DNA from: Dethiobacter sp.
GTDB lineage: Bacteria; Bacillota; Dethiobacteria; Dethiobacterales; Dethiobacteraceae
Direction: 5' to 3'
Assembly (NCBI GenBank): GCA_018333635.1
Contig: JAGXTL010000010.1
Location: 1-64,000 of the forward strand
Length of the DNA stretch: 64,000 bases
Shown here: positions 1 to 64,000 of the stretch, one piece after another
Layout of the letters: every line of letters starts with the position of its first letter
Position numbering within the stretch: position 1 is the stretch's first letter
Notes under the pieces: generated by a model
Seen by the model: the letters and a program-made list of their open reading frames with translations, nothing else
Told to the model about the DNA's origin: nothing
Databases searched by the model: none
Program-made: the position numbers and the translations under genes

Positions 1-512
1 ATTTTTTTATTAAGTAGCAGGTATTTTAGTAGGTCAAATTCGGTTTTTGTCAGATCTGCCGTTTCACCGTCATAGGTTACCGTGTATTTGCTTGTATCAA
101 GGCAGAGTTTACCCGCTTGCAGGATATTTTGTTTTGTAAAAGCGACAGCTTTGCATTTGAGGGTTTTACGAATTCGGGCTAGAAGTTCCTCAATAGCAAA
201 AGGTTTAACGAGATAATCATCGGCTCCGCAATCCAGTCCCATTACTTTGTCCATAATATCTCCCTTTGCAGTTAGCATGATAACAGGCACGTCAGAAACC
301 TGCCGGAGTCTGCGCAGCACTTCCATTCCGTTAAGGGATGGTAGCATTACATCGAGAATAATCAGGTCATAATTGCCCTTTATGGCTTGATCCAGCCCAG
401 TTCGCCCGTTGTGTTCCAGCGCCACGGCATATCCTTCGTGTTCCAGTTCCAATTGAATGAACCTAGCTATTTTTGCTTCGTCTTCCACAACGAGGATGTT
501 GTTTTTATTCAT
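1..512 (-). CDS. OmpR/PhoB-type response regulator, C-terminus beyond the left edge
   Basis: Reading leftward from an ATG at 512, preceded by an AAGGAG ribosome binding site, the first 170 residues form a complete receiver domain and the beginning of a winged-helix DNA-binding domain. The receiver shows the acidic pair E10/D11, the phospho-acceptor D54 in the context LIILDVMLP, T81, and K103 in LVKPF. The stretch around residues 145-165 (LTKTEFDLLKYLL) is the usual start of the PhoB/OmpR effector domain. The rest, and probably a cognate histidine kinase, lie outside the window. It is transcribed in the same direction as the DUF4342 gene upstream of it and also has its own good promoter. It would act in the cytoplasm as a phosphorylation-controlled transcription factor; the signal is unknown. 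Confidence 0.93.
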   Translation of the reverse strand, partial: MNKNNILVVEDEAKIARFIQLELEHEGYAVALEHNGRTGLDQAIKGNYDLIILDVMLPSLNGMEVLRRLRQVSDVPVIMLTAKGDIMDKVMGLDCGADDYLVKPFAIEELLARIRKTLKCKAVAFTKQNILQAGKLCLDTSKYTVTYDGETADLTKTEFDLLKYLLLNKK

Positions 513-545
513 CGAGAACTCTCCTTGCAGCATTAATATACTTTA

Positions 546-574
546 ATTCTATACAGAAAAGGACGTAAAGGCAA
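546..574 (-). promoter_or_regulatory. Sigma-A-type promoter of the response regulator
   Basis: On the minus strand there is TTGCCT, 17 bases, then TAGAAT, with the -10 hexamer about 35 bases before the ATG at 512. This fits a vegetative promoter allowing the regulator to be transcribed apart from the DUF4342 gene. Inferred from hexamer match and spacing only. Confidence 0.55.
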
Positions 575-659
575 AGAAATATAGTTAATGAAAGGAGAAG
601 TAAAAAACTGCCGATAAATTAATACCAGCAGATTTTCATGCTCCAGATATACATCTGTG

Positions 660-1148
660 TTAATCAGGCTTCTTTGTTTCCCAGGCGCTCTTAACTTCTT
701 GGGCAACTTTGCCGGCTAAATCACTGGTTTTACTGGCGATACTGTTCAGGCTGTTATTGATACCGTATTCCTGACCGTTGTCTTTGATGAACTTTATCCG
801 ACAATTGGTTACCAAGGCTAGAAAAAACAGCGCCACAGCAAGTGGCATGGTAATAATGGTTATCAAAATCGCTAGAGGGACGCCTACATTAAGCAAGGTA
901 TTATTGTCTTTGGATGTGATCCGCAAGCGAATAGGGCTGGCTTTAATGTAAAGCTTTTTCAGTTTTTTCCAGAGGGAGGAGGTATTGACCTCCAACTTGT
1001 TTTCCTGTTTAATTTTATTTTGTTCTTCCAGGTAGGCTAAGGCCTCTACAACGTCCCCCTCGTTCTTTTGCAAGGCTTCTTTTGCCTCGTTGTAAGTGAC
1101 GTCAGCCCGTTTTCTTAGCAGATCAATTTTTTCAAGTGTTATTTCCAT
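660..1148 (-). CDS. DUF4342 domain membrane protein
   Basis: This 162-residue protein begins with a DUF4342/UBA-like helical region at residues 1-45 (MEITLEKIDLLRKR, then the NEGDVVEALAYLEE segment), the kind of fold shared with the N-terminus of elongation factor Ts. A basic linker follows, then one hydrophobic segment at about residues 88-112, then a short polar tail. The start ATG at 1148 is preceded by GGAGGG. The family is common in Firmicutes, often close to two-component systems, but has no established biochemical role. The response regulator lies 147 bases downstream on the same strand, and a set of 11-bp direct repeats sits over the promoter region at 1201-1244, so the two genes may form one regulatory circuit. 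That link is inference. Confidence 0.8.
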   Translation of the reverse strand: MEITLEKIDLLRKRADVTYNEAKEALQKNEGDVVEALAYLEEQNKIKQENKLEVNTSSLWKKLKKLYIKASPIRLRITSKDNNTLLNVGVPLAILITIITMPLAVALFFLALVTNCRIKFIKDNGQEYGINNSLNSIASKTSDLAGKVAQEVKSAWETKKPD

Positions 1149-1200
1149 AGTTATCCCTCCAAATTATTCTTATTCTTCAATTTATATGATAACCCTCGGA

Positions 1201-1244
1201 AGTTAGAGTTAGATTAACGTCAGATTAGAGTTTGATTAGAAATG
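1201..1244 (-). promoter_or_regulatory. Four half-sites at 11-bp period, likely response-regulator box
   Basis: On the plus strand GATTA occurs at 1212, 1223 and 1234, exactly 11 bp apart, and a related AGTTA lies one period earlier at 1201. The best 11-mer is GATTAGAGTTT. OmpR/PhoB-family regulators bind direct repeats with this period as head-to-tail dimers. The last repeat, read toward the DUF4342 gene, covers the place where a -35 hexamer would lie relative to a TATAAA -10 at 1181-1186. This is the arrangement of activator-replaced -35 promoters such as pho boxes. Binding by the regulator at 1-512 is inference. Confidence 0.6.
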
Positions 1245-1263
1245 AATAATGGGCGGCACTAAA

Positions 1264-1292
1264 ACAGACAGCCCATATTTATGGCTGTCTGT
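1264..1292. other. Inverted repeat (10-bp arms)
   Basis: Arms ACAGACAGCC (1264-1273) and GGCTGTCTGT (1283-1292) can form a stem with a 9-base loop. On the minus strand it is followed by only four T residues, so terminator function is uncertain. It lies between the 11-bp repeats and the symporter promoter region. Confidence 0.5.
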
Positions 1293-1328
1293 AAGAGTCG
1301 ATTTTCAAAATAAATTAGCTATCGAAAT

Positions 1329-1343
1329 AATTTTTTGTAAAAT
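1329..1343. promoter_or_regulatory. Possible CodY box
   Basis: The 15-mer AATTTTTTGTAAAAT matches 12 of 15 positions of the CodY consensus AATTTTCWGAAAATT. It lies about 175 bases before the symporter start, and codY itself is encoded at 55733-56530. The region is AT-rich, so a chance match is possible. Confidence 0.3.
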
Positions 1344-1517
1344 GTTACTATTGCAAATAATTGTATAAAATAAATTTTTTGAATAATCAACCTTGCTGGC
1401 AGGAATAGTTAGTTCTGATGAAGAATAGCTTTTACGAAATAATGGTACTGCTTATTCCCGTTTGTTGTCGAAGAATGCAACGAGAAAAGTTTAAAATAAG
1501 CGGAGGGAGGTGAGGAA

Positions 1518-1778
1518 GTGAAGGACTATAAGCGAGAGATTTGGATAACAGCAATTGTTTTTACGCTGCTGTCTTTAACCGGTGGGTTTATCAGTGTTTT
1601 CTTCGTTTTAGGCATGGATCTTTTTTTTGGCCCTGAACCACTGTATTTGTCTCTGCAAAATGTTTTTGGCATGCCTTTGCATTATGTGCTGCTGATTATG
1701 GCTAGTTGGCTGGGGGCGACGCTGCTTGGCGCTGTCTGGGCTTTAGTGCTTGACGGGATAGATAGCAGAGAGAATTAA
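1518..1778 (+). CDS. DUF4212-type small subunit of sodium/substrate symporter
   Basis: An 86-residue protein with two predicted membrane helices (about residues 9-31 and 52-77) and a short charged N-terminus. GTG at 1518 is chosen because GGAGG lies 9-10 bases upstream. Size, topology and position 21 bases before a large sodium:solute symporter match the DUF4212 family, which accompanies some SSS-family transporters as a small accessory subunit. The distinctive internal sequence is a GPEPLYLSLQNVFGMPLHYV loop between the helices. It would sit in the cytoplasmic membrane with its partner; its exact role in transport is not known. Confidence 0.7.
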   Translation: MKDYKREIWITAIVFTLLSLTGGFISVFFVLGMDLFFGPEPLYLSLQNVFGMPLHYVLLIMASWLGATLLGAVWALVLDGIDSREN

Positions 1779-1799
1779 TATTAGTTAAGGAGGTGTAAT

Positions 1800-3440
1800 A
1801 TGTCCGGTATTTTTATCGAAGGAATAATTGTTTCCGTCTTGGTTTTGGCAGTTTCCGTCTATTTCGGCTTTTGGGGTCGGAAGATGACTAAAAATGTCTC
1901 TGACTATTTCGTGGCAGGCCGCTCCATTGGGGCTGTAAATAATGGCTTAGCCATGGTTTCGCTTTCGCTAAGTCTAACCACATTTCTTGGGCTTACAGCT
2001 TTAATCTTTCACGGGTTTTATCTGGCAATAGCTCTTTACGCTGCTTTTACCGCATCTTTTATCGGTATGCTGGTGCTGGCGGCTCCCTATTTGCGCCGGC
2101 ATAAATCTTTCACGACAATGGCTTTCATCGGTGAAAGATTCTATAGCAGGAATTTGCGCTTGCTTTCCGTTTTTATTATGCTGATAGTTAGTATACTCTA
2201 CTTAATTGCAAATATTAAGGGAATAGGCATTATTTTCCAGGTATTGCTGGGCTTGCCGCAAGTTTATGGGATATTAATCGGAGGTCTGGTAGTTACTCTC
2301 TATGTGATGGTGGGCGGAATGTACGGTGTGACTTACAGCCAGTCTTTCCAAAGTGTAGTAGTGCTTTTTGCCATATTTGTGCCGATTATGATTATTTTGC
2401 GGGCATTAGGCGCTGATGGCTGGTGGTTTCCGCCTTTAGGTTATGGCGAAATGGTGCCGGCCATGGTTAACGTTACCCCTCATTACTTTTTCCCCTTCAT
2501 CGTTCATCCGGTGTGGTACGTTGCCGTGTTCTTTGGTACATTTTTTGGAATTATCGGTCTGCCGCATTTTGTGATGCGCTTCTTCACCGTGCGTGACGCA
2601 AAAGAAGCCCGCTGGAGCCTTGTTTTTTGTACTTTCCTCGTGGGCTTAATCAATACCAGTGTGTATGCCTTGGGTTTCGCGGGCGTCTACTATGTGGCGA
2701 GCCGCGGAGTTCAAATCAGCATTGCTGATTATGATAAACTTTTGTTTATCCTGACTGAGGCAATTGCAGGCAATAGTTGGCTGGCTATCACTGTGGGCGG
2801 AGCGCTGGCAGCAGGCATTTCCACCGTGGCGGGATTGCTGATGATTATGGGTACGGGTATAGTGCATGACTTATACGGAGTACTGCGACCCAACACGAGT
2901 CAGGAAAAAATGCTTAAAATGGCAACTTCTGTCATGTTTGTGGTAGGAGTACTTGTTACCATTCTTTCATTAAGGCCGCCTGCCTTTATCCTGGTCACGA
3001 TTATGTGGGCCTTTGGTATTGCCGGTTCGGCATTTGGTGTGCCGATTGTGCTGGGCATCTGGTGGAAGCGTACCACTAAAGAAGGCGCCGGTGCCGGGAT
3101 GATTATCGGTTTTCTCACCAGCTTTATTCCCTATGTATTGATTGAAATTATGGGTTGGGAGGCAACCATGATTTCGAGATATCTCTACGGCCCGCTCGGT
3201 TGGGTAAAAGTTATCGCCTTTAGCACACCATTAACTTTCATTACCACCATTATCGTTTCTTGGTTGACAAAGGAACCGCCGGCTGAGGTTAAAGCTTCGG
3301 TTGATGTAATGCATGGTTGGAGCGATTATCGCGAAGAACGTTATAACGGTAAGCTTTTACCGATAATCGTGCTAGTTCTCTCTGTCTTAAGTATTTTGTC
3401 GATATTTACACTTTATGACATTTTCTCGGTCATTGGTTAG
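1800..3440 (+). CDS. Sodium:solute symporter (SSS family)
   Basis: This 546-residue integral membrane protein has about 13 hydrophobic helices spread over its length. The early DYFVAGRSIGAVNNGLAM segment (residues about 35-52) is characteristic of the SSS family, where a sodium-binding site is formed by helices 1 and 8. GSAFGVPIVLGIWWKR, at about residues 405-420, is the conserved late-helix motif. The start ATG at 1800 has AGGTG upstream. Length agrees with acetate/pantothenate/proline-type symporters, but the substrate cannot be read from sequence. Because two CoA-ligase-like genes follow directly, a carboxylic acid substrate is a reasonable inference. It uses the sodium gradient to import solute across the cytoplasmic membrane. 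Confidence 0.88.
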   Translation: MSGIFIEGIIVSVLVLAVSVYFGFWGRKMTKNVSDYFVAGRSIGAVNNGLAMVSLSLSLTTFLGLTALIFHGFYLAIALYAAFTASFIGMLVLAAPYLRRHKSFTTMAFIGERFYSRNLRLLSVFIMLIVSILYLIANIKGIGIIFQVLLGLPQVYGILIGGLVVTLYVMVGGMYGVTYSQSFQSVVVLFAIFVPIMIILRALGADGWWFPPLGYGEMVPAMVNVTPHYFFPFIVHPVWYVAVFFGTFFGIIGLPHFVMRFFTVRDAKEARWSLVFCTFLVGLINTSVYALGFAGVYYVASRGVQISIADYDKLLFILTEAIAGNSWLAITVGGALAAGISTVAGLLMIMGTGIVHDLYGVLRPNTSQEKMLKMATSVMFVVGVLVTILSLRPPAFILVTIMWAFGIAGSAFGVPIVLGIWWKRTTKEGAGAGMIIGFLTSFIPYVLIEIMGWEATMISRYLYGPLGWVKVIAFSTPLTFITTIIVSWLTKEPPAEVKASVDVMHGWSDYREERYNGKLLPIIVLVLSVLSILSIFTLYDIFSVIG

Positions 3441-3454
3441 GGGTGTGCTGACGC

Positions 3455-4912
3455 ATGGAAAATTGGGAAAAACTTAGCAAGAAACCGTGGGAAGAGGTTC
3501 GTCAAATGCAGGACCGCAAGCTGCGGGCCTTCATCGTGAATCAGATTTACCCTTACAGTCCACATTACAGGCGTATTTTTCAGGATCTTAAACTGGACCC
3601 CTATAAGTTTAAAGGGGTCCAGGATTTGGTTCATCTTCCTTTTACCTATAAGGAAGATATCGCGCCCACAGATGCAGAGCCGGCTAAGCATCGCGATTTT
3701 ATTATCCGGCCCGATGAAGAGGTTTCAGAAAAATATGGGCACATGGCCAAGTTGTCACAGTACGGCGGCAAGCAGGTTGTTGACGAGAAAATCTTTGAGT
3801 ATAAACCTGCCCATATTCATTTTACTACCGGCAGGACGGCAAAACCCACTCCTTTTGTTTATACCTTGCGTGACCTTGAAACTATACGGGAGGCCGGCAA
3901 GCGTCTGCTTGATGTTTTTGCGCTGAGCGAGAAAGATATTCTTGTCAATGCTTTTCCTTATGCACCGCATCTGGCTTTTTGGCAGGCTTTTTTCGCAGCA
4001 GATTCCATGGGAGTTGCCAGCTTGCATAGCGGCGGCGGCAAGGTAATGGGCACTCAAAACCTGATGGGCGCTGTTGAGATGATGAAGGCAACAGTCATTT
4101 CTTTTATTCCGGGTTATGCGTATTACTTTTTGCGTCAGGCAGCCGAACAGAAGAGAGACTTCTCCTCTGTGCAAAAGATACTTTTCGGTGGGGAGCGTGT
4201 GCCGCCGGGCCTGAAAGATAAAATTAAAGCTCTTTTGCAAGAAATGGGAGCAAAAAACCCACAGGTTTTAGCCACATACGCTTGTACCGAAAGCCGCTTA
4301 GCATGGGGAGAATGCCCTTCAGAGGAGTCTTACGGTTACCATACTTACCCTGATACAGAGATAATTGAGATGATAGATCCGGCGACCGGTGAGCATGTGG
4401 CCGAAGGAGAAGAGGGTGAAATTGTCTATACTGCTCTTGACTGGCGGGGCAGTTGCCTGCTTCGTTACCGCACTGGTGATGTGGCTAAAGGCGGGATTCT
4501 TTACACGCCATGTCCTAACTGCGGCCGCACAGTGCCGCGAATCACTTCTAATCTGCAGCGCAAGTCGGAGTTTAAGGAGTTTGATTTAACGAAAGTTAAG
4601 GGTACATTGGTAAATCTAAATAACTTCTTCCCCTTAATGATGGGCCATCCTCAAGTCGTGGAGTGGCAGGTAGAAGTTCGCAAGCGCAACAATGACCCCT
4701 TTGATTTAGATGAGATTAATCTCTATATTGCTCCCGCTGCCGGGGTAAATATTGAGGAATTAAAGAGTGACTTGCGGCAGAAAGTTATCCGCGACACGGA
4801 AGTGGCGCCTAATGAGATTATTTTTCTTCCTGCGGAACAGGTTTTGGCCCGCGTGGGGATGGAAACAGAATTAAAGGAAAAGCGAATTGTTGATAATCGT
4901 CCTCAAAAGTAG
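3455..4912 (+). CDS. PaaK-like AMP-forming ligase, paralog 1
   Basis: A 485-residue member of the phenylacetate-CoA ligase (COG1541) branch of adenylate-forming enzymes. Visible landmarks: a P-loop-like TTGRTAKPT at about residues 124-132, YACTESRLAWGEC at about residues 272-284 in the place of the usual YGxTE motif, LRYRTGD at about residue 335, and a CPNCGRTVPRI zinc-type element just after it. Such enzymes activate a carboxylate with ATP and transfer it to CoA. The P-loop has Arg where the second Thr of SSGTTGKPT normally stands, so activity and substrate are uncertain. Start ATG at 3455 lies 14 bases after the symporter stop. It is clearly a tandem duplicate of the next gene. Confidence 0.75.
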   Translation: MENWEKLSKKPWEEVRQMQDRKLRAFIVNQIYPYSPHYRRIFQDLKLDPYKFKGVQDLVHLPFTYKEDIAPTDAEPAKHRDFIIRPDEEVSEKYGHMAKLSQYGGKQVVDEKIFEYKPAHIHFTTGRTAKPTPFVYTLRDLETIREAGKRLLDVFALSEKDILVNAFPYAPHLAFWQAFFAADSMGVASLHSGGGKVMGTQNLMGAVEMMKATVISFIPGYAYYFLRQAAEQKRDFSSVQKILFGGERVPPGLKDKIKALLQEMGAKNPQVLATYACTESRLAWGECPSEESYGYHTYPDTEIIEMIDPATGEHVAEGEEGEIVYTALDWRGSCLLRYRTGDVAKGGILYTPCPNCGRTVPRITSNLQRKSEFKEFDLTKVKGTLVNLNNFFPLMMGHPQVVEWQVEVRKRNNDPFDLDEINLYIAPAAGVNIEELKSDLRQKVIRDTEVAPNEIIFLPAEQVLARVGMETELKEKRIVDNRPQK

Positions 4913-4935
4913 AGTCCGCAAGGAGGGAAAGTTAC

Positions 4936-6330
4936 TTGGAGAATTTCGCAAAAATATGCCGTATGACACCGGAACAGATTAAACAATTTCAGGCACAGCA
5001 AATGCAGGATTTTTTTGCCGGTGAAGTGGCTGTGCGACATCCTTTTTACCGGGATAGCTGGCGGGAAACAGGCATCCCGCGTTCAGTTGCCGATCTGCAA
5101 AAACAGCCGTTTACCGTAAAAAGTGATTTGCTGTCTCAGCCCGACAATCTGGAGAGTTACCGTCGCTATGTTCTCGAAGTGCCTGAGCAGAACGCTTCGC
5201 CTAAGAGCGGAGGTTTATTTGCTCGTTTTAAAGGAAAGCAAGCGGGAGAAATTGTTCCTAAAAAGTATGCTACGAATCAAATGCTGTTTTCCTCAGGCAG
5301 AACAGGCAAGATAACACCATACGTCTACTCTGTGGCTGATATCGAAAACTTAGGCGAGACCGGGCTGCGTATGATGGAGATTTTAGGCATAACGCGGGAC
5401 GACACGATTGTTAACGCCATGTCCTACGCTCCCAATCTATCTTTTTGGCAGGTCTATTATGGTGGACTCAAGCTAGGGTCAACTGTGCTGCAAAGTGGTG
5501 GCGGTCGGATCTTAGGCACAGAAAAGATTTTAACCGCCATGGAAAATATGGAAGCATCTACCTTATTTACGACGCCAGGTTACGCTGAATTTCTTTTGCA
5601 GTCAGCAGTTCATTTTAAATTAAAGTTTCCCAATTTGAACAAGTTGATTGTCGGTTATGGTCCGGTACCGCTGGCCCAAGTTAAGCGTTTGGAAGTGCTG
5701 CTGCATCTTGTTGGTTCTCCCGATGGACAGGTGAAGCGAGTCTATTTCTTGAACGAAGCAAAGGCAGCCTGGGCAGAATGTTCTCCTGGAAGTGGATATC
5801 ATTTTTACCCAGACCAAGCATTTTTGGAGCTTGATTCTGTGGCTGGGATAGAGGGCAGAGGAGAGCTGATTTTAACTAATCTTAATGTGTTCGGTTCGTG
5901 TGTAGTCAGATTTCGCACCGGCGACTTGGCTGAGAGCATTACTTATGAGCCTTGCCCTGTTTGCAAACGTCCACTTCCACGCATTATCGGTGAAATTGAA
6001 CGTTTTAATGATTATAAAAACCTTGATGGGGTGCAGGGTCGCACTGTCAATTTAAGCAGCTTGTATTCCCTTTTGGCTGCAGAGCCTGGCGTGTTGTTGT
6101 GGCAGGCAGTCTTGCTTGGCGAACCTGCTCAGCTACGGATTGATACTGCATTTCTAGATAAGAATCAGGCAGCTGAGTTGTCAGAGAGTTTGCAGGCAAA
6201 ATTGTCAGAGGCATTAGGCGTGAAGCTTACTGTTAAGCCATCTTCTTACAAAGAACTGGTGGACCGCCTGGGGTTTGAGAAATATCCTGTTGAACAGAGG
6301 ATTATGACGAGCGCGGGTAGCGGAAAGTGA
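4936..6330 (+). CDS. PaaK-like AMP-forming ligase, paralog 2
   Basis: A 464-residue paralog of the preceding protein, starting at TTG 4936 with AGGAGGG 9 bases upstream. It shares long aligned blocks with it: NAMSYAPNLSFWQ against NAFPYAPHLAFWQ, then QSGGGRILGTEK against HSGGGKVMGTQN. The P-loop is SSGRTGKIT, again with Arg in the third motif position. The YGxTE counterpart has become FLNEAKAAWAEC, and VRFRTGDLA and CPVCKRPLPRI are retained. Two related but unequal proteins could be separate ligases, a heteromer, or one active and one regulatory chain; sequence alone does not decide. It ends the unit that begins with the small symporter subunit. Confidence 0.7.
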   Translation: MENFAKICRMTPEQIKQFQAQQMQDFFAGEVAVRHPFYRDSWRETGIPRSVADLQKQPFTVKSDLLSQPDNLESYRRYVLEVPEQNASPKSGGLFARFKGKQAGEIVPKKYATNQMLFSSGRTGKITPYVYSVADIENLGETGLRMMEILGITRDDTIVNAMSYAPNLSFWQVYYGGLKLGSTVLQSGGGRILGTEKILTAMENMEASTLFTTPGYAEFLLQSAVHFKLKFPNLNKLIVGYGPVPLAQVKRLEVLLHLVGSPDGQVKRVYFLNEAKAAWAECSPGSGYHFYPDQAFLELDSVAGIEGRGELILTNLNVFGSCVVRFRTGDLAESITYEPCPVCKRPLPRIIGEIERFNDYKNLDGVQGRTVNLSSLYSLLAAEPGVLLWQAVLLGEPAQLRIDTAFLDKNQAAELSESLQAKLSEALGVKLTVKPSSYKELVDRLGFEKYPVEQRIMTSAGSGK

Positions 6331-6450
6331 CGCTGTCGTTAATGTAAGCTGGAAATAAGCAGGGAACAATTTTGAAAACAAACGGAAAAAAATGAGAAGC
6401 TAAATAAAGGGATGGCGGCAGCCATTCTTTTATTTTGGGTAGGAACACAG

Positions 6451-6490
6451 ATCCCCTCTCCCTCTGGGAGAGGGCTAGGGTGAGGGCAGG
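6451..6490 (+). repeat. Dispersed palindromic repeat, family R2, copy 1
   Basis: The core CCCTCTCCCTCTGGGAGAGG is palindromic and is followed by a TAGGGTGAGGG tail. A copy in the opposite orientation lies at 13347-13383 with one difference over about 37 bases. The element lies in the 267-bp spacer between the ligase gene and the ferric-reductase-like gene. No other element was recognised in this spacer. Confidence 0.75.
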
Positions 6491-6597
6491 GTTTGGCTGT
6501 TCTTTAACCCTCGTTTTTAAGATTATGTTAAAGAAAAGCTGGGAAGAGTAAGGTAAAATGGAAAATATGGCACAAATATTTCTTGGAGGTAAACTCA

Positions 6598-6810
6598 TTG
6601 AAAACAAGGAAGTTTTGGATTGTCGTCTTATTTTCCACAGCAGTTGTTGTCTATGCCTGGTTAATGAGTGCCTTGCCTGGCGGAAACAGTCCTGTCTCTC
6701 TTAGACAGTTCAATAGGCTCTTTGCTTCTTTGGGGTTTTGGTTCTTATTTTTGCAATTTGTTTTAAGTTCACGGTTGCGGCTGATTGGAGTCTGGCTTAG
6801 GTTTAAATAA
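6598..6810 (+). CDS. N-terminal fragment of ferric-reductase-like protein (frameshifted or split)
   Basis: TTG at 6598 follows TTGGAGGT at a normal distance and opens a 70-residue frame with two hydrophobic helices (about residues 6-25 and 43-62), ending in SSRLRLIGVWLRFK and a stop. In intact ferric-reductase-like proteins the second helix runs into an RLxWIExGxGLD-type linker and then an HRLLG helix. That continuation is present here in the next frame: removing one G of the pair at 6787-6788 gives LRLIESGLGLNKMIHYHR without a break. The product as written would be a membrane stub. The alternatives are a base-calling error, a real mutation, or a two-piece protein. Confidence 0.7.
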   Translation: MKTRKFWIVVLFSTAVVVYAWLMSALPGGNSPVSLRQFNRLFASLGFWFLFLQFVLSSRLRLIGVWLRFK

Positions 6811-6811
6811 A

Positions 6812-7861
6812 ATGATTCACTATCATCGCTTGCTTGGTCGGTTAGCTTTAATTTTTTTAATTTTGCATCCACTGCTGTTATTTATCCATGAAGGTTCGCT
6901 GTTTTTAGGTACGCCATTTCGCCTTGCCGGTTTGACTGTGTTACTGTTTTTAGCGCTGACAGCTTTTGTCGCTTCTTTCTATAAAAAACTGAAGCTGCCA
7001 TATGAATTGTGGTTAAACATTCATAAAGTGAATTATATTTTGTTTCCCGTCGCGCTCATCCATGTTTTTGGCAATGCTTTGCCTGGGTCGTTGCTCTATT
7101 ATCTCTGGGTTGTTCTTTCCCTGCTGTTTGCTCTCTTGCTAGTGGAAAAAGTTATGCGGGAAATCAATATCCGCAAAAATCCGTATGAAGTAGTAAGGGT
7201 TCAGCAGGAATCTAAAGATATCTGGAGCCTCTATTTCAGAGGGAAGAAAATTGCTTATCAACCGGGACAATTTATGTATCTGAGGCTGCTGCGTGAAGGA
7301 AAGCTTTCTTCTTCGCACCCTTTTACCATTTCCTCAAGCCCTACCTGGGAGCTGCTCACCGTAACACCTAAGGAACTCGGTGACTTTACAGCCACCATCA
7401 AAGATACTAAAGTTGGTGATTTGGCCCTGATTGATGCGCCGTATGGTGTTTTCAGCTTTCTTAATCATGACTGCGACAGGTTGGCTTTTATTGCCGGCGG
7501 CATCGGGATTACTCCTTTTATGAGCATGTTACGCTATATTTATGATAGAAAAATTCAAAAGCAGGTAACAGTTATCTGGGGCAATAAAGATGAAGAGGCA
7601 CTATGTTTTCAAAAAGAATTAAACGAGATAGCGCTGGAGATGGGTAACATTAAAGTTGTTTACGTAATGTCTGCGCAGGAGAGTTGGCGTGGAGAGAGGG
7701 GCAGAATTGATGGCAAAGTGATTGAGAAATATGTGCCTGACTTGATTAGGTGTCATTTTTTTGTCTGCGGGCCGCCTATGCTTAGCTTGGCAGTTATGAA
7801 AACACTCCGTGAAAAAGGTGTGCCCGACAGGCTGATCCATCATGAACTGTTTGAATTCTAA
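6812..7861 (+). CDS. Ferric-reductase-like transmembrane flavoprotein, main part
   Basis: The ATG at 6812 is one base after the stop of the preceding fragment; the same frame is open upstream to a TTG at 6785. The protein begins with a helix containing HRLLGRLALIFLILH, whose two histidines 14 residues apart fit a heme-ligand pair, then two to three more helices with further histidines. A ferredoxin-reductase-type module follows: QPGQFMYLRL and HPFTISSSP for FAD binding, AGGIGITPFMSML for NAD(P)H, and FFVCGPPMLSL near the C-terminus. It would pass electrons from NAD(P)H through FAD to membrane heme and an acceptor outside the membrane. Together with the upstream piece the length (about 420 residues) is normal for the family. 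Confidence 0.8.
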   Translation: MIHYHRLLGRLALIFLILHPLLLFIHEGSLFLGTPFRLAGLTVLLFLALTAFVASFYKKLKLPYELWLNIHKVNYILFPVALIHVFGNALPGSLLYYLWVVLSLLFALLLVEKVMREINIRKNPYEVVRVQQESKDIWSLYFRGKKIAYQPGQFMYLRLLREGKLSSSHPFTISSSPTWELLTVTPKELGDFTATIKDTKVGDLALIDAPYGVFSFLNHDCDRLAFIAGGIGITPFMSMLRYIYDRKIQKQVTVIWGNKDEEALCFQKELNEIALEMGNIKVVYVMSAQESWRGERGRIDGKVIEKYVPDLIRCHFFVCGPPMLSLAVMKTLREKGVPDRLIHHELFEF

Positions 7862-8006
7862 AGTGGGCATTGCAGCACGAAGTGGAAGTGCTGGTGCAGA
7901 ATTGTGGCTATCTGCCTGCTTAGACTTTGTTTTTTTCATCAAGAAGGAGAAACAGAAAAGATGTCTAAGTAAAAGTAAAATTGTTTAATGCAGAAAGGGT
8001 AAGCTT

Positions 8007-8732
8007 GTGAGAATATTAGTTTTACTCCAGAGCGGGTATGGTCAGCGGGTTGTGGACAATTTGCGTAAAAAGGCTCCCAACTGGATAGTTAACACGTTTC
8101 ATGTGCCGCTGATTCAGGAAATAATTGTGGACGAGCCGGCATCATACTTGCCAGATATGCTACCTAGTAGCGATTTGCTGTTACATTTAGCTGAATCACC
8201 GCAAGCAGCACAATTACTTCCTGCAATCGCGCAACTTGCCAGGAGCAAGGCTATCATCGCCTCGATTGACAATTCCGCCTGGATTCCGGCAGGATTGCGC
8301 AAGCAACTGCGCAGTGAGCTGGAATCGCAGGGTGTTACCATTGTTTTTCCCGAGCCTCTTTGTTCTATTGCTGAAAAAACCGTGGGTTGCGGCGAGGCAA
8401 CGCAGTATTATTCAAATGAAATAATTCAGGAATTCAGCAGACATTTCGGGAAACCGGTTCTGGATGTAACGCTTACAGTGAATGGACAAATTATGGATGT
8501 TCGGGTCTTGCGCGGTTCACCCTGCGGCTCTACGGAATACACTGTGAGTCTTCTCAAGGGAATGGACGCCAGCAAAGCTGTGCCAGCTTCAGGTTTAATG
8601 TGCCTGAGCTATCCATGTTTGGCCTCGATGAAGTTTGAGCAAACCGATAGTGGAATAGACACAATAATGCACAATTCCGGCCGGATTTTTAATGAGGGAA
8701 TGGAAAAGGCGCTGAAAAAAGCTGTTGACTAG
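8007..8732 (+). CDS. DUF166 family protein
   Basis: A 241-residue soluble protein starting at GTG 8007. It contains several cysteines in the C-terminal half, including GCGEAT, RGSPCGSTEY and LSYPCLASM, which is the conserved pattern of the DUF166 family, found mainly in archaea and anaerobic bacteria. The conserved Cys residues suggest metal or cluster binding, but no function is established. Only a weak ribosome binding site (AAAGGGT) precedes the start. The last 13 bases of the gene, including the stop codon, form one arm of the hairpin that terminates the opposing minus-strand transcript. Confidence 0.75.
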   Translation: MRILVLLQSGYGQRVVDNLRKKAPNWIVNTFHVPLIQEIIVDEPASYLPDMLPSSDLLLHLAESPQAAQLLPAIAQLARSKAIIASIDNSAWIPAGLRKQLRSELESQGVTIVFPEPLCSIAEKTVGCGEATQYYSNEIIQEFSRHFGKPVLDVTLTVNGQIMDVRVLRGSPCGSTEYTVSLLKGMDASKAVPASGLMCLSYPCLASMKFEQTDSGIDTIMHNSGRIFNEGMEKALKKAVD

Positions 8733-8754
8733 AAAAATATTCTAGTCAACAGCT
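8720..8754 (-). terminator. Intrinsic terminator of the GalT-like/SPW transcript
   Basis: A perfect 15-bp stem with arms at 8720-8734 and 8740-8754 and a 5-base loop. Read on the minus strand it is followed by TTTTTT, so it terminates the minus-strand genes. On the plus strand there is no T-run. The left arm overlaps the end of the DUF166 gene. Confidence 0.8.
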
Positions 8755-8794
8755 GGATGAGTTCAGGTGAAGCAGCTACTTGTCATGGTTGGTG

Positions 8795-8977
8795 TCAGCT
8801 TTTGGCTTTTGCATCAGTTTTATTGTGAGCAAACAACATGTACGCGTTATAAATGGCTACAATGATGCCGATTGTCACATTATTAAACATTAGCATCCCT
8901 TCAGTTAAAAATGGCATAAAATTCACGAACGCTAACCAGACGCCGGCAATAATGTGTATCCAGTGAAATGTGGTCAT
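8795..8977 (-). CDS. Small SPW-repeat-like membrane protein
   Basis: Sixty residues from an ATG at 8977, chosen because AAAGGAGGT lies 9 bases upstream; the longer open frame above it lacks such a site. There are two membrane helices. The sequence WIHIIAGVWLAF, a turn with Pro, then NVTIGIIVAIYNAYMLF resembles the single SPW repeat, a two-helix motif of unknown function. The C-terminus is charged (HNKTDAKAKS). It follows the GalT-like gene by 58 bases and is followed by a strong terminator. Confidence 0.6.
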   Translation of the reverse strand: MTTFHWIHIIAGVWLAFVNFMPFLTEGMLMFNNVTIGIIVAIYNAYMLFAHNKTDAKAKS

Positions 8978-9035
8978 CTTTCGACTGCACCTCCTTTTGC
9001 CATTAATCTGTACTTTTTTACTTAAAAATATACTT

Positions 9036-10061
9036 TCAATAGAAAGGGCGTATTTCGGCGGCCAATTCTTCCGGTCGCACAACACAGACAGGTTGTTGCA
9101 TCATAACCTGAAAAAAATTAGTGTCAGGCGGGAAGTATTTTGTATTTAGGAAGGTGCGGGGTGAAAAGCGCACAAGAAAAGGAAATTCATCGTCACCGGC
9201 CGGGCTGAAGCAGATAGAGGCATTAAAGCTAAAGATGCCGTTATCCTTATAATAGGCAAAGAGACGAACAAGTCCTTCTGTCAGATTAGCGAGTAACGTC
9301 CCCTGCAGTTCCCGGGGGGTGCAGTTGTGGGGGCCTACCCCAAGTACGTCGCCAAGTACACCCAGTGGAGCATAGGGGATAAGCCAGTAGATGTCACCGA
9401 CCTTGCCAAGAAAACGCTCGCCCAATTTTATTTCTTCAGCCAGGTAATCGGGCCAGTAGCTGCGGTTATTTTCTGTTTTATAGCGGTGGGTGCTATGGAG
9501 GCTATCCATAAATATATTACCGGGATTTTTGCTGCCAAAGACCTGAATATGGGGGTGTACCAACCCGCCGCCGGACGGGGGCATATAATTCCAGCCGATA
9601 AAATAATAGAGAATATTTTTATCGTATTGGCGGATGGTTGCTAAAAATTTTATTGCCAGCGTGAAGGCATCGCACAGCACTTCTGCCGTAAGCTCCGTCA
9701 TTGAGAGGATGTGCTTGTCGGAGAGGATAACGAGGCCGCTGTAAGCATCATATGGAGCTATGTTGGCAATAAGGGTAGCCGCTCCCAGGCGAAGGCGGCC
9801 TTCCGGCACGAGCTCTTGAGGGAAGATAGAGGTGACGCGATTTATATTTTGCGGACAGAACGGGCAAAATCCTTTATTATTTCCGTCTAAGGCAGAGTAG
9901 TCCAGTGGCTGCGGTTTAATAGCTCCTAAGTGGGCAAGGCGTGTGGATCGTCCCGTTAAAGGGTCATAGCGAAACTCTATTTCGTGTTTAACAGGCGCAA
10001 AATCTTTGCGCGGATCGAGCAGAGTGGCCATTACAGTTTCGCGGCGAAAAATTATACTCAT
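9036..10061 (-). CDS. Galactose-1-phosphate uridylyltransferase-like protein (HIT fold)
   Basis: This 341-residue protein has the CPFC zinc element at about residues 67-70 and, near residue 170, GGLVHPHIQ, which carries the HPH-x-Q nucleotidyl-transfer motif of the GalT branch of the histidine-triad superfamily. Family members transfer nucleotide groups between sugar phosphates and nucleotide sugars in the cytoplasm. It is not close to the textbook Leloir GalT, and no galK or galE lies nearby, so the substrate is open. Start ATG at 10061 has AGGAGG 6 bases upstream. The promoter at 10096-10124 serves it and the SPW gene. Confidence 0.75.
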   Translation of the reverse strand: MSIIFRRETVMATLLDPRKDFAPVKHEIEFRYDPLTGRSTRLAHLGAIKPQPLDYSALDGNNKGFCPFCPQNINRVTSIFPQELVPEGRLRLGAATLIANIAPYDAYSGLVILSDKHILSMTELTAEVLCDAFTLAIKFLATIRQYDKNILYYFIGWNYMPPSGGGLVHPHIQVFGSKNPGNIFMDSLHSTHRYKTENNRSYWPDYLAEEIKLGERFLGKVGDIYWLIPYAPLGVLGDVLGVGPHNCTPRELQGTLLANLTEGLVRLFAYYKDNGIFSFNASICFSPAGDDEFPFLVRFSPRTFLNTKYFPPDTNFFQVMMQQPVCVVRPEELAAEIRPFY

Positions 10062-10095
10062 ATATGCCTCCTGTAACTTTACAATCTTTGTTTAA

Positions 10096-10124
10096 ATCTT
10101 ACCTCAACTGATATTTGTGGTCAA
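10096..10124 (-). promoter_or_regulatory. Promoter of the GalT-like gene
   Basis: Minus strand TTGACC, 17 bases, TAAGAT, located about 35 bases upstream of the ATG at 10061. Good -35 and spacing, moderate -10. Confidence 0.5.
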
Positions 10125-10178
10125 GAATAATGAGGCTGCAGTTGACAGACGCAGGAAGCAAGGAGAAGGAGGCACAAG

Positions 10179-10391
10179 TTGTTCATCTTCGGATACAGAA
10201 TGATTGTTTGGTTTGGCTTGCTGGCGGCTTTATTTATTTTTGCGGCCGTGGCCGCTGTTTATTTTGGCAAGCGCCATAGATGGCTGCTTAAAGGGCGTTG
10301 GCACCATCGTTTGGCGATTTGGGGCACGATTTTTGCCGCGGTTCATGTGGTGCTGGCCATCTTGCAGGTATTTTTCAAGATCTTTCTCTAG
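10179..10391 (+). CDS. Small two-helix membrane protein with possible heme-ligand histidines
   Basis: Seventy residues from TTG 10179, with GGAGG 5-6 bases upstream. Helix 1 spans about residues 7-29. Helix 2 (about residues 44-68) begins HHRLAIWGTIFAAVH, where two histidines 14 apart repeat the spacing of the HRLLG...H helix in the ferric-reductase-like protein at 6812-7861. Such spacing can hold heme, but a single short protein would have to oligomerise or pair with another subunit. No family was recognised. It stands alone, divergent from the GalT-like gene and followed by a hairpin. Confidence 0.65.
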   Translation: MFIFGYRMIVWFGLLAALFIFAAVAAVYFGKRHRWLLKGRWHHRLAIWGTIFAAVHVVLAILQVFFKIFL

Positions 10392-10406
10392 TAGAATGAA
10401 AAAAAT

Positions 10407-10443
10407 AAGTGTGGACAGCGAGCTTGCTTTGCTGTTCACACTT
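10407..10443 (-). terminator. Terminator between convergent genes
   Basis: Arms AAGTGTGGACAGC (10407-10419) and GCTGTTCACACTT (10431-10443) pair with one mismatch around an 11-base loop. On the minus strand the stem is followed by ATTTTTTT, so it ends the helix-turn-helix gene. It may also slow plus-strand transcription from the small membrane protein gene. Confidence 0.75.
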
Positions 10444-10489
10444 AAACTAATTTTCTCTGCAGGGAGTAAAAAATTATTTTTTAAATTTT

Positions 10490-10948
10490 CTATTTTCCGA
10501 GACTGGCTTGCCAACTTTTCTTGCAATTTTCATAGTTTTTCTCGAGAATACTGCACACATCATCTAACATATCTTTCTGTTCGCTTACCCGGCTTCGCCA
10601 CAGCACCGCAGTCAGCTCCGGGTCTCTTGCGCTGGTTCGGGCGAGAAACATTTCTGTCGTTTCTTCCGGTAATAGTTGGCGGGTTGTTTTTTTTAGCAGA
10701 TAAAGGACATCCCGCGCAAATTGGTTAAACATGGCTCTGTCTTCCAGCATATTTTTAATCAGATCCACAATCCGCTGCTCCAGATGCGGTTCTTCAGGAT
10801 AAAGTTCATTTCGGTGAATGCGCCAGCCAGATTTTGTGCCGCCCAAACGTTGCCCCGTAATTTTTCCGTCACGTAACCAGCGACGGACAGTTTCGGGGTT
10901 TACGTTTTTTATTTCAGCCACTTCTGCCACAGTATAGTACTCCTGCAT
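10490..10948 (-). CDS. Excisionase/MerR-type helix-turn-helix regulator
   Basis: A 152-residue protein whose first 50 residues form a HTH_17-type DNA-binding domain: YTVAEVAEIKNVNPETVRRW, then LRDGKITGQRLGGTKSGWRIHRNEL. The remaining 100 residues are helical and charged, without a recognised ligand domain, and probably serve dimerisation. Start ATG at 10948 is preceded by AAGGGGGA. Excisionase-type domains occur in phage proteins and in ordinary chromosomal regulators; no integrase or phage gene is nearby, so the latter is favoured. Phased CTACA repeats lie 35-105 bases upstream, which suggests autoregulation. Confidence 0.75.
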   Translation of the reverse strand: MQEYYTVAEVAEIKNVNPETVRRWLRDGKITGQRLGGTKSGWRIHRNELYPEEPHLEQRIVDLIKNMLEDRAMFNQFARDVLYLLKKTTRQLLPEETTEMFLARTSARDPELTAVLWRSRVSEQKDMLDDVCSILEKNYENCKKSWQASLGK

Positions 10949-10982
10949 CTCGCAGGTCCCCCTTAAAAGACAGGAATTTTTT

Positions 10983-11052
10983 GACTACAATCTTGCTACA
11001 TGAAAAGATGTATATATCTTATAATGTGATTTGATGCTACATCTTTCTACAT
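10983..11052. promoter_or_regulatory. Phased CTACA repeats, putative operator
   Basis: CTACA cores occur in GACTACAA (10983), TGCTACAT (10994), TGCTACAT (11035) and TTCTACAT (11045). Spacings are 11, 41 and 10 bases, so all lie near the same face of the helix. A near-palindrome AAGATGTATATATCTT sits between the two pairs. Position upstream of the regulator at 10490-10948 suggests an operator. Confidence 0.45.
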
Positions 11053-11210
11053 TAAAATACGAAATCCCTGCTTTTGGCAGAAAAAATATTTTTTTCATAC
11101 AAACAAAAAAAGGGCCAATGACCCTGTTGGAAAATTATATCAAAACACGGAGCGTCTTTATTAAGTATTGCATACTCACCCAGCTGCTTCGCTCGCACGT
11201 TTTCGCAGCT

Positions 11211-11302
11211 GCGAACCGCAATTCTAGCTAACATGCCAAAACCTCCGGGCAGAAGTGCAAGTGAACCGTTGGCATGTTTTAACGCAGCGAATCGCGGTTC
11301 GC
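11211..11302. repeat. Nested inverted repeat
   Basis: Outer arms GCGAACCGC (11211-11219) and GCGGTTCGC (11294-11302), inner arms AACATGCCAA (11230-11239) and TTGGCATGTT (11269-11278). A transcript of either strand could fold into a stem interrupted by internal loops. Confidence 0.6.
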
Positions 11303-11390
11303 TGATCGCTGCTTTCACTTAACGCTCGCTTCAGCATTCTGTGGACACCCTCCATGGGGACAGGTGATTTGTCCCACTCTTCCACGCGAC

Positions 11391-11431
11391 CACCCCGCCC
11401 TTGCGGGCACCCCTCCAGGGGAGGGGAATTT
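11391..11431. repeat. Palindromic element, family R3
   Basis: Two adjacent hairpins: CCCGC/GCGGG (11394-11398 with 11403-11407) and CCCCTCC/GGAGGGG (11410-11416 with 11420-11426). Only one copy is seen in this window; the composition resembles R2. Confidence 0.45.
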
Positions 11432-11451
11432 TTGTAGCAGGAAATAATATC

Positions 11452-11520
11452 GTTTCCAACGTAATGTGGGTGTCGCAGAGCGACTCTAGGTCTGCCGAAG
11501 GGTGGGTTTCAAACCCGCCC
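11452..11520 (+). repeat. Dispersed repeat, family R1, copy 1
   Basis: Begins GTTTCCAACGTAATG, continues GGGTGTCGCAG, and ends with the palindrome-like GGTGGGTTTCAAACCCGCCC. The same start and the same ending palindrome occur at 47193-47312, although the middles differ. Confidence 0.65.
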
Positions 11521-11583
11521 TGCAAGACGTGTCAGTTGATAGAAAGCGCGCAGCGTGTCTTTTTTATCTTTTTAGGCTGAATG

Positions 11584-13302
11584 TCATGTCGGATAGTCTG
11601 TTACATAAACGGTTCGATGGTAATCATAAATTACCATGCCGGGCTTAGCGCCTTTTGGTTTCCTTACATGGCGGGCAAGCGTATAGTCCACCGGGACATT
11701 GGCTGAGGAGGCAGCTTTGCTGTAACGGACAGCCAGGCGGGCAGCTTCCAGCAGAGTAGTCTCCGGCGGGTTTGCGCTTTTGATAATTACGTGGGCACCG
11801 GGAATATCCTTTGTATGGAGCCAGGTATCGTGAGGGGAAGCATCGCGTAAAGTTAACCGGTCATTTTGTCGGTTGTTTTTGCCTACATAGATGGTTATGC
11901 CGTCGGCGGAGATTAATTGCAGTGGAGTTGAAACTGAATGAACTACTTTTTTACTGGTTTTGCGCTCATGGATTAAGCCGCTCTGCGCCATCTCCTCGCG
12001 AATTTCATCAAGATCTTCCAGAGCAGCGTGTGTCAGCGCAGCTAGCAGTGACTCCAAATACATCAGCTCTTTAACTGTTTCGCTGAGACGGAGCGAAAGG
12101 ATTTTTTCGCCGTCTTTAAGTTTGCGGTATTTTTTAAAATAGCGATGGATGTTTCCCTGGGGAGAGAGTGCGGGGTTTAGGGGTATGCGTATTTGCTCTT
12201 GTTCTGTGTTGTAATAATTAGGCACAGAAACTTCCTTTGCGCCGGGGGGGAGGAGATTTATGCTGGCTGTAAGCATTTCTCCCCAAATTCGGTAGCGATC
12301 GGCTTCTGACATTTCTAACAGTTCCTTTTCCTGGAGCTGTTGTTTTTTTTCAGCCCGGGAGACGGCGCTGTTGACTGTCTGCATTAACTGTTGCTTTAGT
12401 GCTGTTTCTTGCCGGATACGTAGTTGCCTGATAGAAAACAGATCCAACCCTTGGTTTACCGAGGGGTATGGAGTAAGGAACTCCAAAGGTAGACTGGTGA
12501 TGGAGACAGGGGAAAAGAAAGGCCGGTTGCCCGGGGATTGGGCAAGACATGGACTAAAATTGCCTTGTGTTATTATTTCCGCCAGCTTGCGCAATTCCAC
12601 CGTAAGCGATCTGCTAATTTCAAGGGGGTGGGCATTTTCACCACGAGATGCACGATAAGTGATTTCCCGGGCCAGTTCCGGGCCCAGACCCATTACCGCA
12701 GAGATGAGAATTTTTTCCACAGGTTGTGCCAGCAATTCTGTCAGCTTTTCTGCCAATCGCTCCTCAGTCAGTGTAAAAAGATTTAATTTGTTCTGAACAG
12801 GAGGGAGAATGTAGAATTCGCCAGGCCGGACAGCGCGGTGGCGGCTCATCTCCTCAGTGACTATTTTTATGGAACCGAGAATGTAAGCGCCTTCATCACG
12901 GGGCATGGTGAGAATAATATTTGAATGTTTGCCCATAACTTCGCAGTGAAGTGTTTTTTTTATTTCATCGCCAAAATCGTCATAGCCGCTGAAGTGCAGA
13001 GAGAGGATGCGTTCAAGAGCAGTCTGTTCCGCGGAAAGAAAGCGAGCGCCGACTAGGTGTTTGCGCAGGAGCATACAAAAAGAGGGAGGGGCGGGAGGAT
13101 TTTCCGGTTTGGATTCAGTGAGGTGGATGCGCGGCAAATGTGAATCGGCAGAACAAAGCAACTGGAACGATTTGTGACGGCCGCGCAAATGAAGGATAAT
13201 TTCTAATGGTCGTGGCTGCACAATTTTTTCGATTTTTGCTCCCGGCAGTTCTTCTGCTAATTCATGGCAGACGGCTGCCAGAGTAACTCCATCAAAAGAC
13301 AT
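11584..13302 (-). CDS. rqcH: Rqc2/RqcH NFACT-family ribosome quality control protein
   Basis: A protein of about 572 residues with the full NFACT layout: an N-terminal NFACT-N domain (MSFDGVTLAAVCHELAEELPG onward), a central coiled coil around residues 290-440, and the C-terminal NFACT-R domain with HDTWLHTKDIPGAHVII. RqcH binds stalled 60S-like 50S-peptidyl-tRNA complexes and directs C-terminal alanine tailing; older annotations call it a fibronectin-binding protein. The ATG at 13302 is preferred over one 15 bases upstream because GGAGG lies between them, 8 bases before 13302. It is monocistronic, flanked by repeat-rich spacers. Confidence 0.9.
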   Translation of the reverse strand: MSFDGVTLAAVCHELAEELPGAKIEKIVQPRPLEIILHLRGRHKSFQLLCSADSHLPRIHLTESKPENPPAPPSFCMLLRKHLVGARFLSAEQTALERILSLHFSGYDDFGDEIKKTLHCEVMGKHSNIILTMPRDEGAYILGSIKIVTEEMSRHRAVRPGEFYILPPVQNKLNLFTLTEERLAEKLTELLAQPVEKILISAVMGLGPELAREITYRASRGENAHPLEISRSLTVELRKLAEIITQGNFSPCLAQSPGNRPFFSPVSITSLPLEFLTPYPSVNQGLDLFSIRQLRIRQETALKQQLMQTVNSAVSRAEKKQQLQEKELLEMSEADRYRIWGEMLTASINLLPPGAKEVSVPNYYNTEQEQIRIPLNPALSPQGNIHRYFKKYRKLKDGEKILSLRLSETVKELMYLESLLAALTHAALEDLDEIREEMAQSGLIHERKTSKKVVHSVSTPLQLISADGITIYVGKNNRQNDRLTLRDASPHDTWLHTKDIPGAHVIIKSANPPETTLLEAARLAVRYSKAASSANVPVDYTLARHVRKPKGAKPGMVIYDYHRTVYVTDYPT

Positions 13303-13346
13303 TTGCTTTACCTCCATATCTTTTTGCGTTTTTAGATGAAAATGCC

Positions 13347-13383
13347 GCCCTCACCCTAACCCTCTCCCAGAGGGAGAGGGGAT
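13347..13383 (-). repeat. Dispersed palindromic repeat, family R2, copy 2
   Basis: The inverse of the element at 6451-6490, differing at one position over the shared 37 bases (TTAGGG against CTAGGG). It lies in the 244-bp spacer between divergent rqcH and the P-type ATPase gene; the remainder of that spacer shows nothing clear. Confidence 0.75.
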
Positions 13384-13546
13384 TTATAAGGCAGGGGATT
13401 TACAGAGTAGTATATCAGCAGGAGTTGCCTATGACAACCACCGCGGATTACATGGTTTGGATTTGCATGAGATGAAAGCGTCTTTTTTATTTGGGGGCGC
13501 AATATATATGGCGTAAAGGAAAATAGTTCCCAAATGAGGTGAAGCT

Positions 13547-16291
13547 ATGAGCCAACTACCATGGTCCGGAATGACATTTCAGAATACCCTGCAGTATTTT
13601 CAGGTAAAAGTAGAACAGGGATTGTCTCGGGATGAGGCGGCGGACAAACTACGAAAAACCGGCCCTAATCTTTTAACGGAAAAACAGAAGACGTCTTTGC
13701 TGCTCCTTTTTTGTTTCCAGTTTCGTGACTTTATGGTTTTAGTGCTGCTTGGCGCCACATTGCTCTCCGGATTTCTTGGGGAATATACTGATGCTTTGGT
13801 GATAATCGTAATTGTGCTCGTTAATGCAGTGTTAGGCTTTGTGCAGGAATACAGGGCGGAAAGATCACTTGAGGCACTAAAGGAGCTAACGGCACCCATG
13901 GCTCGCGTAGTTCGTGACGGAGTCCGCCTTGAGTTACCGGCTGAAAAGCTGGTGCCGGGTGATATAGTGCTAATTGAAGCAGGGGACCGTATCCCGGCAG
14001 ATATCAGGCTGGGAGAAGTTCGTCAGCTGTCAGTAAATGAAGCTTCTTTAACCGGTGAGTCAGAGCCGGTAAGTAAGCAGGTGGAAGTGCCTGGCTGTAT
14101 GGGCAGTTCACTCGGGGATCGTGTTAATATGGTCTTTATGGGAACAATGGCTGTGGGCGGCCGGGCGAGCGGTGTTGTGGTTGCTACCGGTATGCAGACT
14201 GAAATGGGTCTGGTTGCACATTTGCTGCAGGAAGCGGGGGAAGAAGCTACTCCGCTGCAAAAACGCCTTGAGCAAATGGGGCGATTGCTGGTGGCAGGTT
14301 GTGCGTTAATCTGCGGTCTGGTGGTGGCAATGGGCTTGGCCCAGGGCTTGCCGGCTTACAAAATGTTTATGGCGGGGGTTTCTTTAGCGGTTGCGGCCAT
14401 CCCTGAGGGGTTGCCCGCAGTAGTGACAATCGCGTTGGCGGTGGGGGTGCAGCGCATGGTACGCAAGAATGCCATAGTGCGGCGCTTGCCGGCGGTAGAG
14501 ACCCTGGGATGTGCTACAGTGATTTGTGCCGATAAAACAGGCACAATGACTCAAAATAAAATGAACGTGCAGGAGGTCTGGGCTGGCGGGCAACAGTACC
14601 AGGTCGAGGGAGAGGGCTATCTCCCCCAAGGGCGGTTTTCTGCAGGCGGACAGCCGCTCAAAGCAAATTCGGAGCAAGGATTAATGCTTGCTTTGACTGC
14701 GGCCGTTTTGTGCAATAATGCTCAACTGCGCAAAGGCAATCTGGAGGTTAAGGCGATCTGGCGTGGCGGCAGCAGAGCGGAGTGGGGCATCCATGGCGAT
14801 CCCACAGAAGGAGCATTGCTCGTCGCCGGCGCTCGGGCCGGGGTTTGGTTGGAAGATTTGGAGAGGCAGAACAGGCGGGTGGGGGAGATACCGTTTGATG
14901 GCTTACGCAAGCGGATGTCCGTACTATATAGCAGTCAAAAAGGGAATCTGCTTTATGTTAAAGGTGCTCCTGAAATAATAATTTCACTATGCAATAAGAT
15001 ATTTTACAATGGTCAGGTTATGGATTTTTCTGCTGCTTTGCGTAAAGATGTGTTTGAAAAAACAGAAATTATGGCCAGCATGGCGTTGCGGAACTTAGCG
15101 GTAGCCTACAGACCGGTGGCGCCGGGGCAGCAATTATCTGAGGATTTGGAAGAGAATTTGATTTTTGCCGGTCTGTTTGGGATGATGGATCCGCCGCGTC
15201 CTGAGGTAATGCCTGCGATTCAGAAGTGCCGTAAGGCCGGAATTAAAACTGTGATGATTACCGGAGATCATAAGACTACTGCTCTGGCCATTGCCAGGAA
15301 GTTGCGCTTATTGCCACCTGACGGCCGTGTCATGACCGGCGGTGAATTAGATGAGACTAGTGATCTGCAATTGGAGAAAGCCGTGGAAAGTACTTATGTT
15401 TATGCCCGAGTCACGCCTGAGCATAAACTGCGTATCGTTCGAGCGCTGAAGCGTCGAGGTCATGTGGTAGCCATGACGGGGGACGGGGTAAACGATGCGC
15501 CGGCAGTAAAAGAGGCTGATATCGGCATTGCCATGGGTAAAACGGGTACCGATGTAACCAGAGAAGCGGCTTCTATGGTGCTGGCAGATGATAATTTCAA
15601 CACCATTGTTGCGGCGGTGGAAGAAGGACGCAGTATTAATGACAATATCAGGAAGTTCATCCGCTTTTTGTTGGCATGCAATACAGGGGAAATTTTAACA
15701 ATGTTTATTGCGATGCTGGCCGGTCTTCCTTTACCGTTAAGGGCTATTCAAATTCTATGGATTAACTTAGTGACGGATGGTTTGCCGGCTATGGCTTTAG
15801 GGGTGGAGCCTACGGAAAAAGGGGTGATGGATCGCCCACCCCGTCATCCGCAGGAAGGGATTTTTGCGCGCGGACTTTGGCAAAAGATCTTAGGGCGAGG
15901 CTGCCTGATTGGCGTATCCACCGTACTAGTCTTCGCTTGGGCGCTGGAGCAGGGGACGGATGTGGATACGGCCAGAACAATGACTTTTGCTACGCTGATT
16001 GTGGCACAGCTTTTATACGTCTTTTCCTGCCGCTACGAAAACGGTACCCTTTCTTTGTCTGGTTTTTTTAGCAATGGCTGGTTGTTGGCAGCAGTCTTTT
16101 CATCATTTGCGCTGCTGCTGGTCGTTCTATACTACCCGCCGCTTGCTTCTGTCTTTGTCACCGTTCCGTTGACACTTGCTGAGTGGGGTGTGATTATCTT
16201 AGCTGCTTTGCTGCCGACAGTGATTAGTATGATTTTGCATGTGGGGAGAATACTGATTCTGCCGCGATTGGTGGTATTTAAAAGTGAATAG
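13547..16291 (+). CDS. Ca2+-transporting P-type ATPase (P2A-like)
   Basis: A 914-residue P-type ATPase with a cation-ATPase N-terminal domain, LTGESEPV in the actuator domain (about residue 168), the phosphorylated Asp in [12 protein letters not shown] (about residue 330), [16 protein letters not shown] (about residue 643), and ten membrane helices. Ion-site sequences follow the SERCA/PMR1 pattern: [12 protein letters not shown] in helix 4, a GE pair in helix 5 (NTGEILTMF) and [13 protein letters not shown] in helix 6. This supports ATP-driven Ca2+ export across the cytoplasmic membrane. ATG at 13547 has GAGGTGA upstream. It appears to be transcribed alone. Confidence 0.92.
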
Positions 16292-16312
16292 CCGGCTTTG
16301 TGTAGTGAACTC

Positions 16313-16341
16313 TTGGAGAAAGATATGTTTTCTGATAGAAT
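16313..16341 (+). promoter_or_regulatory. Promoter of yicC
   Basis: TTGGAG, 17 bases, TAGAAT, with the -10 about 45 bases before the yicC ATG. Confidence 0.5.
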
Positions 16342-16385
16342 GATTGTCAGCAAGAAAAATATGGAGGACTAAGAGAGGATTTAAT

Positions 16386-17267
16386 ATGATTCGGAGTATG
16401 ACAGGATTTGGGCTGGCAGAAAGCTGTCCGGATGAAACCATTCGTTTTAAGGTGGAAATCCGTTCTGTAAACCACAGATATTTGGATGTGGCTATCCGCC
16501 TGCCCCGGGAACTTCAGTCCTTGGAAGACCGGGTGCGCAAAAGTGTCCAGCAGGCTGTGGGCAGAGGCAGGGTGGATGTGTATCTTTCCTGGCGAGCCGA
16601 CTCGGCAGATACTGTTCAGGTAACTATAGACCGTGATTTGGCTCAAGCTTACTACCAGGCTCTGCTTCAACTGAGCAGCTTCTGCGCGGTGAAGGAACTG
16701 CCGAGCTTGGATGTTTTGTCTCGCTTCCCTGATGTTTTACGTGTAGAGAAAGAGCAAACAGATAGTGATAAGTTCTGGCTTTTGCTTGAGCCGGTTCTAA
16801 GCAGAGCTTTAACTCAGCTTGTTATCCAGCGGAGGGAAGAAGGGGAAAGGCTGGCGGTTGATTTTAACAAACGACTGAAAGATTTGGCAGTAACTGCCAA
16901 ATTGGTAGAAAATCGCGCCCCGCAGGTGGTGGACGAGTACCAAAAAAAAATGGAGGAGCGATTGCGGGAATTACTGGGTCAGGCCGACTTTGATCCGGCT
17001 AGAGTTTTAACGGAGGCGGCTATTTTTGCAGACAGAAGTAATGTGACTGAAGAATTAGTTCGGCTGACTAGTCACCTGACGGCATTTCAGGCAGCACTGC
17101 TGGAAAAAGGACCGGTTGGTCGTAAACTTGACTTTTTAACGCAGGAATTACTCCGCGAGGTTAATACAGTGGGCTCCAAGGCTAATGATTATTTGCTGGC
17201 CAAGCTGGTAGTGGAAATGAAAACCGAATTGGAGAAAATACGTGAACAAGTGCAAAATATTGAGTAA
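16386..17267 (+). CDS. yicC: YicC-family endoribonuclease
   Basis: A 293-residue protein starting MIRSMTGFG, the invariant N-terminus of the family, with the C-terminal DUF1732 block ELVRLTSHLTAF, then GRKLDFLTQELLREVNTVGSKA, that defines these proteins. YicC-type proteins are RNases implicated in RNA turnover and, in Bacillus, linked to stress survival. The ATG at 16386 is chosen over an upstream in-frame alternative because it gives the conserved N-terminus and has GAGGAT upstream. It heads the remA-gmk-rpoZ-coaBC run, although remA has its own promoter. Confidence 0.9.
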   Translation: MIRSMTGFGLAESCPDETIRFKVEIRSVNHRYLDVAIRLPRELQSLEDRVRKSVQQAVGRGRVDVYLSWRADSADTVQVTIDRDLAQAYYQALLQLSSFCAVKELPSLDVLSRFPDVLRVEKEQTDSDKFWLLLEPVLSRALTQLVIQRREEGERLAVDFNKRLKDLAVTAKLVENRAPQVVDEYQKKMEERLRELLGQADFDPARVLTEAAIFADRSNVTEELVRLTSHLTAFQAALLEKGPVGRKLDFLTQELLREVNTVGSKANDYLLAKLVVEMKTELEKIREQVQNIE

Positions 17268-17295
17268 GAGAGTATTTGCCTGATAGATTTAACTC

Positions 17296-17325
17296 TTGCA
17301 TCTTTCCCATGATTTCCGTTATACT
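17296..17325 (+). promoter_or_regulatory. Promoter of remA-gmk-rpoZ-coaBC
   Basis: TTGCAT, 18 bases, TATACT in the 117-bp gap after yicC, about 60 bases before the remA start. Confidence 0.6.
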
Positions 17326-17384
17326 ATTAGCAGAGTCAACCAATTTTTCGGAGACGTTGTGATCGATTAAAGGAGGTTTCCACC

Positions 17385-17654
17385 TTGCAGATCAAGCTGA
17401 TTAACATCGGGTTTGGCAATATTGTTTCAGCAAATCGGATTATCGCCATTGTTAGTCCGGAATCGGCACCCATCAAACGGGTCATCACCGAAGCCAGAGA
17501 TCGTGGGATGCTGATTGACGCCACATATGGTCGGCGGACTCGTGCAGTGATAGTGACTGACAGCGGGCATGTAGTTTTATCCGCCGTCCAGCCGGAAACT
17601 GTAAAGCACAGGCTGCACACCAAAGAGGTCAGTGCGGTAGAAGAAGAAGAATAG
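17385..17654 (+). CDS. remA: RemA-type DNA-binding regulator (DUF370)
   Basis: An 89-residue protein from TTG 17385 with AAAGGAGG 8 bases upstream. The sequence [19 protein letters not shown] and the segment [11 protein letters not shown] are the conserved RemA core; the latter arginines contact DNA. In Bacillus subtilis RemA is a ring-forming activator of matrix genes and osmoprotection genes. Here it keeps the family's usual position between yicC and gmk. The acidic tail EVSAVEEEE is slightly longer than in some homologs. Confidence 0.93.
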
Positions 17655-17657
17655 AGG

Positions 17658-18287
17658 TTGAAGGGAGCTGTGGCTAAGCAGGGTTTGCTGATAGTTGTTT
17701 CCGGGCCTTCAGGAGCTGGCAAAGGAACGGTATGCAGGGCTCTGCTTGACCGTTGCCCGGAATTGGTCTTGTCAGTGTCAAAGACTACACGAGAGCCCCG
17801 TACCGGTGAACAGGACGGGGTTAACTATTTTTTTGTTAGTCATGAAGAATTTGAGCAGGCTTTGTTTGAGCAGGATTTTTTAGAGTATGCCTGCGTTTAT
17901 GGTCAGTACTATGGAACTCCGCGCAGTACAGTCGAGAAAGTGCTGGCAGCAGGATGTGATGTGATTCTGGAAATTGATACTCAGGGTGCCATTCAGGTGA
18001 TGGAGTCATGTGCTGAAGGTGTTTTCGTTTTTCTTCTTCCGCCATCGGGAGCGGAATTGCGCACACGCATTATAAATAGGGGAACGGAATCGTTGGAAAG
18101 TTTGCAGCGCCGTTTGGCTGCAGCAGCCCAGGAAGTGGCATTGTCACCAAAATATGATTATATCGTAGTGAACGATCGTGTGGATGATGCCCGTGATAGA
18201 ATTTTTGCCATCATTCAGGCGGAAAAACTGCGGACCAGACGTAACAGAGAGTTGATTCAAACTATCGCAGAGGAGGTTAAGGCGTGA
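17658..18287 (+). CDS. gmk: Guanylate kinase
   Basis: A 209-residue enzyme converting GMP and ATP to GDP and ADP. It has the Walker A sequence VVSGPSGAGKGTV, SVSKTTREPRTGEQDGVNYFF for GMP binding, and EIDTQGAIQV for the Walker B region. The start is uncertain: TTG 17658 gives the longest frame, but GTG 17670 is also possible, and both have short ribosome-binding-site spacing. The stop overlaps the rpoZ start, so the two are probably translationally coupled. Confidence 0.93.
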   Translation: MKGAVAKQGLLIVVSGPSGAGKGTVCRALLDRCPELVLSVSKTTREPRTGEQDGVNYFFVSHEEFEQALFEQDFLEYACVYGQYYGTPRSTVEKVLAAGCDVILEIDTQGAIQVMESCAEGVFVFLLPPSGAELRTRIINRGTESLESLQRRLAAAAQEVALSPKYDYIVVNDRVDDARDRIFAIIQAEKLRTRRNRELIQTIAEEVKA

Positions 18288-18478
18288 TTTACCCTTCCAT
18301 TGATACGCTGATAAATAAAGTTGATAGCAAGTATACGTTGGTGATTGCTGCTGCCAAACGGGCGCGGATGCTTAATGAAGGTGCGCGCAGGATGGTGGAT
18401 TCTCAATCGATGAAAGATGTTTCCATCGCCTTGGAAGAAATCAATTTGGGGAGAGTAGGGTACGAACGGTTAAAATAG
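18284..18478 (+). CDS. rpoZ: RNA polymerase omega subunit
   Basis: Sixty-four residues from GTG 18284, overlapping the gmk stop by four bases, with AGGAGGT upstream. IDTLINKVDSKYTLVIAAAKRAR matches the omega signature; the family member assists assembly and stability of the beta-prime subunit. The order gmk-rpoZ-coaBC is standard in Firmicutes. Confidence 0.93.
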   Translation: MIYPSIDTLINKVDSKYTLVIAAAKRARMLNEGARRMVDSQSMKDVSIALEEINLGRVGYERLK

Positions 18479-18494
18479 TGAGGAGGGCTTGCCC

Positions 18495-19703
18495 ATGCTT
18501 TCCGGCAAGCAGGTTGTGCTTGGTGTTACAGGCGGGATCGCCGCTTATAAAGCGGTTGAGCTTTGTCGGCTTTTTGTCAGGGAAGGTGCCGACGTAAGGG
18601 TGATATTAACGGCTGCAGCCAAACAGTTTGTAACTCCGCTCACCTTTCAGACGGTGAGCGGCAACAGGGTGTATGACGACCTGTTCGCGGGCAGCCGGCT
18701 TTATACTGTTGACCATGTGGGGTTGGCGCAGGCGGCCGACCTTATGCTAGTTGCCCCGGCCACAGCCAACTGCCTCGGCAAGTTGGCTGTCGGCATTGCT
18801 GATGATTTGCTGACCACCACGTTGCTGGCAGTCGGCTGTCCCGTGCTCTTAGCTCCGGCCATGAATACAAAGATGCTCGAAAATCCTGCCGTTCAAGAGA
18901 ATATAGACAAGCTTACTATGCGCGGTTACAGGTTTGTTCCGCCGACAGAGGGCGAACTTGCCTGCGGAGACTGCGGGGGCGGACGCCTGGCGCCTGTGGA
19001 CATTATTTTTGCCGCAGCCAAATCTCTTCTTTTGCCGTCAACGGAGCTAAGAGGGGTGCGGCTGCTTGTTACTGCCGGCCCCACGAGAGAAGCTATCGAC
19101 CCGGTTCGCTACTTGACAAATCATTCGAGCGGGAAGATGGGTTATGCGGTAGCAAAGGCTGCGGCGGAGCAGGGAGCAGAAGTGACTTTAGTGTCCGGTC
19201 CGGTAACGTTACCGGCGCCGGCAGGTGTCAACATAGTGCATGTTACGACAGCGCAGGAAATGTATGCCGCGGTGCTTAATTTGTACCCGGAAATGGATGT
19301 CGTCGTAAAAGCGGCGGCGGTGGCAGATTACCGTCCTGCCGGCGTGCAAGAAACGAAAATCAAAAAAGACGGAGACATGGTCCTGTCTTTAGTGAGAACT
19401 CCGGATATTCTCGCGGAGCTTGGCAAATATAAGCAAAATCAGATTTTGGTAGGTTTTGCGGCTGAAACAGATAATTTGCGGGAGAACGCGTTGGCTAAAT
19501 TGTTCCGCAAAAATCTTGAATTGATTGTGGCTAATGATCTGACGGAGGACGGCGCCGGTTTTAATACTGATACTAATGTTGTAAAGTTTTATTTCAGGGA
19601 CGGCCAGGAGAGACAGCTTGCTCGGATGTCAAAGCTTGAGGTGGCAAGGGAAATTATCAGGGAAATTAAGAGAATGATGAATATTGCTACGGAAATTTCG
19701 TGA
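18495..19703 (+). CDS. coaBC: Bifunctional phosphopantothenoylcysteine decarboxylase/synthetase
   Basis: A protein of about 402 residues in the coenzyme A pathway. The N-terminal flavoprotein CoaC half contains GVTGGIAAYKAVEL, PAMNTKM and the catalytic-Cys loop ACGDCGGGRL (about residue 157). The C-terminal CoaB half contains VTAGPTREAIDPVRYLTN and KAAAVADYRP and would ligate cysteine to phosphopantothenate with CTP. ATG at 18495 has AGGAGG 8 bases upstream and is preferred over the TTG six bases earlier. It ends this operon; a long hairpin follows. Confidence 0.94.
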   Translation: MLSGKQVVLGVTGGIAAYKAVELCRLFVREGADVRVILTAAAKQFVTPLTFQTVSGNRVYDDLFAGSRLYTVDHVGLAQAADLMLVAPATANCLGKLAVGIADDLLTTTLLAVGCPVLLAPAMNTKMLENPAVQENIDKLTMRGYRFVPPTEGELACGDCGGGRLAPVDIIFAAAKSLLLPSTELRGVRLLVTAGPTREAIDPVRYLTNHSSGKMGYAVAKAAAEQGAEVTLVSGPVTLPAPAGVNIVHVTTAQEMYAAVLNLYPEMDVVVKAAAVADYRPAGVQETKIKKDGDMVLSLVRTPDILAELGKYKQNQILVGFAAETDNLRENALAKLFRKNLELIVANDLTEDGAGFNTDTNVVKFYFRDGQERQLARMSKLEVAREIIREIKRMMNIATEIS

Positions 19704-19747
19704 AAAAAGCCTCAATTTAGTTGAGGAGGGTAAGGGTGCTATGCATT

Positions 19748-19787
19748 GATAGAGATCTCTGCGGCTGCTGCCGCAGAGATCTCTATC
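19748..19787. other. Perfect 18-bp hairpin between convergent genes
   Basis: Arms at 19748-19765 and 19770-19787 are exact reverse complements around a TGCT loop. It lies 45 bases after the coaBC stop and its right arm overlaps the last codons of the opposing SpoIIM-like gene. Neither strand has a T-run after it, so it is not a classic intrinsic terminator. It could block 3'-exonucleases or aid factor-dependent termination for both genes. Confidence 0.65.
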
Positions 19788-20394
19788 TGGGGAGAAAAAA
19801 GGCCAGTACTGCCGGAGTAATGAAAACTTCAATCAGTGCTGCTAAGAATAGAAAGATAAAAATAATCGGCAGAACAATGCTGATTTCTTTGAAGATGTCT
19901 CTTAGGCTTGCACGGCGGCTGTGACCGGGAAGCGGAAAGATGAGATGGTAGCCCAGTTTCAGTCCCAGAGCCACACTTATCAAAAAGGCAGGTAGCTCAA
20001 AAACGCCGTGGGGTAAAATGCCCGCTAACAGTAGCGGCAGCGGCTGGGCAAATTCATGTGTCAGCTGAAAAGCGACTGTGCCCAAAATTGCGCCATTGGC
20101 CATGGCGGAAAAGAGCGGGGCGATTCCTAAGAATACGCCTAGCGCCATGACTTGGAGTGAAGCAAAAGTATTGTTTAAAAAGAGAATAGCTACGCCCCGC
20201 AGAGGATGACCGCCAAAGACCTGCTCTGTCAATTCTTTTAACATTGTCAGCGCGCTTTCTTCCATCATGGGCAACAGCAGCGGATCATAGGATAATGCGG
20301 CAAACATGAGCAACGTGCCGCCCATAAAAAATAGAGCTGCCAAGATCAGCCAAGAGCGGTTATCAAGGATAATCTTTGAAAATTTTCTGTACAT
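19783..20394 (-). CDS. SpoIIM-like membrane protein
   Basis: A 203-residue protein with about five membrane helices and the stage II sporulation protein M domain: FLNNTFASLQVMALG, then a glycine-rich GIAPLFSAMANGAILG, then GILPHGVFELPAFLIS. The HGxFE motif is typical of the family. In spore formers SpoIIM joins SpoIID and SpoIIP in septal peptidoglycan dissolution during engulfment, but shorter SpoIIM-domain proteins outside spoIIM loci have unknown roles. It is divergent from priA, with ATG 20394 and GGAGGG upstream. This is not necessarily the orthologue of spoIIM. Confidence 0.8.
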   Translation of the reverse strand: MYRKFSKIILDNRSWLILAALFFMGGTLLMFAALSYDPLLLPMMEESALTMLKELTEQVFGGHPLRGVAILFLNNTFASLQVMALGVFLGIAPLFSAMANGAILGTVAFQLTHEFAQPLPLLLAGILPHGVFELPAFLISVALGLKLGYHLIFPLPGHSRRASLRDIFKEISIVLPIIFIFLFLAALIEVFITPAVLAFFLPR

Positions 20395-20414
20395 GGTCAG
20401 ATCCCTCCAGTACT

Positions 20415-20444
20415 ATTATACTTGTTGTTTTTCATGTTGCACAA
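20415..20444 (-). promoter_or_regulatory. Promoter of the SpoIIM-like gene
   Basis: Minus strand TTGTGC, 18 bases, TATAAT, about 20 bases before the start codon. Confidence 0.5.
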
Positions 20445-20452
20445 GGGGAACG

Positions 20453-20481
20453 TTGCATGATGTGGAATACATCTCTATATT
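20453..20481 (+). promoter_or_regulatory. Promoter of the priA operon
   Basis: TTGCAT, 17 bases, TATATT; the -10 ends 21 bases before the priA GTG. It is back-to-back with the SpoIIM-like gene promoter. Confidence 0.6.
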
Positions 20482-20502
20482 AATAGAAGCCGGAGGAAAT
20501 CA

Positions 20503-22896
20503 GTGGAAGCTTTAGCGGAAATCATCGTCGGAATTAAAAGTGATAACCTGGATAGGTCTTTTACATATCGGGTGCCTCAAGGCATGGAGATTCAGGCTGG
20601 GAGCCGGGTAGTTGTCCCGTTTGGCGGGCAACGCTTGGAAGGATACTGTATTGCCGTCACAACTGGAGCGGGAGACAAGGGGCAGGGGCAGAAAGATTTT
20701 GAATATAAAGAAATTGCCGCGCTTCTTGATGACGCGCCGGTGTTAAGCGAAGAACTAATTGAATTGTCGGCCTGGGGCGCGGCAAGATGGCTTTGCCGCA
20801 GAACGGATTTGTTGCAGGCCATGGTTCCAGCCGGCTTGCGTTTTACTACGTCAAAATGGGTGACTTTGCTGGAAGGTGTCGATTCGGAGAGGCCCGAACT
20901 GCTGTGGTTGAGGGAAAACGGCCCGGCGTCCTTGGCTGTCTGGCAGAAATTATTTCCGGCAACGAAACGTGCGGATGAGTTGCGCCGCCTGCAGCAGAAA
21001 GGTATAATTAAGCTAAATAATCGTGAATTCCGTGGCATTGGGCAAAAAAAAGTGCAAAGCGCTCACTTGCTGTCGGCAGGGCAAGCTGCTTTGCCAATGG
21101 GAAAGAAACAGGAATTAGCGCTGCAATTGTTGCGTGAGCACGGCTCCATGGCGCTTGCGGCGCTGGTTGATGCGGGAGTAAGCCGGGCCACCATTCACTC
21201 CTTGGCGGAAAAAGGCTGGATTGATATTTGTGAGCAGTTCGTGCGCCGTGACCCGTTGGCCGGAGAAACTTTTTTGGCAACGAGCTCTATAGAGTTGACA
21301 TTATCGCAGGCTGAGGCAATTAGGCAGGTGGAATCAGCGAGGAGTGGGAGCGGGCAAGAAGTTGTCCTGTTGCATGGCGTGACAGGCAGCGGCAAAACAG
21401 AAGTCTATCTGCAGTCAATCGGCAAGGTGGCTGCCGCCGGAATGGGCAGCATTGTGCTTGTACCGGAAATAGCCCTGACACCGCAGATGATTGAACGGTT
21501 TGTTGCGCGCTTTGGCAGACTGGTTGCCGTGTTGCATAGTCGGCTATCTGCCGGGGAACGGTACGATGAATGGCGGCGTATTATTACAGGGGAGGCCTTG
21601 GTAGTTGTGGGGGCTCGTTCCGCAGTGTTTGCTCCGTTTAAGCAATTGGGACTTATTGTCTTGGATGAGGAACATGAAGCCAGCTATAAACAGGATGAGG
21701 CGCCCCGCTATCACGCTCGGGATGTGGCATTATGGCGCGCAAAAAAACATGGAGCAGCCTTGCTGTTAGGGAGTGCAACTCCTTCCCTGGAATCTTACAA
21801 CGCCGCACTTAGCGGGGATTACGCTTTGTGCCTTCTGCCGGAAAGGGTGGAAAACCGACCATTGCCTCCGGTGGATGTGGTAGATATGCGTCAGGAACTA
21901 AAGGAAGGACATCGCAGTATTTTTAGCCGCGCCTTGTTAAGTGCGCTGGAAAAGGTGCAACAGGAAAAGAAACAGGCTATCTTGTTATTAAATCGCAGGG
22001 GATATGCCACCTTTGTGCTCTGTCGTGGGTGCGGATTTGTGATGCGTTGTAAAATGTGCAACGTATCTCTTAAGTTTCATTTAGCTGAAGAAGTGCTCCG
22101 TTGTCATTATTGTAATTACGGTGAGCCGTACCCCTCTGAGTGCCCGGTCTGTGCCAGCCGCTATATCAGGCATTTTGGCACAGGAACGCAAAAAGTTGCA
22201 GAAGAGCTAATCAAGTATTTCCCTGCTTTCAGGGCAGCCAGGGTGGATGCCGATAGCACTGCCCGTAAAGGGGCATATCAGAAAATCTTTAGCGCCTTCA
22301 AAAGTGGCAGCATAGATGTGTTAATCGGTACTCAGATGGTGGCAAAAGGCCTGGATTTCCCCAATGTAACTTTGGTGGGTGTTATTACCGCAGATACTAC
22401 CATTAATCTGCCTGATTTCAGGGCGGGAGAGCGGACATTCCAATTGCTGACTCAGGTAGCCGGCAGGGCGGGCAGGGGAAATTTTGGCGGCAGAGTGCTT
22501 GTGCAGACTTACACACCGGATCACTATGCGATTCAGGCAGCGAGAACCCATGATTTCGAGTCTTTTTTTGCTCAGGAGAGTAAGGCGCGGCAAGAATTGG
22601 GGTATCCTCCCTATGCGATGTTTATCCGCTTGTTATTGATTGGTTCCGAAGAGGGCAAAGTGGTAGAGGCAGCTGCCTTGCTGGCCGCGCTCTTAGAGGA
22701 AACAGAAATTCTCGGACCGTCTCCTTGCCCTCTTGAACGGATTAAAGGCCAGTTTCGTTGGCAAGTGGTCGCGCGCGGAGATGCCTTGGAGCCGTTGTTG
22801 CATAAGGTGCGAGAGGCAGCAGAAAGCTTTCGCAAAAGTCTGCTGTCTGGCTCGGTTCGCCTTGTGTTGGATGTGGAGCCGCAGAGTTTGCTGTAG
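20503..22896 (+). CDS. priA: Primosomal replication restart helicase PriA
   Basis: A 797-residue superfamily 2 helicase that reloads the replicative helicase at stalled forks. It shows an N-terminal 3'-DNA-binding region, Walker A GVTGSGKTEVYLQ (about residue 297), DEEH (about residue 388), and the eight-cysteine zinc region beginning CRGCGFVMRCKMC and ending CPVC (about residues 507-550). The final helicase motifs are GTQMVAKGLDFPNV and QVAGRAGRG. GTG at 20503 is preceded by CGGAGGAA. It leads a run with def, fmt and further genes. Confidence 0.95.
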   Translation: MEALAEIIVGIKSDNLDRSFTYRVPQGMEIQAGSRVVVPFGGQRLEGYCIAVTTGAGDKGQGQKDFEYKEIAALLDDAPVLSEELIELSAWGAARWLCRRTDLLQAMVPAGLRFTTSKWVTLLEGVDSERPELLWLRENGPASLAVWQKLFPATKRADELRRLQQKGIIKLNNREFRGIGQKKVQSAHLLSAGQAALPMGKKQELALQLLREHGSMALAALVDAGVSRATIHSLAEKGWIDICEQFVRRDPLAGETFLATSSIELTLSQAEAIRQVESARSGSGQEVVLLHGVTGSGKTEVYLQSIGKVAAAGMGSIVLVPEIALTPQMIERFVARFGRLVAVLHSRLSAGERYDEWRRIITGEALVVVGARSAVFAPFKQLGLIVLDEEHEASYKQDEAPRYHARDVALWRAKKHGAALLLGSATPSLESYNAALSGDYALCLLPERVENRPLPPVDVVDMRQELKEGHRSIFSRALLSALEKVQQEKKQAILLLNRRGYATFVLCRGCGFVMRCKMCNVSLKFHLAEEVLRCHYCNYGEPYPSECPVCASRYIRHFGTGTQKVAEELIKYFPAFRAARVDADSTARKGAYQKIFSAFKSGSIDVLIGTQMVAKGLDFPNVTLVGVITADTTINLPDFRAGERTFQLLTQVAGRAGRGNFGGRVLVQTYTPDHYAIQAARTHDFESFFAQESKARQELGYPPYAMFIRLLLIGSEEGKVVEAAALLAALLEETEILGPSPCPLERIKGQFRWQVVARGDALEPLLHKVREAAESFRKSLLSGSVRLVLDVEPQSLL

Positions 22897-22933
22897 TCTG
22901 CAAAAAATTGCCGAACTGGAGAGGACGAAGAAG

Positions 22934-23422
22934 ATGGCAAGCAGAGTCATTAGAACAAAAGGGGATCCTGCGCTGCGGGAAGTGGCCTTAGAAGTCAAGA
23001 AAATTACGCCTCAGGTTAAGAAACTTTTGGATGAGTTGGCGGAGACGATGTATGCCGCTGAAGGCGTTGGCTTGGCTGCTCCCCAGGTAGGAATCGCCAA
23101 GCGCCTGATTGTAATTGACGTGCAGGACCAAAACGGATTATTGAAACTGATAAACCCGCATATTATTGAAAGAAAAGGCAGAGAAAAGGCAGCGGAAGGC
23201 TGCCTAAGTTTCCCGGGTGTGGCCGGTGAAGTGGAACGGGATGAAACTGTGATTGTTCAGGCAACTGATCCGGATGGCAACATGGTGCGAATTTGTGCCT
23301 CCGGCTTGCTGGCACGTGCCTTTCAGCATGAGATTGACCATCTTGACGGGATTCTGTTTGTGGACAGAGTGACTTGTTTTATAGGTGAGCAAAACGGAGA
23401 AGTGGGTCGTGAAAAAGGATGA
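22934..23422 (+). CDS. def: Peptide deformylase
   Basis: A 162-residue metalloenzyme that removes the N-formyl group from nascent proteins. All three motifs are present: GVGLAAPQVG, EGCLSFPG and QHEIDHLDG, where the Cys and two His bind the metal. ATG at 22934, with GAGGA upstream, is preferred over a longer open frame that overlaps the end of priA. Its stop overlaps the fmt start (ATGA), matching the paired roles of the two enzymes. Confidence 0.95.
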   Translation: MASRVIRTKGDPALREVALEVKKITPQVKKLLDELAETMYAAEGVGLAAPQVGIAKRLIVIDVQDQNGLLKLINPHIIERKGREKAAEGCLSFPGVAGEVERDETVIVQATDPDGNMVRICASGLLARAFQHEIDHLDGILFVDRVTCFIGEQNGEVGREKG

Positions 23423-24354
23423 AGGAGACAAGGATAGTTTTCTTCGGTACGCCGGAGTTTGCGCTTTATGCGCTGGATTCGCTGCAAAAATCCTTTACGG
23501 TTGCGGCTGTCGTTACGCAGCCTGATCGTCCAAGCGGCCGGGGGAAAAAAATCTTGCCGTCGCCTGTTAAGCTGAGAGCGCAAGCGCTGGGGATTCCGTT
23601 GTTTCAACCAGTAAAAATCAGAACCGCGGAATTTGCGGCCTGGCTGCAAAGCATCTCGCCCGATTTTCTGGTAACGGCTGCCTACGGAAAAATCCTTTCG
23701 CCGCAGATTCTTGCTGTGCCGAGGATTAGCGCACTAAATGTTCATGCTTCGTTATTGCCGCGCTGGCGCGGTGCTGCGCCTATCCACCGGGCGGTCTTGG
23801 CAGGTGATTGCGAAAGCGGGATAACTATTATCGAGATGGATGAGGGGATGGATACAGGGGATATAATTTTACAGGATTCAGTCCCTATTGGCCTTAATGA
23901 AACAAGCGGTGATTTGCACGATAAATTGACAGATTTGGGTGCGAAGCTGATTGTGGAGGCGGTGACGGCGATTTTGGCGGGCACGGCAAAAAAAGTAGCG
24001 CAAGACGACAACCTAGCCACTTTGGCACCACCATTAACAAAAGAGGAAGAAATGTTGGACTGGTCTGCCAGTACTGGCGTGATTCATAACCAAATACGGG
24101 GCATGAGTCCCTGGCCTGGCATGTATACACGGTTTAAGGGTGAGCGTCTTAAAATCTGGGCCGGACGTCCGCTTCATTTGAGCGGCGCAAATTGTGGGCA
24201 AGTGCTGGCGGCTGGTAAAGAAGGGATTTTGGTTGGCACCGGTGATGGCGCGTACTGCATCTCCCTGCTGCAGCCTCCAGGTAAAAAAATAATGGATGCC
24301 GCCGCTTTTCTGAGGGGCAATTTGCTGCTCCCCGGGGCGATACTTGGAAAATAA
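23419..24354 (+). CDS. fmt: Methionyl-tRNA formyltransferase
   Basis: A 311-residue enzyme that formylates initiator Met-tRNA with 10-formyl-THF. The N-terminal formyltransferase domain has FFGTPEFALYALDSL and the catalytic region NVHASLLPRWRGAAPI (about residues 109-124), with MDTGDI nearby. A C-terminal OB-like domain follows, with WPGMYT. It overlaps def by four bases. Length is normal. Confidence 0.95.
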   Translation: MKETRIVFFGTPEFALYALDSLQKSFTVAAVVTQPDRPSGRGKKILPSPVKLRAQALGIPLFQPVKIRTAEFAAWLQSISPDFLVTAAYGKILSPQILAVPRISALNVHASLLPRWRGAAPIHRAVLAGDCESGITIIEMDEGMDTGDIILQDSVPIGLNETSGDLHDKLTDLGAKLIVEAVTAILAGTAKKVAQDDNLATLAPPLTKEEEMLDWSASTGVIHNQIRGMSPWPGMYTRFKGERLKIWAGRPLHLSGANCGQVLAAGKEGILVGTGDGAYCISLLQPPGKKIMDAAAFLRGNLLLPGAILGK

Positions 24355-24394
24355 GCTGCTGTATAGTACAATAAAGACAGGAGGTGGCGCGCCA

Positions 24395-25168
24395 GTGATT
24401 AAAAAGAGATTATATTTGAGTTTGCTCGCAGTCACAATGTTGTTGTTTGCCGGGGCGCTGGCGTATGCTTGGCTCACCTTCTTTCAACGTGATGCCGGGC
24501 TGTTTCGCTATCTGCTGGTAATTGCCGTGACTGTGGTGCTGGCTTGTCTGGCAGTGATCGGTCTGGGATTTGTGGGCATTGTGCTTTCCATTGTCTCAGA
24601 TAAAAATATAGTTTTCTTGAACAAACCTATCAATTTTACGGTTTCCTTGCTTTATCCGGTAGTGCTGTGGGTAGGAAAAGCGTTTAAAATAGCCCAAGAT
24701 AAAATCCAGCGTTCTTTTGTGGAAGTAAACAACCACTTGGTGCGGGCAAAAAAAGGCAGGCTTCAACCGCAGCAACTGCTGGTGTTGCTGCCCCACTGTT
24801 TACAGGAGAGGGATTGCGAACACCGAATTACCAGTAAGCTGGAGAACTGTACCGATTGCGGAGCTTGCCAAGTAGGAGCTCTGCTGGCTTTATGCAAGCG
24901 GCTCGGCGTCCACTTGCGGATTGCCACCGGGGGTACGCTGGCCAGGGAAGCGGTAAAGACAATCAGGCCACGCGCTATTGTGGCAGTAGCTTGTGAACGA
25001 GATTTGACGAGCGGCATCTTGGATTGTATTCCTTTGCCGGTGCTTGGCATTACCAATAACAGACCTAACGGACCTTGCCATAATACCGGTGTAAGTCTCG
25101 ATGCGGTGGAGAAAGCGATTAAATTCTTTATCGGAGGAGGAGAGACAAATGTTCATGTTCTTACCTGA
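24395..25168 (+). CDS. DUF116 family membrane-anchored cysteine-rich protein
   Basis: About 257 residues from GTG 24395, where AGGAGGTG lies 9-10 bases upstream; a TTG frame starting inside fmt is less likely. Two to three hydrophobic helices occupy the first 100 residues. The C-terminal half is the DUF116 domain with conserved cysteines: LPHCLQERDCEHRI, NCTDCGACQVGAL, VAVACERDL and NGPCHNTG. The Cys pattern suggests a metal or iron-sulfur centre on the cytoplasmic face. Function is not established, though the gene is often found between fmt and rsmB in Firmicutes. It overlaps the following peptidase gene by 20 bases. Confidence 0.8.
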   Translation: MIKKRLYLSLLAVTMLLFAGALAYAWLTFFQRDAGLFRYLLVIAVTVVLACLAVIGLGFVGIVLSIVSDKNIVFLNKPINFTVSLLYPVVLWVGKAFKIAQDKIQRSFVEVNNHLVRAKKGRLQPQQLLVLLPHCLQERDCEHRITSKLENCTDCGACQVGALLALCKRLGVHLRIATGGTLAREAVKTIRPRAIVAVACERDLTSGILDCIPLPVLGITNNRPNGPCHNTGVSLDAVEKAIKFFIGGGETNVHVLT

Positions 25169-25850
25169 TGCCACTTGGATTATAATATTGCCGGCATTTG
25201 TTTTTGCCCTATGGGCGCAAACAAGGGTTCAGTCAGCTTACGGAAAATACTCGCGCGTTTTTGCTCGTTCCGGAATCAGCGGCGCTCAATCGGCAAGACG
25301 GCTGCTGGATGCTGCCGGGCTAAGTAATATTGCGGTGGAGCAGGGACAAGGGCATCTAACTGATCATTATGACCCAAGAAGCGGTGTGGTCCGTCTCTCG
25401 CCCGGCGTTTATCAAAGCAGTTCTTTGGCTGCCCTTGGCATCGCGGCTCACGAAGCCGGTCATGCCATCCAGCATGGAGAAGGCTACATGCCGCTGGCTT
25501 TTCGCAATAATATTTTTCCTGTAGCCAATATTGGTTCACGGATGGCTGTTCCTTTATTCTTCATCGGCTTTCTCTTTGGAGGTGCCGGCCAAGGTTTGGC
25601 GTGGCTAATGGATGTGGGGATTCTCTTTTTCTCCTTTGCTGTCTTATTTCAAATAATCACCTTGCCGGTTGAATTTAACGCTTCTACTCGTGCAGTCGCA
25701 CTGCTGGAGGGGAGCGGTTTTATCAGCCGTGATGAAGTAGGACCCACGCGGCAGGTATTAAACGCAGCGGCTTTGACTTATCTTGCTGCGGCTGCAGTTG
25801 CTATCACGCAGCTGATCCGGCTGTTGATTTTGCGTGACAGACGGAATTAA
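25149..25850 (+). CDS. YugP-type zinc metallopeptidase
   Basis: A 233-residue membrane protein from ATG 25149, with GGAGGAGGAG upstream. One helix at the N-terminus, the zinc motif AAHEAGHAIQH (about residues 98-108), then two or more helices and LPVEFNASTRAVALL, the usual third element. It belongs to the neutral zinc metallopeptidase family represented by Bacillus YugP, acting at the membrane; substrates are unknown. It is coupled to DUF116 upstream and rsmB downstream. Confidence 0.85.
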   Translation: MFMFLPDATWIIILPAFVFALWAQTRVQSAYGKYSRVFARSGISGAQSARRLLDAAGLSNIAVEQGQGHLTDHYDPRSGVVRLSPGVYQSSSLAALGIAAHEAGHAIQHGEGYMPLAFRNNIFPVANIGSRMAVPLFFIGFLFGGAGQGLAWLMDVGILFFSFAVLFQIITLPVEFNASTRAVALLEGSGFISRDEVGPTRQVLNAAALTYLAAAAVAITQLIRLLILRDRRN

Positions 25851-25851
25851 G

Positions 25852-27207
25852 ATGGATAAGCGGCGAAAAAGGGATGCCAGAGAAGCCAGCCTAATGGCGT
25901 TGCAGCGGGTGGAAGAGGACGGGGCGTTTGTTAATCTGGCTCTGGCCGAGGTGTTGGCCGCAGCGCCCATGGAGCAGCGGGATAAGGGGTTGGCGACGGA
26001 AATAACCTACGGTGTAATCACCCATAGGCTGACGCTCGATTGGATGATCAGCCAAGTTGCCGCGCGTCCTGTGGAAAAAATTGATGCTTCGCTTTTGCAA
26101 ATTTTGCGCATCGGTTTTTACCAGCTCTTTTATCTAAACAGGATTCCTGCCTCTGCCGCAGTGTATGCCACGGTGGAGTTGGCTAAAAAGGGGAAAAAGA
26201 AGGGGTTGGCCCCTTTTGTTAACGGTGTGTTGAGAGGTGCTTTGCGGCAAAAGGATAGTTTGCCTTGGCCGGAGCGCTCCGACGACGAGTCAGCCTACCT
26301 TGCTCTGCGCCATGCTCATCCTCAGTGGTTAGTGAAGCGCTGGCTGGCACAATATGGTTCTCAGGAGACTGAGGAATTGCTGCAAGCAAATAACAGGCCT
26401 GCGCCGCTGACGGCTCGTGTCAATACGTTGCTGACGACCAGGGAGGGTTTGCTGACTTCTTTAGCGGGGGAAGGGGTCGAAGCTGCCCCCAGCTTGGCGG
26501 CTCCCGAAGGAGTTATTTTTAAAACCGGCGGACGTCTGACTTCTTTGGCTGCGTACAGGCAGGGGTTGTTTCAAGTACAAGGGGAAAGCGCTATGTTCGC
26601 CGCCAGGATTTTGGCGCCACTTCCGGGCGAGGATGTGCTGGATTGCTGCAGTGCTCCCGGTGGGAAGACAACGCACTTGGCTCAACTGATGGAAAACCAG
26701 GGAAAAGTTCTGGCATTAGATATTTATCCGCACCGCTTGGCACTGGTGGAAGCAAACTGTCGCCGTTTAAGGGTGGATAATGTGCGTACCTTCTGTCTGG
26801 ATGCAAGGGAAATCGACCCGCTTAAGCAGGGGTTTTTCGACAGAATTTTATTAGACGTGCCATGTTCCGGACTGGGTGTGCTGCGGCGAAAACCGGATTT
26901 AAAGTGGCGCATTGAGGAAAAAGATATTTTTGAGTTGGCACAGTTGCAGAAAGAGCTTGTTCAGGCTGCTCTTTCTGTGTTGAAACCTGGGGGAGCCATG
27001 CTTTACTGCACGTGTACTAATGAGCCGGAAGAAACAGAAGAAGTGGTTGCCCATACTCTATTAAATAACCGAGATTTGTCTTTGGGAGAGCTTGCTTCCA
27101 GTCTGCCGCCGCAGTGCCAAGCAGGAGTTGGCGAATTTGGAGTTCACTTGCTGCCGCAGCGCCATCGCTTGGATGGGTTTTTCTTCAGCCTTTTAAAAAA
27201 GCGATAA
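25852..27207 (+). CDS. rsmB: 16S rRNA (cytosine-967 C5) methyltransferase
   Basis: About 451 residues: an N-terminal NusB-like helical domain (REASLMALQRVEEDGAFVN) and a C-terminal SAM-dependent methyltransferase. Visible motifs are DCCSAPGGKTTHLAQ for SAM binding, LDVPCSGLGVLRRKPD with a catalytic Cys, and YCTCTNEPEE with the second Cys. It methylates C967 of 16S rRNA. ATG at 25852 is favoured over an in-frame GTG at 25834 inside the preceding gene; the ribosome binding site is weak, so translational coupling is likely. Confidence 0.93.
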   Translation: MDKRRKRDAREASLMALQRVEEDGAFVNLALAEVLAAAPMEQRDKGLATEITYGVITHRLTLDWMISQVAARPVEKIDASLLQILRIGFYQLFYLNRIPASAAVYATVELAKKGKKKGLAPFVNGVLRGALRQKDSLPWPERSDDESAYLALRHAHPQWLVKRWLAQYGSQETEELLQANNRPAPLTARVNTLLTTREGLLTSLAGEGVEAAPSLAAPEGVIFKTGGRLTSLAAYRQGLFQVQGESAMFAARILAPLPGEDVLDCCSAPGGKTTHLAQLMENQGKVLALDIYPHRLALVEANCRRLRVDNVRTFCLDAREIDPLKQGFFDRILLDVPCSGLGVLRRKPDLKWRIEEKDIFELAQLQKELVQAALSVLKPGGAMLYCTCTNEPEETEEVVAHTLLNNRDLSLGELASSLPPQCQAGVGEFGVHLLPQRHRLDGFFFSLLKKR

Positions 27208-27237
27208 TTGAAAGAAAATGGCGGCCTACTGGCCGCA

Positions 27238-27266
27238 TTGCAATTTAGCGGTCGGTTTGGTATACT
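27238..27266 (+). promoter_or_regulatory. Promoter of rlmN-prpC-prkC-rsgA-rpe
   Basis: TTGCAA, 17 bases, TATACT in the 130-bp gap after rsmB, about 70 bases before the rlmN start. Confidence 0.6.
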
Positions 27267-27337
27267 TGCTTGAGGAATGAGCGCATTGAGCGGCAGCAAC
27301 GTTAACTCATGCGCCAAGCGGTAAGGACGTGTGTTGG

Positions 27338-28384
27338 ATGAGGAAAAAAATTAATATCTTGGCATTATCCCCTGAGCAATTTGCGGTTCTATTGTCCGGG
27401 CTTGGCCACCCGGCGTACAGAGCTGGGCAGATTTTGGTCTGGCTTTATCAGAAAGGTGCCCGCTCATTCGCGGAGATGACTAATTTGCCAAAATCATTAC
27501 GCCAGCAATTGAGCGAATTTGCTGAAATCGGTTTTTTGGAGACGGTAAAGCGGCAGGTATCAAGAGACGGAACGGAGAAATATCTATTTGCGTTGGCAGA
27601 CGGTCAGATGGTGGAGACAGTTGGCCTGCCTTATAATATCGGCTACAGTGCCTGTATCTCGACACAGGTTGGTTGTAAAATGGGCTGCATTTTTTGCGCT
27701 TCGGGATTGCCCGGCTTTGGCCGCAATCTTTCTGCCGCAGAAATTTTGGCTCAAGTGCTGCAAATTAAAGAGGAATTGTCTGCACAAGGCAAGGAATTAA
27801 AAAGCTTGGTTCTGATGGGCACAGGTGAACCGCTCGACAATTTTGCCGCCATGGTGCCTTTTCTCGAAGCGGTAAGAGATCCCCAACGGCTCGGGATGAG
27901 TTTGCGCCATGTGACACTTTCTACTGCCGGGCTGGTGCCAAAAATCAGGGAATTGGCAGCACTTAAACTGCCGCTTACTTTGGCAGTGTCGCTCCATGCG
28001 TCAAACAATACTCTGCGAGATAAAATAATGCCGATTAACAAAAAATATCAGATGGAAGAACTGCTTGCCGCTTGTGATGAGTACTCTAAGTTGACAGGCC
28101 GGCGGATAACATATGAATATACGCTGATTGAAGGCTTAAATGATGGGATTAAAGAAGCACGTGAGCTGGCGCTCCTTCTGAAAAAAAGAGCTTGTCATCT
28201 TAATCTGATTCCCTTTAATGCGGTGCCGGAATTAGGGCTGAGCCCCAGTCCTCAGCCGGTCATGCAGGCATTTGTGGCTGCCTTGCGTAGCAGCGGCCTT
28301 AAGGTGACTGTCAGACGCAGGCTGGGTGCAGATATTGCCGCAGCCTGCGGGCAGTTAAGTAACAAGATGAGTGGGGATTGTTAG
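27338..28384 (+). CDS. rlmN: Dual-specificity 23S rRNA/tRNA adenine C2-methyltransferase RlmN
   Basis: About 348 residues from ATG 27338, with AAGGA 10 bases upstream. A radical SAM enzyme with the GCKMGCIFCASG cluster motif (C-x3-C-x2-C) near residue 113, LVLMGTGEPLDN for SAM binding, and the late ACGQL cysteine that carries the methyl intermediate. It methylates A2503 of 23S rRNA and A37 of certain tRNAs. It is the first gene of a run that continues with the PP2C phosphatase and PASTA kinase. Confidence 0.94.
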   Translation: MRKKINILALSPEQFAVLLSGLGHPAYRAGQILVWLYQKGARSFAEMTNLPKSLRQQLSEFAEIGFLETVKRQVSRDGTEKYLFALADGQMVETVGLPYNIGYSACISTQVGCKMGCIFCASGLPGFGRNLSAAEILAQVLQIKEELSAQGKELKSLVLMGTGEPLDNFAAMVPFLEAVRDPQRLGMSLRHVTLSTAGLVPKIRELAALKLPLTLAVSLHASNNTLRDKIMPINKKYQMEELLAACDEYSKLTGRRITYEYTLIEGLNDGIKEARELALLLKKRACHLNLIPFNAVPELGLSPSPQPVMQAFVAALRSSGLKVTVRRRLGADIAAACGQLSNKMSGDC

Positions 28385-28403
28385 CATGCAAAGGGTGAAA
28401 GTA

Positions 28404-29147
28404 ATGAGAGCTGCGGGGATTAGCCATCCGGGAAGAGTGAGAGAAAAAAATGAAGACGGCTATCTTATTTGGCAGGAAGGAGCACTTTCTCTTTTTGCCG
28501 TGGCTGACGGGATGGGTGGACATGCCGCCGGAGAAGTGGCCAGCACGCTTGCCCTGGAAACTGTTAAACAATCTTTGATAGAGCAACGGCTAACGCTTCA
28601 GGAGAAAGTTGGAGAAGGCTGCGCTATTGAGCCGTATTTAGCAGAAATATTAACTGCCGCCAACGATAAAATTCTCCTGGCAGGCGGTAATGGGACAGAG
28701 TGCGTCGGAATGGGGACAACACTGACGTTGCTTTTTGCTGTTTCAGGGCAGGCATGGATTGGGCATATCGGCGACAGCCGCGCATATTTGCTGCGCCAAG
28801 GCCGCTTGGAGATGCTTACTGAAGACCATACCTTAGTGTCGCAACTGGCTCGTTCCGGTCAGATTAGTGAAGAAGAGAAGAAAAGCCATCCTCAGCGCCA
28901 TATTCTGACTCAGGCCCTGGGTACGGAGCATGCACCGTCATATGATATTCAAAAATTTTTGCTGCAAGCTGGTGATCTTTTTCTGCTTTGCACTGACGGT
29001 CTCTATGGGTTGGTGGATGATGAAGAGCTGCTTTTTGAGCTTCAGGCAGCTGACCCGCCGGAAGTTATTCTGGAACGGTTGGTTGAGCAGGCTAATGAGC
29101 GGGGTGGCATTGATAATATAACGGCAATACTAGTGATCGCTTCATAA
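28404..29147 (+). CDS. prpC: PP2C-family Ser/Thr phosphatase
   Basis: About 247 residues, with metal-binding motifs REKNEDGYL, VADGMGGHAAGEVAS, GIDNIT at the C-terminus and LLCTDGLYGLV. It dephosphorylates targets of the neighbouring PASTA kinase. Three in-frame ATGs (28371, 28386, 28404) are possible; the last gives the usual N-terminus MRAAGISHPGRVREKNED and is chosen, with only a modest ribosome binding site. It is cotranscribed with prkC. Confidence 0.93.
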   Translation: MRAAGISHPGRVREKNEDGYLIWQEGALSLFAVADGMGGHAAGEVASTLALETVKQSLIEQRLTLQEKVGEGCAIEPYLAEILTAANDKILLAGGNGTECVGMGTTLTLLFAVSGQAWIGHIGDSRAYLLRQGRLEMLTEDHTLVSQLARSGQISEEEKKSHPQRHILTQALGTEHAPSYDIQKFLLQAGDLFLLCTDGLYGLVDDEELLFELQAADPPEVILERLVEQANERGGIDNITAILVIAS

Positions 29148-29174
29148 TGTCGGTTTGATGACTGAGGTGACGAG

Positions 29175-30983
29175 ATGATTGGCAAGATTTTGGGGAAGCG
29201 CTACCAGGTGGTAGAAAAAATTGGCGATGGCGGGACTGCCTTTGTCTTTAAAGGGATGGACAATCTGCTTAACCGCCATGTGACAATTAAAGTATTGCGC
29301 CCTGAATATGTGAGCGACCTTGATTTTGTTCGCCGTTTTCGCCGGGAAGCACAAGCTGCTGCCAGCCTTTCCCATCCGAATATTGTGAGTATTTACGATG
29401 TGGGTGAGGAAGACGGCATCCGCTATATTGTGATGGAATATATTCAAGGGCAGTCTTTAAAGGAATTGATTGATGACCTTGGCCGTTTGCCGGTACGCAT
29501 GGCGGTGGATTATGCCTGTCAGATAGCTCACGCTTTAAGTAAAGCCCATAAACATGGCATTATCCATCGCGATATTAAGCCTCACAATATTTTGATTGGT
29601 GAGGACGGACGCTTAAAAGTGACTGATTTCGGTATCGCTCAAGCTGTGACTGCCTCCACAGTAACTTACAGCGATGCTTTCTTAGGTTCGGTTCATTATT
29701 TTTCACCGGAGCAGGCAAGCGGCGGCCAAACAGATGAAAAGTCCGATATTTACTCACTTGGCATTGTGCTTTTCGAAATGCTGACGGGAAAAGTTCCATA
29801 CAGCGGCGATTCTCCTGTTTCGGTGGCGCTAAAACATATCCAGGAGCCGTTTCCAAAGCCGCGGGAAATTAATTCGCAAATCCCTATCGCTGTCGAGCGT
29901 ATTATTCGCAAAGCGGCAGAAAAGAATCCGGAGAACCGCTACATCTCAGCACGGGAAATGTCCGGCGAGTTGTCGAATTTTTTAAACGGCAAAGAAAATG
30001 TGGCCACTGAACAGTTGTTTACTCCTAACCTCAGCCAGACGAAAAATTTAAATTCAAACAAAAAAAGAAGGTTGAAGCCGATCCATCGGGCAGCGCTCGT
30101 TGCAGCATTGCTAATGATTGCCTTGCTGATATATGGTGTTCTGACCTTGCGTGCATACTGGATTGTCCCTGATGTGGAAGTGCCGGTGGTGGAAGGGGAA
30201 TTATTGTCTCAGGCGGCAAGCATTTTAGCTGACGCAGGGCTGGCTCACCGCGTGTCAGACCAAGTGGTCAGTGATCTTGTGCCGGCGGGCTATGTGATTA
30301 GCCAATCGCCAGCGGCCGGGCGGGTCGTTAAAAAAGGTCGGGAAATTGAACTTGTCCTGAGTACCGGGCCGGATCTGGTTGAAGTCGCAGATGTGATGGG
30401 GAAAATGGTGCGTGAAGCCACACTGCTTTTAGAAGGGCAGGGATTTGCGGTAGAAGTTCTGGAACGACACAGCGAGGAGCTCTCCGGAACAGTCATTGCT
30501 CAGAATCCCGGCAGGGGACATCGTATTTCCAGGGGGTCCACGGTAACAATAAATGTAAGTATCGGGGGTAAACCTTTCCCCGTGCGTGATTTGCGCGGGC
30601 TGAATTTGGAGGACGCAAAAAAATGGCTGGAACTTTTTGGTCTTGAATTGCGCTTTGTAGCGGAGGATGATAGTGATACCTTTACGGCTGGGCAGGTGAT
30701 CGATCAAATTCCCGCAGCCGGTGAGTTAGTGCAGGCCGGAACTTTGGTAGATTTGACTGTCAGCAAAGGTCCCGGGCAGCCCGGATTGCAAAGACATGAG
30801 ATTCAAATTCCCACTAATGATATTCCTGTAGGCGAGGAAGTAACCGTAATTGTTCGCGATGCTGCTGGTGAGCGGACAGAGAAGTTTCGAAGTACAGGTG
30901 AACAGATTGTCACTTTCGGTTTAGGCAGCGGAGAAGTGGAAGTGCGTTGGCAAAATAATGTGGAGATCAGAAATTTTCCATAG
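29175..30983 (+). CDS. prkC: PASTA-domain serine/threonine protein kinase
   Basis: A 602-residue Hanks-type kinase. Catalytic domain at residues 10-270 with GDGGTAFVFKG, the ATP lysine in VTIKVL, HRDIKPHNIL and DFGIA; one membrane helix at about residues 305-325; three extracellular PASTA repeats at about 335-535 that bind muropeptides. After the repeats an additional segment of about 65 residues (from LQRHEIQIPTNDIP) has a beta-rich look and a WQNNVEIRNFP end. In relatives this kinase senses cell-wall fragments and influences growth, spore germination and translation. ATG 29175 has TGAGGTGA upstream. Confidence 0.95.
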   Translation: MIGKILGKRYQVVEKIGDGGTAFVFKGMDNLLNRHVTIKVLRPEYVSDLDFVRRFRREAQAAASLSHPNIVSIYDVGEEDGIRYIVMEYIQGQSLKELIDDLGRLPVRMAVDYACQIAHALSKAHKHGIIHRDIKPHNILIGEDGRLKVTDFGIAQAVTASTVTYSDAFLGSVHYFSPEQASGGQTDEKSDIYSLGIVLFEMLTGKVPYSGDSPVSVALKHIQEPFPKPREINSQIPIAVERIIRKAAEKNPENRYISAREMSGELSNFLNGKENVATEQLFTPNLSQTKNLNSNKKRRLKPIHRAALVAALLMIALLIYGVLTLRAYWIVPDVEVPVVEGELLSQAASILADAGLAHRVSDQVVSDLVPAGYVISQSPAAGRVVKKGREIELVLSTGPDLVEVADVMGKMVREATLLLEGQGFAVEVLERHSEELSGTVIAQNPGRGHRISRGSTVTINVSIGGKPFPVRDLRGLNLEDAKKWLELFGLELRFVAEDDSDTFTAGQVIDQIPAAGELVQAGTLVDLTVSKGPGQPGLQRHEIQIPTNDIPVGEEVTVIVRDAAGERTEKFRSTGEQIVTFGLGSGEVEVRWQNNVEIRNFP

Positions 30984-30991
30984 AACTAGGG

Positions 30992-31876
30992 GTGAAGGTG
31001 CTGCGGGGAATTATTATTAGAGCAGTAGGCGGTTTTTATGATGTGCGGGCAGAAGACGGCGTCGAATACCGCTGCAGTGCCCGCGGCCGCTTTAAGAAGG
31101 ATGGGACAACGATCTATGTGGGGGATCGCGCCAGTATAACTCCCCTGTCCGGGCAGGAAGGAGTCTTGGATGCGGTTGAACTGCGTGAGACGTTTTTGGC
31201 CCGCCCTCAGGTTGCCAATGTGGAGCAGGTGGTGATCGTCTGTGCGCCGCAAAACCCTCAGCTCTCCCTGCAGCTCTTGGACAGATTGCTCGTGTTGGCT
31301 GAAAACGAGCAATTGCGAGCCATTATTTGTATGAATAAAGAAGATCTGCCCCATGAGGAAGCGGAGCAATCTTTGCGCAATCTCTACGAGAGTGCCGGAT
31401 ATCTGCTGCTGATGACTAGTGCAAAATTTGGGCAGGGGATAGAAGAACTGAAACAGGAACTCTGCGGCAGAATCTCGGTGCTGGCCGGTCCGTCAGGCGT
31501 GGGGAAATCATCGCTCCTAAACAGTATTCAGCCCGGCTTAAAGCTGCGCACCGGTGAAATTTCTGAAAGACTGAAGAGCGGCCGGCATACTACACGTCAG
31601 GTTGAACTATTGGCGCTGGATTGCGGCGGCTTAGTGGCAGACACACCCGGATTTAGTCAGTTACTTTTAGCGGCTGTTTCCCCGCAAAGATTGCCGTTAT
31701 GTTTTCCTGAATTTTCCTTGTTTGCTCCAAAGTGTCGTTTTACTCCCTGCAGACACCGGGATGAGCCGGATTGTGCTGTGAAAAAGGCGGTTGCCTCCGG
31801 CAAGATAGCTGAGTCACGCTTCAAGAACTATCTCGTCTTTCTGGACGAGGTTTTAACCCAGGAGAGGAGGTACTGA
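30992..31876 (+). CDS. rsgA: Ribosome small subunit GTPase RsgA
   Basis: A 294-residue circularly permuted GTPase involved in 30S subunit maturation. N-terminal OB domain, then the permuted G-motifs: CMNKEDLP (G4), [13 protein letters not shown] (G1), DTPGFSQL (G3), then the zinc region [19 protein letters not shown] 30992 is given; GTG 30998 has better ribosome-binding-site spacing and is an equal candidate. It follows prkC by eight bases and precedes rpe by one base. Confidence 0.94.
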
Positions 31877-31877
31877 C

Positions 31878-32531
31878 ATGGTTAAAATTGCCCCATCGCT
31901 GCTGTCTGCCGATTTTTCCCGCCTGGCGGAAGAAGTGAAAAAGGTTGAGGAAGGCGGAGCGCATTGGTTGCATTTTGATGTAATGGATGGGCATTTTGTT
32001 CCTAATATCACCATCGGTCCACAAGTTGTCAGCTCGTTACGCAGTCAATCTTCATTGTTCTTTGATGTGCATTTGATGATTGAAAAACCTGAGCGTTATT
32101 TGGAGGCTTTTATGCGAGCCGGAGCCGACTTGATCACTGTGTCGGCGGAAGCATGCACTCATCTGCATCGTGTGTTACAGATGATTCGTGACTTGGGAGT
32201 TAAAGTCGGAGTGGCGCTGAATCCGGCAACGCCACTCTCCGTGCTGGAATATGTTTTGACTGACATTGATCTGGTGTTGATTATGAGTGTAAATCCCGGT
32301 TTTGGCGGACAGAAATTTATTCCGTCCGCTTTAGCGAAAATCCGCCGTTTAAAAGAGCTGCTTGGGGATCTTCCTATTCATCTTCAGGTGGATGGCGGAA
32401 TCACTGCGGAAACAGCGCCGCAGGTTAAAGAGGCTGGCGCCACTGTGCTGGTAGCGGGAACGGCAATTTTTGGAGAGACGGATGTGGTAGCAGCTATCAA
32501 GATGCTCAAGACAGAAAAAAAGTTGGTATAA
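31878..32531 (+). CDS. rpe: Ribulose-phosphate 3-epimerase
   Basis: A 217-residue TIM-barrel enzyme interconverting ribulose 5-phosphate and xylulose 5-phosphate. Motifs: [23 protein letters not shown] with metal ligands, [14 protein letters not shown] and QVDGGI. ATG 31878 has AGGAGG at good distance. Its last bases contain the -35 hexamer of the riboflavin promoter. Confidence 0.95.
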
Positions 32532-32551
32532 TGCCTACTCTATGCTATAAT
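32523..32551 (+). promoter_or_regulatory. Promoter of the riboflavin operon
   Basis: TTGGTA, 17 bases, TATAAT. The -35 overlaps the rpe stop region. The predicted start of transcription falls just before the FMN riboswitch. Confidence 0.65.
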
Positions 32552-32561
32552 CTATTTGTAA

Positions 32562-32682
32562 TTCCTTCAGGGACAGGTGAGAAGGTTAGCCTTCAATTCC
32601 TAACCGGCGGTAAAGCCCGCGAGCCATTGGCTGATCCGATGCTATTTCGGAGCCGACAGTAAAGTCTGGATGGGAGAAGGAA
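32562..32682 (+). promoter_or_regulatory. FMN riboswitch (RFN element)
   Basis: The segment contains the conserved RFN blocks in order: AGGGACAGGTGA, CCTAACCGGCGGTAAAGCC, GCGAGCC, GAGCCGACAGTAAAGTC and GGATGGGAGAAGGAA. Outer stem P1 is TTCCTT (32562-32567) with AAGGAA (32677-32682). It binds FMN and, with the terminator just downstream, lowers rib operon expression when flavin is plentiful. Confidence 0.95.
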
Positions 32683-32703
32683 GGCTTATTTCCGTGCCAT
32701 CAA

Positions 32704-32727
32704 CCCTGGGAAACTCCCGGGGTTTTT
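32704..32727 (+). terminator. Riboswitch-controlled terminator
   Basis: CCCTGGGA (32704-32711) pairs with TCCCGGGG (32715-32722), including one G-U pair, followed by five T residues. Position 20 bases after the riboswitch and before ribD indicates transcriptional attenuation. Confidence 0.85.
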
Positions 32728-32759
32728 ATTTACCTTAAAAAGAAGAGGTGTTTGCTGAA

Positions 32760-33863
32760 ATGGAAGCAGACCAGCGCTATATGCGCCTTGCGTTGGATTT
32801 GGCGGCGCAAGGGCTTGGCGGCACCAGTCCAAATCCCATGGTAGGAGCGGTGTTGGTAAAGGATGGCGAAATAATCGGCACTGGTTATCACCAGCGGGCG
32901 GGTGGGCCTCATGCGGAAATTATTGCTCTGGAAGAGGCGGGGGCCGCGGCAGCTGGAGCTACCCTTTATGTAACGTTGGAACCGTGTTCCCATACAGGAA
33001 GAACACCGCCTTGCACCGAACGGATTATTGCGGCCGGCATCCGTAAAGTTGTGGTAGGCATGCGCGACCCAAATCCACTAGTTAATGGACGGGGGCTCGC
33101 CCGACTGGAGGAAGCAGGCCTCAAACTTAAAACAGGCGTTTTAGAGGAGAGGGCTGCGCGGCTGAATGAAGTTTTTGTCAAGTATATAACTGTCAGACGC
33201 CCTTTTGTAACGATGAAAGCTGCCATGACACTGGATGGCAAAATTGCTACTCGCAGCAAAGCCTCACGTTGGATTTCCGGCCAGCGTTCCCGGGAATACG
33301 TTCATGGGCTTAGGCACCAGCACGATGCGATAATGGTCGGCATCGGCACGCTGCTGGCCGACAACCCACGACTGACGGCACGTCTGCCGGGGGGCAGCAA
33401 AAATCCCTTGCGTGTAATTATTGATAGTAAAGCCAGAACCCCGTTGACTGCCGAGGTGATTGTTGAACAACCGGAGAACACTTTGCTTTTTGTGACAGAT
33501 AGCGCACCGGAAGAGCGAGTTACTGCTTTGCAGGCAAGCGGTGTCACTTTGGTAAGGCTCACACCGGACCTGATGGGTCTTGTGCCGTTGCCTGCCGTTA
33601 TGGATGAATTGGGTCGTCGAGAAATCATGTCAGTGTTAGTGGAGGGGGGCAGTAACCTTAATTATTCCCTGTTGGAACACGGCCTGGTAGACAAAGTGAA
33701 TATCTTTGTTGCCCCACTGCTGTTTGGAGGCAGCGGCGCGCCGTCTCCGGTGGGTGGAGAAGGGGTAGCGACTGTGGAAGAAGCGTGGCAGGTGCGGGAT
33801 ATAGAAATAAACCGTTATGAAGCAGATCTTTTGATTACAGGATATATTGTTTATCCCAAGTAG
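32760..33863 (+). CDS. ribD: Bifunctional riboflavin deaminase/reductase RibD
   Basis: About 367 residues. N-terminal deaminase with GGPHAEIIALEEAG (catalytic Glu and zinc His) and EPCSHTGRTPPCT (zinc cysteines); C-terminal reductase with MTLDGKIATRSKASRWISG and VEGGSNLNYSLL. It carries out steps two and three of riboflavin synthesis. ATG 32760 is preferred over GTG 32748 because AGAGGTG lies 9 bases before it. Confidence 0.95.
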   Translation: MEADQRYMRLALDLAAQGLGGTSPNPMVGAVLVKDGEIIGTGYHQRAGGPHAEIIALEEAGAAAAGATLYVTLEPCSHTGRTPPCTERIIAAGIRKVVVGMRDPNPLVNGRGLARLEEAGLKLKTGVLEERAARLNEVFVKYITVRRPFVTMKAAMTLDGKIATRSKASRWISGQRSREYVHGLRHQHDAIMVGIGTLLADNPRLTARLPGGSKNPLRVIIDSKARTPLTAEVIVEQPENTLLFVTDSAPEERVTALQASGVTLVRLTPDLMGLVPLPAVMDELGRREIMSVLVEGGSNLNYSLLEHGLVDKVNIFVAPLLFGGSGAPSPVGGEGVATVEEAWQVRDIEINRYEADLLITGYIVYPK

Positions 33864-33877
33864 CGATAGGAGGCGCC

Positions 33878-34531
33878 ATGTTTACTGGTATAGTGGAAGA
33901 ATTGGGATTGGTAAAGTTGTTGTCTGTGCGGGCTGATACAGCGCAGCTGCAGTTGTCTGCACAGACAGTCCTGACTAATGTGAAGTTGGGGGACAGTATC
34001 GCTGTAAATGGTGTCTGCCTGACGGTAGTTACTTTTTCAGCTCGGGAGTTTGCGGTTGATGTGATGCCGGAAACGTTGCGCAGGAGCAACTTAATGGAGC
34101 TTAAGCCAGGTGATGCGGTGAATTTGGAACGTGCGCTGGCCTTTGGCGGCCGCCTTGGCGGCCATCTGGTAAGCGGCCATGTGGACGGAATCGGCCATAT
34201 TACAGAACGTCGCTTGGAAGGAAATGCAGTACTTTTTCGTTTTAGCGTTCCGTGCGATGTTTTGCGTTATATCATCCCCAAGGGGAGTGTTGCTGTAGAC
34301 GGAATTTCACTGACTGTGACAGACACGGGTTTAGACTGGTTTTCTGTTTCAGTGATTCCTCATACTGTTTCTCACACTACACTGGGCAGGAAAAGGGAAG
34401 GGGAGAAAGTAAACCTGGAAAATGACATGATCGGCAAATATGTGGAGCGCCTGCTTTTAACCAAGCGGGATGAAAAGCAGAAAGAAGATATTTCCGTGGA
34501 TTTCTTAAAGCAAAATGGGTTTCTTCAATAA
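33878..34531 (+). CDS. ribE: Riboflavin synthase alpha chain
   Basis: A 217-residue protein of two homologous lumazine-binding barrels. It starts with the diagnostic MFTGIVEELG, and VNGVCLTV and VDGISLTV are the paired motifs of the two halves. It dismutates two dimethyl-ribityllumazine molecules to riboflavin. AGGAGGC precedes ATG 33878. Confidence 0.95.
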   Translation: MFTGIVEELGLVKLLSVRADTAQLQLSAQTVLTNVKLGDSIAVNGVCLTVVTFSAREFAVDVMPETLRRSNLMELKPGDAVNLERALAFGGRLGGHLVSGHVDGIGHITERRLEGNAVLFRFSVPCDVLRYIIPKGSVAVDGISLTVTDTGLDWFSVSVIPHTVSHTTLGRKREGEKVNLENDMIGKYVERLLLTKRDEKQKEDISVDFLKQNGFLQ

Positions 34532-34548
34532 ATAAGGAGTGAGCTTTT

Positions 34549-35754
34549 GTGAAATTCAATACGATTGAAGAAGCGCTTGAAGATCTGCGACTGGGTAAGA
34601 TGATTGTGGCTGTGGACGACGAAGACAGGGAAAACGAAGGAGATCTAGTGATGGCGGCAGAAAAAGTGACGCCGGAAGCTATTAACTTCATGGCAAAATA
34701 TGGCCGCGGGCTGATTTGTGCTCCGCTGGAAGCACAGCGGGCTAACCAGTTGGAACTCCCCCCCATGGTGGCAAACAACACGGATGCCCATTTCACCGCG
34801 TTTACAGTATCGGTTGATTCCACCCATTCCACCACTGGAATTTCTGCGCGGGAACGGGCCGAAACGATTCAGGCGCTGATTTCTCCGGAGACAAAACCGG
34901 GTGACTTGCGGCGTCCCGGTCATATTTTCCCACTGAAAGCGATGGAGGGCGGCGTTTTACGTCGTGCCGGCCACACGGAAGCAGCAGTCGACCTGGCAGT
35001 GATGGCGGGGTTATATCCGGCAGGAGTCATTTGTGAGATTATGGCTGAGGATGGAACGATGGCACGTGTGCCGCAGCTCATGCAGTTTATTCTTGAGCAC
35101 GATCTGAAGATTATCACTATTGCAGAGTTGATTAAGTACAGAATGCAAAAAGAAAAGCTGGTTCGCCGTGCCGGTGAGGCGCATCTGCCTACCCAGTACG
35201 GTGATTTCAGGATTATTGCTTATGAAAATAATGTGGACAAACATGAACATCTGGCTATTGTGAAAGGCGAGATTAATCCGGAAGTTCCGGTGCTTGTTCG
35301 CGTTCATTCCGAATGCATGACTGGCGATGTATTTGCTTCGCAGCGTTGTGACTGTGGTTCTCAACTGGCCAATGCCCTAAGGCTGATTGAAGAGGAAGGA
35401 TGCGGAGTGGTAATATATATGCGCCAAGAAGGCCGCGGCATTGGTTTAGTCAATAAAATCAAGGCTTACGCCCTGCAGGATGCAGGTAAAGATACTGTGG
35501 AAGCCAATGAGGAATTGGGCTTTGCGCCTGATTTGCGTGATTACGGTGTGGGCGCACAAATTCTGGTAGATCTGGGCGTGCGTCAAATTCGGCTGCTGAC
35601 TAACAACCCCAGGAAAATAAGGGGCTTGGAAGGCTATGGCCTGACTTTGCTGGAACGTGTCCCTATTGAAATACTGCCCTGCCGGTATAACCAAGACTAC
35701 TTGGATACAAAAAAGCAAAAACTTGGCCATATATTAACAAAACGCTGCCTGTAA
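34549..35754 (+). CDS. ribBA: Bifunctional DHBP synthase/GTP cyclohydrolase II
   Basis: A 401-residue fusion. Residues 1-200 are RibB, with [16 protein letters not shown] and [10 protein letters not shown], making the four-carbon unit from ribulose 5-phosphate. Residues 205-400 are RibA, with zinc-binding [20 protein letters not shown] and RQEGRGIGL, opening GTP. Key residues of both halves are present, so both should be active. GTG 34549 has AAGGAGTGA upstream. Confidence 0.95.
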
Positions 35755-35785
35755 CGGCAGGAAAGTTAATCCAGAGGAGGCGAAT

Positions 35786-36256
35786 TTGTTGGTGAAACTG
35801 TATGAAGGTCAATTAGTTGCGCGGGATTATAGATTTGGCATTGTGGTTGGTCGGTTTAACGAATTTATTTCCGGTAAGCTTTTGAGCGGTTGTCTGGACG
35901 CGCTTAAACGCCATGATGCGGCTGAAGAAAGCATTGAGGTGGCTTGGGTGCCGGGTGCGTTTGAAGTGCCGCTGGTGGCGCAAAAAATGGCAGCCGGCAA
36001 GCGTTATGATGCGGTAATTTGTCTTGGTGCAATAATTCGCGGGGCTACACCTCATTTTGAATATGTTTCTGGCGAAGTAGCCAAAGGCATTGCGAAAGTT
36101 TCACTGGACACGGGTGTGCCGACCATTTTTGGAATTATTACCAGCGATACACTGGAGCAGGCTATTGAGCGCGCCGGTACGAAGGCTGGCAATAAAGGCT
36201 GGGATGCTGCTGTCAGTGCTATCGAAATGGCAGATCTTTTAAGGAAGATCGGTTAA
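35786..36256 (+). CDS. ribH: 6,7-dimethyl-8-ribityllumazine synthase
   Basis: A 156-residue protein forming the lumazine synthase capsid. Motifs: [31 protein letters not shown] with the catalytic His, and [15 protein letters not shown] at 35786 follows GAGGAGG; TTG 35789 and GTG 35792 are alternative starts. It closes the rib operon. Confidence 0.95.
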
Positions 36257-36281
36257 GCAAGCAGTCTATGATTGTCCGGAA

Positions 36282-36920
36282 GTGGGTGATTTTTTGGAAA
36301 CAGATGAAAAAATGTTGATTAGTTTGTGTAAGCGGGGAGACCTCTCGGCCTACGATAGACTGATGCAGCGCTATGAAAAAAAAGTATACGCTCTCTGTTT
36401 CCGGATGGCGGGAAACCAGGATGATGCGGCAGATTTGGCCCAGGAAGCTTTCCTTAAAGCTTTCCGGGCTTTGCCTTCGTTTAATGGTCAGGCGCAGTTT
36501 TCAACCTGGCTCTACAGAATTGTGACAAACACCTGCTTGGATGAGCAGAGGAGGCAAGCCAGACGTCCTCAACTTTTCTCACTCGACAAGCCGCTTAATA
36601 CTGAAGACGGGCAGTTGATGCTTACCCTCCCTGCAGAAGCGTCTGATCCGTTAGATACAGCTTTATCGCAAGAGACGGAAGCTGAAATTAAGACACTGCT
36701 GAGCATGCTTCCTGCATCACAGCGGATCGTCTTGGTGCTGCGAGACATGGAGGGCTATAGTTACGAAGAAATTGCCCGCATTCTTAATTTAAACGGCGGG
36801 ACGGTAAAGTCCAGGCTGAATAGGGCTCGAGCAAGGCTGCGTGATCTTTATCTCAAAAAAGAGGAACTTTTCTCACCGACAGTACATCTAAAGAGGAAGG
36901 AGGGGAGGGATAGGTCGTGA
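36282..36920 (+). CDS. ECF-type RNA polymerase sigma factor
   Basis: A 212-residue sigma factor with region 2 (LMQRYEKKVYALCFRMAG, then DDAADLAQEAFLKAFRAL) and region 4 (MEGYSYEEIARILNLNGGTVKSR). The linker is normal for the SigW-like group. GTG 36282 is given; a TTG at 36294 is also possible. It is translationally coupled to an anti-sigma gene by a four-base overlap. Target promoters cannot be named from the sequence. Confidence 0.92.
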   Translation: MGDFLETDEKMLISLCKRGDLSAYDRLMQRYEKKVYALCFRMAGNQDDAADLAQEAFLKAFRALPSFNGQAQFSTWLYRIVTNTCLDEQRRQARRPQLFSLDKPLNTEDGQLMLTLPAEASDPLDTALSQETEAEIKTLLSMLPASQRIVLVLRDMEGYSYEEIARILNLNGGTVKSRLNRARARLRDLYLKKEELFSPTVHLKRKEGRDRS

Positions 36921-37492
36921 GCTGTGAAAAGTTTAGAGAGAATATGGCTGCCTATCTGGATTGTTTGCTTTCAGACAAGGAGCTGTGTGAATTTCAGGCG
37001 CATCTTTCTGTCTGTAAGACATGCAGGCAGGAAGCAGAAGAATTACAAAGCATGTTTTCTTGGTTAAAGCAGGCTGGCGATGTAACCCCGCCCAAGGATT
37101 TGCGCGAGTCTGTGCTTGCGGAATTGAAGCTGGAAGAAGGCAGAAAAGTGAGACGTTTTTTCCCGGGTTTTTCTCAGGCTGTTGCCGCCGCCGTCGTGTT
37201 TATCATGCTCGTGGTAGGCAATCTTTCTCTCCTTCCGACGTCGCGCGTTAGTGATGCCGTACCTATGAGAGCGGCTTATCAGGAAGAATCCCGGGCGGCG
37301 ACGCCACCTGCTGATGCCGCAATCTATACCCAAAATTTACGGGAAAGTGAACAGTTTAGCGATAAGAGTGAGTTAAGTTCTGAGGCCGAGCGCAATACTT
37401 CCTCTCACCGCCTAGCTCTGAATCTTGTCTTGATACCGCTTTTCCTTTTCTTTGCTATGCGTTTTCAACGAAGGAGAAAGGAGGCTGACTGA
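36917..37492 (+). CDS. Zinc-finger anti-sigma factor, membrane-anchored
   Basis: A 191-residue protein. The N-terminal ZAS domain contains HLSVCKTCRQEAEEL (His and two Cys for zinc). A membrane helix lies at about residues 85-104, then about 60 external residues, then a second hydrophobic segment near the C-terminus (LVLIPLFLFFAMRF) ending in basic residues. Such proteins hold their ECF sigma inactive until a signal. The second C-terminal helix is uncommon. GTG 36917 has GGAGGGGAGG upstream. Confidence 0.88.
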   Translation: MSCEKFRENMAAYLDCLLSDKELCEFQAHLSVCKTCRQEAEELQSMFSWLKQAGDVTPPKDLRESVLAELKLEEGRKVRRFFPGFSQAVAAAVVFIMLVVGNLSLLPTSRVSDAVPMRAAYQEESRAATPPADAAIYTQNLRESEQFSDKSELSSEAERNTSSHRLALNLVLIPLFLFFAMRFQRRRKEAD

Positions 37493-37496
37493 GAAG

Positions 37497-40133
37497 GTGA
37501 ATGAGAAATTCCTGATTATCGACGGGAGCAGCCTGGTATATCGCGCTTTCTATGCTCTGCCGCTATTGCAGACGCGGCAGGGATTGTATACAAATGCTGT
37601 TTATGGTTTCGCCACCATGCTTTTGCGCTTGCTGGAGGAGGAGAAACCTGACTATGTGGCAGTAACTTTTGATCAAGGGAAAGTTACGTTTCGCCATGAA
37701 AGATTTGCGGCGTACAAAGCAACCAGAGAAAAAACGCCCGGTGAACTGAGCGAACAATTTGCTCTTGTCCACTCCTTGCTGGCGGCTCTTGCCATTCCAA
37801 TTGTGGAAAAAGCGGGCTTTGAGGCAGATGATCTAATCGGTACCTTGGCTAAAGAGGCAGTCAAAAAGGGCATCAGTCCGCTAATTGTTTCCGGTGATGC
37901 TGATGTCTTCCAGTTGGTAAGCACGCCAGCTGAAGTTATTTACACTCGGCGCGGCATCACTCAGGTTGAGCGCTACACTGCAAAAGTGATTGAAGAAAAA
38001 TATGGCCTGACAGCGGAGCAGTTTATTGATTATAAAGGGCTTATAGGCGATAAGTCTGACAATATTCCCGGTGTGCCTGGTGTTGGTGAGAAAACGGCAT
38101 TAAAGTTATTAAAGCAGTTTGGCACCATGTCCGGCATTTATCAACATCTAGACGAAACCAAAGGGAAGCTGCGTACTACTTTGGAACAATTTAGAGAGCA
38201 GGCATTTTTGAGTAGAGAACTATCTACCATTGTTACTGATGTGCCGTTGAATTTTGCTCCGGAACTGTTTGTCCGCAGAGAGCCGCATCTTGACCGGTTG
38301 CGTAAAATTTATGCAGAGCTGGAATTTAAAAGTTTAGCAGAAAAACTGCCGCAAGCACCTATGACAGGAGAATGTGAGGCAGCAGTTCGAGAGCAGTATC
38401 GCCTAGTCGAATGTGCTGACGGCAGAGCAGAGCTTACTGCCGCATTGGAGAAAGCGGATCATGCAGCCATTTTGGCTTTACCATATAGCTTATCATGGCA
38501 GGATGACCCTCGCGGCTTTGCCGTTGCTGTAAAGAATGCAACTTTTTATCTGCCGCTGACTGAGCTTGCTGAGGCAAAAAAGATACTGGCTGCCTACAGC
38601 GGAAAGAAGAGGCAGTTGATAGTTTATGACAGCAAAGCATGGCAGAACCTCTGCTGGCGCTTATTTGGAACTGAGCCGGAGAATTCCATTTTTGACGTGT
38701 CACTCGCAGCCTATTTGCTAAATCCTTTAGAAAATGGTTATGAGCCTCAAAAACTGGCTGAACAATATCTGCAGAGGCAGTTGCCTGTTTTCTCTGCCAA
38801 AAATGCGGATGCAATTCAAGCGCAGAGCTTCAGCTGCGCTGCCGTGAGAGCTCTTTATGATCTGTGCCCGCTTCTTCGTGAGAAGTTGTCTGACTTCGCA
38901 CTCGATAAGTTGTATTACGAACTGGAGCTGCCTTTATCAGCCATCCTGGCTGTCATGGAAAGAACTGGGGTGGCAGTAGATCTCCCTGCGCTTGCGGCTC
39001 TGCGGGTTGAACTGAAAGAGCGGATTCTGGTGTTGGAGAGAGAGATTTATGCAATGGCAGGTGAAGAATTTAACCTTAACTCGCCGAAACAACTTGGGGT
39101 AATTCTTTTTGAAAAATTAGGGCTGCCGGCTCTGAAAAAAACTAAAACCGGCTACTCTACCGATGCTGAAGTATTAGAAGAATTGGCACAGCACCATGAG
39201 ATTGTTAATCAGCTTCTGCAATACAGGACGCTGACAAAGTTGCTCACCACTTATCTGGAAGGACTGTCCAAGCTGGTAAATCCTAAAAGCGGGCGGATTC
39301 ATACTACCTTTAACCAGACGGTGACTGCAACAGGACGCTTAAGCAGCACAGAGCCAAATTTGCAAAACATACCTATACGTTTGGAAGAAGGACGTCGGGT
39401 GCGTAGTGCTTTTGTTCCGGGAGGAAAAGGAAAAATTTTACTGTCTGCTGATTACTCACAGATAGAATTACGAATTTTAGCCCATATTTCCGGAGACAAA
39501 GTGTTAAGGGAGTCATTTTGCAACGCTGAAGACATTCATCAGCGTACGGCGGCGGAGGTTTTTGCCGTGTCTTCGTCAGCTGTGACACGGGAAATGCGGG
39601 ATCGCGCTAAAGCGGTTAATTTTGGGATTATCTATGGAATAAGTGACTATGGTCTCTCCCGGCAACTGGGTATTTCCCGGCAGGAGGCAAAAGCGTATAT
39701 TAATCGCTATCTGGAGCGCTTGCCTGGAGTGTATCGCTATATCCAAGAGATTGTGCAGGAAGCTCGTGAAAACGGTTATGTCACTACTATTTTGAATCGC
39801 AGGCGATATCTGCCCGAGATAAACTCCAAAAACTATAATCTGCGTGGCTTTGCCGAACGTACAGCGATGAACACACCTATTCAGGGTTCAGCAGCCGATA
39901 TTATTAAATTGGCGATGTTGCGAGTAGCTGAAGGCTTGTCTGTTTTCGGCGGGCAGGTACAGATGATTTTACAAGTACATGACGAACTTGTCTTTGAGGT
40001 CGAAGAAGCTGTTTTTGTTGAGGCAGCGCAGTTTGTGCGTTTAAAGATGGAGTCGGCCATTGAGCTTAGTGTCCCTCTGACGGTGGATGTGAAAGGCGGG
40101 CCAAACTGGGCACAAATGCAAAAAATTACCTAA
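37497..40133 (+). CDS. polA: DNA polymerase I
   Basis: About 878 residues from GTG 37497, with AAAGGAGG upstream. The 5'-3' exonuclease domain (residues 1-290) shows IIDGSSLVYRAFYAL, FEADDLIGTLA and DYKGLIGDKSDNIPGVPGVGEKTA. The middle domain has lost the 3'-5' exonuclease acidic residues: no DxE motif and no YAAEDAD. The polymerase domain has SADYSQIELRILAH, RAKAVNFGIIYG and QVHDELVFEV. It fills gaps in repair and Okazaki fragment processing. Lack of proofreading is common in Firmicutes PolA. Confidence 0.95.
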   Translation: MNEKFLIIDGSSLVYRAFYALPLLQTRQGLYTNAVYGFATMLLRLLEEEKPDYVAVTFDQGKVTFRHERFAAYKATREKTPGELSEQFALVHSLLAALAIPIVEKAGFEADDLIGTLAKEAVKKGISPLIVSGDADVFQLVSTPAEVIYTRRGITQVERYTAKVIEEKYGLTAEQFIDYKGLIGDKSDNIPGVPGVGEKTALKLLKQFGTMSGIYQHLDETKGKLRTTLEQFREQAFLSRELSTIVTDVPLNFAPELFVRREPHLDRLRKIYAELEFKSLAEKLPQAPMTGECEAAVREQYRLVECADGRAELTAALEKADHAAILALPYSLSWQDDPRGFAVAVKNATFYLPLTELAEAKKILAAYSGKKRQLIVYDSKAWQNLCWRLFGTEPENSIFDVSLAAYLLNPLENGYEPQKLAEQYLQRQLPVFSAKNADAIQAQSFSCAAVRALYDLCPLLREKLSDFALDKLYYELELPLSAILAVMERTGVAVDLPALAALRVELKERILVLEREIYAMAGEEFNLNSPKQLGVILFEKLGLPALKKTKTGYSTDAEVLEELAQHHEIVNQLLQYRTLTKLLTTYLEGLSKLVNPKSGRIHTTFNQTVTATGRLSSTEPNLQNIPIRLEEGRRVRSAFVPGGKGKILLSADYSQIELRILAHISGDKVLRESFCNAEDIHQRTAAEVFAVSSSAVTREMRDRAKAVNFGIIYGISDYGLSRQLGISRQEAKAYINRYLERLPGVYRYIQEIVQEARENGYVTTILNRRRYLPEINSKNYNLRGFAERTAMNTPIQGSAADIIKLAMLRVAEGLSVFGGQVQMILQVHDELVFEVEEAVFVEAAQFVRLKMESAIELSVPLTVDVKGGPNWAQMQKIT

Positions 40134-40149
40134 TCGAGGTGAGCGATTT

Positions 40150-40974
40150 ATGCCTGAATTGCCGGAGGTGGAAACAATTCGGCGCGGACTGGAGCAGCTT
40201 TTATTGGGTCTTGAATTTGCCGCTGTGGAAGTTTGCTATCAGGGTTCGTTGAAGCGCCCAAGTGCAGAGGAGTTACGGCAAAAACTACCCGGACGTCGTG
40301 TGACTAGTTTAAAACGACGGGGCAAATATCTGTTGCTGCATTTGCATGATGGTACCATTCTGGTAATCCACTTGCGGATGACTGGTCAGCTGGTTTTCAG
40401 CAAGGATGCTGTATCTGTCCATAAGCATCTGCATCTGATATTTTCTTTTACCGATGGATCATGCCTGGCATTTTCAGATATCCGCAAATTTGGTACAATC
40501 TGGTGGTTAGCCAAGGAGGACTTGGCTGAGCTAAAAAGTTTATCTTCCTTGGGGCCGGAACCGCTTTCCGCAGATTTTCACTTTCCCTATCTGGACAGAG
40601 AAGTGGAAAAGCGAACAATCAGTGTAAAAGCATTATTATTAAACCAGCAATTTTTAGCTGGTCTTGGTAATATCTACGCTGATGAGATTTTGCACCGGGC
40701 TTGCATCTTGCCGGAGCGTTCCTCACGCTCTTTAACGCGAAACGAGCGCCTGGCATTATTTTCTGCCATTAGGAGTCTGTTGGAAGAAGCGATCATTAGA
40801 CGGGGCACTACCTTTAGTGATTATCGGGACGCAAGCGGCGCTGCCGGCTCTTTTCAGGAACAGCTGCAAGTTTATGGGCGTCGCAACCAGCCTTGCCGCC
40901 GTTGCGGCCGGACAATAGAGCGAAAAGTGGTAGCAGGTCGGGGCACCCACTTTTGCCCCGGCTGTCAGTGCTGA
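40150..40974 (+). CDS. mutM: Formamidopyrimidine-DNA glycosylase
   Basis: A 274-residue base-excision enzyme that removes 8-oxoguanine. It starts with the catalytic MPELPEVETIRRGL (P2, E3) and has RRGKYLLLHL, a helix-two-turn-helix region around QFLAGLGNIYADEIL, and a C-terminal zinc finger CRRCG...CPGC. GAGGTGAG precedes ATG 40150. The order polA-mutM is typical. Confidence 0.95.
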   Translation: MPELPEVETIRRGLEQLLLGLEFAAVEVCYQGSLKRPSAEELRQKLPGRRVTSLKRRGKYLLLHLHDGTILVIHLRMTGQLVFSKDAVSVHKHLHLIFSFTDGSCLAFSDIRKFGTIWWLAKEDLAELKSLSSLGPEPLSADFHFPYLDREVEKRTISVKALLLNQQFLAGLGNIYADEILHRACILPERSSRSLTRNERLALFSAIRSLLEEAIIRRGTTFSDYRDASGAAGSFQEQLQVYGRRNQPCRRCGRTIERKVVAGRGTHFCPGCQC

Positions 40975-41066
40975 GTATCAGTGCCTTTTGTCAGCGACGG
41001 CGACTGGAGCGCCGTGTCAAAATATTAAGCCGCTCATAGGCAGGCTAAACAAATATATTCTTAATT

Positions 41067-41098
41067 CAGGGCCCTTGGCGAATTTGCCAAGGGCCCTG
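41067..41098. other. Perfect 13-bp hairpin after mutM
   Basis: Arms CAGGGCCCTTGGC (41067-41079) and GCCAAGGGCCCTG (41086-41098) around a GAATTT loop. No T-run follows on either strand. A smaller stem ACGGCG/CGCCGT lies at 40997-41015 in the same 180-bp gap. It may stabilise or end the mutM transcript. Confidence 0.6.
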
Positions 41099-41154
41099 CA
41101 CCATCTTTGACTGCAGCCATATGATGTAGTACTTGTGCAAAAGGTGGTGGTGTA

Positions 41155-41787
41155 ATGTCTCTTATTCCTGTTCTGATGTTTGCAATAGCCGTTTCTTTTG
41201 ACGGCTTTGGAGTGGGTTTTGCTTACGGTTTGCGGCGTTTACATATTCCTCCCGCATCATTGCTGATTATTTGTGTATCATCCGCGTTCTCTGTTTTTAT
41301 TTCCATGCTGGTAGGAAGCACGGCAGTTCAGTTATTTAGTCCTCTGGTCGGAAGTGTTATTGGTAGCGTGCTGTTGATTGGGGTCGGCCTTTTCCTTGTC
41401 TGGCAGTCGTTGCGGAAGGTAGATATTCTCTCCTTGCCAGACAGCAGGGAGGAACAGATAACTAAAAAAGGGCTTTCATATTTTTCCGGTATGCTGCGCG
41501 AACCCCATCGTGCTGATTTTGATAAATCAGGTGTGATAACAGGCAGAGAAGCAATAGTGTTAGGCATTGCGCTTGCGATGGATGCTTTTGCTGCAGGTTT
41601 TGGAGCGGCAATGCTGGGATTTGCGCCTCTTACTACAGCAATAGGAGTAGGCGTGATTAAGATGATTTTGATCACTGCCGGGTTTCAATTGGGGAAACGG
41701 TATGCCCGGGATATTTCGGGAGAACGGGCAGCAGTCTTTGCGGGGCTTGCTTTAGTCTTCTTGGGTGTGGTTCATCTGTTCATTTAA
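41155..41787 (+). CDS. ytaF: YtaF-family sporulation membrane protein (MntP-like fold)
   Basis: A 210-residue protein with six helices in two repeated halves. The first helix holds AVSFDGFGVGFAYGL and the fourth ALAMDAFAAGFGAAML, the paired Asp motifs seen in MntP-type exporters. Between them is a soluble loop (PDSREEQITKK, then DFDKSGVITGREA). YtaF is associated with sporulation in Bacillus; transport of a divalent metal is an inference from fold. AAGGTGGTG precedes ATG 41155. Confidence 0.85.
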   Translation: MSLIPVLMFAIAVSFDGFGVGFAYGLRRLHIPPASLLIICVSSAFSVFISMLVGSTAVQLFSPLVGSVIGSVLLIGVGLFLVWQSLRKVDILSLPDSREEQITKKGLSYFSGMLREPHRADFDKSGVITGREAIVLGIALAMDAFAAGFGAAMLGFAPLTTAIGVGVIKMILITAGFQLGKRYARDISGERAAVFAGLALVFLGVVHLFI

Positions 41788-41876
41788 GGAAAATCTGCTG
41801 TGCGAAGCGTCTCTTTTAGTTAACTGTCATTTTTCATGCGACGCCTGCGTATTCTTATTGAACAGGGGGTGAGATC

Positions 41877-43490
41877 TTGCGTCGAAGCATGGTTTTCGTT
41901 TTAATGATAATCGGTTTTAGTTTTTTATTGCTGAACGGCTGTCAAAAGGGTCAAGAGGAGACAAACTTACAAGTTTTGCATGTCGCTGCTCCAGCCAGCC
42001 CTATTACCTTAAATCCATTGTTTGCGCGGGATGCCGGTTCGCTGGAGGCAGCCGCTCTTTTGCATCCGCAGTTGTTAGGGACAAACCCAGACACACTTGA
42101 GGTGGAACCGCGTTTATTTGCTTCTTTTGAGCTGCAGGCAGATAACCTGACATACTTGTTCAGATTGCAAGAAGGGTTGCTTTGGTCGGACGGCACGCCC
42201 CTGACGGCCGACGATGTAGCTTTTACGTTGCTGCTTATCTCTCATGGCGACTATACAGGCTGGCTGTATCCACTTTTGCGCTTTGTGGATGGCGCGGAAG
42301 AATATAGAAATAAAAGATTGTCGCCGTATGCGCAAGGAGAGATTTCGGGAATTCGGGTGATAGATGAACACACCATAGCAATTCGCTTAAAACAGCTTCA
42401 CGCGCCATTTTTATCTTATCTCACTTTCCCTCCGTTGCCTGCGCATAAGTTGCAGAATGTGAAAGTGGCGGAAATGGAAGGACATCCTTCTCTTAGGAAT
42501 GTGCTCGTGGGAGCAGGTCCTTATTTGCTCGCAGCCTGGAAGCCGGATGAATATTTACATGTCAGAGCTAATCCAGACTATCATCTGGGGAAGCCTAAGA
42601 TCGCAGAAATTTATTACCGATTTATTCCCAACATTGAGGCACAAGTGATTGAACTGCTGGCAGGCAAGCTTGATTTGCTGCCGACAGCCGTTAAAGTGGA
42701 AGATGTGGAGATGCTGGCAGCAGACCGGCAGATTAGCATCCATAAAAATGAGCGACTGGTCTATGACTATATTGCAATAAATCAAAAAGAAGAGGGTTCA
42801 CCGCTCAAAGATAAGCGAGTACGACAAGCGCTTGCAATGTTGCTTGACAAAGATGAGTTAGTGACTAACTTGCTCTTAGGCAATGCTGAAGTGCTGCACG
42901 GGCCGTTGCTGCCACTGCACTTTGCTTTTGACCGAGAGTTTTCGCAAGAAAAAGGAAGCCTGCCTGCGGCTCGACAGTTGCTTCTCCAGGCGGGACACCC
43001 ACAATTTCAGCTTAAGCTGATTTTTAATTCAGGTAATATTATTCGTGAAAATGTAGCGCTGCTGTTTAAAGAGCAAGCTGCCCAGGTCGGTATTGATGTG
43101 CAGATTCATGCCTTGGAATGGGAGGCATTTCTGGCTGCGCTGACGAACGGTGACTATGACTTGGCCATCCTTGGGCGCAGCGCCGATGCTGATCCTGATC
43201 TGTCATTTCACTGGCACTCACAGGGAGCAGGCAACAGAACGGGGTACGCTAACGAAAAGGTAGATCGGCTGCTGGAAGAAGGAGTCGCTGTTTTGGATAA
43301 AGAGAGAAGAAGCGAGCTATACAGGCAGATCCAGGAACTTATTGTGGCTGATGCACCGATTATTTGGCTTTATACCAGGCAGGCAATTCATGCCGCCAGC
43401 GCTGATTTGCAAGGATTTGCTGCTCATCCCGAGTCGCTGTTTTACAATGTTCATCTCTGGAGTCTGGCGGGGCGGGAAGATGGGCTATGA
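41877..43490 (+). CDS. Peptide ABC transporter substrate-binding lipoprotein
   Basis: A 537-residue OppA/DppA-type protein. TTG 41877 has GGGGGTGAG upstream. The signal peptide ends in the lipobox LLNGC, so the mature protein is lipid-anchored at about residue 22. The family-5 solute-binding signature LLWSDGTPLTADDVAFT lies near residue 100. It captures di- or oligopeptides outside the cell. It is the first gene of a complete five-gene transporter. Confidence 0.92.
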   Translation: MRRSMVFVLMIIGFSFLLLNGCQKGQEETNLQVLHVAAPASPITLNPLFARDAGSLEAAALLHPQLLGTNPDTLEVEPRLFASFELQADNLTYLFRLQEGLLWSDGTPLTADDVAFTLLLISHGDYTGWLYPLLRFVDGAEEYRNKRLSPYAQGEISGIRVIDEHTIAIRLKQLHAPFLSYLTFPPLPAHKLQNVKVAEMEGHPSLRNVLVGAGPYLLAAWKPDEYLHVRANPDYHLGKPKIAEIYYRFIPNIEAQVIELLAGKLDLLPTAVKVEDVEMLAADRQISIHKNERLVYDYIAINQKEEGSPLKDKRVRQALAMLLDKDELVTNLLLGNAEVLHGPLLPLHFAFDREFSQEKGSLPAARQLLLQAGHPQFQLKLIFNSGNIIRENVALLFKEQAAQVGIDVQIHALEWEAFLAALTNGDYDLAILGRSADADPDLSFHWHSQGAGNRTGYANEKVDRLLEEGVAVLDKERRSELYRQIQELIVADAPIIWLYTRQAIHAASADLQGFAAHPESLFYNVHLWSLAGREDGL

Positions 43491-44437
43491 TACGTCTCCT
43501 GCTTAACAGGCTATGGCAGACGGCAATCGTTCTCTTTGGCGTTTCAGTAATAACTTTCATTATAATGCATAGTGCGCCTGGTCATCCATTGCAGGCAAAC
43601 CCCGAACTGCGCCTTGATCCTACGGCAGTGGAGAGATGGCTCGAACTGCGGGAGTTGGATGAGCCTCTGCCGGCGCAGTATATCGGCTGGTTAAGCCGGA
43701 TGTTTCGCGGTGATTTTGGGAAGTCGCTGATTTATAACAGGCCGGTGCCTGAGCTGGCTTTGGAGCGCTTGCCGGCAACGCTGCTATTAACGGTTCCTGC
43801 ATTTTTGTTGGCCCTTGGACTGGCAATTAGCTGCGGAACCTGGGCAGCTTTGCGACAGGGGGGATTTGTCGACAGGTTGCTTGGTCTGGCCACATTGGCC
43901 GGTTTGTCCCTGCCCAGTTTTTGGTTGGGAATTATTCTCATGATGTTGTTTTCTTATGGCTACCCGTGGTTGCCGGCCTCAGGAATGCGTACGGCAGAGA
44001 ATAGTTCTGTGTCTGATATTTTGGCACACCTTGTTTTGCCGGTTACCATGTTGGTGGCGGGGAGCTTTTCCTACTATGTCCGCTATGTGCGTTATACAGT
44101 GTTAGCCGTATTGTCACAGGATTTTATCAGGATAGCCAGGGCAAGAGGGTTTACCGAATTATATATTGTCTTTCGCCATGTTCTCCCTAACGCTTCTCTG
44201 CCGATTGTCACTGTGGCAGCGCTCTCGCTGCCACAGCTCTTTACAGGTGCACTAGTGGCAGAATATGTTTTTTCGTGGCCTGGAATCGGCCGCTGGATTG
44301 TCACCTCAACGTTGGCCAGGGATTATCCGGTGATTATGGCGGTCAATCTGTCTGCGGCTGCACTAGTTGCATTTTCAAATTTCCTGGCTGATCTGCTATT
44401 TCTGTTAATTGATCCGCGTCTTCGTTTCAAGGCATAG
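43487..44437 (+). CDS. Peptide ABC transporter permease (DppB/OppB)
   Basis: A 316-residue membrane protein with six helices. The N-terminal helix has VITFIIMHSAPGHPL, typical of this subfamily, and the EAA-like loop ARARGFTELYIVFRHVLPNA contacts the ATPases. It overlaps the binding-protein gene by four bases. Confidence 0.93.
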   Translation: MIRLLLNRLWQTAIVLFGVSVITFIIMHSAPGHPLQANPELRLDPTAVERWLELRELDEPLPAQYIGWLSRMFRGDFGKSLIYNRPVPELALERLPATLLLTVPAFLLALGLAISCGTWAALRQGGFVDRLLGLATLAGLSLPSFWLGIILMMLFSYGYPWLPASGMRTAENSSVSDILAHLVLPVTMLVAGSFSYYVRYVRYTVLAVLSQDFIRIARARGFTELYIVFRHVLPNASLPIVTVAALSLPQLFTGALVAEYVFSWPGIGRWIVTSTLARDYPVIMAVNLSAAALVAFSNFLADLLFLLIDPRLRFKA

Positions 44438-44454
44438 CAAACAGGAGGGAAGGG

Positions 44455-45297
44455 ATGAAGAGGCAACAGGGGGCCGAGCTATATCTGGGTATCGCCTTAA
44501 TTCTGCTTTTAACTGTCCTAGCAGTTTTTTCGCCGCTTTTTGCTAATTACGACCCACATCAGACAGATGCCAAGCGTTGGCTTCAGTCACCCGGAGAGGA
44601 ACACTTTTTCGGCACAGATCGCCTGGGCAGAGATATCTACAGTCGTGTGGTGTACGGTGCGCGCGTCTCGCTTGCGGTAGGTTTCTTAGCGATGCTATTT
44701 TCCATCACGGTGGGCACAGCTTTGGGAGCATTAGCCGGGTATTTTGGCGGATTTGCCGATCAGCTGATAATGCGTTTAACTGATATCGTATTGGTATATC
44801 CAGCTATGCTTTTGGCGCTTACACTTGCGGCAATCTTTGAACCGGCTATTTGGCTGGTGGTACTTGTCATCGGGGCTACCGGCTGGCCCGCTGTCGCCAG
44901 GTTGGTGCGAGGGGAGATATTACGGCTTAAAAGCCTGGAATTTGCCGCAGCATCAAGGATGCTCGGGGCGTCTCACTGGAGGGTTCTTTTGATTCATTTG
45001 CTGCCGAACGCTTTTGGACCCATTTTAGTAGCCGCGACTGTAGCTGTACCGGCAGCGATTTTGACGGAGGCGGGACTAGGCTATTTTGGGCTTGGCATTC
45101 AGCCTCCAATTCCCACCTGGGGGAATATGTTGCGTGAAGCGCAAAATTATATTCGTCACGCTTGGTGGTATGCGACTTTTCCCGGTGCGGCCATTTTCAT
45201 CACAGTTTTTGCTTTTCACTTAATGGGGGAAGGCTTTCGCCAGCGCCTTGACCCTGATAGTCAGCCGGGGAGGGGGAGGCGTGCTTACTATCACTGA
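44455..45297 (+). CDS. Peptide ABC transporter permease (DppC/OppC)
   Basis: A 280-residue membrane protein with HFFGTDRLGRDIYSRVVYG near the N-terminus, diagnostic of the DppC group, and the EAA loop ASRMLGASHWRVLLIHLLPNA. AGGAGGGAAGGG precedes ATG 44455. Its end overlaps the next gene. Confidence 0.93.
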   Translation: MKRQQGAELYLGIALILLLTVLAVFSPLFANYDPHQTDAKRWLQSPGEEHFFGTDRLGRDIYSRVVYGARVSLAVGFLAMLFSITVGTALGALAGYFGGFADQLIMRLTDIVLVYPAMLLALTLAAIFEPAIWLVVLVIGATGWPAVARLVRGEILRLKSLEFAAASRMLGASHWRVLLIHLLPNAFGPILVAATVAVPAAILTEAGLGYFGLGIQPPIPTWGNMLREAQNYIRHAWWYATFPGAAIFITVFAFHLMGEGFRQRLDPDSQPGRGRRAYYH

Positions 45298-46219
45298 TTT
45301 ATCTGTGGTTTTTCCAGCCGGCAACGTTCAAGCGCTCTCAGAGTTATCATTCTATGTTGCTCCTGGGGAAACTGTGGGCATAGTAGGTGAAAGCGGCAGC
45401 GGTAAAAGCATGACTGCTTTAGCAATTGCCGGACTTTTGCCGCCTGCTGCAAAAGCTGTCGGCGAGATTCGCTTTTGGGGGAGGCACTTTGTGATTGGAG
45501 TTAGCAGTAACAGTGACTGGCGGGCAATCCGAGGTTCTGAGCTGGGGATTCTTTTTCAGGACCATTCAACCGGTCTAAACCCGCTGCTCTCTGCGGGCAG
45601 TCAAGTCAGCGAAGTGCTGCGCTTCCATCAGCAAAAATCTAAACGTGAAGCAGATAATGAGACCGCAAGGTTGTTTAGCCTGCTGGGGTTAATTCCTGCC
45701 GAGGTGCGGATGCGGCAGTTCCCCCACCAGTTAAGCGGCGGGATGAAACAAAGAGTTATGCTGGCGGCAGCTATTTGCTGCCGGCCCAAGCTTCTGATTG
45801 CCGATGAGCCCACCACTGCGCTGGATGTATCTATACAGGCACAAATTCTTTGCCTGCTTAGAGAGCAGACAGCAAATGCGGAGATGTCATTGCTGCTTAT
45901 TTCGCACGACCTTGGGGTTATTGCCCAGCTGGCTGATCGGGTCTTGGTGCTTTGTGCCGGGCAGCTTGTAGAAGAAGCAGCCGTGGCTAAATTATTCTCT
46001 AACCCTGCTCATCCCTACACCAACTTACTGCTTGCCTCTGTGCCCCGGCTGGACCTCCCATTAGCATTAAATGTTCCTGTCATGGAGGATAATGATGAAC
46101 CGACAAATGGTTGCGGCTTTGCCTCCCGCTGTCCGGAAAGGGTAAGCAAATGCATATATAATCCACCGTTAATCCGGCTGAGCGATGGGCGGAAAGTGCG
46201 ATGTCATAACAGGCGGTGA
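45281..46219 (+). CDS. Peptide ABC transporter ATP-binding protein (DppD/OppD)
   Basis: About 312 residues from GTG 45281, with GGAGGGGGAGG upstream; a longer frame reaching back into the permease gene is less likely. Walker A GESGSGKSMTA, signature LSGGMKQRVM, Walker B LLIADEPTTALD. A C-terminal CGFASRCPERVSKC segment is the cysteine-rich tail known from this subfamily. Confidence 0.93.
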   Translation: MLTITDLSVVFPAGNVQALSELSFYVAPGETVGIVGESGSGKSMTALAIAGLLPPAAKAVGEIRFWGRHFVIGVSSNSDWRAIRGSELGILFQDHSTGLNPLLSAGSQVSEVLRFHQQKSKREADNETARLFSLLGLIPAEVRMRQFPHQLSGGMKQRVMLAAAICCRPKLLIADEPTTALDVSIQAQILCLLREQTANAEMSLLLISHDLGVIAQLADRVLVLCAGQLVEEAAVAKLFSNPAHPYTNLLLASVPRLDLPLALNVPVMEDNDEPTNGCGFASRCPERVSKCIYNPPLIRLSDGRKVRCHNRR

Positions 46220-46223
46220 AACA

Positions 46224-47162
46224 ATGGAGGCTATTTTAGCTCTCAAAGCGATAGAGGCGGTTTATTCGAGCGGGACTCACCGATTTGTTAAAGCGGTGGA
46301 TGGCGTCAGTATAGCTATCTTTGCCGGGGAAACCTTTGGACTGGTGGGTGAATCTGGTTCGGGCAAAACAACGCTCGGAAAAATAGTTGTCGGTCTTGAG
46401 CGGCCTTGCCGCGGTTCCCTGTATTATAAAGGGAGACGGGTAGATCCCGCTTTCCGCCGTGAGATACAAATGGTTTTTCAGGACAGTGCCGCCGCGTTAA
46501 ATCCCAGGCTGAGTGTGGCTGATTTGCTGGAAGAAGGCCTGGTGATTCAAAAAATAGGAGATCGAGCAGAAAGAATGCAACGTGTTGCAAAAATCTTAGC
46601 TGATGTTGGTCTTGACAAAAAAATGCTGAAGCGTTTTCCGCATCAGCTCAGTGGCGGTCAGAGGCAGCGTGTTGCTCTGGCCCGCACTCTTGTAGTCTTG
46701 CCTAGTGTGATAGTATTGGATGAACCGGTTTCAGCTTTAGATGTGACGGCTAGTACCCGGCTTCTTTTATTGCTGGCACGTTTGAAAGAAGCCTACGGCC
46801 TTACGTATCTGTTTATTTCTCACAATCTAGCCGTAGTGCTGCAAATTTGTGAACGTGTTGCCGTGATGTATCTGGGCAAAATAGTGGAAACCGGCAAGGT
46901 TGAAACAGTCTTTAAGCTTCCGGCGCATCCGTATACCCGGATGCTCCTTGACGCACATCCTCAACCCGATCCAATGAAGAAAATGCCGTTTTATCAGCTT
47001 GCTGAGTCAAAGATTCTGCCCTCGACAGCCTATGGTTGCGGCTTTCATCCGCGCTGCCCCAAAGCTGCTCTCCGCTGCCAAAGCGTCGCCCCAGCACTGG
47101 TCCAGAAAAGTGAAGGACATTTTGTGGCTTGTCATAGCGCAGTTAAATATAGTATTACTTAA
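46224..47162 (+). CDS. Peptide ABC transporter ATP-binding protein (DppF/OppF)
   Basis: About 312 residues from ATG 46224. Walker [13 protein letters not shown], signature [12 protein letters not shown], Walker [13 protein letters not shown], and a [14 protein letters not shown] tail. It pairs with the preceding ATPase to power the permeases. It completes the operon; a palindromic repeat cluster follows. Confidence 0.93.
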
Positions 47163-47192
47163 AAGGTGTTGACGCTTGGGGGGGCTGATATA

Positions 47193-47312
47193 GTTTCCAA
47201 CGCAATGAGGGGTGTCGCAGGGGTGGCATCCCTTTCGGGCGGGTTTGAAACCCGCCCCTACCAAGAGATGTTGAGGGGCGGCAGCCCGTAGGGGCGGGTT
47301 TCAAACCCGCCC
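47193..47312. repeat. R1 repeat cluster with 25-bp inverted repeats
   Basis: Starts GTTTCCAACGCAATG, then GGGGTGTCGCAG, as in the copy at 11452. Two perfect inverted 25-mers follow at 47237-47261 and 47288-47312, each containing the palindrome GGGCGGGTTT-N-AAACCCGCCC, with 26 bases between them. The remainder of the 229-bp gap holds the promoter of the next gene. Confidence 0.75.
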
Positions 47313-47341
47313 TTGATACGATGCCTTGCTTGTTGGTGGGG

Positions 47342-47370
47342 TTGAGTTTTTATACGGAAACAGCTATACT
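47342..47370 (+). promoter_or_regulatory. Promoter of the GerMN lipoprotein gene
   Basis: TTGAGT, 17 bases, TATACT, 21 bases before the ATG at 47392 and 30 bases after the R1 repeat cluster. Confidence 0.6.
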
Positions 47371-47391
47371 TAATTGCAAGGGGTGAGAAGT

Positions 47392-47982
47392 ATGTTTAAG
47401 AATAGAAGAGCGGCGGTCGTTTGTCTTTGCCTGGCAACTTTATTAGCTTTGGTGGTTTTGTCAGCAACAGGTTGTATGCGCAGAGAGGCCGCTCCAAGGC
47501 CGGGGGAAGAAGGTCCGGTTCAAAATTTGCCACCGACAAATGAGGTGGAAGTACTTCTCTTTTTTGTTGACCCTGCGCTGATAGAGTCGGGGGAATTAGG
47601 CGAGTTTGGCTACGTTTTGCCGGTAACCCGCAGGCTTACTGTCGGTGAAGGCGAAGATGTTGTAATGCGGACATTAGAGGCTCTGGTGGCCGGTCCCCGG
47701 GTGGAAGATGGCGAATATTATGCCACAGTCCCTGCTGCTGCGGAGATAATTGCAGTTACCAGGGAAGGGTCTGCTCTGACAGTTAATTTTTCACAGGAGG
47801 TTCTTACCGATTCCCCGGGCGGCACTTTATGGGGCTCCATCTTTGTGCAGTCCATTGTCTTTACCGCCACCCAGTTTCCGGAGGTGGAACAGGTAATGGT
47901 GTTGGTAGAAGGGGAACTTTGGGACGACGGACATTCTGTTTGGGAAAAGCCGCTCGGACAGGAAGATTTAAGAAATTTTTAG
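47392..47982 (+). CDS. GerMN-domain lipoprotein
   Basis: A 196-residue protein from ATG 47392, with GGGGTGAG upstream. The signal peptide ends with the lipobox LSATGC (Cys about residue 28). Then a single GerMN domain: NEVEVLLFFVDP, then GEDVVMRTLEALVAGP, then SALTVNFSQEVL. GerMN proteins are envelope lipoproteins; in spore formers GerM helps assemble the engulfment complex, but one-domain versions can have other roles. Transcribed alone, with a terminator after it. Confidence 0.88.
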   Translation: MFKNRRAAVVCLCLATLLALVVLSATGCMRREAAPRPGEEGPVQNLPPTNEVEVLLFFVDPALIESGELGEFGYVLPVTRRLTVGEGEDVVMRTLEALVAGPRVEDGEYYATVPAAAEIIAVTREGSALTVNFSQEVLTDSPGGTLWGSIFVQSIVFTATQFPEVEQVMVLVEGELWDDGHSVWEKPLGQEDLRNF

Positions 47983-48011
47983 TCAACAGAAATTTGTTGC
48001 GGGGAAACATT

Positions 48012-48035
48012 AAAAGCTCAGCCGAGCTTTTTTTT
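48012..48035 (+). terminator. Intrinsic terminator after the GerMN gene
   Basis: AAAAGCTC, loop AGCC, GAGCTTTT, then further T residues, 30 bases after the stop. Confidence 0.85.
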
Positions 48036-48076
48036 ACTTTGAAAACTATTTCGATGGCAACATCTGTCATGTTATT

Positions 48077-48105
48077 TTGAAGATTTACACAGCCTATGGT
48101 ATACT
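48077..48105 (+). promoter_or_regulatory. Promoter of the dprA run
   Basis: TTGAAG, 17 bases, TATACT, about 70 bases before the dprA start. Confidence 0.6.
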
Positions 48106-48172
48106 AAATTGAAATCGACGAGAGAAGATGAGCAGACTGAAAATGGATCTACTGCGGCGGAGGTGAAATGTT

Positions 48173-49246
48173 TTGCAGGAATTGCCATATTGGTTGGCGC
48201 TTAGCAGAATTTCAGTTCTAGGGGCAAGGCGGATCCCGCGTCTGGTGGAAGTAATCGGCTCAGCGGAAAAAGCGTTCACTGCAGACGTGGACGCGCTGGT
48301 TGCTGCAGGCTTGCCGGCGCAAGCTGCTGCCGCAATGGCGGCGGAACGTAAGGCTGTTGATCCCCACAGAGAATTTCAGCGTTTGACTTCGGCAGGGTTT
48401 GATGCAGTACTTGTGAATGAGGAACGCTATCCAAAGATTCTAAGAGAAATCTCTGACCCACCTGCAGTATTATTCTACCGTGGTGATTTTACAGTGCTTG
48501 AGCATCTTTGCGTTTCTCTCGTTGGCTCAAGGAAAGCAACTGCGTACGGTAAAGCAGTTGCTGACAGGCTAAGCGCTGATTTGGCTGCTTTTGGCGTAAC
48601 CGTAGTTAGCGGGATGGCGCGGGGGATAGATACGGCTGCCCATCTTGGGGTATTGAGAGCAGGCGGGCGGACGGCGGCAGTGCTCGGTTGCGGCCTTGAT
48701 GTCTGCTACCCGCCTGAAAATAAGAAGTTGCGTGATGAAATTGAACGTCAGGGAGTGATCCTTAGTGAATTCCCCTTAGGTACACAGCCAAAACCGCCAC
48801 ATTTCCCAATGCGCAACCGGATAATCAGCGGGCTCTCCCTGGCAGTAATCATTGTGGAAGCGGCTGAGCGCAGCGGTGCTTTGATCACAGCCGACTGTGC
48901 CCTGGAGCAGGGGCGGGAAGTGCTTGCTGTGCCTGGCAGTATTTACAGCCCCGCGAGCCGCGGTTGCCACCGCTTAATTAAAGAAGGGGCGGCTCTGGTG
49001 GAAAGTGCCGCAGACGTTTTAGCTGCTTTAGGGGTGCGCCCTTTCGACGGCATGAATAATGAGCGACAAAATTTTACGCCGACACAGCAGAAAGTTTTGC
49101 AGTTCATGGAGTATGAACCTGTTCATTTTGATGAATTGGTTACCTGTTGCGGTTTAGCTGCTGAGGATTTGGCAGTCAGCTTGCTTGAGCTGGAATTGCT
49201 GTGCGCGGTAAAGAAAATGCCGGGAAACCATTACTTACGTGTATAG
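48173..49246 (+). CDS. dprA: DNA-processing protein DprA
   Basis: A 357-residue protein with an N-terminal helix-hairpin region, a central Rossmann-type domain (VSLVGSRKATAYGKAVA, then SGMARGIDTAAHLGVL, then GSIYSPASRGCHRLIKEGA), and a C-terminal winged helix (about residues 295-357). DprA binds incoming single-stranded DNA and loads RecA during transformation. TTG 48173 follows GGAGGTGA. dprA-topA-trmFO is the usual Firmicutes order. Confidence 0.94.
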   Translation: MQELPYWLALSRISVLGARRIPRLVEVIGSAEKAFTADVDALVAAGLPAQAAAAMAAERKAVDPHREFQRLTSAGFDAVLVNEERYPKILREISDPPAVLFYRGDFTVLEHLCVSLVGSRKATAYGKAVADRLSADLAAFGVTVVSGMARGIDTAAHLGVLRAGGRTAAVLGCGLDVCYPPENKKLRDEIERQGVILSEFPLGTQPKPPHFPMRNRIISGLSLAVIIVEAAERSGALITADCALEQGREVLAVPGSIYSPASRGCHRLIKEGAALVESAADVLAALGVRPFDGMNNERQNFTPTQQKVLQFMEYEPVHFDELVTCCGLAAEDLAVSLLELELLCAVKKMPGNHYLRV

Positions 49247-49308
49247 GCTATAGTGAATTAGTAAATGTAGTATAATTAGAAGCGCTGTACTGCAGCTGGG
49301 GGTGACGT

Positions 49309-51447
49309 ATGTCAGATTATCTTGTGGTGGTAGAATCGCCGACAAAGGCAAAAACAATCAAGAAGTATTTGGGACGAAGGTATAAAGTTGTTGCTTCCTT
49401 CGGGCATTTGATTGATTTGCCAAAAAGTCAGCTAGGCATTGATGTGCAACACAATTTTGAGCCTAAATATATTACGATTCGCGGTAAAGGCGAGGTACTC
49501 AAAGAGTTAAAGAATACCGCAAAAGAAGTAAAAAAAGTATTTCTGGCTGCCGACCCGGATCGTGAAGGTGAAGCTATTTCCTGGCACCTTGCACGAGCAT
49601 TAGGTATCTCTGAAAATACACCTTGCCGCGTTGAGTTTAATGAAATTACTGAAAAGGCAGTGGAGGAAGCATTTAGAAATCCCCGTCAGATTGATCTGGA
49701 TAGAGTTAATGCGCAGCAGGCACGGAGAGTGCTTGACAGGTTGGTTGGCTATAAAATTTCGCCTCTCCTCTGGAAAAAGGTGAAAAAAGGTCTTTCTGCC
49801 GGACGTGTGCAGTCTGTGGCCCTTCGCCTGATTGTGGAGCGCGAAAATGAAATTGAAAAGTTTGAGCCGCAGGAATACTGGACTTTGGAAGCCAAGCTGG
49901 CTTCTAAAAATACAGCTTTTCTCGCAAAGTACTATGGAAAAAAAGGGAAAAAACATGTGCCTAAAGAGCGTCAGGAAGCAGATGATCTTCTGGGTTCTTT
50001 AAGGAACAAACTTTTCATCGTGGCAGACGTAAAAAAACAAGAACGGCGGCGCAGACCAGCACCGCCATTTACGACGAGCAGTCTTCAACAGGAGGCTTCT
50101 CGTAAACTTGGTTTTACAGCCCGTAAAACTATGTCTGTCGCGCAGCAACTTTATGAGGGGCTTGATTTAGGTCAAGAAGGCGTTGTCGGCCTGATTACTT
50201 ACATCCGCACAGATTCCACTCGCATTTCACAAGCTGCGCAAGCTGAGGTGCGTACATATCTTGCCGCAGAATTCGGGAATTTGTTTGTGCCTGATAAACC
50301 GCCGCTGTATGCGGCAAAAAAAGGGGCGCAGGAAGCCCACGAGGCAATCAGGCCTACTGCGGTGCTGCGTTTGCCGGAGCGCGTCATGTCTCTTTTATCG
50401 AGAGACCAATACAGGTTATATAAGCTGATCTGGGAACGGTTGGTAGCAAGCCAAATGAGCGCTGCCGTCTATGATACTGTAACTGCAAAGATTATGGCAG
50501 ACGATTATGAGTTCCGGGCCACAGGCTCGCAGATTAAGTTTGCAGGATTTATGAAGCTCTACACGGAGGGAAGGGATGAGGAAGAAAAAGAAGAAGGTGG
50601 TCTTCTCCCGGAATTAGCTGCAGGCGAGACGCTTTCTTTGTTGCAGTTAGATTCTCAGCAGCATTTTACTCAACCACCACCCCGTTTTAGTGAGGCAATG
50701 CTTGTTAAGACGCTGGAGGAGAAAGGAATCGGACGCCCTAGTACTTATGCGCCCATTATTGATACGTTGCAAACCAGGGGTTATGTGACCCGTGAAAACA
50801 AGCTGTTTTATGCTACTGAACTGGGTCATGTGGTGCTAGAGCAATTGCTGGAATTTTTTCCCGATATCCTTGATGTTGATTTTACTGCTCAGATGGAAGA
50901 AAAATTGGATCAAATAGCAGAAGGCGGTCTGGAGTGGGTAGAAGTTATCCGCAGCTTTTATGAAAGTTTTATTAAGAGCTTGCAGCTGGCAGAAGAACAT
51001 ATGGAAAAAGTGGTGATAGTACCGGAAGAGAGTGATCAGGAATGTCCAAATTGCGGCCGTTTTCTCGTTTATAAAATGGGTCGCTACGGCAAATTTCTCG
51101 CTTGCCCGGGTTTTCCCGAATGCCGCTATGCAAAACCTATTGTTAAAGAGCTTGATGTTAACTGCCCTGCCTGCGGTAAACCGCTGGTGGAACGCAAAAC
51201 AAAACGGCGGCGCAAATTCTACGGCTGCAGCCGATATCCAGAATGTGATTTTACCACTTGGGATATCCCGCAGAAAGCTAAATGTCCAAAGTGCGACTAT
51301 CTTACCGTACTGAAAGGCAAAACATTGCTTTGTGCCAATAAAGAGTGCGGAAAAATTTTAAAAGAAGCATCACCTCAAAAAGAAGGGAAGAAAACAGCTG
51401 CCGGGAAAACGAGAAAAGAGCTGGAAGGGAGGGGAAAAATTGGCTGA
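49309..51447 (+). CDS. topA: DNA topoisomerase I
   Basis: A 712-residue type IA topoisomerase that relaxes negative supercoils. Toprim domain at residues 1-115 ([32 protein letters not shown]), active-site Tyr in [13 protein letters not shown] (about residue 302), and three C-terminal zinc-ribbon repeats beginning [22 protein letters not shown] and CPKCDYLTV. The tail is lysine-rich. ATG 49309 has GGGGGTGA upstream. The stop overlaps the trmFO start. Confidence 0.95.
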
Positions 51448-52756
51448 AATTACTGTGGTTGGCGGAGGGTTGGCGGGCGCCGAGGCTGTTTGGCAGGCCG
51501 CCAAATCAGGAGCCAGTGTGAAGCTGTATGAAATGCGGCCCACGCAAATGACGCCGGCGCATCAAACTCCCTACCTGGCAGAACTGGTATGCAGCAACTC
51601 ACTGCGGGCCGCTTCTCTGGAAAATGCCGTAGGCTTACTCAAAGAAGAGATGCGGCAAATTGATTCACTGATTATGGCGCAGGCTGACAAACATGCTCTG
51701 CCGGCTGGCGGCGCATTAGCAGTGGATCGAGAAGGTTTTGCCCGCAGCGTAACAGCAGTAATTGACAGTTTGCCGAATGTGACTCGTGTGGAGTGTGAGG
51801 TGAGGGCTCTACCCGACACGATAAACGGTCCAGTGATTTTAGCTACCGGACCGCTTACTTCAGCAGCGCTCGCTGAAAAAATTGGCAGGTTAACCGGGCA
51901 AGAATCACTATATTTTTATGATGCTGCCGCGCCCATCGTTATTGCAGAATCGATAGACGAATCCAAAGTGTTTCGGGCTTCGCGCTACGGGAAGGGGACG
52001 GCAGATTATCTCAACTGTCCGCTGAGTCAGGAGGAATACAGGGAGTTTTACACAGCGCTTACTTCCGCAGAAGTTCACTTGGGACACTTCACTGAAGAAC
52101 AGCCCAAGTATTTTGAGGGTTGTATGCCGGTGGAAGTGCTGGCTTCACGCGGTTATGAGACATTGTTGTTTGGCTCAATGAAGCCGGTGGGTTTAACTGA
52201 TCCTCGGACAGGACGCCAGCCTTATGCGGTAGTTCAATTGCGACAGGATAATGCGGCAGCTACTCTCTACAATATAGTAGGCTTCCAGACGCGTCTGCGC
52301 TGGCCTGAGCAGCGCCGTGTTTTTCGCCTGATTCCCGGTCTTGAGCAAGCCGAGTTTGCCCGCTTTGGGGTGGTGCACCGCAATACATATATTAATTCAC
52401 CGAGGGTGTTATTGCCAACTTTGCAATTTATGCAAAATAATAAGCTCTATTTTGCCGGTCAGATTACCGGTGTGGAAGGATATGTGGAATCTGCGGCCAT
52501 GGGTTTAGTGGCCGGTATCAACGCAGCGCGTCAGCTGGCGGGAGCTGAGCAGCTAATATGGCCCCATGAAACGGCGCACGGCGCATTGCTTCGCTATATT
52601 ACCACGGCGGATCCGGCAAATTTTCAGCCGATGAATGTTACTTTCGGCATTTTTCCGCCGCTGAAGGCTGTTGTGCCTAAGAGAGAAAGAAAAATGATGA
52701 TGGCGCGGCGTGCGCTTGAGAAAATTACAGAGTGGCGCACACTTTGGCAAAATTAA
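51440..52756 (+). CDS. trmFO: tRNA (uracil-54 C5) methyltransferase, folate- and FAD-dependent
   Basis: A 438-residue flavoprotein with the FAD motif [11 protein letters not shown] at the N-terminus, [22 protein letters not shown], and [16 protein letters not shown] near the end. It forms ribothymidine at position 54 of tRNA using methylene-THF. TTG 51440, with GGGAGGGGAA upstream, overlaps the end of topA by eight bases. Confidence 0.94.
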
Positions 52757-52809
52757 CTTGCAAAAGTAAACATTCTTGTGTTACTATTTTTGAAAAGGAG
52801 AAAGCATTT

Positions 52810-53712
52810 GTGATGGTTGATTTCCTGGACGGGTTTACCGCTTATCTGCAGGTTGAAAAAAATGCTTCGCCACATACTGTCAGAAATTATGCCGAAGACC
52901 TTGCCCAGTTTCTCAGTTTTCTTGAGGCTGAAGGTGTTCCCTTTCCTTTAGAATTGGATTATTTGGCAATCAGACATTATTTAGCGTATCTGCAGCAGCA
53001 AAATTACGAGCGTCGTACCATTGCCCGTAAGCTTTCTGCCATCCGCTCCTTTCTGCGCCACCTGAACAGGGAAGGTCACTTGACAGATACGTCATGGAGC
53101 ATGGTGTCCACTCCCCGTCTAGGTAAAAAGTTGCCTCGATTCCTTTTTGTTGAAGAAGTCTTTAGGCTTTTGAGCGCGCCAGATATTGCGACGCCGGCAG
53201 GTCTGCGGGATGTAGCTATCTTGGAAGCGCTTTATGCTTCTGGTATTCGGGTGAGTGAATTAGTGTCGTTAGATCTTCATGCCATGGATCTAAACCGGGG
53301 TGAGTTTATTGTGATGGGGAAAGGTTCCCGCGAGCGCGTGGTGCCCTTAGGGAGTTTTGCCCGCCGCTCTGTGCAGGATTATCTTGTTTGCGGCAGGCCG
53401 GAACTTCTGCGTCGCAATAAGGACGGCGGCGGAGAGAAAGCACTCTGGCTGAACAAATATGGAACAAGATTATCTGACCGGGGGGTGCGTCGCTTGACAG
53501 AAAAATATATCCGCCAAGTGAGCCTGACTAAGGGAATCAGTCCGCATAGCATCCGCCATAGTTTTGCTACTCATCTGCTCAATGCGGGAGCAGATTTGCG
53601 GGCGGTACAAGAATTTTTAGGGCATGTGAATATATCCACAACGCAAATTTATACCCATATCACACGGGATCAGCTTAAAGAAGTATATTGTGCGGCTCAT
53701 CCCCGGGCGTAA
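52810..53712 (+). CDS. xerC: Tyrosine recombinase XerC
   Basis: About 300 residues. N-terminal SAM-like core-binding domain ([20 protein letters not shown]) and C-terminal catalytic domain with Arg in [12 protein letters not shown], Lys in [23 protein letters not shown], the [15 protein letters not shown] segment containing His and the nucleophile Tyr. It resolves chromosome dimers at dif; position before hslVU-codY matches Bacillus codV. GTG 52810 is given because AAGGAG lies 9 bases before it; ATG 52813 is equally possible. A weak promoter, TTGCAA-18-TACTAT, lies at 52758-52787. Confidence 0.93.
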
Positions 53713-53722
53713 GGAGAATTAT

Positions 53723-54253
53723 ATGTTTCACGGAACGACTATTGTCGCAGTTTTAAAGGATGGTCGTTGTGCGCTTGCCGGCGACGGGCAAGTTACACTC
53801 GGTGGCAATACGATAATGAAGCATCATGCAGTAAAAGTAAGGCGAATCTACCAGGGTAGAGTCTTGGCCGGTTTTGCCGGCTCAGTTGCCGACTCCATTA
53901 CTCTGTTTGAAAAATACGAGGAACAACTGGAGAAATACCAGGGAAATCTGCGCCGAGCTGCGGTGGAATTGGCAAAAGACTGGCGTACCGACCGAGTGCT
54001 GAGACGGCTTGAGGCATTGCTGGTGGTGGCTGATACGGCTAGTTTGCTGGTAATCTCCGGTAATGGAGAGTTGATTGAGCCTGATGATGGCGTGACTGCT
54101 ATTGGTTCCGGAGGGCCGTATGCGCTGGCGGCTGCCCGCGCTCTTCATCGTTTTACCGCCATGGAAGCGGGGGATATCGCCCGAAGTGCTATACAGCTTG
54201 CTGCTGAAATCTGTGTTTACACTAATGACAGGATTGTTCTGGAAATACTGTAG
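53723..54253 (+). CDS. hslV: ATP-dependent protease peptidase subunit HslV (ClpQ)
   Basis: A 176-residue proteasome-like peptidase. [11 protein letters not shown] leads to the catalytic N-terminal Thr after processing, and [20 protein letters not shown] and [14 protein letters not shown] are conserved. It forms two hexameric rings capped by HslU. ATG 53723 follows AAGGAGAA; a longer frame overlapping xerC is rejected. Confidence 0.95.
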
Positions 54254-54270
54254 TTCTCCGAGGAGGAATT

Positions 54271-55677
54271 ATGAGCAGAGAAGAATGGACGCCGCGACAG
54301 ATAGTTGCTGAATTGGATAAATATATCGTGGGACAAAAGGATGCCAAAAAATGCGTGGCGGTGGCACTGCGTAACCGTTACCGGCGTAAACTTCTTCCGG
54401 ATGATATCCGCGACGAAGTTTTTCCGAAAAATATTATTATGATCGGTCCAACAGGAGTGGGGAAAACGGAAATTGCCAGAAGGCTGGCTAAGCTGGTGAA
54501 CGCGCCATTCGTAAAAGTCGAAGCTACCAAGTTTACCGAAGTAGGTTATGTCGGTCGTGATGTAGAAACGATGATTCGCGACTTGGTTGAGACGTCCATC
54601 CGTATTGTGCAGGCAGAAAAAATGGAAATTGTCGGAGAGCAGGCGCAAGCACCGGCGGCAGAGAGGTTGCTTGAGCTTTTGGCGCCCAAGCCTGAGAAGC
54701 AGAGAAGCGGAAATAATCCCCTCAGCCTTCTCTTTTCATCGTCCGCAAGCGAAGCGGAAGAGGAAGATGATCAGGAGTTTAAAGAGAGGATTAAGGATCA
54801 CCGTGCTATTAGGGAACGCCTTAAAGAGCAACTGGCAAGCGGCTTACTGGAGGATGAAACAGTTGAGATGGAAGTGGATGAAAGAACTCCGCTGATCGAA
54901 ATGTTTCCCGGTTCCGGGATGGAAGACATCGGTATTAATTTCCAGGACCTGATGGGTCAGTTTTTCCCGAAACGCAAAAAGATGCGGAGGCTGCCGGTGC
55001 GGCAGGCCAGAAAGCTTCTTCTGCAGGAAGAAGCACAGAAGTTGATTGATATGGATCAGGTTATTACAGAAGCGGTGTCAAGGGCGGAACAGTCAGGAAT
55101 TATCTTTCTAGATGAAATTGACAAGATTGCCGGCAAGGATTACCGTGGCGGGCCTGATGTCTCTCGGGAAGGGGTTCAGCGCGATATCCTGCCTATTGTT
55201 GAAGGATCTACGGTGACGACCAAGTACGGAGCTGTAAAAACCGATTACATTCTTTTTATTGCTGCCGGAGCCTTCCATGTGGCGAAGCCGGCCGATTTAA
55301 TTCCAGAGTTACAGGGACGTTTCCCTATCCGGGTAGAATTAAATAGCCTGACAGAAAAAGATTTTAAGCAAATTCTAACCGAACCGGCCAATGCGTTAAT
55401 TAAGCAGTACACTGCACTGCTCAAGACAGAAGGGGTGACGGTGGAATTCAGGGATGATGCCATAGGTGAAATTGCCAAGCTGGCTTGCACCCTAAATAGT
55501 GAGATGGAAAACATCGGTGCCAGACGTCTACATACAATTCTCGAGAAACTGTTGGAAGAATTGTCATATAGCGCTCCCGAACTGCCGTCGCAGCATGTGC
55601 CAATCACGGCTGAGTATGTGCAAGATAAACTTAATAATATTGTTCGGAATAAAGACTTAAGCAGATACATCTTATAA
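54271..55677 (+). CDS. hslU: ATP-dependent protease ATPase subunit HslU (ClpY)
   Basis: A 468-residue AAA+ unfoldase. N-domain start [21 protein letters not shown], Walker [15 protein letters not shown], Walker [13 protein letters not shown], the intermediate domain at about residues 110-240, and a C-terminal end RYIL that docks into HslV. The acidic insertion [15 protein letters not shown] within the I-domain is variable between species. GAGGAGG precedes ATG 54271. Confidence 0.95.
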
Positions 55678-55732
55678 ATGACTGACTGATTGGCTGTCAG
55701 CGTCTAACTTTCAAAGGAGAGGATGATAATTC

Positions 55733-56530
55733 ATGGCTATGACTTCTTTGCTTGAAAAATCACGAAGGATTAATAAAATTTTGCAGAAGACTGCCGGACA
55801 GCCTGTTGATTTCAAAGAAGTGGCTGATGTGTTGAAGAATGTAATCCACGCAAACATTTACATTGCGGAGCGTACCGGAAAAATTCTTGGATTTTCCTTG
55901 GTGGACGAGTTTGAATGTGAATTGATGGTGAAGGAAGTTCTGCGAGACGGCGCATTTCCCGATGATTACAACGAGCTGCTGCTAAATGTGGATGATCCCC
56001 GTGTAAATCTGCGTCAGAAGTGTAATGACTGTGTTTTTCTGGAAGAGACAGACTGTCTTTTCACTAATAAAATTACAACTATTGTTCCTATTGTGGGTGG
56101 CGCTAAACGGTTGGGTACGCTGCTGCTGGCTCGCTTTACCGAAGAATTTGAGCCGGAAGATTTAATTCTGGCCGAATATGGTGCAACGGTGGTAGGAATG
56201 GAAATTCTGCGCTCCAAGGCGGAGAAAATTGAAGAGGAAGCGCGTAATAAGGCCATTGTCCAGCTGGCTATCGGCACTCTTTCCTATTCAGAAATGGAAG
56301 CGGTTGAGCACATCTTTGAGGAGTTGAACGGGGACGAGGGGTTGTTGGTGGCGAGTAAAATTGCAGACCAGTTGGGGATTACCCGCTCTGTCATTGTTAA
56401 TGCACTGCGCAAGTTTGAGAGTGCCGGCGTAATTGAATCTCGTTCACTTGGCATGAAAGGTACTTACATTAAAGTAAAAAATATTTATCTGCTAGAGCAG
56501 TTGGCGCGGCGTAAAGGTGTGCGTACGTAG
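55733..56530 (+). CDS. codY: GTP-sensing global regulator CodY
   Basis: A 265-residue regulator. N-terminal GAF domain ([16 protein letters not shown] onward) for branched-chain amino acids, and a C-terminal winged helix with [20 protein letters not shown] (about residues 203-222) and a GMKGTYIKV end. Binds AATTTTCWGAAAATT-type sites when GTP and branched-chain amino acids are high. It completes the xerC-hslV-hslU-codY order known from Bacillus. Starts ATG 55733 or 55739. Confidence 0.95.
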
Positions 56531-56649
56531 AATTAAGCAGTCACGTTGAAAGATTGCCTAATTAAGCATAATTAATCCATGAAGGAGTTATAATATAGCA
56601 TTGTAGGGTAGCGTATTTGCACGCAAGTCCTGACGCAAAGGGAGACGTG

Positions 56650-57183
56650 GTGCAGACGAAAAGGAAATTTTCTCTAGATAAAAGGTCTTTTGTTGCCGGC
56701 TTACTGGTGGGAAGCCTGTTCGTCTTGGCTCTTGTGGCTACCTTTGCGGGAGTGGCAGCCGTCAGGGGAGCTACCGTTAGTCTGGACAGCAAACAGTTAG
56801 CGGTCATCGTCCGTGATAGGATCGTTGCTCAAGCGAAGACTGAGATACCGAAAGTGATTGAAGGGGCAAAAGCGGAAATCCCAGCCATTGTGGAAAAGGA
56901 AATGAGAACCAGGATCGTTTCTGATAGAATGGAAATTGCCGGTTTTGTTTTTCGTATGCCTGCAGAATTTATTGAACAGCTCAACAGCAAAATGCGCAAG
57001 AATGTGGAAAATGCTGCCGGCGAAATTATGGATGGGATTGATACAGACCAGTTGGCGGAAAAATTTGGCGCAGAAGCTTATCTCTTGGTGCAGGAAGCTC
57101 TCCAGGACGAATTAGCGGGCCAAACTTTCCGTGTAATGGTATTCAACAGAATTCCTGTCCGTGTCAACGTGGAAATTAAGTGA
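56650..57183 (+). CDS. Unrecognised membrane-anchored protein
   Basis: About 177 residues from GTG 56650, with AAAGGGAG five bases upstream; GTG 56647 and a TTG at 56617 are alternatives. A basic N-terminus (QTKRKFSLDKRS) leads into one membrane helix at about residues 16-37. The external part is helical, with many Lys/Glu heptad-like repeats (residues 50-85 and 105-145) and a VRVNVEIK end. No family was recognised. It lies alone between codY and rpsB; a single-pass envelope protein that oligomerises is the most that can be said. Confidence 0.6.
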   Translation: MQTKRKFSLDKRSFVAGLLVGSLFVLALVATFAGVAAVRGATVSLDSKQLAVIVRDRIVAQAKTEIPKVIEGAKAEIPAIVEKEMRTRIVSDRMEIAGFVFRMPAEFIEQLNSKMRKNVENAAGEIMDGIDTDQLAEKFGAEAYLLVQEALQDELAGQTFRVMVFNRIPVRVNVEIK

Positions 57184-57219
57184 GCGGAATTTGCTGTTTT
57201 TTCTAAAAATTATTCTGCG

Positions 57220-57248
57220 TTGCCAATTATGACAAGCTGTGCTATACT
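57220..57248 (+). promoter_or_regulatory. Promoter of rpsB
   Basis: TTGCCA, 17 bases, TATACT. The resulting leader would be about 105 bases long and contains CACAC/GTGTG and GGATATCC self-complementary segments. Confidence 0.65.
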
Positions 57249-57359
57249 ACTTTTTAGCGTTAAAAACACACGCTTACCTGATTGTTGCGGGTGTGCCGGA
57301 TATCCGGTGCCGCAAAAAGATGATGGTAGCGGAGGAAAAACAGAGAGGAGGTGCAGGAT

Positions 57360-58106
57360 TTGCCGGTAGTTTCCATGAAACAATTGCTTGAAGCCGGTGT
57401 CCATTTTGGCCATCAGACGCGTCGTTGGAATCCAAAAATGAAGCCCTATATTTTTACGGAAAGAAACGGGATCTATATTATTGATCTGCAGAAAACCGTA
57501 AGAATGATTGATGATGCTTATCATCATGTCAAACAGCTTGCTGCCGATGGCGGGAAGATTATGTTTGTCGGCACAAAGAAGCAGGCGCAGGAATCGGTTC
57601 AATCTGAGGCAGAACGTTGTGGCATGTATTACGTGAACCAGCGTTGGCTTGGTGGAATGCTAACCAATTTTAAGACCATTAGAAACCGTGTTAACCGTTT
57701 GATTGAGCTGGAAAAAATGGAAGAGGAAGGCACATTTGAGGTCCTGCCAAAGAAGGAAGTGATTAAGCTTCGCCATGAGCATGAGAAGCTGAATAAGTTC
57801 CTTTCGGGCGTCCGCAATATGCGCAGCCTTCCTGATGCATTATTTATCGTCGATCCTCGCAAGGAGAGGATTGCTGTGGCTGAAGCCCGCAAATTGGGGA
57901 TTCCTATCGTCGCTATTGTTGATACCAATTGTGATCCGGACGAGATTGATTACCTGATTCCTGGTAATGATGATGCAATCCGGGCTGTCAAACTGATTTC
58001 AGGTCGCTTGGCAGACGCCGTGCTGGAAGGCCTTGAAGGCCGTCAGGACCACATGGCAGTAGTGGATGATGTGGAGAGAGTCGCCCCAGTAATAGTAGAA
58101 TCTTAA
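57360..58106 (+). CDS. rpsB: 30S ribosomal protein S2
   Basis: About 248 residues from TTG 57360, with GAGAGGAGGTG 8 bases upstream; the GTG within that ribosome binding site is not the start. [20 protein letters not shown] and FVGTKKQAQ are S2 signatures, as is [18 protein letters not shown] near the end. It binds the 30S subunit near S1-like factors. tsf follows after a terminator. Confidence 0.95.
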
Positions 58107-58118
58107 AGGCCAGGAGAG

Positions 58119-58148
58119 AAGGCCCGGGCGGAATGCCCGGCCTTTTTT
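58119..58148 (+). terminator. Terminator between rpsB and tsf
   Basis: AAGGCCCGGGC pairs with GCCCGGCCTT (one bulge) around GGAAT, followed by a run of T residues (58143-58148). It would reduce transcription into tsf relative to rpsB. Confidence 0.8.
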
Positions 58149-58177
58149 ACAAATATTGAAGAAATGGAGGGTAAAGA

Positions 58178-58828
58178 ATGATTCCCGCATCGGTTGTAAA
58201 AGAGCTCCGTGAGAAAACAGGGGCCGGAATGATGGACTGCAAAAAGGCGTTGAACGAAACTGGCGGTGACTTTACTAAAGCTTGTGAATATTTGCGTGAA
58301 AAAGGTCTGGCTGCTGCCGCAAAAAAATCAGGCCGGATTGCTGCCGAAGGAATAGTAGAATCATATATTCATCTGGGCGGAAAAATTGGAGTTTTGCTTG
58401 AAGTTAACTGTGAAACAGATTTTGTCGCTCGTACAGATGAGTTCCGCACTTTTGTCAGGGATGTGGCGATGCAAATTGCGGCTACCAATCCCCAGTTTCT
58501 TTCCCGGGATGAAGTCCCGCAGGCAATTCTGGACAAAGAGATAGAAATTCTGACTGCTCAGGCACTTAACGAAGGCAAGCCTGAAAAAGTGGTGGAGAAA
58601 ATTGTAGTCGGTCGTATCGATAAATATTACGCAGAGAATTGTTTGTTGGAACAAGCATTTGTCCGGGATTCAGACGTGACGATTAGTGATCTGCTGAAAG
58701 AGAAGATTGCGAAAATCGGGGAAAATATCACCATCCGTCGTTTCACTCGTTATGAAATGGGCGAGGGGCTTGAAAAGAAAACGTGTGATTTAGCAGCAGA
58801 AGTGGCCGGGATGACCAAATCGGGATAA
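58178..58828 (+). CDS. tsf: Elongation factor Ts
   Basis: A 216-residue nucleotide exchange factor for EF-Tu. N-terminal [19 protein letters not shown], and the [10 protein letters not shown] core. The shorter form, with a single core subdomain fully kept, is common in Clostridia. ATG 58178 has GGAGGG upstream. Confidence 0.94.
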
Positions 58829-58846
58829 GCATTTTTGGGGATAACT

Positions 58847-58880
58847 GTAAAAAAAGAGCACTTTAGTGTTCTTTTTTTAC
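58847..58880 (+). terminator. Terminator after tsf (bidirectional)
   Basis: GTAAAAAAAGAGCAC and GTGTTCTTTTTTTAC pair over 15 positions with one G-U, with a TTTA loop. The arm contains seven T residues. Confidence 0.8.
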
Positions 58881-58913
58881 AGGAGTTTTCTGTAGAGATG
58901 CAGAATAATCTGA

Positions 58914-59651
<738 letters not shown>

Positions 59652-59664
59652 AGGGGGAAGAATA

Positions 59665-60222
59665 ATGGCTAAGGAAGTGTATATGGAAACTGAGGAACGG
59701 ATGGAAAAAGCTGTGACGGCACTGAAGCGGGATTTGTCAACTCTCCGTGCAGGCCGTGCCACACCTGCGCTTTTGGATAAGGTAACTGTGGAATATTACG
59801 GCACCACCACGGCAATCAACCAACTTGCCAATATTTCCGTACCGGAACCTCGCCTTTTGCTCATTCAGCCCTGGGACAAAAAAATTGTGTCGGATATCGA
59901 GCGCGCTATTTTGAAATCAGATTTAGCTCTGACGCCGAACAGTGACGGTTCTGTGATTCGCCTGACAATTCCTCAGCTAACGGAAGAAAGACGTAAAGAT
60001 TTGGTTAAAATCAGTAAAAAGAAGGCGGAAGAAGGACGGGTTGCCATTCGTAATATTCGTCGCGATGCAAATGACGAGCTTAAGCAGAAAGAAAAATCCG
60101 GCGAAATAACTGAAGATGAATTACATAAAGCGCAGGATGAGATGCAGAAGCTTACAGACAAATATATTGAAGAAATGGACAAAGTATTGTCCGCAAAAGA
60201 AAAAGAGATTATGGAGGTCTGA
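59665..60222 (+). CDS. frr: Ribosome recycling factor
   Basis: A 185-residue protein with the three-helix bundle of RRF and motifs [24 protein letters not shown], and [14 protein letters not shown]. It dissociates ribosomes after termination with EF-G. It follows pyrH by 13 bases. Confidence 0.95.
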
Positions 60223-60224
60223 TC

Positions 60225-60434
60225 ATGAGCCAGGGGGACGGCTTCCCTGATCTCTTAGCAAACTATCTGGATGATGCTGTTCGCTTGTGTACAGGACTTG
60301 GTATCGGTACACAAGTGATAATCACGACTCCACCTAGAGTGGCTGGTCAGGGTCCTCTGAGGGTTGTCAGGCAGCGACTGGCAGATGACGGACAGACGCT
60401 GGAACTGACAGTGGCGGCTGAAGATTGGGCATAG
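60225..60434 (+). CDS. Small conserved-looking protein of unknown function
   Basis: Sixty-nine residues from ATG 60225, with GGAGGT 8 bases upstream and only two bases after frr. No membrane helix or signal. A predicted N-terminal helix (FPDLLANYLDDAVRLC) and a basic beta-rich second half (IITTPPRVAGQGPLRVVRQR). Strong ribosome binding site and tight position argue that it is real; no family was recognised. Confidence 0.65.
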   Translation: MSQGDGFPDLLANYLDDAVRLCTGLGIGTQVIITTPPRVAGQGPLRVVRQRLADDGQTLELTVAAEDWA

Positions 60435-60436
60435 GT

Positions 60437-60456
60437 GCCCCCTCCTGCGAGGGGGC
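60437..60456 (+). other. 8-bp hairpin before uppS
   Basis: GCCCCCTC, loop CTGC, GAGGGGGC, three bases after the small gene's stop. No T-run. It may separate expression of the small gene from uppS. Confidence 0.5.
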
Positions 60457-60488
60457 TGGTCTTTAAGCAGCAAAAATGAGGTGAGTAG

Positions 60489-61256
60489 ATGCCCCGCTTT
60501 TTGCGTCGGTTGTTTAGTAATCAGGAAGCTACTCATGCAAAAAAGGAAACACGCTCAGTTCCGTGTCATGTGGCAATCATCATGGATGGAAACGGCCGCT
60601 GGGCTGCACAACGAAAGTTGCCCCGCACAGCGGGACATCAGGCGGGGATAGTCGCGCTTAGGCGCACAATTAAACATGCTAATGAAATGGGCATCGGTAT
60701 TTTGACCGTTTATGCCTTTTCTACTGAAAATTGGAAACGTCCTAAGCCGGAAGTCGATTTCTTATTGCGTTTGCCGCATGAATTTCTCAAATCAGACTTG
60801 GGCGACTTGCATAAAAAAAATGTTAAAGTTACGATGATCGGTTTTATGGAAGGGTTGCCTCTACATACCCGCAATGCCGTATCTGAAGCAGTGGGTGTAA
60901 CGGCTAATAATACCGGCATGGTGCTCAATTTTGCGCTTAACTACGGCAGCAGAGATGAAATTATTGCGGCTGTGCAATCTATTGCGCAAAAAGCTGTAGA
61001 CGGAGAAGTAAAGCCTGCGCTGATCGACGAACAAACTATGGCAAGCCATCTTTTTACTGCAGCCCTGCCCGACCCTGACCTGTTAATCCGGCCTAGCGGC
61101 GAAATCAGGCTGAGCAACTTCTTGCTGTGGCAGCTTGCTTATACAGAGCTTTGGTTCACAGATGTTAATTGGCCGGACTTTGACAGGGAACACCTTGAGG
61201 AAGCTATAAGCGCCTACCGTAACCGGGACAGACGTTTTGGCGGGATAAAGTTCTAG
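60489..61256 (+). CDS. uppS: Undecaprenyl diphosphate synthase
   Basis: A 255-residue cis-prenyltransferase that builds the cell-wall lipid carrier. VAIIMDGNGRWAAQR with catalytic Asp, YAFSTENWKRP, and the C-terminal RPSGEIRLSNFLLWQ and the TELWFTDVNWPDF segment. ATG 60489 has GAGGTGAG upstream. Confidence 0.95.
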   Translation: MPRFLRRLFSNQEATHAKKETRSVPCHVAIIMDGNGRWAAQRKLPRTAGHQAGIVALRRTIKHANEMGIGILTVYAFSTENWKRPKPEVDFLLRLPHEFLKSDLGDLHKKNVKVTMIGFMEGLPLHTRNAVSEAVGVTANNTGMVLNFALNYGSRDEIIAAVQSIAQKAVDGEVKPALIDEQTMASHLFTAALPDPDLLIRPSGEIRLSNFLLWQLAYTELWFTDVNWPDFDREHLEEAISAYRNRDRRFGGIKF

Positions 61257-61336
61257 GCTGAGGGGAAAGGGTTTCTCTGAAGCGGCTATTGCGCCGCTGC
61301 AAACGAATCCGACATCTACTAATGGGAGGGATGCTC

Positions 61337-62113
61337 TTGTTTTGGCATCGATTGGCCAGTACCCTTGTGGGTATCCCTGTAGTGCTGGCAGTTACCTGGA
61401 TGGGCGGTTTGCCGTTCTTTTTTATGGCATTATTCATCGGCATTCTGGCTTTACGTGAATTGTACAATATAGCTCGGCTTTCCCGCCGCAGCGAAAGGCT
61501 ATTTGGCTATGGCTCTCATCTTTTTTTGTTTTTTTCTGTCTCATTTTTCGGAATGGACAGTTATTTTGCCGGCCTGATTTTTGTTTTTCTGGCACTGAGT
61601 ATTTATTGGTTGTTCTTTTATCCTGTTGACTTTAAGAATCTTGCTGTTTTGTTTTGGGGAGTATTTTATGTTACAGTGCTCCTCTCTTGTATTCTTTTAT
61701 TACGGCAAGCCCCTAATGGATTTCTGCTGGTTGCCGCCGCGTTAATTACAGTCTGGGCATCAGACACCGGCGCCTACCTGGTGGGAATGAGCATCGGGCG
61801 GCGAAAGCTGATGCCGGCGGTCAGCCCTGCAAAATCCTTTGAGGGAGCGGCAGGCGGCGTGCTGTTTGCCGCGGTGGCCTTGATGCTCATGGCATCATCC
61901 ATGGGCTATAGCTTATGGCAGGCTGCCGCTTTGGGAGTAGTGCTGTCGGTGGCGGGACAATTGGGTGACCTTGCCGAATCTGCGCTGAAACGTTGGGGAA
62001 ATGTGAAAGATTCAGGTAGTTTTCTGCCGGGACACGGCGGGGTGTTAGATCGGATTGATAGCATATTATTCGTCATCCCGGTCGCATACTTTTTATTTGT
62101 GATTCTCTTCTAA
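61337..62113 (+). CDS. cdsA: Phosphatidate cytidylyltransferase
   Basis: About 258 residues with eight membrane helices. The C-terminal signature is complete: SDTGAYLVGMSIGRRKL, SPAKSFEGAAGG, and GDLAESALKRWGNVKDSGSF then PGHGGVLDRIDS. It makes CDP-diacylglycerol. TTG 61337, six bases after GGGAGGG, is chosen; ATG 61331 and a TTG at 61289 are other candidates. Confidence 0.92.
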   Translation: MFWHRLASTLVGIPVVLAVTWMGGLPFFFMALFIGILALRELYNIARLSRRSERLFGYGSHLFLFFSVSFFGMDSYFAGLIFVFLALSIYWLFFYPVDFKNLAVLFWGVFYVTVLLSCILLLRQAPNGFLLVAAALITVWASDTGAYLVGMSIGRRKLMPAVSPAKSFEGAAGGVLFAAVALMLMASSMGYSLWQAAALGVVLSVAGQLGDLAESALKRWGNVKDSGSFLPGHGGVLDRIDSILFVIPVAYFLFVILF

Positions 62114-62125
62114 GGGGTAACCGGC

Positions 62126-63283
62126 ATGAAACGGATTACATTGCTTGGCTCGACCGGTTCCATCGGCACACAGGCGCTGCAGGTGGTTGCCTCTTACCCA
62201 GAACGGTTTCGGATACATTCCTTGTCTGCTCATCGTCAAACAGCGATGTTGGCGCGGCAGGCTCGCCGTTTTCTTCCTGCTGTGGTGGCAATTAGTGATG
62301 AATCCTGTTACAATGAACTTAAGGCTGAACTTTCCGGTCTTAGCATAAAAATTTTGGCTGGCCCGGACAGTCTGCGGGAACTGGCTGCAGATCAGGAAAC
62401 AGACATAGTTCTTAATTCTTTAGTTGGCTTTGCCGGTCTGGCTGCAACCCTCGCTGCGCTTTCGGCTGGGAATACACTGGCTTTAGCAAACAAAGAATCG
62501 CTTGTTGCCGGAGGACAACTGGCTATGCATCAGGCTGCAAAGGCAGGCGTAACTATTTTCCCTGTGGACAGTGAACATTCAGCCATCTTTCAATGTCTCC
62601 AAGGACAACAAGCGGACGCTGTGGAAAAAATAGTACTGACTGCTTCTGGCGGACCTTTCTTTGGGCGTGATTTGCCATTTTTGCAGACTGTTACGCCCCA
62701 AGATGCGCTTAAACATCCAAACTGGGAGATGGGCCCTAAGATCACTGTGGATTCAGCGACCATGATGAATAAAGGCTTGGAGGTAATAGAGGCGCGCTGG
62801 TTATTTAACATCCCCTATGAAAAGATTGAGGTTGTTGTTCATAGAGAAAGCATTGTCCATTCTCTTGTGGCATACCGTGACGGCTCTGTCCTAGCCCAGT
62901 TAGGTGCACCTGATATGCGTGTCCCCATTCAATATGCTCTGACTTATCCGGAACGGTTGCCTGGTCATGCGCCTCGTCTTTGCTGGAACACTCTTAGCAC
63001 TCTGAATTTTGCCCCGCCGGACAAAAGCAATTTTCCCTGTCTTCCCTTAGCTTATTGGGCCGGAGCAATAGGAGGGAGCATGCCCTGTGTCTTAAACGCG
63101 GCCAATGAAGAGGCAGTGCGTCTCTTCCTGGGGGGGAAAGCAAGATTTTTAGAGATCCCTCGTATAATTGAAAGGGTCATGAATAAACATAAAGTAGTCG
63201 CCGCACCTGATTTTGACATTTTGCATGATGTTGACAAGGAAGCGCGCTTGTTGGCGCAGGAGTACGCTGGGATGAAAGGGTGA
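62126..63283 (+). CDS. dxr: 1-deoxy-D-xylulose 5-phosphate reductoisomerase
   Basis: A 385-residue enzyme of the MEP isoprenoid pathway. NADPH site LLGSTGSIGTQALQVV, LANKESLVAGG, metal residues in PVDSEHSAIFQCLQG, and MMNKGLEVIEARWLF. It supplies precursors for UppS two genes upstream. It precedes rseP by four bases. Confidence 0.95.
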   Translation: MKRITLLGSTGSIGTQALQVVASYPERFRIHSLSAHRQTAMLARQARRFLPAVVAISDESCYNELKAELSGLSIKILAGPDSLRELAADQETDIVLNSLVGFAGLAATLAALSAGNTLALANKESLVAGGQLAMHQAAKAGVTIFPVDSEHSAIFQCLQGQQADAVEKIVLTASGGPFFGRDLPFLQTVTPQDALKHPNWEMGPKITVDSATMMNKGLEVIEARWLFNIPYEKIEVVVHRESIVHSLVAYRDGSVLAQLGAPDMRVPIQYALTYPERLPGHAPRLCWNTLSTLNFAPPDKSNFPCLPLAYWAGAIGGSMPCVLNAANEEAVRLFLGGKARFLEIPRIIERVMNKHKVVAAPDFDILHDVDKEARLLAQEYAGMKG

Positions 63284-63287
63284 AACG

Positions 63288-64000
63288 ATGCTGACGCTTG
63301 TTGCTGCAATTGTTATTTTCGGCTTACTGATTTTCTTTCATGAGCTTGGGCACTTTCTGGTAGCTAAACGGCTGGGGGTTGGTGTAACAGAATTTGCCGT
63401 TGGCTTCGGTCCGCGTTTGTTTGCTCGCCAGTCAGGTGAGACTACCTATTCTTTGCGGGCGTTTCCGCTTGGCGGCTTTGTGCGCTTAGCCGGCGATACC
63501 CCTGAGGAAAGCGAAGGGGAAAACAGCTTCCAGAATAAGCCTGTTTGGGCGCGTTTTTTGGTCATTGCTGCAGGCTCGGCCATGAATTTTTTGCTTGCAG
63601 TCTTGCTGTTTTCACTTATATATTTTGCTTTTCTAGGCGTGCCGCTTTTGCAGTCCACGGAAATTGGAGTTGTACAGCCGGGCGGGCGAGCGAGTGAAGC
63701 AGGCTTGCTGCAGGGAGATCGGATTATCTCCATCGCCGGGGAGCGCGTCGATGACTGGGAGGAATTGGTTTCGCTCATTCATGTTCATCCCGAACAGGAA
63801 ATTGTTGTCGAGTATGAGCGGCAGGGGCAAACCAGTTTCGTCACTTTAACCCCCGTGCGTGATCCGCAAACAGGAGACGGCAGGATAGGTATTCAGGCTC
63901 AGACACGCATGTTTTCGCCGCTACTCTCGCTAAGTGCCGGCCTGCAGCATACTTTCTGGTTTATTCGACTGTTTGTCTCCAGTATTATTCAGATGTTGAC
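63288..64000 (+). CDS. rseP: Site-2 protease RseP/RasP family, cut by the right edge
   Basis: The first 237 residues of an intramembrane zinc metalloprotease. ATG 63288 has AAAGGGTGAAA upstream. Helix 1 contains FFHELGHFLVAKRLG, with the HExxH zinc motif near residue 18. GFGPRLF and LGGFVRLAGD follow, a second helix around residue 95, and a PDZ domain at about residues 125-205. The NxxPxxxLDG zinc site would lie beyond the window. It cleaves anti-sigma factors and signal peptide remnants in the membrane. Confidence 0.93.
   Translation, partial: MLTLVAAIVIFGLLIFFHELGHFLVAKRLGVGVTEFAVGFGPRLFARQSGETTYSLRAFPLGGFVRLAGDTPEESEGENSFQNKPVWARFLVIAAGSAMNFLLAVLLFSLIYFAFLGVPLLQSTEIGVVQPGGRASEAGLLQGDRIISIAGERVDDWEELVSLIHVHPEQEIVVEYERQGQTSFVTLTPVRDPQTGDGRIGIQAQTRMFSPLLSLSAGLQHTFWFIRLFVSSIIQML

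Follow-up and report, generated by a model that had tools for sequence, protein, structure and literature searches.

What reads the four half-sites that precede the DUF4342 gene of this Dethiobacter sp. contig, and to what effect, is the question raised by the stretch of DNA analyzed here (64,000 nucleotides, hereafter the window). The preliminary description had proposed a self-contained circuit in which a neighboring response regulator activates DUF4342. Our analysis supports a similar reading: the four half-sites are very probably a switch via which the adjacent regulator-kinase pair turns on DUF4342, with positive autoregulation of the system.

The sequence AGTTA was found at 1201-1205 and GATTA at 1212-1216, 1223-1227, and 1234-1238, spaced by an exact 11-bp period. 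The minus strand, which encodes DUF4342, reads TTCTAATCAAA CTCTAATCTGA CGTTAATCTAA CTCTAACT from 1241 to 1201. It comprises two strong distal half-sites of about 11 bits each across loci (half-site 1, TTCTAATC, 1234-1241, and half-site 2, CTCTAATC, 1223-1230) and two weaker proximal ones (half-site 3, CGTTAATC, 1212-1219, about 5 bits, and half-site 4, CTCTAACT, 1201-1208, about 7 bits). A -10 box (TATCAT) was located on the same strand at 1186-1191, 9 bp past the array, and was followed by a short leader and, ahead of the DUF4342 start (1148), a ribosome site. The expected -35 position (around 1214-1209) falls within the array, as had been claimed; head-to-tail half-sites with an 11-bp period over the -35 position are, at sequence level, the layout of an OmpR-type direct-repeat operator. 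The pattern RRTTA-N6-RRTTA-N6-RRTTA gave two overlapping matches in the window, thus indicating four half-sites in a row, vs. 0.02 expected from dinucleotide shuffles, none of which gave two; positions and shuffle statistics together bear out the four half-sites and the exact period that were first noticed. Across the 2.39-Mb genome of the window this loose pattern was matched five times (vs. one match for the reversed control), and the fuller pattern of array plus -10 box had a sole match with zero mismatches, the DUF4342 promoter array. Assignment of the array to the divergent plus-strand gene at 1518 was rejected, as the -10 box sits on the minus strand and the sister genome keeps array and leader but diverges beyond the array. 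A strong hairpin just 5' of the array (1262-1300; z = -5.5) is probably the terminator of a neighboring transcript. Elsewhere in the window, an FMN riboswitch was observed at 32559-32685, and a match to Rfam V_AS9 (34646-34749, minus strand; 51.7 bits, cutoff 50) within the plus-strand ORF 34549-35754 is probably conserved coding sequence of this ribBA-looking ORF and not RNA.

The DUF4342 gene (660-1148, minus strand) encodes a protein of 162 aa (Pfam PF14242, 43 bits vs. a cutoff of 25) with a UBA-like N-terminus, a hydrophobic segment at about residues 90-113 and a C-terminal helix; Pfam returned just DUF4342 plus a sub-threshold UBA match. The AlphaFold2 model (mean pLDDT 77) was confident for the N-terminal UBA-like part, of moderate confidence outside it and less certain for the membrane part. 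In a fold search of this model against PDB nothing matched at E ≤ 0.001; the top rows (the UBA-like domains in EF-Ts, NAC, and HYPK) thus provided no functional clue for DUF4342. The gap of 126 bp between DUF4342 and the regulator ORF holds a strong intrinsic-terminator-like hairpin (608-631, minus strand; z = -5.6 vs. shuffles), which recurs in the sister genome and has comparable counterparts at 15 other loci. Overall, such a hairpin followed DUF4342 in 17 of the 36 loci where the gap measures 30 bp or more, window and sister genome included. This makes DUF4342 look like the main product, which should exceed regulator and kinase in amount. A possible weak basal promoter for the latter two genes, recognized by its match to the consensus, is TTGCCT-N17-TAGAAT (546-574, minus strand), whose counterpart in the sister genome is ATGCCT...TATAAT.

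The window starts at a contig end, inside the regulator gene, and contains its 5' part (1-512, minus strand; likely start at 512). The first 127 bases are exactly those of positions 1-127 of contig C21 (G000), and this overlap joins both contigs, completing the regulator gene (L008, 128-302), after which comes the gene of a histidine kinase (388 aa, identified by Pfam) predicted to have two membrane segments with a short loop. Scores of 103.5 bits for Response_reg and 100.2 bits for Trans_reg_C placed the regulator in the OmpR/PhoB family, and among the solved regulators closest to it in sequence are PhoP of M. tuberculosis, over its full length, and ArlR of S. aureus, for each domain taken separately. 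The initial statement that an OmpR/PhoB-type regulator lies directly downstream of DUF4342 was therefore right as to family and gene order; "directly" has to give way to a gap of 126 bp with a terminator-like hairpin.

For the comparative analysis, loci were gathered by searching 60 relatives and a genome collection; start codons were assigned by rule, and regulators and kinases elsewhere were called from phmmer matches to those of the window. The DUF4342 genes found were of two kinds, those without an adjacent regulator, several of which are preceded by a recO-like gene as judged by eye, and those followed by regulator and kinase, an order that by sequence is a recurrent Clostridial cassette. 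A second DUF4342 gene (G000, C13:12851-13216; L041) and its relatives have neither adjacent regulator nor array. Once duplicates were dropped, the sample consisted of 72 DUF4342-regulator-kinase loci, which are interrelated, with those of related Lachnospiraceae not fully independent, and of 35 controls (DUF4342 genes without adjacent regulator), most of them drawn from genomes related to that of the window and unmatched at species level. The period of 11 bp upstream of DUF4342 was clearly marked in the regulator-linked loci (z = 16.4), with weaker shoulders at periods 10 (3.7) and 12 (6.3), in contrast with the controls (z = -0.7). Ungapped alignment yielded TTYTAATC-NNA-TTYTAATC-TTN, two weaker half-sites and then TATAAT. 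Since the first alignment had been seeded with all four half-sites, it was repeated with anchoring on half-sites 1 and 2 only. Under these conditions 60 of the 72 loci anchored vs. 0.8 in shuffles, and the elements that had played no part in the anchoring reappeared at fixed offsets: the AA core of half-site 3 in 56/60 loci, that of half-site 4 in 58/60, and a -10 box of the form TAnnnT in 57/60 (11 for the next best -10 offset). A matrix derived from all loci detected the complete element (four half-sites with the -10 box at fixed offset) at 70 of the 72 cassette loci and at none of the 35 controls; both loci missed, L117 and L129, presented array-like sequence by eye. Matrices trained on one clade and tested on the others recognized 27/43, 25/29, and 35/53 loci, again with 0/35 controls. 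Conservation of the 11-bp repeats in orthologous loci, on which the original proposal hinged, was thus obtained in the cassettes and was lacking in regulator-less DUF4342 genes. In 64 of the 70 loci with the element, the best match to TTGACA at a spacing of 16-18 bp did not exceed 3/6, thus reflecting a promoter that as a rule lacks a -35 box.

From these sequences we infer binding, activation over repression, cooperativity and an action of DUF4342; activation rather than mere binding is favored because the -35 box is missing and the geometry is CiaR-like. The four half-sites would be the tandem binding site of the OmpR-type regulator encoded beside DUF4342. The strong distal half-sites 1 and 2 would be bound by a dimer of the phosphorylated regulator, which, in the simplest reading, would help a second dimer onto the weaker proximal half-sites 3 and 4. 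The occupied proximal pair would replace the -35 box and recruit RNA polymerase to the fixed -10 box, so that DUF4342 would be turned on. Only a fraction of the transcripts would continue past the hairpin into regulator and kinase, for which there may also be a separate weak promoter, and the two-component system would top itself up, that is, be positively autoregulated. In the genus of the window, the hairpin implies that DUF4342 may be the main target of the array, with autoregulation of regulator and kinase depending on read-through. Finally, DUF4342 would act back on the kinase or the membrane, as SaePQ on SaeS.

Such an action on either kinase or membrane appears to be the most likely role of DUF4342. 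Its fuller version, in which DUF4342 would be the membrane-bound partner in a Clostridial three-component system guarding membrane composition, induced from its own promoter and feeding back on the kinase, with the Tissierellia regulator also driving a glycolipid synthase, is put forward tentatively. A serious competitor, though held with less than even confidence, has the same promoter mechanism and regards DUF4342 as the effector of the response instead of a feedback modulator: trouble in the membrane would be sensed and DUF4342 would stabilize the membrane. An excess of DUF4342, which the hairpin behind its gene permits in many loci, is in agreement with an effector, and so are other array-like promoters at membrane-related-looking genes. 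Array-like sites were found before genes of the MGDG-synthase (glycolipid-synthase) family in three Tissierellia genomes, and close orthologues in six Tissierellia-type genomes displayed recognizable four-half-site arrays at similar distance (matrix scores 5 to 31), whereas the more distant homologues scored were mostly without array (exceptions were L316, 20.1, and L327, 8.0). These loci (L271, L304, L306, L309-L314) may represent a second target of the regulator. Two further array-like sites (L272, 3217-3273, and L303, 3043-3099) lie 5' of a DUF4097 gene and of a gene for a 70-aa hydrophobic protein, respectively. All these genes beyond DUF4342 are candidate targets and serve as leads. Against the effector stands the fact that DUF4342 adjoins the regulator-kinase pair in most sampled loci, which a sensor accessory fits at least equally well.

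The regulator might also bind the array and repress, occupying the region up to the -10 box and keeping DUF4342 and the kinase genes off until release. OmpR-family proteins are able to repress, and for C. difficile RR_1586 repression of its own operon has been proposed, via a site that lies at the start codon (PMC6222199). A repressed promoter, however, would be expected to keep the -35 box that is missing in 64/70 loci, and the proximal half-site lies at the distance from which CiaR activates; we consider repression unlikely.

The identity of the protein reading the array was approached through the regulators themselves. In a quick tree with several long branches, DUF4342-adjacent regulators formed one clade (97% SH-aLRT) apart from nearly all sampled paralogues, L238 being the sole one inside. 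In two genomes the cassette is split across contigs (L091/L264 and L092/L265) and both halves keep an array of their own, with matrix scores of 48 and 55 for DUF4342 and of 43 and 40 for regulator-kinase. When the full pattern was searched in 25 genomes, 22 of the 23 perfect matches were DUF4342 promoters, as determined by sequence comparison with the loci in hand, and the remaining one precedes the gene for the 70-aa hydrophobic protein named above; full arrays occur about once per genome, at DUF4342. In AT-rich genomes a looser pattern was equally frequent in the control orientation, and no regulon claims were based on it there. The predicted promoter element is sharp enough for its targets in Clostridia to be predicted by searching for the pattern. 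One could imagine that the array belongs to another, global regulator whose half-site is similar rather than to the adjacent one, given that several OmpR-family proteins (CiaR, SaeR, BAS0540, and RR_1586) recognize direct repeats of the TTAA type and that the window genome has other arrays near other regulators. This is very unlikely in view of an array that tracks one regulator clade, is missing at DUF4342 genes without regulator, persists on both halves of split cassettes and is near-unique per genome. Chance periodicity of AT-rich intergenic DNA, which the AT-rich half-sites might have suggested, is refuted by the shuffles, the control comparisons and the conservation, and its probability is negligible.

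Regarding those other arrays, a four-half-site array of 11-bp period with a -10 box, kept in the sister genome, was observed 5' of a gene of the cytochrome c552 family, with a different regulator-kinase pair alongside (L267, 4426-4482, in G000 C130; L268, 2683-2739, in G001). A TTAACC/TTAATC-type array of three half-sites, also with an 11-bp period and with the -10 box after 11 bp, lies 5' of an EAL/GGDEF gene, with a further regulator-kinase pair nearby (L009, around 3058-3110, in G000 C19); the matrix scan of the sister region L269 found no counterpart of it.

The proposed regulator-DUF4342 circuit is supported, with refinements. The array tracks the cassette, split halves keep it and it is near-unique per genome. 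The histidine kinase belongs to the circuit too, and in Tissierellia, because glycolipid-synthase-family genes carry similar arrays, the circuit is probably not fully self-contained. A search of 5.39 million open-licence papers found no mention of DUF4342. The family has no described role, and one of its branches is now tied to a single regulator clade. Its function has become an experimental question, namely which signal induces the array and what happens to kinase and membrane after loss of DUF4342; if true, the three-component reading gives the family a defined signaling function.

The pho boxes of PhoB consist of tandem 11-bp direct repeats in place of the -35 box, and the present array is like them in this general respect. 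A strict Pho box was rejected: the regulator reached 198.5 bits with the PhoB model TIGR02154 (cutoff 296.2) and the half-site differs. Among Clostridial regulators, OmpR-family RR_1586 of C. difficile binds direct repeats of the 11-nt motif DRTTAAGNWWW, with one site upstream of its own operon (PMC6222199), as in our case, although its predicted regulon is broad and the feedback proposed is repressive. For GraX/GraRS of S. aureus, a cofactor cotranscribed with regulator and kinase is reported to make a three-component system (PMC3128592); to that extent the composition of accessory, regulator and kinase is shared, with another accessory protein. Promoters activated by streptococcal CiaR (NTTAAG-N5-TTTAAG-N10-TATAAT; PMC3091779) resemble the DUF4342 promoter in half-site core, 11-bp period and distance from the last half-site to the -10 box (half-site 4 core at columns 34-39 of our alignment, N10, -10 box at column 50), and the recognition helix of CiaR, VVEVYVSKVRKKL, resembles VVDVYIRYLRSKL of the window regulator. 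Differences were the number of half-sites (four vs. two, the distal pair being stronger), the target, DUF4342, and the invariant final G of CiaR sites, in place of which TTTAA is followed by T in the distal pair (93 and 90%) and by mixed bases in the proximal pair (columns 6, 17, 28, and 39).

The closest worked-out parallel is the sae operon of S. aureus, whose autoinduced front promoter P1 carries two double SaeR sites, GTTAA-N6-GTTAA, and whose accessory proteins raise the phosphatase activity of the kinase (PMC5083920). In both systems membrane accessory genes come first, followed by regulator and kinase, here by predicted function. The front promoter has two double half-sites with a TTAA core and an 11-bp period, read in sae by the operon's own regulator. 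Also, regulator and kinase of sae have a weaker promoter apart from P1, for which the consensus match at 546-574 is a candidate here. The predicted membrane layout of the window's kinase is a further point of likeness. This locus accordingly has an accessory gene ahead of regulator and kinase, with putative sites for the regulator in its promoter. In contrast with saePQRS, the accessory is a DUF4342 protein instead of SaeP and SaeQ, many DUF4342 loci have a terminator-like hairpin after it, and each genome has the full array at one gene or a few rather than across a large virulence regulon. The best reading of the locus would therefore be a circuit organized like saePQRS, with a CiaR-like promoter geometry and a different, UBA-like membrane accessory.
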